Part shown: positions 1-41,663 of the stretch, in pieces
Position numbering within the stretch: position 1 is the stretch's first letter
How the letters are laid out: every line of letters begins with the position of its first letter
Assembly (NCBI GenBank): GCA_027064715.1
Contig: JAMOPG010000137.1
Location: 1 to 41,663 of the forward strand
DNA length: 41,663 bases
Reading direction: 5' to 3'
Source: Desulfobacterales bacterium
Lineage (GTDB): Bacteria > Desulfobacterota > Desulfovibrionia > Desulfovibrionales > Desulfothermaceae
The notes under the pieces: generated by a model
What the model was told of the DNA's origin: nothing
Database searches by the model: none
The model's input: the letters and a program-made list of their open reading frames with translations, nothing else
Position numbers and translations under genes: made by a program

Positions 1-8
1 TGGTTTAA

Positions 9-82
9 TCGGGATGGTGGGATTTGAACCCACGACCCCTTGAACCCCATTCAAGTGCGCTCCCAGGCTGCGCCACATCCCG
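9..82 (-). tRNA. tRNA-Pro (anticodon GGG)
   Basis: Reverse complement CGGGATGTGGCGCAGCCTGGGAGCGCACTTGAATGGGGTTCAAGGGGTCGTGGGTTCAAATCCCACCATCCCGA folds as a cloverleaf. Acceptor stem CGGGATG/CATCCCG, anticodon stem-loop CTTGA-ATGGGGT-TCAAG, T-arm GTGGGTTCAAATCCCAC. Confidence 0.95.
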
Positions 83-145
83 ATTGGGAATCAATGTTAT
101 CTATCAAATTTTTTATTGTCAAGATTTATACACTTAAAAAATCAT

Positions 146-583
146 CTACACATCCACAACACATTGGGCAATCCAGATGCCATCCTTTTTCTCTACCTTT
201 GCTTCAGTAAATGTTGCTCCTTTTACTTCAACACCAGCTTCCACTTTGTCTCTAGAAATACCCAATGCTCTTGCCTTTAGTTTTAAATCTAATATTTTTA
301 CATAAAAATCAAAAAAAACAGTTGAGTTAATGTCAGATTCTGCAATTAATGTGTTTAACCATTTTATAAATAAAGATATAAGATCATCAGCTTCTAGGTG
401 TATGTCTATTTCCTTCACTCCATCTATATCTTTAGACTCTTTTTTTAAATCTTCCAAATCATACATATAAAAGAATAGGCATTTGGCTCCATTTATAAAG
501 GCCTGTTCAATGGTATGTCCATATCCTCTAATTCCAATGTCTGCCCCATGTTCAAAGGTCTCAAATTCAATGGAGGACATCAA
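146..583 (-). CDS. Archease (RtcB tRNA ligase cofactor family)
   Basis: 145 aa; N-terminal FEHGADIGIRGYG and C-terminal VEVKGATFTEAKVEKKDGIWIAQCVVDV match the archease fold pattern. 4-bp overlap with the upstream gene. Confidence 0.88.
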   Translation of the reverse strand: MMSSIEFETFEHGADIGIRGYGHTIEQAFINGAKCLFFYMYDLEDLKKESKDIDGVKEIDIHLEADDLISLFIKWLNTLIAESDINSTVFFDFYVKILDLKLKARALGISRDKVEAGVEVKGATFTEAKVEKKDGIWIAQCVVDV

Positions 584-1911
584 TATTTTCCTTCTTTAAT
601 ATCTACTATTATCTTGTGTAAGGAAGGACTATAATTGACAGGATATTGTTTAGAACTTTTAGTATTGGATAAAAGCTCATCTGGTAGCTTTTTTATCTCC
701 TCCTGACATCTTTTTCTTATTATCTCAAGAGATTCTCTTCCATCATCAGTCCTGATTCCATTTTCCATGACCTTTACAATTAGTGGCATTCCAGGCAAAA
801 CTTCTTTGTATAGTCCTATTAGATCTTCCTTATATATTCCATTCTCAATGAATCTAAATACCTGTTTTTGAAATGGTACAGTCTGTTTGCCTTTTGACTT
901 TTTGAACTTACCCTCTCCATTATACTCTGTAAGTTTATACACAATATCCAAATAAGGGACATCGTCTGATACTATCACTTTTGTGCCAACACCAAAGCCA
1001 TCTATTGGTGCATTTAGCTTGACGATCTTTTCTATCTCATATTCATCAAGCCCACCACTCACAAAAATTTTTACATTATAAAGTCCTTCTCTATCTAAAA
1101 TTTTTCTAACAACCCTGACAGCTTCTATTATATCTCCAGAATCAATTCTGATTGCCTTAATCTTGAAATTGTCTCCTAGCTTTTTTGCAAGGGAAACAAC
1201 ATTTTTGATCCCTTTTTCTATAGAGTATGTGTCAATTAATAATATGGTCTCAGGATAAATAGCAGCAAAATTTTCAAAAGCTGATAATTCACTCTTATGT
1301 ACCTGAATATAACTATGCGCCATGGTTCCAGTAGCAGGAATATTGTAGATCTTCCCTGCCAAAACATTGCTAGTTGCCTTCATTCCTGCAATATAAAAGG
1401 CCCTTGCAGCCTTTATTGCTGCATCAGATCCATGTGCCCTTCTAGATCCAAAGTCTACCACAACTTTTTCTTTACTGGATATACAAACCCTTGCGCCCTT
1501 TGTTGCAAGCAAGGTCTGGATATGGATTTGATTTAATATGTAGGTCTCAAGTAATTGAGCCTGCAATATTGGTGCTTTTACTTCTAAAACAGGCTCATTT
1601 TCGAAAAAAACAGTACCTTCTTTTAGTGCATACACATCACCTGTGAATTTAAGTTCCTTTAAATAATCTAAAAAATCGTCTTTAAAAACTTTTAGTGTGT
1701 GAAGAAAGTCAATGTCATTGTCTGTGAATTTGAAATTTTCCAAAAACGTAAGCACGTCTTCAAGACCACATGCAATCAAAAAATTCCTGTTTTTAGGAAG
1801 TTTCCTTACAAAGGTACTAAATACAGCCTCTTTCTCATAGCCTTCTAAAAAATATGCCTGAGCCATGGTAAGCTCATATAGATCAACAAAAAGTGGTCCT
1901 ATCCCTCTCAT
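580..1911 (-). CDS. pncB: Nicotinate phosphoribosyltransferase
   Basis: 443 aa; DLYELTMAQAYFLEG, FGSRRAHGSDAAIKAARAFYIAGMKATSNVLAGKIYNIPATGTMAHSYI and IRIDSGDI are typical NAPRTase motifs. Confidence 0.95.
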   Translation of the reverse strand: MRGIGPLFVDLYELTMAQAYFLEGYEKEAVFSTFVRKLPKNRNFLIACGLEDVLTFLENFKFTDNDIDFLHTLKVFKDDFLDYLKELKFTGDVYALKEGTVFFENEPVLEVKAPILQAQLLETYILNQIHIQTLLATKGARVCISSKEKVVVDFGSRRAHGSDAAIKAARAFYIAGMKATSNVLAGKIYNIPATGTMAHSYIQVHKSELSAFENFAAIYPETILLIDTYSIEKGIKNVVSLAKKLGDNFKIKAIRIDSGDIIEAVRVVRKILDREGLYNVKIFVSGGLDEYEIEKIVKLNAPIDGFGVGTKVIVSDDVPYLDIVYKLTEYNGEGKFKKSKGKQTVPFQKQVFRFIENGIYKEDLIGLYKEVLPGMPLIVKVMENGIRTDDGRESLEIIRKRCQEEIKKLPDELLSNTKSSKQYPVNYSPSLHKIIVDIKEGKY

Positions 1912-1949
1912 TTAATTTCCCCTTATTAGTTACACATAAATCAACTCTT

Positions 1950-2507
1950 TTATATTATTTCTATTCCTAACTCTTTCATCTGATTTAATGCCTGTTCCCC
2001 AGATCTTTTTGAAACAGGTCTTGTTCCCTGTTTTAAGACATAAGTTTTAAAACCCAATTTAACGGAATCTACAGCTGTTTCCTTGACACACACATCTAAG
2101 GCAAGCCCTGCAACAAAGACCCTTTTTATTTTGAGTTTTTTAAAAAGATCCCCTAATCCTGTGTCATCAAACGCAGAATATTGATCTTTATCAAACCTTG
2201 TGCCTTTTGATACAATCTCAGCATTATCTGGTATATTTAAATCTGGATGAAATCTTGCCCCTTCTGTATCCTGGATACAGTGAACTGGCCATTTACCGCC
2301 ATTTTCCTTAAAACTTGGATGAAGCCTTGGATGAAAATCCCTGGATAAAAAGACTGGTATACCTACAGCACTTGCTTTTTTAATAATGGGATTTAAAAAA
2401 GGGATGATCTCATCTCCTTTTTCTATGGGCAAATTCCCCCCTGGGCAAAAATCATTCTGTATATCAACTAAAAGCAGGACATCTCCTTCTGTAAATTCCA
2501 TGTTCAT
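1950..2507 (-). CDS. pncA: Nicotinamidase (isochorismatase-like hydrolase)
   Basis: DVLLLVDIQNDFCPGGNLPIEKGDEIIP ... SRDFHP ... HCIQDTEGARFHPDL ... VFVAGLALDVCVKETAVDS. The ATG at 2507 is preceded by AGGAGG. The longer tracked ORF (to 2612) reads through a tRNA and is not used. Confidence 0.93.
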   Translation of the reverse strand: MNMEFTEGDVLLLVDIQNDFCPGGNLPIEKGDEIIPFLNPIIKKASAVGIPVFLSRDFHPRLHPSFKENGGKWPVHCIQDTEGARFHPDLNIPDNAEIVSKGTRFDKDQYSAFDDTGLGDLFKKLKIKRVFVAGLALDVCVKETAVDSVKLGFKTYVLKQGTRPVSKRSGEQALNQMKELGIEII

Positions 2508-2542
2508 GGCAAGCCTCCTGCTCTGTTTTTCATAACTATTTA

Positions 2543-2616
2543 TCGGGATGGTGGGATTCGAACCCACGACCTTGGCGTCCCGAACGCCACGCTCTGCCAG
2601 ACTGAGCCACATCCCG
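2543..2616 (-). tRNA. tRNA-Pro (anticodon CGG)
   Basis: Reverse complement CGGGATGTGGCTCAGTCTGGCAGAGCGTGGCGTTCGGGACGCCAAGGTCGTGGGTTCGAATCCCACCATCCCGA; anticodon stem-loop TGGCG-TTCGGGA-CGCCA, T-arm GTGGGTTCGAATCCCAC. Confidence 0.95.
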
Positions 2617-2677
2617 TTGAATCAAAAATAGGTCAATCTAATCCAAAATTCAAGAAATAACTAATAAACTAGATTTT

Positions 2678-5293
2678 TTATCTCTTATCAATAAACTTTA
2701 AGATCTTATCAATGTCCATACTCCTTCTCATAACATCTGCCAGCATATTTAGACCATCTTCCACGTCATACCTTGCCTGGACATCTTTTAAGGCCTTAAG
2801 CCCCTTTTTTCTTCTAAGCTCATCAATAAAAAACCTTCTAAATCTATCATCGTCAAAGATTCCATGCAAATAACTTCCCCAGATCCTCAAATCTTTTGTA
2901 CCATACCCTATAATATCACCTCGCCTATTGGCAACCACAGAAATACAACCCTGATGATCCAACACATCAGTTTTACCATGATGGATTTCATATCCTCTTA
3001 TATTCATATTTGTGGGTAAAAATATGGCTTCAGTTTGAATTAAGGTCTTTTGTTTTTCTATTGTTGTAACTAGTGGCAAAAGAGCTAAACCTTCTATATT
3101 TGTTTCCTGGGATTCTATGTTATAGGGATCAGAAATTACTTTACCTAATATCTGAAAACCACCACAGATTCCTATTATATGAGTCTTTTTATTTAATGCT
3201 ATATTTTTAAGTAAACTTGCAATAGATGACTTTATTAAATATCTATTATCATTAATTACATTTTTGCTTCCAGGAATTATAATTGCATCAAATTGTTCTT
3301 TTAAAAGGTCTTCTTTGTTTTTTATAATCTTGACATATACATCTGGCTCTATTAAAAAAGGATCTATATCAGTAAAATTTGAAATATGGGGAAGATCAAT
3401 ACATGCAATTTTTACATCACAATTTGATCTATTTTTTAACTTATCCCATCCAAATTTAAAAGAAACAGAATCTTCTTCTGGTAGTCTTAAGTTCTTAATA
3501 TAAGGCACAATCCCTAATACAGGTCTGCCAGTGGATTTTTGTATAAATGAAATTGCAGAATCAAGGAGTGTTGCATTGCCTCTAAATTTGTTAATAACAA
3601 ACCCCTTTATTAACTCCTTTTCCCATTTATTAAGAAGATAGTATGTTCCAAAGAACGAAGCAAAAACACCTCCTCTATCAATATCTCCTACTAAAAGGGT
3701 AGCAGCATTGGCATAATAGGCCATTTCCATATTTGTTATATCAGATGATTTTAGATTTATCTCTGCAGGACTACCAGCACCTTCTAAGACTATTACATCA
3801 TATTCAGAGGCCAGTGCGTCATACGCCTCTCTAACAGTGGTAATTAGCTCTTTTTTAAACTCATAGTATGATAACACATCCATATTTCCCACAGGCTTTC
3901 CAAGAACTATGACTTGTGATCCAGTGTCTGAAGATGGCTTTAATAACACTGGATTCATCCTCACATCTGGCTCTAACCTGCATGCCTGGGCTTGAAGCAC
4001 CTGCGCCCTTCCCATCTCTCCTCCATCCCTTGTAACAAAGGAATTAAGGGACATGTTCTGGGCCTTAAATGGTGCAACCCTGTAACCCTGTTCAAGAAGT
4101 ATTCTACAAAGTCCAGCAGCCAAAATACTTTTCCCTGCATTGGAACTTGTCCCCACAAACATGATTGCAGGGGTATTTAATTTACTTCTGATCCTTGCTC
4201 TAGGTTTTACCTGTTTTACTCTCTTTCCCTTTATAATTTCCTGTAAGCACTCTACAAGATAATTATTTTCTTCTTCTTTTTTTATTGCCAATCTAAAAAA
4301 TTTCTTATCTAGCCCTCTATAATTTGAACAATCTCTAATTAAGATCTTTTTTTTCAAAAGTTCATTTTTTATATAATCTACATCCCATTTATCTGTTAAA
4401 ATCTTTACTAATAAAAAATTTGCACATGAATCATATACCTTTATCTCATCAATTTCTTTCAATTTTTTAACAAAATTATTTCGTTGCTTTTTTATAAATT
4501 CAACAGTTCTAAACTTATAGTCATTATCTTCAAATATCTTTGGTCCAATATTTTGAGCTATTATATTAACTGACCATGGACACATTACCTCTTTAAATCT
4601 CTTAATGATTTCCTTATTTGCAATTCCTAATCCTAGACGCAATCCAGGTACTGCATAAAATTTAGTCAAAGATAAAAGCACTATAACATTTTTAGGCCTG
4701 TTTAAATAAAGATGATCCAAATCTTCTACAAAGTCAGCAAATGCCTCATCAATTATAAAAAAGCAATCAGGGTACCTTGTTGCAAGCTCTCTAATCAAAT
4801 CTGGATCTGTTATTTTGCCTGTGGGATTGTTTGGCTGTCCTAAAAATACAGTGGAAGGTGTTTTAAGATAATTCTTTAATTGTTCTATTGATTTGATTAA
4901 AAAGTCATCTTCTTCTTTTAGATAAAAAAATTCTGTATATATGTTATTAATTTTACATACTTTCTCATAATCCACATAAGAAGGCACAAAGATGAGTGCC
5001 CTTTTAAGACCTAATATTTTTGGAATATGATATAATATTTCTGTTGAGCCATTGCCAAATACTATTTCATCTTCTGAGACTTTATAATGGAGCGATGCAG
5101 TCTTTGTTAATATTTCCATACCAGTGTCTGGATAATTTACTATATCATCAATGGATTCATAAAATGCATGTATTATACAATCTGGGGGTCCCAGGGGATT
5201 TATATTTGCTGAAAAATCTATTAATTCATAGACTGGAATATTTAGCCTTCTTGCAATAGAGTAAACATTTCCACCATGCACAAATTGTTTCAC
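2678..5293 (-). CDS. Bifunctional threonine-phosphate decarboxylase (CobD-like) / cobyric acid synthase (CobQ)
   Basis: N-terminal HGGNVYSIARRL...DFSANINPLGPP and PLP site SLTKFYAVPGLRLG (CobD-like). C-terminal IMFVGTSSNAGKS...FKAQNMSLNSFVTRDGGEMGRAQVLQAQA and amidotransferase IIGICGGFQILG (CobQ). A GTG start at 5293 with an upstream AGGAGA is more plausible than the tracked TTG at 5308. Confidence 0.92.
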   Translation of the reverse strand: MKQFVHGGNVYSIARRLNIPVYELIDFSANINPLGPPDCIIHAFYESIDDIVNYPDTGMEILTKTASLHYKVSEDEIVFGNGSTEILYHIPKILGLKRALIFVPSYVDYEKVCKINNIYTEFFYLKEEDDFLIKSIEQLKNYLKTPSTVFLGQPNNPTGKITDPDLIRELATRYPDCFFIIDEAFADFVEDLDHLYLNRPKNVIVLLSLTKFYAVPGLRLGLGIANKEIIKRFKEVMCPWSVNIIAQNIGPKIFEDNDYKFRTVEFIKKQRNNFVKKLKEIDEIKVYDSCANFLLVKILTDKWDVDYIKNELLKKKILIRDCSNYRGLDKKFFRLAIKKEEENNYLVECLQEIIKGKRVKQVKPRARIRSKLNTPAIMFVGTSSNAGKSILAAGLCRILLEQGYRVAPFKAQNMSLNSFVTRDGGEMGRAQVLQAQACRLEPDVRMNPVLLKPSSDTGSQVIVLGKPVGNMDVLSYYEFKKELITTVREAYDALASEYDVIVLEGAGSPAEINLKSSDITNMEMAYYANAATLLVGDIDRGGVFASFFGTYYLLNKWEKELIKGFVINKFRGNATLLDSAISFIQKSTGRPVLGIVPYIKNLRLPEEDSVSFKFGWDKLKNRSNCDVKIACIDLPHISNFTDIDPFLIEPDVYVKIIKNKEDLLKEQFDAIIIPGSKNVINDNRYLIKSSIASLLKNIALNKKTHIIGICGGFQILGKVISDPYNIESQETNIEGLALLPLVTTIEKQKTLIQTEAIFLPTNMNIRGYEIHHGKTDVLDHQGCISVVANRRGDIIGYGTKDLRIWGSYLHGIFDDDRFRRFFIDELRRKKGLKALKDVQARYDVEDGLNMLADVMRRSMDIDKILKFIDKR

Positions 5294-5316
5294 ACAACAT
5301 CTCCTCAATTTTATAT

Positions 5317-6195
5317 TTATTTTGGTTTAGTTCTCCATCTATTATGCATCCAATACCATTGATCAGGATATTTATATACCATTTTTTCAACAGTTTTTGT
5401 ATAAAATTCACAGACATATTTTATCTTAGTTTTCATATCCCCCTTAAGTTCATTAACATCTAATGGTTTATGGACATACATTTTATAATTTAAATTATGT
5501 ATACGGACCAAAAATATGGGAAATACCAATGCCCTTGTCCTAATTGCCATTAAAGCTGGTCCAAAATTAACAGCAGCAATTTCTCTCAAAAAGGGTAAAA
5601 AAACTGCCTTTCTTCTACCACAATTATGATCCACTAAAAAGGCACATATGCCACCTTTTTTTAAACAAGATGATATCTTTAATGCTGAATTATCCCTTGG
5701 AAGGATCTCATGTATATAATTTGATCTAAGTCTTTTAACAATGTCATTAATAACATCATCATCTGGTTCTCTTATAACTATTTGAGTAGGTTTTTTATTG
5801 TAAAAAAATACAGCCATTAAGCCAGATAAAAGCTCCCATGCACCTAAATGGGCTGTTACAGCAACAACTGGTCTTGATGTATTCCTGATTTGTTCAAGTA
5901 TTTCTCTATTTTCAATAGACACATATTTGTGTAAAAAGCGAAAATCCACTTTGAGATTATAAAATATCTCTACAAAAGACCTTCCTGTATTCAAAAAATT
6001 CCTAAATGCAAGTTGTCTAGCCTCTTTTTCAGTCTTATTTAAATGCATTTTTATGTTTTTAATTGCCAGTGTTCTCCTAGATGGGACAAAGTACCAAATA
6101 AGCAGCCCCACAAATTTTCCTAGTTTTGATATTTGGGATAGATCCAGTCTTTTTAACAAAAAAGTAATTATTTCCAAAAAGATAGATTTAAACAT
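5317..6195 (-). CDS. Lysophospholipid acyltransferase, LpxL/HtrB-like lipid A acyltransferase
   Basis: 292 aa; PVVAVTAHLGAWELL (HxxxxE-type catalytic motif), FLVDHNCGRRKAVFLPFL, YPDQWYWMHNRWRTKP C-terminus. Confidence 0.87.
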   Translation of the reverse strand: MFKSIFLEIITFLLKRLDLSQISKLGKFVGLLIWYFVPSRRTLAIKNIKMHLNKTEKEARQLAFRNFLNTGRSFVEIFYNLKVDFRFLHKYVSIENREILEQIRNTSRPVVAVTAHLGAWELLSGLMAVFFYNKKPTQIVIREPDDDVINDIVKRLRSNYIHEILPRDNSALKISSCLKKGGICAFLVDHNCGRRKAVFLPFLREIAAVNFGPALMAIRTRALVFPIFLVRIHNLNYKMYVHKPLDVNELKGDMKTKIKYVCEFYTKTVEKMVYKYPDQWYWMHNRWRTKPK

Positions 6196-7459
6196 TTTTT
6201 AGCTCTGATAGAATTATATTCAATGTCTTTTGTAAACCCCCTCTATTTCTTTCTGCAATCTCTTTAGCTGCCTTTGCCATGGTATCCCTTTTTTTTCTAT
6301 TTGATAATAAATCCAAAATTGTATCTTGTAGCTCCTTTTTACTTTTCACTATTTTTAAACCGCCTTTATCTGCTAGCATTGTGGCTATTTCCTGAAAATT
6401 AAAAACATTGGGTCCTGAGATAATGGGAAGTTCTACTGCTGCTGGCTCTAAAAAATTATGCCCTCCAACTTTAACAAAAGATCCTCCCACAAAGGCAATA
6501 TCTCCCATGGCATAATACATCATCATCTCTCCCATAGAATCTCCCAAATAGACTTGGATCTCTTTTTTAAAAGGCAATAGAGAATCAGACCTTTTGTGTA
6601 CAGTAAGTCCATAGGATTTGATGAGATTATACACAGATAAAAAGCGTTCAGGATGCCTTGGCACAAGTAGTAATACAAGATTTTCTTTAGTTTTTATAAG
6701 CTGACTATAAACATCAAGTAAAATTTTTTCTTCACCTTCATGTGTGGATGCACCCACAATTATCCTTTTTCCTTTAAATGCCTCATGCTTTACTTTTCCT
6801 CCCTTTTCAACCAAATCTTTGTTTATGGGGACGTCAAATTTGATGTTTCCTGTAATAATAACTTGTTCTTCTCTTGCACCTAATCTTAAAAATCTGGTTT
6901 TATATTCCTGATTTTGTACCAAGATATATTTGCACCTGCTCAATACATCTTTGATAAATCTTTTTACCTTTAAATAATTTTTAAAAGATCTTGGAGAGAT
7001 CCTTCCATTTATTACAAAAATAGGGATGTTTTTCTCACTTAATTCAAAAAAGATGGAGGGCCAGAGTTCTGTTTCTGTTACAATAAACCCTATGGGATTT
7101 ATGTGGGTTATAAATTTCTTTACAAAAAAAGGTACATCATAAGGCAAATAGGTGTGATAAACTTTGTTTTTTAAGGCTTTTTCTACTAATCGGGAACCAG
7201 TTGGGGTGGTGGTAGTTACAACTATTGGAATTTCTGGAAAATATTCCTTTAATCCCTTGATTACAGGTATAGTTGTCATAACCTCACCAACTGACACTGC
7301 ATGTATCCAGAGGGAACGATCTAGATGCTCAAATTTTACCACCCCAAAACGCTCAGCTATCCTTTGCCTGTATTGAGGCAGTTTCATCCCTTTGTATAAA
7401 ATCCTCACTAAGGCAAAGGGAATTGCTCCATAACTGAGAATCCTGTATAATTTATACAT
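6188..7459 (-). CDS. waaA: 3-deoxy-D-manno-octulosonic acid (Kdo) transferase
   Basis: 423 aa; LWIHAVSVGEVMTTIPVIKGL, TETELWPSIFFEL, VGASTHEGEEKILLDVY, LVPRHPERF, FVGGSFVKVGGHNFLEPAAVELPIISGPN. Confidence 0.93.
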   Translation of the reverse strand: MYKLYRILSYGAIPFALVRILYKGMKLPQYRQRIAERFGVVKFEHLDRSLWIHAVSVGEVMTTIPVIKGLKEYFPEIPIVVTTTTPTGSRLVEKALKNKVYHTYLPYDVPFFVKKFITHINPIGFIVTETELWPSIFFELSEKNIPIFVINGRISPRSFKNYLKVKRFIKDVLSRCKYILVQNQEYKTRFLRLGAREEQVIITGNIKFDVPINKDLVEKGGKVKHEAFKGKRIIVGASTHEGEEKILLDVYSQLIKTKENLVLLLVPRHPERFLSVYNLIKSYGLTVHKRSDSLLPFKKEIQVYLGDSMGEMMMYYAMGDIAFVGGSFVKVGGHNFLEPAAVELPIISGPNVFNFQEIATMLADKGGLKIVKSKKELQDTILDLLSNRKKRDTMAKAAKEIAERNRGGLQKTLNIILSELKNV

Positions 7460-7639
7460 GTTTTATCCCTTGCTTAAGAATACGCTTTTGTTGCAAATAA
7501 GTGATTTAGAAGCTGGGGTCAAGATTACTCTTTAGTGATATTTTCGGATTTGATTTGTATAAAGAAAAATACTTGCCTTAAAAACCCTTAGGGGATATTA
7601 ATTTTACTGATTTTATAAACAAAAAGATAGAAAAAGGCC

Positions 7640-8359
7640 ATGATAATATATGCACTGCCTAAAGAACCAATATTCCCAGATCCTGCTATAGATGATGTTG
7701 GGGATATAGTTGCAATTGGTGGAGATTTGAGTGTTGATAGACTTATTGTGGCATATAAAAATGGTATATTTCCATGGTATGATGAACATTCTCCTATTTT
7801 GTGGTGGTCCCCAGATCCACGCCTTACCTTGTTTCCAGATAAACTCCATGTCTCAAGGAGATTAAAAAGGACCCTAAAACAGCAAAAATTTAAAGTAACT
7901 GTGAATTTCTGTTTTGAAAAGGTAATAAATCTATGTAGTTGTGTAACAAGACCTAACAGTGAAGGTACATGGCTACTACCTGAAATGATAGAGGCATATA
8001 CAAATCTCCACAAAATTGGTTATGCACATTCTATTGAGACGTGGTTTAATGGAGAGCTTGCTGGTGGTTTATATGGCGTGTCTATTGGAAAGGTCTTTTT
8101 TGGAGAATCCATGTTCCACCTTGTGTCAGATGCTTCTAAGGTTGCCCTTGTGTGGCTTGTTTTATTGCTAAAAAGGGCAGGATTCCATATGATAGATTGT
8201 CAGCAAGTAACAAATCACTTACTGAGATTTGGTGCCCAAATTATACCTAGAAAAGAATTTCTAAAAAGATTAAAAACAGCAATCTGGGAAATACCTCCAG
8301 ATGATCTATGGATACCAAGGGAGTTGTCAAGTAAGTCAACTTGGCTTAAGGAGCTCTAA
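7640..8359 (+). CDS. aat: Leucyl/phenylalanyl-tRNA--protein transferase
   Basis: 239 aa; FPDPAIDDVGDIVAIGGDLSVDRLIVAYKNGIFPWYDEHSPILWWSPDPR, TWLLPEMIEAY, ELAGGLYGVSIGKVFFGESMF. Confidence 0.95.
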   Translation: MIIYALPKEPIFPDPAIDDVGDIVAIGGDLSVDRLIVAYKNGIFPWYDEHSPILWWSPDPRLTLFPDKLHVSRRLKRTLKQQKFKVTVNFCFEKVINLCSCVTRPNSEGTWLLPEMIEAYTNLHKIGYAHSIETWFNGELAGGLYGVSIGKVFFGESMFHLVSDASKVALVWLVLLLKRAGFHMIDCQQVTNHLLRFGAQIIPRKEFLKRLKTAIWEIPPDDLWIPRELSSKSTWLKEL

Positions 8360-10939
8360 AATTGCATCCTTTAATTTTTCAAGAGAATAGGGTTTTTGGA
8401 TAAGTTTAATGTTTTCTTTATGCAAATCTTTTAATTCTGCTATAGAATCTTTTGAATATCCACTGGATATAATAACTTTTTGCTTGGGATCTATTTGAAA
8501 TATCCTTTTTAGCACTTCTGTACCAGAAAGCCCTGGTAGATTTATATCTAGTACTACTACATCTATGCCTTTGTGTTCATTTTCATACATCTCAATAGCA
8601 AGGGTTCCACTACTAGCACTTATCACATTAAATCCAATTTCTTGTAAAAAGGTAGTTGTCATCTCAAGTATCATCTCTTCATCTTCAACAAGGAATACCT
8701 TAATAATTTCTGTAGATATATCTTTTTCTTTTTTGTTTAATTTATCTTTGTTGGAACTATCTTTCTTTTCTCCAGTTGATACAGTAGGAAAATATATTTT
8801 AAACGTAGTACCCTTACCAACCTCAGAATCACAAAAAATATATCCATTGTGATTATCTATTACCTTTTTAACTATAGACATACCAAGACCTGTTCCTTTT
8901 ATCGGACCTTTTGTTGTAAAAAAGGGATCAAAAATTTTAGATTTTGTATCTGCATCCATTCCACATCCAGTATCTTCAATTTCAACTACCACATATTCAC
9001 CTGTAAACATGTCATTGTTTTCGTATATATATTCCATTGTACTTTTTATATAAATTGTTCCGCTATTTTTTGATTCCATTGCATCCATTGCATTTTGAAT
9101 AAGATTCATAATCATCTGTTGAATTCCTGTATAATCTCCGAGTATATTTTTTATATCTTCTTTTAAGTGTAATTCTAGATTGATATTTTTGGGTAATATT
9201 GAACTAAATAACCCTGACACATCTTTTATTACATTATTAATATCTATACTACTAAATTTTTCCTCCTTGGTCTTTCCATATGTTAAGAGTTCCTTAACAA
9301 TCTTAGCTCCCCTTTGTACCAAGTTTTCCAGATTGGCATATGCCCTTTTTCCCCTTTCACTTAAAACTTCTTTACCTAGCAGAAAAAGATTTCCAGATAT
9401 TCCCTGCAATATATTATTGAAATCATGGGCAATACCACTGGCCATAAGTCCTATGCCTTCCAATCGCTGAGCCCTTTTTAATTGTTCTTCCAATTGCAAA
9501 TTTAATTTCTGAATTTCTTTTATAGGACCAAGGTTCATAAATGATATCACGTAAAATTCTTTAGATTGGACGTTGGCTACATTACATAAAAGATCTAAAG
9601 TCTCATTCATTTCATTTTTTGCTTTTATCTCAAAAGGTGGCAATGAATGTTGTTTGATGTGTGGTAAAGTTAAGACACTATTTTTTAATACCTTAGCATA
9701 ATGCTCATCTATAAAATCTTGCAAATTTCTCTTGGAGATTAAAAGATCTCTATTTATTTTAAAAAGCTCTTCAAATGTCTTATTAACATCTATTATGTTA
9801 AAGTCTTTATCAATTATAGCAGCAGCTGAAGGACCCAGCTCAAAGATTGTCCTATAGTACTCTCTATTTTTTTCTATCTCCTTGTAAAGTCTCTTTTTTT
9901 CAGTAACATCCCTGACAATTCCAGAAAAACCCCTGGGATTTCCTTGTTCATCTCTTATTAGTCTAACAGACATCTCAATATTCTTTAGATTACCCTTTTG
10001 TGTGTATATATCAAAATCTTCCATTTGAATTGACTGGCCTGTTAAATACACCTTATGAAAGACCTTAAACAACTTTTGTGCACTTTCAGGCGGGGTAAAG
10101 GATTTGTAATGGATAGATTGAAGATGTCCTAACTCATTTGCCTCGAAAATCTTTAACAAAGCCCTGTTCCAAAAAACCAACTTGCCCTTTAGATCTGTCT
10201 CAAAATATCCTTCCTCCATATTCTCTAAAATTTCTCTATATTTACTTTCACTTTTTTTTAGTTCTTCTTCTAAAGCCATTTTATTTGTAATATCCACAAT
10301 AGAAATAATTCCTGCAGGCCTTCCCAACAAAGTTGTATAGCCTCCACTCAAATACACCCATCTAATATTTCCATCTTTTCTAATAATCTTAAAAGAATAA
10401 GGGGGAATCTCTTCCCCCTTTTGGCGTCTAAGACCCCTTTGTTTAACCATTTCTCTATGATCTGGATGCACTATATCCCAAAATTTTAACTTATAAAACT
10501 CTTCTAAAGGATAACCAGTTATCTCTTCCACAGCAGGATTTGCATATACCCATTTATTTTCTTGATGTACTAAAATGCCAATTTTTGTTGATTTTGTTAA
10601 TGCAGTAAATAACTCTGCTCTATCTTCTAACGACACTGGTGTCTGATCTATCTCTCCTATTGATTTCATTGTTAATAGGATACAATTAATTTCTTTGTCT
10701 ATGTCTAAAGGAGATATGATTATCTCTAATTTAATGTCATTTTTGCAGATAGTGGCCAAAGAAATTACATAAACTACTTCTCTCTTAATATCTTGAATAT
10801 CTTCTGGGCAGTGAGATACTACAAAATTAACTACTTCATTTATATCCTTTTTCCCACCACAAGACTTTAAAATATTTTCTACATAATCATTTTTGTAAAT
10901 TATAACACCATCTTTTAAAATTATAATACCAATATTCAT
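8336..10939 (-). CDS. Soluble multi-PAS hybrid sensor histidine kinase with C-terminal receiver domain
   Basis: 867 aa with several PAS-like segments (e.g. WVYANPAVEEITGYPLEEF). HisKA box GIAHDFNNILQGI; HATPase IMNLIQNAMDAM, DTGCGMD, GTGLGMSIVKKV; receiver VFLVEDEEMI and VVVLDINLPGLSG. No obvious transmembrane segment. Confidence 0.93.
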   Translation of the reverse strand: MNIGIIILKDGVIIYKNDYVENILKSCGGKKDINEVVNFVVSHCPEDIQDIKREVVYVISLATICKNDIKLEIIISPLDIDKEINCILLTMKSIGEIDQTPVSLEDRAELFTALTKSTKIGILVHQENKWVYANPAVEEITGYPLEEFYKLKFWDIVHPDHREMVKQRGLRRQKGEEIPPYSFKIIRKDGNIRWVYLSGGYTTLLGRPAGIISIVDITNKMALEEELKKSESKYREILENMEEGYFETDLKGKLVFWNRALLKIFEANELGHLQSIHYKSFTPPESAQKLFKVFHKVYLTGQSIQMEDFDIYTQKGNLKNIEMSVRLIRDEQGNPRGFSGIVRDVTEKKRLYKEIEKNREYYRTIFELGPSAAAIIDKDFNIIDVNKTFEELFKINRDLLISKRNLQDFIDEHYAKVLKNSVLTLPHIKQHSLPPFEIKAKNEMNETLDLLCNVANVQSKEFYVISFMNLGPIKEIQKLNLQLEEQLKRAQRLEGIGLMASGIAHDFNNILQGISGNLFLLGKEVLSERGKRAYANLENLVQRGAKIVKELLTYGKTKEEKFSSIDINNVIKDVSGLFSSILPKNINLELHLKEDIKNILGDYTGIQQMIMNLIQNAMDAMESKNSGTIYIKSTMEYIYENNDMFTGEYVVVEIEDTGCGMDADTKSKIFDPFFTTKGPIKGTGLGMSIVKKVIDNHNGYIFCDSEVGKGTTFKIYFPTVSTGEKKDSSNKDKLNKKEKDISTEIIKVFLVEDEEMILEMTTTFLQEIGFNVISASSGTLAIEMYENEHKGIDVVVLDINLPGLSGTEVLKRIFQIDPKQKVIISSGYSKDSIAELKDLHKENIKLIQKPYSLEKLKDAILELLKPS

Positions 10940-10956
10940 ATAATTAAATTGTCTTC

Positions 10957-11388
10957 TTAAAGATTGTATAATTCATCTCCAGATAGTACTTTAATACCTG
11001 CCTTGGTCAATATCTCTATTGCTTGATCAGTTCTATCAAAACGAAATATCAGCACTGCATTTTTACTAGATTGTTGAACAAATGCATACATATATTCTAC
11101 ATTTATCTGTTCTTCTCCAAGTACCTTTAATACATTATGGAGCCCACCTGGTTCGTCTTTTACTTCCACAGCAACAACAGTTGTCCTTCCAACAGTAAAC
11201 CCATGTTGTTTCAATGTTTGTTTGGCCTTTTCTGTGTCTGATACAATCAACCTCAAAATTCCAAAGTCTGATGTGTCAGCCAGTGACAATGCTCTTATGT
11301 TTATCCCAGCATCAGCAAGTGCCTTTGTTACATCACATAGTCTTCCAGCCCTATTTTCTAAAAACACAGAAAGCTGTTCTAATTTCAT
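10957..11388 (-). CDS. ACT domain-containing protein (tandem ACT)
   Basis: [49 protein letters not shown]...[32 protein letters not shown]: two ACT repeats. The ATG at 11388 has a GGAGGA RBS; the tracked upstream start (11427) lies inside paaK. Confidence 0.9.
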
Positions 11389-11401
11389 GACTATTCCTCC
11401 A

Positions 11402-12709
11402 TTATTGTTTTTTGTCTCTAAGATCAATTATCCTCTTAGCCTTACCTTCTGATCTTACAATGGATTTTGGTTCAACTAATCTCACCTTTGTTGTAACTCC
11501 TAAAAATTCTTTAATATTCTTTTGTATCTTTTTTTCTAACATCTGAAGACTTTTTATCTTGTCTGAAAAGATCCGTTCATCCACCTCTACTTGGACCTCT
11601 AAGGTATCCATGGAATCTTCCCTTCTTAAAATCAGCTGATAATGAGGGCTAAGTCCTTCTGTTTCAAGAAGTATTGCCTCAATCTGGGATGGAAATACAT
11701 TTACTCCCCTAATAATCAACATATCATCAGAGCGTCCAAGCACCTTGTTCATTTTGATATGTGTCCTTCCACATTTGCAGGGCACAGGATTTAATGATGT
11801 TAAATCTCTAGTGCGGTATCTAATTAATGGCTGTGCCTCTTTTGTTATAGTAGTTATTACCAATTCTCCTTTTTCTCCATATGGCAATGGTTCTAAGGTC
11901 TCAGGATCAATTATCTCTACCAAAAAGTGATCTTCCCAAATATGAAGTCCATTTTGTGCTTCTCTACACTCTATGGCAACACCAGGACCCATGACCTCGG
12001 ATAATCCATAGATATCTAAAGCCTTAAGATTGAGTTTGGCCTCAATTTCCCTTCTCATCTCCTCTGTCCATGGCTCTGCACCAAATATTCCTGTATGGAG
12101 TGATAAGTCTTTAAAATCAACACCTGCTTCCTGGGCTACATCGTAAAGATGTAAAGCATAGGAAGGGGTACAGCAAATAACTGTTGCCTTAAAATCATTT
12201 AAAAGCATAATCTGTCTTTTTGTACCACCACCAGATACAGGGACAATGGTTGCTCCCAGTTTTTCAGCACCATAGTGAGTGCCAAGACCACCAGTAAAAA
12301 GTCCATAACCATAGGCATTGTGTATAATGTCCCTTCTCGTTACACCTGCAGCCATTAAAGAGCGTGCCATAAGCTCTGCCCAGTTGTTTACATCCCTTTG
12401 AGTATATCCCACTACTGTGCTCTTTCCAGTTGTACCAGAAGATGCATGGATCCTCACAACATTTTCCTTTGGCACTGAAAAGAGCCCAAAGGGATAATTA
12501 TTTCTTAAATCCTGCTTTTCAGTAAAAGGTAGGTACTTGACATCAGACAAAGATCTTATATGCTCTGGTCTAACACCAAGTTCGTCAAATTTTTTTCTAT
12601 AAAAAGGCACATTATAATAAACCTTTTCAACCACATCCTTCAGCCTCTTAAGCTGGAGTGCCTCAAGCTCTTCTCTAGGTAAGGTTTCTTTTTCTACATC
12701 ATACATCAT
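11402..12709 (-). CDS. paaK: Phenylacetate--CoA ligase family (AMP-forming)
   Basis: 435 aa; [87 protein letters not shown] upstream. Confidence 0.92.
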
Positions 12710-12890
12710 ATTTTCGCCTCCTAAAAAGATTTTTTGACTAATGGACAGAAAGAGATTAATGTCTGTTTAACTGTTTAGCTTAAAATATTTTTGTGTGTCA
12801 ATAGAACTATGGTATTGAGGTCAATTTTGACTATGAATAAATTAACTAATAAGTCAATAAAAATAATTTAATGGAGGAAGCAGTCAAAAC

Positions 12891-13286
12891 ATGTTAGCTC
12901 AAACTATACAAACAAATGAACTCCTTATTGAAAAGATAGAGACAATTGCAAAATGGTTAGCAGAGAAAAAGGCAAAACACATAGTGGCCTTAGATATTAG
13001 AGAATTTGGATCTATCACAGATGTGTTAATGATAGCATCAGGTGTTAACATTAGACACAATCAAGCACTTGCTGACTGGATTTTAGAAAAGATTTCAGAG
13101 AAAAGATGGGAATATTTAGGCATGGAAGGGTACAAGGTGGGAAATTGGATTTTAATTGATTTAAACGAGATAATTGTGCACATCTTTTTAGAAGAAACCA
13201 GGGAATTTTATAATATTGAAGGCCTTTGGAGAAAGGCAAAAGAGATAGACCTTAACTTAGGAGATATAAATAATGACAATGGTTAA
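12891..13286 (+). CDS. rsfS: Ribosomal silencing factor RsfS (Iojap family)
   Basis: 131 aa; HIVALDIREFGSITDVLMIASGVNIRHNQALADWI ... YKVGNWILIDLNEIIVHIFLEETREFYNIEGLW. Confidence 0.93.
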   Translation: MLAQTIQTNELLIEKIETIAKWLAEKKAKHIVALDIREFGSITDVLMIASGVNIRHNQALADWILEKISEKRWEYLGMEGYKVGNWILIDLNEIIVHIFLEETREFYNIEGLWRKAKEIDLNLGDINNDNG

Positions 13287-14820
13287 GCCTACTATTTTAC
13301 TAATTTTAGATGGATGGGGACTGGGAGAAAAAGATCCTAAAAAAAATGCTGTTTACAAAGCCAACACACCACACTTAGATTATCTTCTTGATAATTTTCC
13401 ATGGAGCAAATTGATTTGTTGTGGTGAAGAGGTTGGGCTACCTAAAGGCCAGATGGGAAACTCAGAAGTGGGACATTTAAATATTGGAGCAGGTAGGATT
13501 GTATATCAAGACATTGTTCGGATTGATAAATCTATTGAAGATGGTTCTTTTTTTGAAAATAAGACATTAAATAAGCTTATATCAAAGGTAAAAGAAAATA
13601 ACTCAACACTTCATCTTATGGGGCTTTTATCTGACGGAGGGGTTCATAGTCATGAAAATCATGTCTATGCCCTGTTAGAGCTAGCAAAAAGATCTGGTTT
13701 AAAAGAGGTGGTTATACACTGTTTTTTAGATGGAAGGGATACACCTCCAACATCTGGAGCTGGTTATTTAGAAAAACTTCAAAATAAAACGAAAGAGATT
13801 GGGGTAGGAAGGATAGGTTCAGTTGTAGGAAGATATTATGCAATGGACAGGGACAAAAGGTGGGATAGGACAAAGATCGCCTATGATATGTTCACAAAAG
13901 GTGAGGGAGAAAAGATAAAAGACCCAGTGGAAGCAGTAAGTTTAGCATACAAACAAGGAGAAACAGATGAATTTATAAAGCCTAGAGTTGTGGTTGATTC
14001 AAAGGGTGAGCCTGTTGGGCTTATCAAAGATAAAGATGGGATATTTTTCTTTAATTTTAGGGCTGATAGGGCAAGACAGTTAGTTTTAAGTTTATTTAAA
14101 GAAGATTTTAAAGAATTTAAAAGAGATATATGGCCAGATCTATGTATGATTGCCACAATGACACAATATGAAAAGGATTTTCCCATAGAGGTTGCCTTTC
14201 CACCTGTATCTCTAAAAAATATCTTTGGAGAAGTATGTTCAAAGATGGGACTAAAACAATTAAGGATTGCAGAAACAGAAAAATATGCCCATGTGACATA
14301 TTTTTTTAATGGTGGAAAAGAGGAGCCCTTTGAGGGAGAAGACAGGGTATTGATTCCTTCTCCAAAAGATGTTGCAACCTATGATCAAAAGCCTGAAATG
14401 AGCGTGTTTGAGATTACTGGGGAGTTAAAAAAGAGGTGGTTATCCAATCAATATGATATTGTCATCTGTAATTTTGCCAATCTTGACATGGTTGGTCATA
14501 CAGGCAATTTTGAGGCAGCAGTGAAGGCGTGTGAAGCTGTGGATAGATGTGTTGGACAAGTCATAAAGATGGTGGATCTTAGAGGTGGAAGACTCTTTGT
14601 TACAGCAGATCATGGAAATGCTGATGAAATGATTGATGAAAATGGAAATGTCCACACTGCTCATAGCAAAAACCCTGTTGCTTTTGTATGGTATGAAGAA
14701 AATGGCAAAATACCTTCTTTGAAAAAAATGGGCAAATTAGGAGACATAGCTCCAACAATCTTGTCTTCATGGGGTGTTGAAATCCCAAAAGAAATGACAG
14801 GTGATGTGTTAATAAAATAG
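13273..14820 (+). CDS. gpmI: 2,3-bisphosphoglycerate-independent phosphoglycerate mutase
   Basis: 515 aa; ILLILDGWGLGE, QMGNSEVGHLNIGAGRIVYQDIVRID, HCFLDGRDTPP, VVGRYYAMDRDKRWDRT, VTADHGNADEM. Overlaps the end of rsfS. Confidence 0.97.
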   Translation: MTMVKPTILLILDGWGLGEKDPKKNAVYKANTPHLDYLLDNFPWSKLICCGEEVGLPKGQMGNSEVGHLNIGAGRIVYQDIVRIDKSIEDGSFFENKTLNKLISKVKENNSTLHLMGLLSDGGVHSHENHVYALLELAKRSGLKEVVIHCFLDGRDTPPTSGAGYLEKLQNKTKEIGVGRIGSVVGRYYAMDRDKRWDRTKIAYDMFTKGEGEKIKDPVEAVSLAYKQGETDEFIKPRVVVDSKGEPVGLIKDKDGIFFFNFRADRARQLVLSLFKEDFKEFKRDIWPDLCMIATMTQYEKDFPIEVAFPPVSLKNIFGEVCSKMGLKQLRIAETEKYAHVTYFFNGGKEEPFEGEDRVLIPSPKDVATYDQKPEMSVFEITGELKKRWLSNQYDIVICNFANLDMVGHTGNFEAAVKACEAVDRCVGQVIKMVDLRGGRLFVTADHGNADEMIDENGNVHTAHSKNPVAFVWYEENGKIPSLKKMGKLGDIAPTILSSWGVEIPKEMTGDVLIK

Positions 14821-14839
14821 TTAAGTTAGGTGACATTAT

Positions 14840-15079
14840 ATGAAGACCCAAAAGCCCCTTGAACCAGTTAAACCAGAGGGAATGGAGATCATTCTCTATT
14901 ATCCATGTCCTTTTTGTGAGAGAAGGGTACCAATCATTGCCCCAATAGAACCTATTATGGTGAGGTGTGATGCATGCGGCAGGCAGTTTCCTGTTGCACC
15001 TGCTGATGACAAAAGCATTAGATTTATAAAAGTTATTCTAGATTTTGGAAGGGCAGCGATTTCTCCTGATTTTATATAA
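14840..15079 (+). CDS. Small zinc-ribbon-like conserved protein
   Basis: 79 aa; CPFC-x13-PIMVRCDACGRQF, two CxxC pairs. Lies between gpmI and the cysteine synthase fusion on the same strand. Confidence 0.72.
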   Translation: MKTQKPLEPVKPEGMEIILYYPCPFCERRVPIIAPIEPIMVRCDACGRQFPVAPADDKSIRFIKVILDFGRAAISPDFI

Positions 15080-15100
15080 ACATGGAGGCTTCACCTTAGG

Positions 15101-17434
15101 ATGTTAGGTAAAAGTGTCTTGGACTTAATTGGGAACACCCCTTTAGTTGAAATAAATAGACTAAATCCAAATCCAAAAGTAAAAATTTATGCAAAATTGG
15201 AATATTTTAACCCTGGAGGTTCAATAAAAGACAGGGTGGCCTTGGCAATGATTGAGAGGGCAGAAAGGCTTGGAGAAATCACTGAAGACAAAATAATTAT
15301 AGAGGCCACTTCTGGAAATACAGGGATCGGCCTTGCCATGGTGTGTGCTGTTAAAGGCTATAAACTCATGTTACTTATGCCTGAATCAGCATCAGAAGAA
15401 AGAAAAAGGATTTTGAGGGCATATGGTGCAGAGCTATATTTGACCCCTGGGCATCTTGCCACTGACGGTGCAATAGAAGAGGCATATAGACTAGCAAGGG
15501 AAGAGCCCCATAAATATGTGTTAATGGATCAATTCAATAATCCAGCGTCTATTGATGCCCATTATCATGGGACAGGAGTTGAGATATGGGAACAAACACA
15601 AGGCAAGGTAACCCATGTTGTAGCAGCCCTGGGTACATCTGGCACTGCAATGGGCATCTCTAAAAGATTAAAGGAATTAAATCCTGAGATACAGGTGATT
15701 GGAGTAGAGCCTTATGTTGGCCATTCAATTCAGGGCTTAAAAAATATGCAGGCCTCATACCCACCAGGTATCTTTGAAAGACACAGGCTGGATAAGATAA
15801 TAAATGTAGATGATGACACGGCCTTTGAACTTGCCAGAGAACTTGCCAAAAAAGAAGGCATATTTGTGGGGATGAGCTCAGGTGCAGCATTTGCAGGGGC
15901 CTTAAATGTGGCTAAAGAAATAGAAGAAGGTGTTATAGTTGTTATTTTTCCTGATGGTGGAGATAGATATCTATCTACTTCCCTTTTTGTGCCACCTAAA
16001 AAGCAAGGCATAAAGCTATATAATTTGATAAACAAAAAAAAAGAATTACTCACCTTTGAAGATGAGATGAACCTTTTTACCTTTGGACCATCTGCTGATT
16101 CTCCATTAGATATTGAATCTTTTAGAAGGATTTTGATTCTGGACTTTATTGCAAACTACTTAAAGACAAAAGAAATAGATGTAAAATCTCTTGTTGGAGT
16201 TGCAGATCTTGATGATCAGGCGGTATGCAAAGCAGATCAACTGGAAATGACGCTTGAGCAATTTTCAGATCATTTTATTGAGTTCTTAAATAACTATGGT
16301 AGGAAATTGTTGCTGAATGATGTTGAATTTAAACCTGCTTCCAAGCAACAATCTCTGATGCTCAAGATTACGCAAAATATATTAGACAAAGGGCGGGGTT
16401 ATGAAAAATTGAGGTCAGTTTATTTTGATGTCACCAAAGATAAAGATTATGGGACCATGACAGGAACTGATTTTGATAAATTGATAGTGGGCAAAACCGT
16501 GGAACTAGATACTTATGCCAAAGACAATCCAAGAGATTTTACTCTTCTCAAAAGGGCTACTTTAAAGGATTTAAAAAAAGGGGATTTTATTAAGACCAGA
16601 TGGGGAAATGTGAGGCCAAGCTGGTATCTGCAAATGGGGGCATCAATTGGCACTGATTTAAAAAAAATAGATCTTGTTTTAGGAGGGATGAATCACTTTT
16701 TTCCACATTTAGAAAACCTAAAGGCAATATGGAAGTATGGTCTAAATATTACTCCCAAAAGATGGGCAGTAGTAGGGGCTCCCCATGCAGATGAGCCTGA
16801 ACTCTTAAAAATAGATGAACTGGTAAAATTAGTTACGCCTCAAGCACTGAGGATGTTTCTTTTGTCTCAATCATATCATAAACCCCTTAATATCACTAAA
16901 CAAAATTTGCTTATGTGGCAAAAAAACCAAGATAGAGTTCAGCAGTGTGCAATAAATGTGAAATCTATAAAGGATGAAGTGGGCAGTGTGAGACCTGAGT
17001 TGAATCAGATATTGTATGATCTAAAAAGGAGATTTTATCAGGCTATAGAAGATGATCTAAAGATATATAAGTTCTGGCCATCTCTATTTGATTTTTGCAA
17101 AAAGATAAACCTTTGGTTTTTCAAAAAAGAGTTGACACCAAAAGAGGCAAAACTAATCTGGGATAAACTAAAAGATGTGGAAGGTATTTTAAAGATTATT
17201 GATCATGAAAAACTCCCAGTGTCAACAAAAGGGCTGGATCCACATATCAAAGATTTGCTTGACAAAAGGATGCAAGCAAAGAACAAAAGAGATTTTAAAC
17301 AGGCTGATGAACTGAGGTCCAGGATTAGAGAATCAGGTTATATTGTTGAAGATACACCTTATGGTCAAAGGGTATTTAAAATAAAAAATTTAGATCTTGA
17401 TCCTGGGATCAACTATCATATAAAGAAGATCTGA
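15101..17434 (+). CDS. Cysteine synthase (O-acetylserine sulfhydrylase-like) fused to a degenerate cysteinyl-tRNA synthetase-like domain
   Basis: 777 aa. Residues ~1-305: GNTPLVEINRL, FNPGGSIKDR (PLP Lys43), ATSGNTG, GTSGTAMG, GMSSGAAFAG, PDGGDRYLST. Residues ~312-760 are collinear with CysRS (VADLDDQAV, YFDVTKDKDYG, DNPRDFTLLKRA, RPSWYLQMGASIG, GGMNHFFPHLENL, LRMFLLSQSYHKPLNIT, KRDFKQADELRSRIRESGYIVEDTPYGQRV), but signature motifs are replaced. Confidence 0.9.
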   Translation: MLGKSVLDLIGNTPLVEINRLNPNPKVKIYAKLEYFNPGGSIKDRVALAMIERAERLGEITEDKIIIEATSGNTGIGLAMVCAVKGYKLMLLMPESASEERKRILRAYGAELYLTPGHLATDGAIEEAYRLAREEPHKYVLMDQFNNPASIDAHYHGTGVEIWEQTQGKVTHVVAALGTSGTAMGISKRLKELNPEIQVIGVEPYVGHSIQGLKNMQASYPPGIFERHRLDKIINVDDDTAFELARELAKKEGIFVGMSSGAAFAGALNVAKEIEEGVIVVIFPDGGDRYLSTSLFVPPKKQGIKLYNLINKKKELLTFEDEMNLFTFGPSADSPLDIESFRRILILDFIANYLKTKEIDVKSLVGVADLDDQAVCKADQLEMTLEQFSDHFIEFLNNYGRKLLLNDVEFKPASKQQSLMLKITQNILDKGRGYEKLRSVYFDVTKDKDYGTMTGTDFDKLIVGKTVELDTYAKDNPRDFTLLKRATLKDLKKGDFIKTRWGNVRPSWYLQMGASIGTDLKKIDLVLGGMNHFFPHLENLKAIWKYGLNITPKRWAVVGAPHADEPELLKIDELVKLVTPQALRMFLLSQSYHKPLNITKQNLLMWQKNQDRVQQCAINVKSIKDEVGSVRPELNQILYDLKRRFYQAIEDDLKIYKFWPSLFDFCKKINLWFFKKELTPKEAKLIWDKLKDVEGILKIIDHEKLPVSTKGLDPHIKDLLDKRMQAKNKRDFKQADELRSRIRESGYIVEDTPYGQRVFKIKNLDLDPGINYHIKKI

Positions 17435-18349
17435 CAAAAACGTACCCACCAATACCAAGATCGCAGAGATAAAATTAAGGGTCAATATAACAGGATAGTC
17501 CCTTGCCAAGATTGCTTGATAGGCCATAAGCCCAATGCCTGGCCAGGAAAAAATAGATTCTATTATGACAGACCCTCCAATTAACCCAGGGATCACCAAA
17601 CCAAACATTGTAATAAATGGAAGAAGTGCATTTTTTAGGGCGTGTTTATAAATTACCTCGTCTTCAGAAAGCCCCTTTGCCCTGGCAGTCCTAATATAAT
17701 CTGCATCCTGGACTTCAAGCATCTGATTTCTCACATATCTAGATAAGATTGCAACCCCACCACTTGCAGACAAAAATGAAGGGATTACCAAGTGCCATAT
17801 CCTATCCATAATAAGGTGTAGCTGACTCTGAGACTGGATACCAAAGGTCTTCATGCCAATTACTGGTACGTGCAGGTAATTGACCACAAAGATTATGATT
17901 ACATATGCAAAGAAAAATCCTGGTATTGATATAAGGGTGTATGCAAAAAATGTAGTGGTCTTGTCAAATACAGATCCCCTTGATATGGCACTTTTGATGC
18001 CAATGGGAAAGGATATTGTCCACGTCAATATGGTTCCAATCAAAAACAGAGGAAAACTATTTAAAAACCTCTCCCATATCTTTTTCAAAACAGGTGTGTT
18101 GTCCTGCCAAGAAACACTTTTACCAGTGATCAAATCTTTATAAAAAAGATAATATTGAACATAAAGGGGTTTATCCAAATGAAAGTGTTCTTGAAATCTT
18201 TTGAGAAGCTCTGGTGTAAATTTTGGATTCATTGGATCTATTTGAGATGGCTTACCAGGGGCAAGATAAATAATCAAAAAGGATATCACAGATATAAAAA
18301 AAAGTGTGATAGATTTTTGCACTAGGTTTCTCAATATAAATTCTAGCAT
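17390..18349 (-). CDS. ABC transporter permease, DppB/OppB-like peptide family
   Basis: 319 aa; multiple hydrophobic helices, RYVRNQMLEVQDADYIRTARAKGLSEDEVIYKHALKNALLPFITMFGLVIPGLIGGSVIIESIFSWPGIG, C-terminal DLLYMIVDPRIKI. Confidence 0.93.
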   Translation of the reverse strand: MLEFILRNLVQKSITLFFISVISFLIIYLAPGKPSQIDPMNPKFTPELLKRFQEHFHLDKPLYVQYYLFYKDLITGKSVSWQDNTPVLKKIWERFLNSFPLFLIGTILTWTISFPIGIKSAISRGSVFDKTTTFFAYTLISIPGFFFAYVIIIFVVNYLHVPVIGMKTFGIQSQSQLHLIMDRIWHLVIPSFLSASGGVAILSRYVRNQMLEVQDADYIRTARAKGLSEDEVIYKHALKNALLPFITMFGLVIPGLIGGSVIIESIFSWPGIGLMAYQAILARDYPVILTLNFISAILVLVGTFLSDLLYMIVDPRIKI

Positions 18350-18480
18350 AAAAACTTAAACCAATTTTAGACCATTTTTAAGTGGTTTGTGGTAAGCAGC
18401 AAGTACTACAGACCCATTATCCTACTTAAAACCTGTAACTAAACACTTTAAAAAAATTTTTCCTAAAAGTTTTTCTATAT

Positions 18481-20514
18481 TTAATTTTCAAAATAGATCC
18501 TTTTTGGAAGTTTGATCCATTTATTAAAATAGTATGAAAAATCTCCTGTTTTTGTGGGAGTTATCTTTTTATAAATTCTATTTCCATATTCATCTTTTTC
18601 CATAATTACGATTCTACTATCCAGGGCAACAGTCCATTTTCTCACAAATAAAAATGTATATGGACATTGATCTGCTATTAGTTGATGTAGTTTATGGCAA
18701 TATTCTATTTGTTTTGCTTTATCATATTCCATTCTAATCTTTTCTATAAGTTCATCTGCTTTTTTATTTTTAAAACCAATAAAGTTTAATTGATATGGAT
18801 TGGTCTGAGAAGAATGCCAGATTTGAAAAAGATCTGGCTCAATAGACATAACCCAACCCAATATCACAGCATCAAAATCTAATTTATTGATCCTTTCTTG
18901 AATAAATACAGACCACTCTACCACATCAGTGGACACATCAACTCCAATCTTTTTCCATGCATCTTGAACAATAGCCAATATTGCACGCCTTATCTCATTT
19001 CCTGAGTTTGTTATTAAGGTAAATTGCAACTTTTTCCCATTTTTATAAAGCCAGCCATCTTTTCTTTTTTTCCAACCAGCTTCTTGTAAAAGACAAAGTG
19101 CACCTTCTGGATCATATGGAATGGGTTTTACATTTTTATTATAGTATGGGGTCTGTTTCACAAATGGACCTGTTATCCTCTCTCCTTGATTATAAAGCAC
19201 ATATTTAATGATCTTATCTACATCTATTGCCATGGAAAGTGCCCGCCTTACACGAACATCTTTAAAAATATCACGCCTCAAATTATATCCAATATAAGTA
19301 TAACCAAAGGAAGTTCCAGAAAACACTTGAAATTTATCATTGTTTTGAAATCTCTCCACCTCATGGGGTTGTGGAGAATAGATGTCCAATGTTCCTGACA
19401 AAAATTCCATCTCTTCAGTGAGCTTATCTGGGATAATTCTGAAAATATACTTTTTGTAATTTGGTGGACCTTCCCAATATTGTTCAAATCTCTCCAAGAT
19501 AATATATTCTCCAGATTTCCATTTTTTAAATTTAAAAGGACCAGAACCTATTGGATGTCTGTTAAAAGATGAATCTCTTATTGTAAATTTATCAGGATCC
19601 ATGCCCCTAGATTTTGCCTCTTTTTTAAGGGCATCTTTGTTTAATAGATGTTCAGGTAAAATCCCTATTGACCAGGCAGAGAGTGCTGGAGAATAGAGTC
19701 TTTTATATGTGATCTTCACAGTATAAGGATCAATAACTTCTACCTTTTTTACAGGCTCAAAATCAGAGATCCTTGGAGATAAATTTTTGGGATCCATGAT
19801 TGCTTCATATGTAAATTTTACATCTTTTGCAGTTAATTTGACTCCATCATGAAATAGGACATTGTGTCTTAAATAAAACAAAATTACAGGATTTTCTTCA
19901 CAAACTGGTAATACTTTTTTCCCTAACTCATTTATATTTATGTTTTTTTCTGATACAGAAATATATTTTTTATAATCTACAAAGCTACAAAAATCCTTTT
20001 TTGACCTATTTTTTAATATAGCAAAAAATTCAGGAACCACTTTATTCATCACAATCTTTATTTTTTTATTGGGATAGATCTTAACATTTATCTTTTTCCC
20101 ATTGTGATTTATAGAAATCTCTTTACCCTTTTCTTGTGTCACATCAAATGAAGTTACAGATTTCATATTGCTCACAATAGATTTTATTTCTTCTATGTCC
20201 TCATCTTTTTTTGGCAAAATATAGATCTCTTCATAGATCTTCCATTTTTTTGCAATCCTTCCCCTGAAATTTAAGTTCTCATCCCTATCTATTAATCCTT
20301 CAAAGACCTTTGATTCTATTTCAGCTGAAGCAGAATCAGCAGATAATATTGGATTTAATATGGAGGCATCACCAGTGGAACCACTAATAAACTCTTCTAA
20401 CCTTTGTTTATTACCCCTGGTTTGTTCTTCATATGTTGGAATCCAGAAGTAAGATTGGATCAAAAAAAGTATGGTTAGTAGAGGTAGCAGGGTTAATATC
20501 CTTTTTATCCACAT
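18481..20514 (-). CDS. ABC transporter substrate-binding protein, peptide/nickel family 5 (SBP_bac_5)
   Basis: 677 aa; N-terminal hydrophobic segment, VLFHDGVKLTAKDVKFTYEAIMDPKN, RRALSMAIDVDKIIKYVL, YDPEGALCLLQEAGWKKRKDGW. Contains a ~110-aa insertion after RIAKKWKIYEE. Confidence 0.9.
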   Translation of the reverse strand: MWIKRILTLLPLLTILFLIQSYFWIPTYEEQTRGNKQRLEEFISGSTGDASILNPILSADSASAEIESKVFEGLIDRDENLNFRGRIAKKWKIYEEIYILPKKDEDIEEIKSIVSNMKSVTSFDVTQEKGKEISINHNGKKINVKIYPNKKIKIVMNKVVPEFFAILKNRSKKDFCSFVDYKKYISVSEKNININELGKKVLPVCEENPVILFYLRHNVLFHDGVKLTAKDVKFTYEAIMDPKNLSPRISDFEPVKKVEVIDPYTVKITYKRLYSPALSAWSIGILPEHLLNKDALKKEAKSRGMDPDKFTIRDSSFNRHPIGSGPFKFKKWKSGEYIILERFEQYWEGPPNYKKYIFRIIPDKLTEEMEFLSGTLDIYSPQPHEVERFQNNDKFQVFSGTSFGYTYIGYNLRRDIFKDVRVRRALSMAIDVDKIIKYVLYNQGERITGPFVKQTPYYNKNVKPIPYDPEGALCLLQEAGWKKRKDGWLYKNGKKLQFTLITNSGNEIRRAILAIVQDAWKKIGVDVSTDVVEWSVFIQERINKLDFDAVILGWVMSIEPDLFQIWHSSQTNPYQLNFIGFKNKKADELIEKIRMEYDKAKQIEYCHKLHQLIADQCPYTFLFVRKWTVALDSRIVIMEKDEYGNRIYKKITPTKTGDFSYYFNKWIKLPKRIYFEN

Positions 20515-20646
20515 TGGAAATCCTTAAACTCTTATTTATGTTGAGTTAAATCTTTATTAAAAAAAACATCCCTTGACAAGTAATTCACTACTTTTATTTT
20601 TTAAATAGCATAACTATTTTTTAATCTTAAGCTTTGGAGGGCAGAG

Positions 20647-22506
20647 ATGACACAAACAGAAAGATTTGAGTTTCAGGCAGAGACCAAAAAGCTTTTGGAT
20701 ATTATTATCAATTCCATATATACAAACAAAGAGATCTTTTTAAGGGAGCTTATATCCAATGCATCAGACGCATTGGACAAAGTAAGGTTTCTGCTCACTC
20801 AAGGAAAGGATGTCTATCAGAAGGACCTTCCTTTAGAGATCAAGATCTTTTTAGATAACAAAAACAAGACCCTTACCATTGAAGATAGTGGCATTGGAAT
20901 GACAAAGGAGGAGGTGGTTGAAAATCTAGGAACAATCGCAAAATCTGGTACTGAGAATTTTTTAAAAGAGATATCAAAAGAAAAAGGGGATGCAGAAAAC
21001 ATTATAGGCAAATTTGGCGTTGGATTTTACTCTGTTTTTATGGTTGCAAAGGAAGTGGAAGTAAAAAGTAGGTCAGCAAAACCAGATGCAAGACCAGTTT
21101 TGTGGAAATCAGACGGAATGGGGACTTATGAAGTAGCAGAGATTGAGGAAGATCTAAACAGGGGTACAAAGATCACTGTATATCTAAAAGATGATGCCAC
21201 ATACCTTTTAGGAAAGGAGAAGATAAAATCCATTATAAAGACACATTCAAATTTCATTGCATTTCCTATATATGTTGATGGAGAGAAAGTAAATACTATC
21301 CCAGCTCTTTGGAAAGAGCCAAAGTTTAAGATCAAAAAAGAGCAGTATGATGATTTTTATAAATTCTTGACCCATGATCCAGAACCTCCACTTGATTATG
21401 TACATATATCAGTGGATGCACCTGTGCAATTTAGCTCCATTGTTTTTATACCTCCAAAATCCACAGTTATATTTGATGCGATTTCTGATGAATATGGACT
21501 TGATTTATACGTAAACAGGGTACTGATTCAAAAGAAATATAAAGAACTTATCCCAAGATACCTTGGTTTTTTAAAAGGTGTTGTGGATAGCTCAGATCTG
21601 CCTTTAACTCTTGCAAGGGAAGGGATACAGGAAAATAGGATTATCCAAAAGATAAATTCCACCTTAACAAAACAGGTGCTTAAAAAATTAGAAGAGATTG
21701 CAGAAAAGGACAAAGAAAAATATAACACATTCTGGAGAGAACATTCAAAAGTATTTAAATTGGGTTATACAGATCTTCAAAATAGAGAAATTTTCGCAAA
21801 ACTCTTAAGATTTAACTCTTCAAAATGCAAAGATGAAAAAGAACTCATATCATTAGATGATTATATTAAGAATCTAAAACAGGACCAAAATGAAATTTAT
21901 TATGTATCAGGATCAGATAGAAGATCTTGTGACAACAGCCCATATATAGAAAAATTCAAAGAAAAAGACATAGAAGTTTTGTATTTGTATGAACCAATAG
22001 ATGAATTTATCTTACAGGCATTGACAGAATATAATGGTAAAAAATTTGTTGCAGTGGAACATGCAGATGTATCTAAATTAGATACATCTAAAGACAAAAA
22101 AGAAGATAGTGTGGATGTATCACCATTACTTAAAAAGATAAAAGATGTCTTAAAAGATAAGATACAGGATGTGAGAACCACAGAAAGGCTCAGTCAAAGT
22201 CCAGTATGTCTGGTTAATCCAACAACAGGAATAAGTTCACAAATGCAAAAAGTTCTACAGCTTATAACCAAAGATCAATCAATACCAAAATATATCATGG
22301 AAATTAATCCAAAACACGAGATTATAAAAGAACTTGCAGAAGCTGTTTCTAAAAATAAAGGGGATGGATTTGTGGATCTCACCATTAATTATTTGTATCA
22401 AGTTGCACTCCTACAAAATGGCTTTGTGCCTGATGTCAATGAATTTGCCCAAAATTCATTTGAGATTTTGAAAAAAGCAGGTAAATACTTAATTGAAAAT
22501 GCATAA
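20647..22506 (+). CDS. htpG: Molecular chaperone HtpG (Hsp90 family)
   Basis: 619 aa; EIFLRELISNASDALDKVRF, IEDSGIGMTKEEVVENLGTIAKSGT, IIGKFGVGFYSVFMVA, GVVDSSDLPLTLAREGIQENRII. Confidence 0.97.
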   Translation: MTQTERFEFQAETKKLLDIIINSIYTNKEIFLRELISNASDALDKVRFLLTQGKDVYQKDLPLEIKIFLDNKNKTLTIEDSGIGMTKEEVVENLGTIAKSGTENFLKEISKEKGDAENIIGKFGVGFYSVFMVAKEVEVKSRSAKPDARPVLWKSDGMGTYEVAEIEEDLNRGTKITVYLKDDATYLLGKEKIKSIIKTHSNFIAFPIYVDGEKVNTIPALWKEPKFKIKKEQYDDFYKFLTHDPEPPLDYVHISVDAPVQFSSIVFIPPKSTVIFDAISDEYGLDLYVNRVLIQKKYKELIPRYLGFLKGVVDSSDLPLTLAREGIQENRIIQKINSTLTKQVLKKLEEIAEKDKEKYNTFWREHSKVFKLGYTDLQNREIFAKLLRFNSSKCKDEKELISLDDYIKNLKQDQNEIYYVSGSDRRSCDNSPYIEKFKEKDIEVLYLYEPIDEFILQALTEYNGKKFVAVEHADVSKLDTSKDKKEDSVDVSPLLKKIKDVLKDKIQDVRTTERLSQSPVCLVNPTTGISSQMQKVLQLITKDQSIPKYIMEINPKHEIIKELAEAVSKNKGDGFVDLTINYLYQVALLQNGFVPDVNEFAQNSFEILKKAGKYLIENA

Positions 22507-22525
22507 AATGATGTATGGAATACAG

Positions 22526-22564
22526 ATAAGGGAGTCCTTTTGATGAGGAACTCCCTTATTTTTT
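22526..22564 (+). terminator. Intrinsic (rho-independent) terminator downstream of htpG
   Basis: ATAAGGGAGTCC-TTTTGATGA-GGAACTCCCTTAT stem (one bulge) followed by a T-run. Confidence 0.85.
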
Positions 22565-22695
22565 ATGTATGCTATTAAAGTATTTACTAATTTTTTGTCC
22601 TATTTGCATCAATTATTTTATTTATTGAAAATCAACCCTTAAAATATTATCATTTTTTCGTGGATAAAAATTTTTTTAGATAAAGGGTTGGTCTA

Positions 22696-25600
22696 TTGTT
22701 TATTCCCATTGATGTTAAAAGCATTTTAGATAAGCTAGATAAACACCTAACCATATCTAAGGCAAGTGAGGGAACTGTAGGGTATCTTGCCTATTATTTT
22801 CAACAATCAGGCAAAGATGTCATAGTCCTTTTCCCTGATGAGTCTTATCTAAGATCATTTTCTTCAATTTTATCCATCCTATCTCCAAGAAATTTTCCTT
22901 TTTGGGAAAACTCATACATTGAGTTTGGGCCCTATGCGCCATCAGAGAATTCCAAAAAGGCGTGGGCAGACAGATGGGCAGCACTTTTTCAGCTAAAGGA
23001 AGCAAAAGGCCCCAAGATAGTTGCGTGTACAGTTGACAACTTATTGCCATTTTGGCCACCTCAAACAATCTTGGATCACTATTACTATTTTATTTCTATA
23101 AATGATGAAATTCCTTATGAAGAATTTTTAAAAGAAATAACTGAATGGGGATATGAAAGGACAAAATTGGTTACGAATATTGGTGAGGTATCTGTGAGGG
23201 GAGATATCATAGATATATATCCACCAGGATACAACTTTCCCATTAGAATTGAACTTTTTTCTGATATTGTTGAAAGTATAAGGACATATGACCCTGTAAC
23301 TCAACGATCCCAAAATAATATAAATGAGGCCATAATTCTTCCTATATCCCCAACAATATTAAATGAAAAACTTTTTTCTGATGCAGAGTCCATGTGGGAA
23401 TATTTGTGGAAGATCGGAAGCTTAAGTAAAGATACAATTGCCTATTTCCAAAATTCCATATTAACTGCATCCCTAAATATACCGCCTGGTCTATTTTACA
23501 GAGAATCTGTGCCCTTTATAAGCCACATCTCAAGAGATTCTATATTCTTTCTTGTGGAACCTGAAATCCTTAGACGCTCATTGGAAGATTTGGAGGCTGA
23601 ATGGAAAAATTATTTTGAAATGTTAAAACTAGATAAAGGAATTTCTATCCCTTATGATAGGGCCTTTCATACACCACAACAGGCAAAGGCTTTGTGGTTA
23701 GACAAGACCACAATCATTTTTGATTCCCTCGCCAAAGGAGGGAAAAACTCTTTAGAACTTCCAGAACAAAAATATTATTCATTTTCAGATCTTTTTTGGA
23801 AGCCAGAAGAAAAAAGACGACCTCTATCTACTTTACTGACAAATTTAGAATCTTGGAAAAAGATTAAAAATCAAACCATCTTGGCCTTTAGGAGTCAAAA
23901 TTCAAGAAAAAAGTTTTTAAAATTAGTAAAGGAATTAACCCAAGATTCCCTTGAGATAAAAAGAGATTTCCATCCACACAAAAAGGGAATATATGCAGTT
24001 GTATCAAATCTTAAAAATGGACTTTCACTTGATTGGAATCACCTACTTTTTTTGCCTGAAGCTATAATCCTTCCTGCTCAAGACAAAAAGATAAAAAAAT
24101 CTAGAAAAGACTTTAAAGGCATTAAAGGTCTTGATGAAATCAGGGTAGGGGATTTCTTGGTACACAGGGATTACGGAATAGGGATATTTAAAGGTTTAAC
24201 AAGACTTCAAGTTGGTGATGTGGGAAATGATTTTCTGGAAATTGAATATGCGGATTCAAATAAGCTTTTTTTGCCTGTGGATAAGCTTGGTTTGATACAA
24301 AAATATAAAGGGCCAGATGGTATAGTTCCCAAATTAGATAAACTTGGATCTGCAACTTGGATAAAAAATAGAGAAAAGGTAAAAAGGGCAATTGAGGCCA
24401 TAGCCCACGACCTTGTGTCCATGTATGCATATAGAAAAGTAGCCAAAAGATTTAAATATCCCCCTATTGATGAAGAATTTAGAGAATTTGAGGCAACATT
24501 TCCTTTTGAAGAGACGCCAGATCAAGAAAGGGCAATTGAAGAAGTACTCAAAGATATGGAAAAAGAAGAGCCAATGGACAGGCTCATCTGTGGAGATGTT
24601 GGTTTTGGAAAAACTGAGATTGCCATGAGAGCTGCATATAGGGCTGTATTGGCAGGAAGACAGGTTGCACTGTTGTGTCCAACCACAGTGCTTGCTGAAC
24701 AACACTTTAGGACATTTAAGAGTAGAATGGAGGATTTTGGAGTCAAGGTTGCAATGCTCAGCAGATTTGTCCCACGACAAAGACAAAAAGAGATAATTGA
24801 ATCAATAAAAAGGGGGGAGATTGACATAATTATTGGTACCCATAGGCTACTTTCCAGCGATGTAACAATTCCAAAGATTGGTCTTTTGATCTTAGATGAA
24901 GAACAGAGATTTGGGGTAAGACAAAAGGAAAAATTGAAACAAATGAGAAAAAATATTGATGTATTGACCTTGACAGCCACCCCAATACCAAGGACCCTCC
25001 AACTTTCTCTAGCTGGAATAAGAGATCTTAGTGTTATAGAAACACCTCCTGTTGATAGAAAACCTGTTGAGACAAATATCATTGAAAGGGATAAAGAAAA
25101 ACTAAGGGAAATAGTTTTAAGAGAACTGCATAGGGGTGGACAGGTATTTTGGGTTTATAATCGGGTAAGGGGGATTGAAAATGTAAAACAATTTGTAAAA
25201 TCCATTTGTCCAGATGCCAGGGTTGAAGTTGCACATGGACAAATGTCAGAAAGGAGACTAGAAGAGACCTTACACAATTTTTTACTTGGAGAAATAGATA
25301 TTTTGGTATGCACAGCCATAATTGAGGCAGGCCTTGATTTTCCCAGGGCAAACACCTTAATTGTAGATACACCACAGCTCTTTGGATTGGGGCAGTTATA
25401 TCAGTTAAGGGGCAGGGTTGGAAGATCCTCAACTCAGGCATATGCATACTTTGTTGTGGATTCCCTAAAAAAATTGTCAAAATCTGTTTTAAAGAGGCTC
25501 AAGACCATATTGGAACTGGACTATCTGGGAGCTGGATTTAAGGTTGCAATGGAAGATCTAAAGCTCAGGGGGGCTGGAAACCTACTTGGAGAGGCCCAAA

Positions 25601-26154
25601 CAGGAAACATAGCCAAAGTTGGGCTTGATTTATATCTAGAAATGTTGGACAAAGAGGTGAGAAGGCTTAAAGGAGAAAAGATTGATGAAGAGATTGAACC
25701 ACAGTTGAACATATTTGTAGAGGCAAATATACCAACATCTTATATAATGGATAATGAGGAGAGGCTTACCTATTATAAGCTGTTGTCAACATGCAGAACG
25801 AGAGAAGAATTTAAAATGGTAGAACAAGAGCTGCAGGATAGATTTGGTCATCTACCAAAATCTGTTGCAAATTTGATATCTATCCTCGAATTTAAAAGCA
25901 TAATCAAAAAACTGCAGGCTGATAGGGCGGATTTTTACAAAGACAAGGTAGTCATTGGCTGGGAAAAGACTCAAATAAGTGTTGCCCCAGAAAGGATGGT
26001 AAGTTGGATAAATAATCAAAAAGGATCTATAAGAATGATAAATTCAAACAAGATTGAACTGTTAATATTTGATGAAGATTATTCAAAAGAGGTATCTCAA
26101 TGGACAGAGAAGCTAAGTACAATTCTTTCAGAGGAGCAAGTTTATGAAAATTAA
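22696..26154 (+). CDS. mfd: Transcription-repair coupling factor
   Basis: 1152 aa, TTG start; CarD-like RVGDFLVHRDYGIGIFKGL, PDQERAIEEVLKDMEKEEPMDRLICGDVGFGKTEIAMRAAY, ILDEEQRFGVRQKEKLK, LTATPIPRTLQLSLAGIRDLS, LRGRVGRSS. Confidence 0.97.
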   Translation: MFIPIDVKSILDKLDKHLTISKASEGTVGYLAYYFQQSGKDVIVLFPDESYLRSFSSILSILSPRNFPFWENSYIEFGPYAPSENSKKAWADRWAALFQLKEAKGPKIVACTVDNLLPFWPPQTILDHYYYFISINDEIPYEEFLKEITEWGYERTKLVTNIGEVSVRGDIIDIYPPGYNFPIRIELFSDIVESIRTYDPVTQRSQNNINEAIILPISPTILNEKLFSDAESMWEYLWKIGSLSKDTIAYFQNSILTASLNIPPGLFYRESVPFISHISRDSIFFLVEPEILRRSLEDLEAEWKNYFEMLKLDKGISIPYDRAFHTPQQAKALWLDKTTIIFDSLAKGGKNSLELPEQKYYSFSDLFWKPEEKRRPLSTLLTNLESWKKIKNQTILAFRSQNSRKKFLKLVKELTQDSLEIKRDFHPHKKGIYAVVSNLKNGLSLDWNHLLFLPEAIILPAQDKKIKKSRKDFKGIKGLDEIRVGDFLVHRDYGIGIFKGLTRLQVGDVGNDFLEIEYADSNKLFLPVDKLGLIQKYKGPDGIVPKLDKLGSATWIKNREKVKRAIEAIAHDLVSMYAYRKVAKRFKYPPIDEEFREFEATFPFEETPDQERAIEEVLKDMEKEEPMDRLICGDVGFGKTEIAMRAAYRAVLAGRQVALLCPTTVLAEQHFRTFKSRMEDFGVKVAMLSRFVPRQRQKEIIESIKRGEIDIIIGTHRLLSSDVTIPKIGLLILDEEQRFGVRQKEKLKQMRKNIDVLTLTATPIPRTLQLSLAGIRDLSVIETPPVDRKPVETNIIERDKEKLREIVLRELHRGGQVFWVYNRVRGIENVKQFVKSICPDARVEVAHGQMSERRLEETLHNFLLGEIDILVCTAIIEAGLDFPRANTLIVDTPQLFGLGQLYQLRGRVGRSSTQAYAYFVVDSLKKLSKSVLKRLKTILELDYLGAGFKVAMEDLKLRGAGNLLGEAQTGNIAKVGLDLYLEMLDKEVRRLKGEKIDEEIEPQLNIFVEANIPTSYIMDNEERLTYYKLLSTCRTREEFKMVEQELQDRFGHLPKSVANLISILEFKSIIKKLQADRADFYKDKVVIGWEKTQISVAPERMVSWINNQKGSIRMINSNKIELLIFDEDYSKEVSQWTEKLSTILSEEQVYEN

Positions 26155-27022
26155 AATTTTTGGATTTATTTTTTTATTTTTTATTATTTTTACAACAAAT
26201 ATAGAAGCAAAGCTTGTGGATAAGATAGTTGCTATTGTAAATGGAGAGGTAATTACTCTTTATGATCTGAAAAAAGAGATAAAAAAGGCAAGCCTGTCAG
26301 AAGGGATCAATATAAATCTCAATAATAAAGAGATGGTTCTTAGTTTTTTGAATGAAATGATAAATAAAAAGATATTCTTACAAGAAGCTGAAAGGCTAGG
26401 GGTAGAGGTGTCAGATTCAGAAGTAGAAAATCAAATAAATCAAATTATAAAATCAACTTCTCTAACAGAAGAAGAATTCAATAACATGCTTACAAAACAA
26501 GGAATTACAATGGAAGATTTAAAAAAAGATATAAAAGATAACATAAAAATTAATAAACTCATCTCTTATATGGTGAAAAGTAAGGTGATAGTTACAGATG
26601 AAGATATTTCAAATTATATAAAGGAAAATGCAATCAATATAAAAAAAGGAGAAACGGCTAATCTTGTCATGTTTTCTTCCACACAAAGATCTTTGCTAGA
26701 TAAAGTAACACTGAACAACAATAAAATTGATGTACCTCAAGGAGTGCAAAAGATAGATATAGGAGAGGTCTTTATTGATAGTTTGCAACCTCAATGGAAA
26801 AAAGCCCTAGCAGGTGTCAAAGCTGGAGAATTCTCCCCTGTTTTTCGTATTCAGGGGAAATATGTAAAGTTTTTTGTAAAAGAGAAAAAATTCAAAAACA
26901 CATTTGATGAGAGCCTAAAACAAAAGATTAGACAACAAATTTATAACGAAAAGCTAAAACAGAGATATAATGAATATCTCTCTCAACTAAAATCAAAGGC
27001 CGTAATAGAAATAAGGATATAG
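26144..27022 (+). CDS. SurA N-terminal domain protein (periplasmic chaperone/PPIase-like)
   Basis: 292 aa; signal-like N-terminus, KLVDKIVAIVNGEVITLYDLKKEIKKA, INKKIFLQEAERLGVEVSDSEVENQI, shortened parvulin-like C-terminal region. Confidence 0.85.
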   Translation: MKIKIFGFIFLFFIIFTTNIEAKLVDKIVAIVNGEVITLYDLKKEIKKASLSEGININLNNKEMVLSFLNEMINKKIFLQEAERLGVEVSDSEVENQINQIIKSTSLTEEEFNNMLTKQGITMEDLKKDIKDNIKINKLISYMVKSKVIVTDEDISNYIKENAINIKKGETANLVMFSSTQRSLLDKVTLNNNKIDVPQGVQKIDIGEVFIDSLQPQWKKALAGVKAGEFSPVFRIQGKYVKFFVKEKKFKNTFDESLKQKIRQQIYNEKLKQRYNEYLSQLKSKAVIEIRI

Positions 27023-27025
27023 TTT

Positions 27026-27991
27026 ATGGGAAATGAAAAAGATACATTAGATATAAAACAAATAGTAAAAAAATTAAAATATGCAAGGGAACAAAAGGGA
27101 TATACCCTGGAAGATGTATATAAAGCTACAAAAATTAGTATAATGAATCTTGAGGCCATTGAAAATGGCAAATTTGATCTGCTGCCCCATCCAGTGTATA
27201 CAAGGGCATTTATAAAAGCCTATGCGCAATTTGTGGAAATTGACCCAACAGATATTTTGAAGGCATATGATGAATATTTAAAAGAGTCAAAAAAACAAAC
27301 TCCACCTAAAGTAAAAAAGAAACAAGTAGATCAGAAAAATAAAATAACTATCTTTAGTGTTAGTATAGTAGTATTGATTATTTTATTTGCAACTATAATA
27401 TATTTTTTTACGCAAAAAAAACAAAATGAAATTCAAAAAATACAAAATAAAAACGAAACTAGAGTTGAAGTTACTAAAAACAACACTATGATAAGTGAAG
27501 GACATGTGTCTAAAAACAAAAATAATACAGATGCATCTATGGCTAAAAATGCAACAAATAACAATGATATGGAGAAGTTGGAATTAAAACCAGAAAATAA
27601 TAGTACAGAACATAATAATACTAATAAGTCTATGGGAAATGAAATTTCAAATAAATCAAATGAAAATAATACAATAAATAACAGTGGTGGTAAAGATAAA
27701 GCAGAGTTAGATGGAAAACAACAGGCGAGTGAATTAACAAATAGGGAAAAAACTAATTATCTCAAAATAAAGGCCAATGATGATTGCTGGATAGGTGCAA
27801 AGATTGATGGAATAACGGAAAAAGAATTGATATTGCGTAAAGATCATTCTGTTACTTTTGAATATAAGGATTATATAGAAATCAAATTTGGGAATTTGGG
27901 TGGAGTTGAGCTCTATAATAATGGAGAAAGGCTGGATATAAAGGGTAAACCAGGAGAAGTAAAGGTTATTAAAATTCCATTAAATGAATAA
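27026..27991 (+). CDS. RodZ-like protein: cytoplasmic HTH, single TM, DUF4115-type C-terminal domain
   Basis: 321 aa; LKYAREQKGYTLEDVYKATKISIMNLEAIENGKFDLLPHPVYTRAFIKAYAQFVEIDPTDIL, TM ITIFSVSIVVLIILFATIIYFF, Asn-rich linker, KANDDCWIGAKIDG...LGGVELYNNGERL. Confidence 0.88.
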   Translation: MGNEKDTLDIKQIVKKLKYAREQKGYTLEDVYKATKISIMNLEAIENGKFDLLPHPVYTRAFIKAYAQFVEIDPTDILKAYDEYLKESKKQTPPKVKKKQVDQKNKITIFSVSIVVLIILFATIIYFFTQKKQNEIQKIQNKNETRVEVTKNNTMISEGHVSKNKNNTDASMAKNATNNNDMEKLELKPENNSTEHNNTNKSMGNEISNKSNENNTINNSGGKDKAELDGKQQASELTNREKTNYLKIKANDDCWIGAKIDGITEKELILRKDHSVTFEYKDYIEIKFGNLGGVELYNNGERLDIKGKPGEVKVIKIPLNE

Positions 27992-28742
27992 AAGGATAGA
28001 ATTTTTTGATCATGCAATAGTCTTTAATATAATCCCAAAAGGAGATAGGGATCTAATAGTTAGATTTCTAACACCAACGCACGGGATTGTAACAGCCTTT
28101 GCCTTTGGGGCAAGAAATAGTAAAAGAAGATTTTCAGGGTGTTTTGAGGAGCTGTCCCATGTGATTTATAAAGTTAGTTCACCAAGGCATGGCAGTTATC
28201 TCTATTTAGACGAAGGTATATTAGTAAATAGATTTACAAATATCCATATCTCATCACAAAGATATGGCATAGCAAAAAATTGTCAAAAATTTTTAGATGC
28301 TATTATAATAGGGCCAAAAGAGGCGAAAAAGATCTATGATCTTTTTTTAGGTCTTTTGAGATTACTTGATCGTATAGAGTCTTATCCTAAAAATCTGCCA
28401 ATTTTTTTTAGGGCAAGGATAACAAAAGAGATAGGATATATGCCAGAGTTTAAAAGTTGCAATAGATGCGGAAGATTGTTAATGGATGAATCTTACATCT
28501 ATTTTTTGCCTGAAAAGGGGAAAATATTTTGTAAAGATTGTGTATCTTCTACCACTAGCTTTATTTTATTAGAAAAAAGGACTTTTAATTACCTTTTAAA
28601 AATATTTACTGAGAATACAGATAAATGGGATTTTTTATTTAGTGCTAATTTAGATGAAAACAATCTTGCAAAATGTTTGGGAAGATTTGTTGAGGCAACT
28701 TTAAAGGTAAAGTGGTATAAGGGCAGATTTGTGGTTATATAA
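27984..28742 (+). CDS. recO: DNA repair protein RecO
   Basis: 252 aa; [44 protein letters not shown] and zinc-finger-like CNRCGRLL...CKDC. Confidence 0.9.
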
Positions 28743-28771
28743 CAAGTAACTATGTTGAAGGAGAGAGTGGG

Positions 28772-29647
28772 ATGCTCTGTTTTCAAGAAGTAATAATGAA
28801 ATTACATAAATTCTGGTCAGGCTATGGTTGTGTTATACATCAACCATATGATGTGGAAGTAGGAGCTGGCACCTTTCATCCAGCCACTGCTCTGAGGGTC
28901 ATTGGACCTGAGCCATGGAAAACTGCGTATGTGCAACCATCAAGAAGGCCCACTGATGGAAGGTATGGAGAGAATCCAAATAGACTCCAGCACTACTATC
29001 AATATCAGGTAATCTTAAAGCCAGCCCCTGAAAATTCTCAAGATATATATCTTCAAAGCTTATATGCATTAGGAATTGATCCATCTGAACATGATATACG
29101 TTTTGTGGAGGATGATTGGGAATCTCCTACACTTGGTGCATGGGGGCTTGGTTGGGAAGTATGGTTGGATGGAATGGAGATAACCCAGTTTACCTATTTT
29201 CAACAAATTGGTGGCATTGATTTAAATCCTGTGAGTCTGGAGATTACCTATGGTCTTGAGAGGATCTCCATGTATCTTCAAGAAAAAGAATCTGTTTATG
29301 ATTTGGAATGGAATGAAAACATCACATATGGAGATGTCCATCATCAAGGAGAATATGAACATTCAAAATACAACTTTGAACACTCTTCCACTGAAATGCT
29401 TTTTAAGTGTTTTGAATTATTTGAAGCAGAATCCAAAAAATTATGTAAGGAAAATCTCCCATGGCCTGCCTATGACTTTTGCCTTAAGTGTTCACACATT
29501 TTTAATCTATTGGATGCAAGGGGAGCAATATCTATAACTGAAAGAACTGCATATATTGCAAGGGTAAGACACCTTGCATCAAGTGTTGCAAAACTATATG
29601 CCTCACAAAGAAAAGAGATGGGATATCCTTTGCTTAAAAACAGATAA
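28772..29647 (+). CDS. glyQ: Glycyl-tRNA synthetase alpha subunit
   Basis: 291 aa; [82 protein letters not shown]. Confidence 0.98.
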
Positions 29648-29667
29648 AAAAGGAGGAGGAAAAAAGG

Positions 29668-30711
29668 ATGAGAAGATTATGTTCCATGTCATTTTTTGTA
29701 GTCTTAACTGTTTTAGTTGTTTTTATTAATAGTGTCTTTGCAAAGAAATACACATTTACTTATAGTAGTTTTTTCCCACCAACACACATCCAGAGTAAGC
29801 TTGCAGAACAGTGGTGCAAGGAAGTAGAAAAAAGGACCAATGGTGAGGTGAAGATCTATTTCTATCCAGGTCAGACCTTAACAAAGGCAGCACAGTGTTA
29901 TGACGGGGTGATATCAGGCATATCTGACATTGGAATGTCATGTCTTTTATATACAAGAGGAAGATTTCCTTTAATGGATTTTATAAACCTTCCTTTTGGA
30001 AACCCCAGCGGAGTATTTGCAACTGCCATTATCAATGAAATCTACGAAAAATTTCAGCCAAAAGAGCTATCTGATGTCAAGGTGTTATATCTACATGCCC
30101 ATGGTCCTGGATTTATCCATGTAAAGAACAAACCTGTCTATAAATTGGAAGACCTTAAGGGGCGTAAGATAAGGTGTCCAGGCTCAGTAGCAGAAGCGAT
30201 CAGGGCCCTGGGTGCAATGCCTGTGACAATGCCCATGCCTGAGGTATATCAGGCCCTTCAAAAAGGCGTTGTGGAAGGTGCAGCTTATCCAATGGAGACT
30301 AATAAGGGTTGGAAGATGGCTGAGGTTATAGACTATTCTATTGCCAATTATAAGATAGCTTATTCTGTTGGCTTTTTTGTGGTAATGAACAAGGATAAAT
30401 GGAATATGCTGCCTGAGGATGTGAAAAAGACTATTGAACAAATAGATATTGAGTGGGTGAAAAAACATGGAAAGGCTTGGGATGAAAGTGACTTTGAAGG
30501 ATTTAGATATACACTTTTAAATGGAAATAGTGTCGTAGGCATAGATCCTAAAGAGGCAAATAGGTGGCAGGACAAAGTTAAAGTTGTAATGGACAGATAT
30601 ATTGAGATGACAAGATCTAAAGGTCTGCCTGGAGATGAGGTCCTAAAATATTTAAAAAAGAGATTGCAAGACTATAATAATGGAAAATTTACATCAAAGT
30701 ATGCAGATTAA
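29668..30711 (+). CDS. TRAP transporter substrate-binding protein (DctP family)
   Basis: 347 aa; signal peptide, FFPPTHIQSKLAEQWCKEVEKRTNGEVKIYFYPGQTL, DLKGRKIRCPGSVAEAIRALGAMPVTMPMPEVYQALQKGVVEGAAYP. Confidence 0.95.
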   Translation: MRRLCSMSFFVVLTVLVVFINSVFAKKYTFTYSSFFPPTHIQSKLAEQWCKEVEKRTNGEVKIYFYPGQTLTKAAQCYDGVISGISDIGMSCLLYTRGRFPLMDFINLPFGNPSGVFATAIINEIYEKFQPKELSDVKVLYLHAHGPGFIHVKNKPVYKLEDLKGRKIRCPGSVAEAIRALGAMPVTMPMPEVYQALQKGVVEGAAYPMETNKGWKMAEVIDYSIANYKIAYSVGFFVVMNKDKWNMLPEDVKKTIEQIDIEWVKKHGKAWDESDFEGFRYTLLNGNSVVGIDPKEANRWQDKVKVVMDRYIEMTRSKGLPGDEVLKYLKKRLQDYNNGKFTSKYAD

Positions 30712-30714
30712 GAT

Positions 30715-31191
30715 ATGAGAAAAGTAGTAGATATAATAGATTTATTAGTAAATGTTTTAAGCATTATTGCAGGTATTTGTTTAATATTTATTATGCTTAT
30801 TACATGCATAGATGTATTGGGCAATGCATTTGGGCATCCCTTGCTTGGTGTTGAAGAATTAACAAGTGTGGGAGCAGCTATTACAATAGCCTTTGTGCTC
30901 CCACTTGCCCATAAAAATAGAGCCCATATTGGAATAGACTTTTTATATAAAAGGATGGGAACTAAGTTTAAAAAAATAGACGATATAATAGTTTCCATTC
31001 TAAATTCAATCTTATTTTTTTCCATATCATGGCAGAGCTATAAGTATGCCATTGCATTAAAAAATGCAGGAGAGGTCACTGCAACCCTTCAAATCCCAAA
31101 ATACTTTTTTTTATATGGGGTGTTTTTGGGATGTAGTGTGGTATTTTTACTATGTTTAAAAGAATTCCTTACAATTATAAGGTCAAAATAG
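30715..31191 (+). CDS. TRAP transporter small permease (DctQ family)
   Basis: 158 aa with about four hydrophobic helices; FGHPLLGVEELTSVGAAITIAFVLPLAHKNRAHIGIDF. Confidence 0.92.
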   Translation: MRKVVDIIDLLVNVLSIIAGICLIFIMLITCIDVLGNAFGHPLLGVEELTSVGAAITIAFVLPLAHKNRAHIGIDFLYKRMGTKFKKIDDIIVSILNSILFFSISWQSYKYAIALKNAGEVTATLQIPKYFFLYGVFLGCSVVFLLCLKEFLTIIRSK

Positions 31192-31216
31192 TTACAATAA
31201 GTTAAGGACTAGTTAT

Positions 31217-32518
31217 ATGGATTTTCTTGTCACTGGAGTTTTGGGTATTGTATTACTTCTTATTCTCTTTTTTCTGAGGATTCCTGTTGCATATGCACTT
31301 ACCATTGTGGGAGTTTTGGGATATGGGTTTTTGACCACCCCAGAGGCAGCTCTAAATCTTCTGGCAAGGGATCTTTATGGGGTATTTTCCTCATATGGTC
31401 TCGCACTTGTGCCTTTATTTGTATTCATGGGGTTTATAGCATATTATGCAGGAGTGAGCAAAAGGCTTTATAATATGGCCAATAAATTGACCAGTGGCAT
31501 TAGAGGGGGGCTTGCCATGGGCACGGTAATAGCGTGCACTGCCTTTGGCGCTATTTGTGGCTCCACAACTGCAACTGCAGCTACCATAGGCTCAATAGCC
31601 ATTCCAGAGATGAAGAGATTTAATTACGGAAACAAGTTGTCTGCTGGCTCAGTTGCAGGGGGATCAGGTCTAGGCATATTGATGCCCCCTAGTGTGGTGT
31701 TTATTATTTATGGAATATTGACACAGGTATCCATTGGAAAGCTCTTTTTAGCAGGGATTATTCCTGCTATTTTAATCACAATCTTGTTTTGTATAGCCAT
31801 ATATTTTTACGCAAAACTCTTTCCTCAAGAAACCCCAGAATCCCCTCGTGTTGCATTTGTTGAGAGAGTCAAATCCTTAAAAGATGTATGGGAGACATTA
31901 TTTGTTTTTACCTTGGTTATGGGGGGTATGTTTTTTGGTTTTTTTACTCCAACAAGGGCAGGTGCTGTTGGCTCTTTTCTTATACTTTTGATAGTAACAA
32001 TCCAGAAAAAACTCACTTGGGACAACTTTATAAATGCTGTAAAAGATACACTTAATGTCTCATGCATGGTAATAATGTTAGTTGCTGGAGCCACTATCTT
32101 TGGACACTTTCTTGCTCTATCGAGACTATCAACAGAACTTGCCACCTTTGTGGCACAATTAAATCTTCCTGGCTGGGCTGTAATAGGTGTAATCTGTTTG
32201 ATTTATTTGATAGCAGGATGTTTTATTGATGCCCTGGCATTGGTTACCTTAACTATACCCATATTTTATCCAATAGTAATAAACTTTGGTTACGACCCTG
32301 TGTGGTTTGGAGTCATAATAGTGCTCATTACACAAATGGGGATCATTACTCCACCAGTTGGGGTTAATGCTTATATTATAAAAGGACTTGCACCCCATAT
32401 CACATTAGAAGAAGTATTTATTGGGATCATACCATTTTTGATTGCATTAATTATTGGAACTGGGTTGATAATAGCCTTTCCTACAATATGTACTTTTTTG
32501 CCAGACATGATCAAATAA
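31217..32518 (+). CDS. TRAP transporter large permease (DctM family)
   Basis: 433 aa; FLRIPVAYALTIVGVLGYGFL, GIRGGLAMGTVIACTAFGAICGSTTATAATIGSIAIPEMKRFNY, AGGSGLGILMPPSVVFIIYGILTQ, TPPVGVNAYIIKGLAP. Confidence 0.96.
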   Translation: MDFLVTGVLGIVLLLILFFLRIPVAYALTIVGVLGYGFLTTPEAALNLLARDLYGVFSSYGLALVPLFVFMGFIAYYAGVSKRLYNMANKLTSGIRGGLAMGTVIACTAFGAICGSTTATAATIGSIAIPEMKRFNYGNKLSAGSVAGGSGLGILMPPSVVFIIYGILTQVSIGKLFLAGIIPAILITILFCIAIYFYAKLFPQETPESPRVAFVERVKSLKDVWETLFVFTLVMGGMFFGFFTPTRAGAVGSFLILLIVTIQKKLTWDNFINAVKDTLNVSCMVIMLVAGATIFGHFLALSRLSTELATFVAQLNLPGWAVIGVICLIYLIAGCFIDALALVTLTIPIFYPIVINFGYDPVWFGVIIVLITQMGIITPPVGVNAYIIKGLAPHITLEEVFIGIIPFLIALIIGTGLIIAFPTICTFLPDMIK

Positions 32519-32536
32519 ATAAAGAGAGGTGCGAAT

Positions 32537-34627
32537 ATGGCCAATTTTTTGCTTGAAATAGGTACTGAAGAGATGCCAGCAAGGTTTTTGCCAGGACTCA
32601 TTGCAGGGATAAAAGAACTCTTTGAAAATCAACTTAAGGAAATGGACATAAACTTTGGATCAGTTGAATCTTTTGCAACACCTAGAAGAATTGTGGCCTA
32701 TATTAAAGATCTGGCTTCTGAGCAAAATAAAAGCGTAAAAAAGATAATTGGCCCACCAATTAGTGTGGCAAAGGATCAAGATGGAAATTATACAAAAGCA
32801 GGTTTAGGTTTTGCAAAATCTCAAGGTGTGGATTTAAGTGAGCTGTTTGAAGAACAGACTCCTCGGGGGAAATATCTGGCTGTAAAAAAGGAATTTGGAG
32901 GGGAGAAGACAAAGGATTTACTACCAAAGATTTGCTTGGATACAATACATAATCTCCATTTTCCCAAAAGGATGAAATGGGAAAAATCCAAGTTTTTGTT
33001 TGGTAGACCAATAAGATGGATAGTTGCTTTGCTTGAGAATGAAGTTATAGAATTTGAAATTGCCTCTATAAAATCATCCAACAAGACCTATGGTCACAGG
33101 GTAATGGGCCCTGGTCCTTTTGAAGTGAGTTCCTGTGATACATATTTTGAAGTGTTAGAGCAAAAGGGTAAGGTGATATTAGATCCTAAAAAAAGGCTTT
33201 CTATTATCAAATCCTCAGGGGAAAAAGAGGCTAAAAAACTAGGTGGCAGGGTAATTTGGGATGAAGAACTCTTAGAAGAGGTAATTGGACTTGTGGAATA
33301 TCCTTTTCCCATTATTGGAGAATTTGATGCAAAATTTTTAGAATTACCTAAAGAGGTACTTTTGACCAGTATAAAAACCCACCAAAAGTCCTTTGGGATT
33401 GAAGGCAGTGATGGAAGGCTTCTTCCTTATTTTTTGTGCACTGTTAATATTGAACCAAAGGACATCTCATTGGTTAAAAAAGGTTGGGAAAGGGTCTTAC
33501 GTGCAAGATTGGAAGATGCTGCCTTTTTCTGGAAAGTAGACAGTAGCGCTTCTTTAGATAAATGGAGAGAGGAGCTAAATAGGGTCGTATTTCTAGGTCC
33601 ATTGGGTACAATGGGAGATAAGGCCAACAGGCTGGAGAAGATTTGTGAATATCTCTCAGATATAATTGATCCTTCCCTAAAAGGGCCTTTAAAAAGGGCA
33701 GGACAGCTCGCGAAGGTAGACCTTGTGTCTGAAATGGTGGGAGAGTTTGACGACTTACAGGGGATTATGGGGGGAATATATGCAAGAAAAAAGGGGGAAG
33801 ATCCAGTTGTGGCAGATGCAATCTATGAACATTATCTCCCCACTGGAGTGGATAGCCCACTACCAAAGACATTAGGTGGAGCGATTTTGTCCATTGCTGA
33901 TAAAATGGATAACATTATTGGTTGTTTTGGGTTAGATATGATACCTACTGGTGCACAAGATCCACACGGCATGAGGAGACAGGTGCTTGGTATTATAAGG
34001 ATAATCTTGGATAAAAATCTTGATTTTTCTCTTTTTGATGCATTTTCAAAGGTATTTGATATTTATGGTGAGATTCCGTGGAAAAACACCAAAGAAAAGA
34101 CCATGGAGCTCTTAAAGGACTTTGTTGCTGGGAGATTAAAGGGCTATTTCCAATCCCTAGACTATCCAACAAAGATAGTGGATGCAATAGTATGTGCAGA
34201 TATTGATAATATATATCTTACAAAAAAGAGACTTGATGGTCTTTTTGAATTCAGCAAAGATCCTGATTTTGAAAAGGCAGTACTGACCTTTAAAAGGGTT
34301 GATAATATAATAAAAAAGCAGGGACTGCAAACAGAAACAACCCTTACAGGAGAGTTTGATCCAAAGATGTTTGTGGAACAAGAGGAGAAGGCGCTGGCAA
34401 AGGCCATCTCTAATATGGAACAGAGGTGGGATGAACTTTATAATAAAGAGGACTTTAAAGGGCTTTTTATGTTACTAAATGAGATTAGACCTGTTGTAGA
34501 TGATTTTTTTGACAAAGTAATGGTGATGTGTGAAGATGTTGATCTTAGAAGGAATAGATTAAATCTCCTTTTTGCGATTGTAAAAAGGCTTTCTCAACTT
34601 GCAGATTTTAGTGCACTTCAGATTTAA
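32537..34627 (+). CDS. glyS: Glycyl-tRNA synthetase beta subunit
   Basis: 696 aa; NFLLEIGTEEMPARFLPG, FATPRRIVAYIKDLA, GPPISVAKDQDGNYTKAGLGFAKSQG, PKRMKWEKSKFLFGRPIRWIVALL, C-terminal FFDKVMVMCEDVDLRRNRLNLL. Confidence 0.98.
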   Translation: MANFLLEIGTEEMPARFLPGLIAGIKELFENQLKEMDINFGSVESFATPRRIVAYIKDLASEQNKSVKKIIGPPISVAKDQDGNYTKAGLGFAKSQGVDLSELFEEQTPRGKYLAVKKEFGGEKTKDLLPKICLDTIHNLHFPKRMKWEKSKFLFGRPIRWIVALLENEVIEFEIASIKSSNKTYGHRVMGPGPFEVSSCDTYFEVLEQKGKVILDPKKRLSIIKSSGEKEAKKLGGRVIWDEELLEEVIGLVEYPFPIIGEFDAKFLELPKEVLLTSIKTHQKSFGIEGSDGRLLPYFLCTVNIEPKDISLVKKGWERVLRARLEDAAFFWKVDSSASLDKWREELNRVVFLGPLGTMGDKANRLEKICEYLSDIIDPSLKGPLKRAGQLAKVDLVSEMVGEFDDLQGIMGGIYARKKGEDPVVADAIYEHYLPTGVDSPLPKTLGGAILSIADKMDNIIGCFGLDMIPTGAQDPHGMRRQVLGIIRIILDKNLDFSLFDAFSKVFDIYGEIPWKNTKEKTMELLKDFVAGRLKGYFQSLDYPTKIVDAIVCADIDNIYLTKKRLDGLFEFSKDPDFEKAVLTFKRVDNIIKKQGLQTETTLTGEFDPKMFVEQEEKALAKAISNMEQRWDELYNKEDFKGLFMLLNEIRPVVDDFFDKVMVMCEDVDLRRNRLNLLFAIVKRLSQLADFSALQI

Positions 34628-34674
34628 TAAATAGTGAGGGGATAGATTCTATCCTAAAATAATTTAACAATAAT

Positions 34675-35397
34675 ATGAATAGATTTATTATAGGTACAAC
34701 TTCTTTTGTGTTTCCTGCTACTATTTATGAAAATTGCAAGAGACTAGAAGAGCTTGTGGATCTAGTATCTATTGTGATGTTTGAAACACAGGCCTGTTTA
34801 AAATATACTAAAGAAGATCTACCTAAAGATCTGATAGAACTAGATCTAAGTTATAATATACACCTTCCTCTGGATCTTCCTTGGGAATTAGGTGCGGAAG
34901 AGGTATATAATATTTTGGATTGTCTTATAAAGAAAACTGAATTTTTAAATCCAACATCATATACGCTTCATCCTCCTTTAAAAAGAGAAGATTTTTGCCA
35001 ACTACTAGAGATAATGAAAAAAAGGAATATTTCCTTAACGAAGTTTTTCATTGAAAACATAAAAGAAAATGATTTAACCAATATATGGGATATTTTATTA
35101 GAAAATGATATAAAAATATGTTTGGATCTTGGTCATTTTATAGAGTATAAACAAGAAAGATTATTTATGTTGGATGATCTAATGGGGCGTATTGGAATGC
35201 TTCACTTATACGCCCCTCAAAATGGAAGGCATACATCTCTTGATCATCTTTCAAAGGAGCACACTAATCTTTTGATCTTTATTTTAAAAGAAATAAAAAA
35301 AAGGAAGTTAAATCCAGAGATTATTATTGAGGTGTTTGATTATAATGATCTAATTTCATCACTTGACTTTTTTCAATTATTAACTAGGGAGTTGTAA
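34675..35397 (+). CDS. Xylose isomerase-like TIM-barrel protein, CbiR-like (candidate cobamide-remodeling phosphodiesterase)
   Basis: 240 aa; IGTTSFVFPATIYENCKRLEELVDLVSIVMFE, YNIHLPLDLPWELG, FFIENI, KICLDLGHFIEY, MLHLYAPQNGRHTSLDHLS. The overall pattern fits AP_endonuc_2/CbiR proteins as I recall them. Confidence 0.6.
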   Translation: MNRFIIGTTSFVFPATIYENCKRLEELVDLVSIVMFETQACLKYTKEDLPKDLIELDLSYNIHLPLDLPWELGAEEVYNILDCLIKKTEFLNPTSYTLHPPLKREDFCQLLEIMKKRNISLTKFFIENIKENDLTNIWDILLENDIKICLDLGHFIEYKQERLFMLDDLMGRIGMLHLYAPQNGRHTSLDHLSKEHTNLLIFILKEIKKRKLNPEIIIEVFDYNDLISSLDFFQLLTREL

Positions 35398-35434
35398 AAA
35401 ATATCTTGGAAAAAATGATATTAATAGGTAAAAC

Positions 35435-36445
35435 ATGTCATATTTTAGACAACTTAATGATAAGATAGAGAAGCTTTACAGTCTTTGTAATAAAAAGGAA
35501 AGATGGCTTATTTTATTTGTTGCAGATCCTGATGCAATGGCTTCTGCATTGGCCTTAAAAAGGATATTAGTTAGAAAAGTAGAAAATGTAGGGCTTGCAA
35601 TGGTGAACGAGATAAGCAGGCCTGATAACTTGGCTATGATGAAATATTTGAACATTCCAGCTAAAAAACTCACGCCCTTGCTTGCTGCACAATATGATAA
35701 GTTTGCCCTGGTGGATTCTCAACCTCATCACAATCCAGAATTTGCAAATTTTGATTTTTCTATTGTAATAGACCATCACCCATTATCAAAGGACAATCCA
35801 ATAAAGGCAGATTTTGTAGAAGTGCAACCAGAATATGGGGCAAATAGTACTATCTTAACTGAATTTTTGTATAATCTCAAGCTAAAACCTGGAAAGCTCT
35901 TATCCACAGCCCTTTTATATGGTATAAAGACCGATACCCATAGCTTTGAAAATAACTTTCACGATGCTGACATTAAGGCATTTAGGTATTTGAGTAAGTT
36001 TGCCAATCACAATCTTTTAAGAAAGATTGTAAGGAGCGAATATAAACTTGAGTGGTTAAAGTATTTTGCACAGGCATTAAAAAAGTTAAGGGTAATTGGA
36101 GAAGGAATTACTGTTTTTATGGGAGAGGTGGACTCATCTGATATTTTGGTGATACTTGCTGACTTTTTCATGAAGATTCACGACATCTCCTGGGATATAG
36201 TCATGGGTATTTGTGACGATAAAGTAGTCGCCATATTTCGTGGTGATGGGATAAAACATCATATGGGAAAACTCGCCTACAGACTCTTTGGGGATGTGGG
36301 AAGTGCTGGTGGACACAAGGCAATGGCCAGGGCAGAATTTAAAGTGGAGGATATTGAGGAACATCCCCAACAATTCTTGTGGAATAAATTAGAAAAATTG
36401 AAGATGATTAAAAGGGCCATAAAAGAAGACAGAGATGAAGAATAG
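35435..36445 (+). CDS. DHH-family phosphoesterase (NrnA/RecJ-like, DHH-DHHA1)
   Basis: 336 aa; LFVADPDAMASALALKRIL, KFALVDSQPHH, SIVIDHHPLS, LLYGIKTDTHSF, C-terminal GDVGSAGGHKAMARAEF. Confidence 0.87.
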   Translation: MSYFRQLNDKIEKLYSLCNKKERWLILFVADPDAMASALALKRILVRKVENVGLAMVNEISRPDNLAMMKYLNIPAKKLTPLLAAQYDKFALVDSQPHHNPEFANFDFSIVIDHHPLSKDNPIKADFVEVQPEYGANSTILTEFLYNLKLKPGKLLSTALLYGIKTDTHSFENNFHDADIKAFRYLSKFANHNLLRKIVRSEYKLEWLKYFAQALKKLRVIGEGITVFMGEVDSSDILVILADFFMKIHDISWDIVMGICDDKVVAIFRGDGIKHHMGKLAYRLFGDVGSAGGHKAMARAEFKVEDIEEHPQQFLWNKLEKLKMIKRAIKEDRDEE

Positions 36446-38978
36446 AAACATATTTGATGAATTAAAAGAGAGAGGCCCTATTTTTTTTATAATTGATGGG
36501 TCTAGTTTTATATATAGGGCATTCTATGCATATCAGGATTTAAAGACTTCATGGGGATTTCCCACCAATGCAATATATATTTTACTTAGACTTATTTTAA
36601 AGATAGTACATGAGAAAAAACCTCAGTATGCATGTTTTGTTATAGATGGTAAAGGGCCAACATTTAGACATAATATTGATTCAGAATATAAGGCAAATAG
36701 ACTCAAGATGCCTGAACCCCTTAGTATGCAACTACCTGTAATTTTACAAGGCGTCAATCTATTAGGAATAAAAACAGTGATTGCTCAAGACTTTGAAGCA
36801 GATGACTATATTGCATCCATGTGTGAAAGATTAAAGACAAAATATCCAGTTGTTATTGTGGGATCAGATAAGGATCTATTTCAACTTTTAAGTGATAATG
36901 TGATAATATGGGATCCATCTGGGAAAAATGAAAAGATAATTACATATGAGGATTTTGTAAAAGAAAAAGGCTTTGATCCAAAATTATGGCCTTTATATCA
37001 AGCATTGGTTGGAGACAATATAGATAATATAAAGGGGGTTCCTGGTATAGGGCCCAAAAGTGCAATAAACATTGTAAAAAGATTTTCAACAATTGATGAT
37101 ATATTTAATAACTTAGATAAATTGCCTTCATCCTTTCACAAAAAATTAAAGGGTCAGATTGAAAATGTAAAAAAATATCTAAAATTAACCACATTAAAAA
37201 AAGATATATCTATAGAAGAAGATTTAGAAGATTTTAAAGTCAAAAACTTAAGTACATCTCAACTCAAGGCCTTTTTTGAAAAATATGAATTTAAGAGTTT
37301 ACTTCGTGAAATTCATGCTGATAAAAATACATCTGAGAACAGAGAAGTTCTTCAGGCTACAAAAAAAATAAAAGAAGCGGCTACATTGCAGGAAATTTTA
37401 AAATATTTTCAAGGTAAAGATTTAGGTATATATGGAAAAGATGATGTAATAGCTGGGGATGGAGATAGAGAATTTAAAATATCTAAGAAAGATCATATAA
37501 TAGAGATTATAAAAAATTCTAAGATTTCATTTGTCCCATCGCTAAAGGAGCTTTTATATTTATTAGAAGATCAAGAGGTGTCTTTAGAAAATATATATGA
37601 TCTTTCGCTTTGTGCTTATCTAATTGACCCTGAGATGAGGAATTACTCTATAGAAAACATTTTATCTAAGTTTCAAATCAATTCAGTAGTTCAAATGAGA
37701 TCAGGTGCATTAATTGATGTTGGCAGATATCTAATCGATTTACTAGAGCAAAACCAGCTATTACATCTTTATGAAGACATTGAAAGACCAATTGTCCCTA
37801 TTTTGATCCAAATGGAAAAACATGGTATAAAGATAGACAAAGAAAAATTTAGACAATTTTTAGATGAGGTTTCAGAACAATTAGAAATCTTGACTAGAAA
37901 TATTTATCACCATGCAGGGACTGAGTTTAATATAAGATCAAGTAAACAATTATCAGAGATCCTTTTTAATAAATTAGGGCTAAAATCTAAAAAAAAGACA
38001 CCAAAAGGCGAATTATCTACTTCAATGGAAGTCCTTGAATCAATCAAGGACCAACATCCAATAGTAAAAGATATTCTGAGCTACAGAAGGCTTGAAAAGC
38101 TCCGTTCCACATATTTAATTCCCCTTCCCAAACTAGCAGACAAAAATGACAGGATCCATACCACTTTTAATCAACTGGCAACTGCTACTGGAAGGCTTTC
38201 CTCTTCTGATCCAAATTTACAGAATATTCCAATTAGGGGTGATCTTGGTTATAAGATGAGATCCTGTTTTATTGCAGAGAAATCACACGTGCTAATATCT
38301 GCTGATTATTCTCAAGTTGAGCTCAGGGTGCTTGCACATTTTTCTAAAGATGAGTATTTGTTAGAGGCATTTTCAAAAAATATGGATATTCACACGTGTA
38401 CTGCTGCTGCACTCTTTGACAAAGATCCAGAAGATGTAACTTCAGATGAGAGGAGAAAGGCAAAAACCATAAATTTTGGATTAATATATGGCATGGGTCC
38501 CTTAAAGCTCTCTAGAGAACTTGAGATATCAATGACAGAGGCAAAGCAATTTATTGAAAAATATTTCAGTAAATTAACAGGGGTTAAAAAATTTTATGAA
38601 AGAGTAGAACAAGATGCAAAAACACACGAATATGTGGTCACTTTGGCTGGAAGAAGGAGGCTTCTACCACATATTAATTCAAAAAATCAAAACCTTGCTT
38701 CACAGGCAAAAAGGATGGCTATAAACACTGTGATTCAAGGATCTGCTGCAGATATCATAAAGATGGCAATGATAGAGGTGGCAAATAATGAGAAATTAAA
38801 AGAGTTGGGGGCAAAATTGATCTTACAAATCCATGATGAACTCCTTTTTGAATGCTCAGATAAAAATGCAAAAAAGGCAGGTGAGATAGTAAAAAAAATA
38901 ATGTCTAATGTTGTAGAATTAGATGTTCCATTAGTGGTAGATCTGGGTATAGGACAAAATTGGGCTCAGGCCCATTAA
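36435..38978 (+). CDS. polA: DNA polymerase I
   Basis: 847 aa; 5'-nuclease FFIIDGSSFIYRAFYAYQDLKTSWGFPTNAIY and VGDNIDNIKGVPGIGPKSA; polymerase LISADYSQVELRVLAHFS, RRKAKTINFGLIYGMG, ILQIHDELLFE. Confidence 0.97.
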   Translation: MKNRNIFDELKERGPIFFIIDGSSFIYRAFYAYQDLKTSWGFPTNAIYILLRLILKIVHEKKPQYACFVIDGKGPTFRHNIDSEYKANRLKMPEPLSMQLPVILQGVNLLGIKTVIAQDFEADDYIASMCERLKTKYPVVIVGSDKDLFQLLSDNVIIWDPSGKNEKIITYEDFVKEKGFDPKLWPLYQALVGDNIDNIKGVPGIGPKSAINIVKRFSTIDDIFNNLDKLPSSFHKKLKGQIENVKKYLKLTTLKKDISIEEDLEDFKVKNLSTSQLKAFFEKYEFKSLLREIHADKNTSENREVLQATKKIKEAATLQEILKYFQGKDLGIYGKDDVIAGDGDREFKISKKDHIIEIIKNSKISFVPSLKELLYLLEDQEVSLENIYDLSLCAYLIDPEMRNYSIENILSKFQINSVVQMRSGALIDVGRYLIDLLEQNQLLHLYEDIERPIVPILIQMEKHGIKIDKEKFRQFLDEVSEQLEILTRNIYHHAGTEFNIRSSKQLSEILFNKLGLKSKKKTPKGELSTSMEVLESIKDQHPIVKDILSYRRLEKLRSTYLIPLPKLADKNDRIHTTFNQLATATGRLSSSDPNLQNIPIRGDLGYKMRSCFIAEKSHVLISADYSQVELRVLAHFSKDEYLLEAFSKNMDIHTCTAAALFDKDPEDVTSDERRKAKTINFGLIYGMGPLKLSRELEISMTEAKQFIEKYFSKLTGVKKFYERVEQDAKTHEYVVTLAGRRRLLPHINSKNQNLASQAKRMAINTVIQGSAADIIKMAMIEVANNEKLKELGAKLILQIHDELLFECSDKNAKKAGEIVKKIMSNVVELDVPLVVDLGIGQNWAQAH

Positions 38979-39017
38979 ATTGCATGATTTTTTAATTAAA
39001 TTGAGAGGTGAGTTAAA

Positions 39018-40193
39018 ATGGATTTTAAATATAGATTACTTACCCCTGGGCCAACAATGATACCAGAAGAGGTGAAGTTAGAGCTCAGCAGAGATATAAT
39101 TCATCATAGAAAAGATAGATTTAAATCTATCATGCGAGGGCTTCAACCAAAGTTAAAAACACTTTTTGGTACAAAGGAAGATGTGTTGATCTTATCCTCT
39201 TCTGGTACTGGTGCCATGCAGGCTGCTGTGTTTAATCTGTTTAATCCTGGGGAAAAGGTAATTGTAGTAGAAGGAGGAAAATTTGGAAAAAGGTGGACAG
39301 AAATTGCGAAAAAAAGGTCCCTCAAGCCTGTGATTATTGAGGTAGAATGGGGAGAGGCAGTTGATCCTGAACTAGTGAAGGATACAATTAAAAAGGAAAA
39401 AGATATAAAAGGCATTTTAGTTCAGGCGTCTGAGACATCTACTGGGGTATTGCACCCAATAAAAGAGTTAGGTGAGATCACCCAAAAATTTGACATACTT
39501 TTAGTGGTTGATGGGATTTCAGCAGTTGGTATCTCCCCTCTACCCATGGATAGATGGGGTGTTGATTGCCTGATTACTGGCTCACAAAAAGGCCTTATGC
39601 TTCCCCCTGGCTTAAGTCTTATAAGTTTAAGTGAAAAGGCATATAATAAGGCCTTAGGTGTAATCTCTTCAGATTTTTATTTTGATTTAAAAAAGGAAAA
39701 AAACAAGATTAAACAAGGAGAGACTGCATATACCTCACCTGTGGCATTAATCTTAGGCCTAAATGCTATAATGGACCTTTTTTTATCCTATGGTTTAGAA
39801 AATATTTACAAAAAGTATTGGGCACTGACACAGATGACAAGGTGTGGTGTTAGTGCCATTGGTCTTAGTTGCTTTGCAGAAAAAAACTATACCTGGGGAC
39901 TTACCAGTGTAAGAGTCCCCAAAAACATAGATGGAAAAGAACTTCTAAACAAGATAGCGTCTACATTTAACTTGCATCTTGCTGGTGGCCAGGATCATCT
40001 AAAGGGTAAGATAATCAGGATAGGACACATGGGATATGTGGATATGAGTGATATACTCTTTGCCTTAAATGCTATTGCATGGACATTAAAAAAAGAATAT
40101 AATTTTGTCATTAAAGAAAAAGACTTTTTAGAACAAGCTAGTACTTCATACTTTGATGCAAAAGAGCAGGGGTATGAAAGATATTTTTCTTAA
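39018..40193 (+). CDS. Class V aminotransferase (alanine-glyoxylate / serine-pyruvate aminotransferase-like)
   Basis: 391 aa; LLTPGPTMIPEEVKLELSRDIIHHRKDRF, SSSGTGAMQAAVFNL, VDGISAVG, GSQKGLMLPPGLSLISLS (PLP Lys). Confidence 0.92.
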   Translation: MDFKYRLLTPGPTMIPEEVKLELSRDIIHHRKDRFKSIMRGLQPKLKTLFGTKEDVLILSSSGTGAMQAAVFNLFNPGEKVIVVEGGKFGKRWTEIAKKRSLKPVIIEVEWGEAVDPELVKDTIKKEKDIKGILVQASETSTGVLHPIKELGEITQKFDILLVVDGISAVGISPLPMDRWGVDCLITGSQKGLMLPPGLSLISLSEKAYNKALGVISSDFYFDLKKEKNKIKQGETAYTSPVALILGLNAIMDLFLSYGLENIYKKYWALTQMTRCGVSAIGLSCFAEKNYTWGLTSVRVPKNIDGKELLNKIASTFNLHLAGGQDHLKGKIIRIGHMGYVDMSDILFALNAIAWTLKKEYNFVIKEKDFLEQASTSYFDAKEQGYERYFS

Positions 40194-40210
40194 GAAAAAG
40201 AGGTAAGGCA

Positions 40211-40516
40211 ATGGATAAAGATATGCAAAAAGAGATGGAAAAAGAGTATAGAGAAAAGACACCAATGCCAAAGGTGGATTTTATTACCTTTGTTATGTCC
40301 CTCTCATCCTCAGCACTTGCCAACCTAGGAGAGGTGCCTGATCCTATTACTAATAAGACTGAGGTTAATTTAGAATTAGCAAGACATACAATTGATGTTT
40401 TAGGTATGTTAGAGGAAAAGACCAAAGGCAATTTGTCAAAAGAAGAAGAGGAATATCTCAAAAGTTTACTTTTTGAGCTTAGAATGAAGTATGTTCAAAA
40501 ATGTTGTAAAGGATAG
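40211..40516 (+). CDS. DUF1844-family protein
   Basis: 101 aa; VDFITFVMSLSSSALANLGEVPDP...NLELARHTIDVLGMLEEKTKGNLSKEEEEYLKSLLFELRMKYV. Confidence 0.88.
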   Translation: MDKDMQKEMEKEYREKTPMPKVDFITFVMSLSSSALANLGEVPDPITNKTEVNLELARHTIDVLGMLEEKTKGNLSKEEEEYLKSLLFELRMKYVQKCCKG

Positions 40517-40548
40517 AAATCAATTAAAACAAAAAGTCAGGAGGATAC

Positions 40549-41598
40549 ATGAGTGTTAAGGTGGGGATAGTAGGTGCACTGGGGTACACAGGAACAGAAC
40601 TTATACGTCTTATACATCTCCATCCTGAATTTGAGCTTGTATTTGCCACATCAAGGACAAGCGAAGGGAAAAAATTAAAAAAAGAATTCCCTTTTTTATT
40701 GAAGACAAAAGAAGGAGATCTTACTATAATACATCCTGATAAGGCAGTGGATATTGATGTAGATCTGGTATTTTTGGCAGTTCCTCACAAAAGCGCAATG
40801 GGATATGTTCCTTTGTTTTTAAATAGGGGAGCAAAGGTTGTGGATCTCAGTGCTGATTTTCGCTTGTCTAATCCCAAGGTTTATGAGGAGTGGTATAAAA
40901 CTCCTCATATTCAAAAGGAATTATTAAATGAGGCTGTATATGGATTAGTTGAGATTTACAGAGAAGATATAAAAAAGGCGAAACTAGTTGCAAATCCTGG
41001 ATGTTATCCAACATCTGTGATCTTGGCACTATATCCAGCACTAAAAAATGGACTTATAGACCATTCATCAATTATAATTGACACCAAATCTGGCGCAAGT
41101 GGTGCGGGTAGAGCTTTAAAATTGGGGATATTATTCAGCGAGGTATATGATAATTTCAGACCATATAGTGTAGCTGGTGTGCACAGACACACACCAGAAA
41201 TAGAAGAACAACTCTCAAACATAGCAAATAAAGACATAAAAGTCTCATTTAATCCACATCTTTTACCAATTCTAAGGGGCATTATATCCACTATATATGT
41301 TACTTTAAAACAAGGTGTTTCTTTTGATGATATCTATGAGAAATACTTAGAGTTTGATAAAGAAAATAGATGGATAAGGGTGATGGAAAAAGGGTGTTTA
41401 GTGGAAACAAGAAATGTAAAAGGCACAATGTATTGTGATATATCTCTTTGCTTTGATAAAAGAACCAATACATTAATTATAATATCTTGCATAGATAACG
41501 TATGCAGGGGGGCATCAGGTCAGGCAATTGCAAATGCAAATTTGATGTCTGGTTTTGATGAAGAATTGGGGTTAAAACAAATATCAGTGATCCCTTAA
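40549..41598 (+). CDS. argC: N-acetyl-gamma-glutamyl-phosphate reductase
   Basis: 349 aa; VGIVGALGYTGTELIRLIHLHPEFEL, FLAVPHKSAMGYVP, VDLSADFRL, VANPGCYPTSVILAL, AGVHRHTPEIEEQL. Confidence 0.97.
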   Translation: MSVKVGIVGALGYTGTELIRLIHLHPEFELVFATSRTSEGKKLKKEFPFLLKTKEGDLTIIHPDKAVDIDVDLVFLAVPHKSAMGYVPLFLNRGAKVVDLSADFRLSNPKVYEEWYKTPHIQKELLNEAVYGLVEIYREDIKKAKLVANPGCYPTSVILALYPALKNGLIDHSSIIIDTKSGASGAGRALKLGILFSEVYDNFRPYSVAGVHRHTPEIEEQLSNIANKDIKVSFNPHLLPILRGIISTIYVTLKQGVSFDDIYEKYLEFDKENRWIRVMEKGCLVETRNVKGTMYCDISLCFDKRTNTLIIISCIDNVCRGASGQAIANANLMSGFDEELGLKQISVIP

Positions 41599-41601
41599 AT
41601 T

Positions 41602-41663
41602 ATGGCTGAAAATACCCTATCCCAAGATATATTTGTTGCAAGACAACCTATATTTGACAAAAG
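41602..41663 (+). CDS. 5' fragment of probable EAL/HDOD-domain signalling protein (truncated by window edge)
   Basis: MAENTLSQDIFVARQPIFDK-; the FVARQPIFD opening is characteristic of EAL-HDOD (YuxH-like) proteins. Confidence 0.65.
   Translation, partial: MAENTLSQDIFVARQPIFDK

Follow-up and report, generated by a model that had tools for sequence, protein, structure and literature searches.

Why would a bacterium join a cysteine synthase to a copy of cysteinyl-tRNA synthetase (CysRS) that has lost its catalytic signatures, and what could such a copy still contribute to the enzyme in front of it? The question is raised by one gene in a window of 41,663 nucleotides (the whole stretch of DNA analyzed here), contig JAMOPG010000137.1 of a Desulfobacterales bacterium (GCA_027064715.1, genome G000). 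Synthetase paralogues employed in metabolism usually lose tRNA reading but still have a site for the ligand or for catalysis; in the fusion family described here, this pattern is reversed. The reading that we favor, with a probability of about 0.5, is that the gene would encode a tRNA-Cys-binding pseudo-CysRS, regulatory or scaffolding, fused to a cysteine synthase that is independent of serine acetyltransferase (CysE). No published description of a cysteine synthase/pseudo-CysRS fusion was found in the open-access literature, and the accessible part of a 2010 survey of class-I synthetase-like proteins does not mention one; domain databases may well list the architecture.

Architecture and distribution of the fusion

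The gene and its parts, with the evidence for each in brackets, are as follows.

15101..17434, + strand: fusion gene, 777 aa, cysteine synthase plus pseudo-CysRS (ORF reading, Pfam, NCBIfam, full-length homologues)
15119..15955, + strand: PLP cysteine synthase (PALP) domain, CysM-like, aa 7-285 (Pfam, NCBIfam, alignment)
15728..15748, + strand: acceptor-substrate loop IQGLKNM, aa 210-216 (alignment)
16010..17380, + strand: CysRS-like region, aa 304-760, cysS profile positions 1-465 (NCBIfam, AF2 model, PDB match 1u0b_B)
16082..16084, + strand: F328, replacing zinc ligand C28 (alignment)
16109..16120, + strand: DIES at the HIGH position, aa 337-340, then the family signature R342-R343 (alignment)
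16391..16636, + strand: CP1-type insert, aa 431-512, with M512 replacing zinc ligand C209 (alignment)
16706..16720, + strand: H536, the kept zinc ligand H234, and L540, replacing E238 (alignment)
16772..16810, + strand: site of the deleted KMSKS loop, aa ~558-570 (alignment)
17237..17371, + strand: anticodon-binding domain, aa 713-757 (Pfam, alignment, E. coli contacts from PMC12684709)

The frame runs for 777 codons from ATG to stop, with no internal stops. In Pfam, it matches PALP (aa 7-285, E 7e-80), tRNA-synt_1e (aa 321-604, 3e-29), and CysS_C, the C-terminal anticodon domain of CysRS (aa 710-757, 1e-7). In NCBIfam, the front half narrowly exceeds the cysM cut-off (396 bits vs 394) and the back half lies far below that of cysS (TIGR00435, 170 bits vs 340); mshC was absent among the best 25 matches of the window ORF. 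These matches bear out the first-pass annotation of the gene, which had joined an apparently intact cysteine synthase to a complete CysRS-collinear region; the PLP cysteine synthase spans aa 7-296 and is intact, and a class-I CysRS fold of full length comes after it. The AF2 model of the C-terminal half (mean pLDDT 91.4, pTM 0.89) has as its top PDB match E. coli CysRS in complex with tRNA-Cys (1u0b, chain B; E 1.8e-26, TM 0.73/0.76), with a lower structural score for the tRNA-independent paralogue MshC (E 8e-20); the full-length model is good within domains (pLDDT 89, pTM 0.78).

Full-length homologues, at 47-70% identity, were identified in most of 60 relatives; the named carriers are Desulfohalobiaceae, Desulfovibrionaceae, Desulfomicrobium, Desulfonatronum and relatives, along with Syntrophaceae MAGs. 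A profile search with the C-terminal half, with a cut-off near 325 bits, well clear of the canonical CysRS scores, detected the fusion in 152 of the 395 genomes sampled from the phylum, nearly always as one frame of 740-890 aa. At the same cut-off, the fusion was found in none of 46 genomes from the phylum of a Nitrospira MAG (L092), and three of 96 genomes from the phylum of a Myxococcales MAG (L095) were positive, one with the fusion and two with the halves as adjacent genes. Given the homologues in most genomes of the window's order and across the phylum, an isolated assembly artefact was rejected. A decaying pseudogene was rejected as well, in agreement with the initial view of the gene, because about 150 homologues retain an uninterrupted frame; dN/dS against the nearest relative is 0.036 in the synthase half and 0.106 in the helical bundle, dS being saturated over the rest. 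A 1403-aa frame around one fusion (L213:1737-5945) that might have carried a third domain was discarded as an over-long high-GC reading frame.

Loss of the catalytic site

An alignment combined 66 fusion rows of the window's order and 89 drawn phylum-wide with 25 canonical CysRS from the order; a few of the 155 fusion rows overlap, and about 150 are distinct. Comparison with 25-26 canonical CysRS confirmed to the residue the by-eye placement of DIES (aa 337-340) at HIGH and of F328, M512, H536 and L540 at the zinc positions, only H536 being kept. KMSKS had been read as replaced by APHAD (aa 560-564); the loss of the motif stands, but the flanks align while KMSKS itself falls in a gap, so that the loop is deleted in the window protein and APHAD is merely neighboring text. 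Catalytic motifs at shifted positions were rejected by the profile, multiple and structural alignments alike.

The further claim that all signatures are replaced holds for the window's order, whose rows lack HIGH, KMSKS and three zinc ligands, bar a few that keep single letters, and where HxGH occurs in 0/66 rows. It does not extend to the wider family, where the zinc site and a KMSRS-like loop persist. There, HIGH is altered in 87 of 89 rows, most often to HLGL or a close variant with an invariant RR after it (HLGL..RR), and HxGH is found in two; the complete zinc quartet (CCHE) is present in 40/89 rows, compared with 0/66 in the window's order, three of the ligands (CCH) in 65/89, and the KMSRS-like loop in many members. 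About three changes on the tree suffice to account for the loss of the zinc site.

Of CysRS, the window protein retains the class-I catalytic fold and a CysS_C domain whose residues align to the G34 contacts described below. An assignment to MshC, with its active HIGH/KMSKS/zinc site and mycothiol pathway, does not hold, the motifs being lost and the structural match weaker. In the favored reading, the pseudo-synthetase of the window can no longer make cysteinyl-adenylate or hold cysteine via zinc. The fusions also possess invariant residues of their own that differ from canonical CysRS, namely Y472 and R485 in the CP1-type insert (T481, L488 and K492 are nearly so), and another fusion-specific invariant, R343, follows the former HIGH; furthermore, the mean net charge of the pseudo-catalytic region is +2 to +3, vs -8 in CysRS.

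Retention of the anticodon-binding domain

Retention was measured over the 177 columns that are invariant in canonical CysRS. The anticodon domain keeps 81% of its columns in the window's order and 85% in the wider family, whereas the corresponding values are 30-31% and 49-51% for the two Rossmann parts, and 34% and 40% for the helical bundle. By alignment, R723, K727, F732, D736, R739 and D751 correspond to R423, R427, W432, D436, R439 and D451 of E. coli CysRS; R723, D736 and R739 are present in 155/155 fusion rows and D751 in 154/155, position 727 is R or K in 152/155, and position 732 is aromatic in 155/155. In the E. coli enzyme, R423, R427, W432 and D436 contact G34, with R427, D436 and W432 given as contacts by Hauenstein et al. 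2004, as reported in PMC12684709, and R423 added through a water network (PMC12684709). Because these columns were kept and the catalytic ones lost, selection has maintained anticodon reading, or at least that surface, and has allowed amino-acid activation to lapse. The earlier suggestion of a pseudo-synthetase coupled to the enzyme that makes its cognate amino acid fits this pattern, with tRNA-Cys as the probable ligand, and is strengthened by the invariant patch; tRNA binding and control of the synthase are predicted.

Some observations count against tRNA reading. R439 and D451 of E. coli CysRS are not known to be direct tRNA contacts, and the R/D constellation of the fusion may be partly structural. 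The helical bundle of CysRS also touches tRNA; that of the fusion is slightly acidic and keeps few canonical residues, which counts against docking. The CP1 invariants Y472, T481, R485 and K492 could mark another ligand, and no tRNA-Cys gene was found near the fusion in the window or the scanned loci.

Cysteine synthesis without serine acetyltransferase

The front half has the PALP fold with the catalytic PLP lysine K43 (in GGSIKDR) and the phosphate loops S71-G72-N73-T74 (in TSGNTG, 70-75) and G178-T179-x-G181-T182 (GTSGT, 178-182), as well as MSSG at 258-261; across the 155 fusion rows, these PLP-site motifs are invariant or nearly so. The acceptor loop reads IQGLKN(M/L) in the fusions, with K214 invariant in 155/155 rows, whereas the separate CysK proteins of the same order have IQGIGA(G/N)F in 15/15. 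Because the loop of the window protein is IQGLKNM and not the IQGIGAGF of the CysE-linked CysK, O-phosphoserine is the likely acceptor substrate. The basic residue in GLKNM may be equivalent to that of LRNM in M. tuberculosis CysM, Arg220 (R220), and bind the phosphate.

A point missed by the first-pass annotation is that the fused synthase works without CysE and is often the only one in the cell. CysE was not detected in 76 of the 152 fusion genomes, a count that rests on a profile cut-off, includes drafts and, as an association between fusion and CysE, is not phylogeny-corrected. Among the CysE-less fusion genomes with a completeness of 97% or more, 32 of 34 have no cysteine synthase besides the fusion, which supports the prediction that the front half forms L-cysteine from an activated serine and sulfide. 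Each of four CysE-positive control genomes has a separate CysK, and in the window's order CysE often adjoins it. In G000, neither CysE (best match 29.5 bits, inside a 473-aa frame) nor a second cysteine synthase-like match to the fusion query (E 0.001) was found; three other PALP proteins are encoded, none of which matched the query at this threshold. The fusion would explain how cysteine could be made without serine acetyltransferase in many genomes of the phylum. It is also the principal enzyme of cysteine formation in many sulfate reducers and related bacteria, high-sulfide cells that need to limit free cysteine. Separately, in three drafts of the same order (G003, G009 and G056), one of them 95% complete, no fusion and no separate cysteine synthase were detected; either the sequence is missing or these are cysteine auxotrophs.

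Canonical CysRS is encoded elsewhere in G000 (C53:11181-12629, 590 bits, with HIGH and KMSKS), so that the fusion was rejected as the only CysRS of this cell. A canonical copy coexists with the fusion in all finished or near-complete fusion genomes checked, except G401.

Genomic neighborhood

The other annotated features of the window are as follows.

8-83 and 2543-2616, - strand: tRNA-Pro genes, GGG and CGG, about 2.5 kb apart (Rfam)
2678-5308, - strand: class I/II aminotransferase, CobB/CobQ-type nucleotide-binding and glutamine amidotransferase domains in one frame
7640-8359, + strand: leucyl/phenylalanyl-tRNA-protein transferase (aat), ordinary, about 7 kb upstream of the fusion
12891-13286, + strand: RsfS-like ORF (putative name), 131 aa, conserved upstream neighbor in the window's family
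13273-14820, + strand: gpmI, conserved upstream neighbor in the window's family
32537-34627: glycyl-tRNA synthetase beta, ordinary, about 15 kb downstream of the fusion

The context of the fusion is conserved only locally, as the 131-aa ORF and gpmI in the window's family; elsewhere, candidate acetolactate synthase/ilvC-like neighbors occur, named by reading only. Neither cysE nor tRNA-Cys was seen beside the fusion in the loci scanned for operon clues, and no Rfam family other than the tRNA-Pro genes exceeded the threshold in the window. The frame at 2678-5308 appears to be a CobD-like/cobyrinate amidotransferase fusion. Two Syntrophaceae loci (L076 and L078) also have a tRNA-Pro(CGG) gene near the fusion, <1 kb upstream, probably by coincidence. 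In Solidesulfovibrio alcoholivorans, a tRNA-Sec gene (L067:9083-9159, + strand) lies <1 kb downstream; it was absent in the other loci scanned.

Proposed mechanism and alternative explanations

Under the favored reading, the front half would make cysteine, probably from O-phospho-L-serine and sulfide, and the C-terminal half would dock tRNA-Cys because the CysRS fold and the GCA-reading residues are kept. Docking would govern how active the fused synthase is or where it is placed, perhaps through a preference for the uncharged form or else by bringing cysteine synthesis beside charging, and cysteine output would follow the state of the tRNA-Cys pool. The zinc pocket seen in many other lineages suggests that cysteine, too, was a possible ligand of the domain in its ancestral state, so that members in those lineages may sense cysteine together with tRNA; the tRNA part alone would remain in the window's order. 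If true, this would be direct feedback from tRNA to metabolism without transcription, a post-translational control of amino acid synthesis by its own tRNA. A tentative extension, to which we give rather less than an even chance, is that a counterpart of GCN2 logic operates phylum-wide, with the main, CysE-independent and phosphoserine-using synthase gated by tRNA-Cys through a pseudo-synthetase that keeps only anticodon reading.

Of the alternatives, the one that survives best, although unlikely, is an amino-acid sensor, in which the pseudo-CysRS would bind cysteine or a nucleotide and exert HisZ-like feedback on the synthase, tRNA being irrelevant. The zinc site and KMSRS-like loop that accompany an altered HIGH in the wider family are in its favor, as such members may hold cysteine yet activate it poorly, and a precedent exists in the histidine inhibition of HisG mediated by HisZ (PMC9734150). 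A pure amino-acid sensor, however, would have no need of the anticodon patch, and both the domain and the patch are still kept where the zinc site has gone, in the window, its order, and further blocks of the tree.

Quite unlikely is a scaffold or channel without allostery, in which the C-terminal half would hold tRNA-Cys or the real CysRS in a "transamidosome-like" particle for cysteine. It draws on the precedent of SepRS-SepCysS-SepCysE-tRNA complexes (PMC5424206) and, like the favored reading, on the anticodon surface and on the two Myxococcota-side genomes with separate halves. In these, genes of 305 aa and 468 or 471 aa lie 4 bp apart (L274:579-2907 and L275:576-2913) and encode a cysteine synthase and an HVGL..RR pseudo-CysRS with the zinc site and KMSRS kept; canonical CysRS is found elsewhere in both genomes. 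In the tree, canonical CysRS stands apart from all fusions (100% SH-aLRT) and the split pair groups with the fusion of the same phylum (97%). Fission is therefore the simplest account of the split, and the link survives it, the halves still being adjacent. These pairs are handy natural material on the two halves. A pseudo-synthetase seated on the anticodon would nevertheless compete with CysRS for the same tRNA face.

Very unlikely is a bifunctional enzyme whose C-terminal half would still be a cysteinyl-tRNA synthetase or cysteine ligase in the HLGL/zinc/KMSRS members and degenerate only in some lineages. Several members exceed the cysS equivalog cut-off (G098 with 444 bits and G320 with 432) and would be annotated as CysRS, and G401, at 94% completeness, showed the fusion only, with no canonical CysRS found; yet the full HxGH is missing in 87/89 rows, canonical CysRS coexists in finished genomes, and the active site is gone in the window protein. 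Annotation calls for caution here, as NCBI-type models can label some fusions "cysteine--tRNA ligase". Finally, CysRS-like persulfide synthase (CPERS) activity would suit sulfide-rich cells, and CysRS reportedly makes cysteine persulfide, but this activity needs the lysine motifs KIIK and KMSKS, which in the window's order read R/Q-T/A-L-x and are deleted, respectively, making it hardly credible.

Comparison with known systems

The fusion shares with CysRS its fold, collinear over 450+ residues, and the same anticodon residues; it differs in lacking HIGH and KMSKS, in keeping one of four zinc ligands, and in forming a separate clade. From CysM and the O-phosphoserine sulfhydrylases, which its front half resembles in the cysM score and the basic acceptor-loop residue, it is set apart by 460 extra residues. 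MshC and CysRS* are other CysRS paralogues with non-standard roles, but MshC is catalytic and tRNA-independent, and CysRS* is reported to lack the anticodon-binding domain and to charge SelC* (PMC9437257), whereas the fusion has kept that domain and lost catalysis. The analogy to HisZ and EpmA drawn in the first-pass annotation is loose, as these proteins are without the anticodon-binding part that the fusion has kept. HisZ is likewise a synthetase paralogue associated with an enzyme that makes its cognate amino acid, and it passes histidine inhibition to HisG, the ATP phosphoribosyltransferase (PMC9734150); it is, however, a separate subunit, whereas the pseudo-CysRS is covalently joined and, in the window's order, has lost the amino-acid site. 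By analogy, the fusion would work most like the HisRS-like domain of GCN2, with a logic related to that of HisZ. In GCN2, a catalytically dead synthetase-like domain is fused to an enzyme, and uncharged tRNA binds the HisRS-like and C-terminal domains (PMC4052509), the same kind of sensing that we propose here. GCN2 is eukaryotic, its domain is of class II, it controls translation, and its tRNA binding is demonstrated; the CysRS fusion is of class I, would bind tRNA as judged from sequence, and sits on the biosynthetic enzyme itself.
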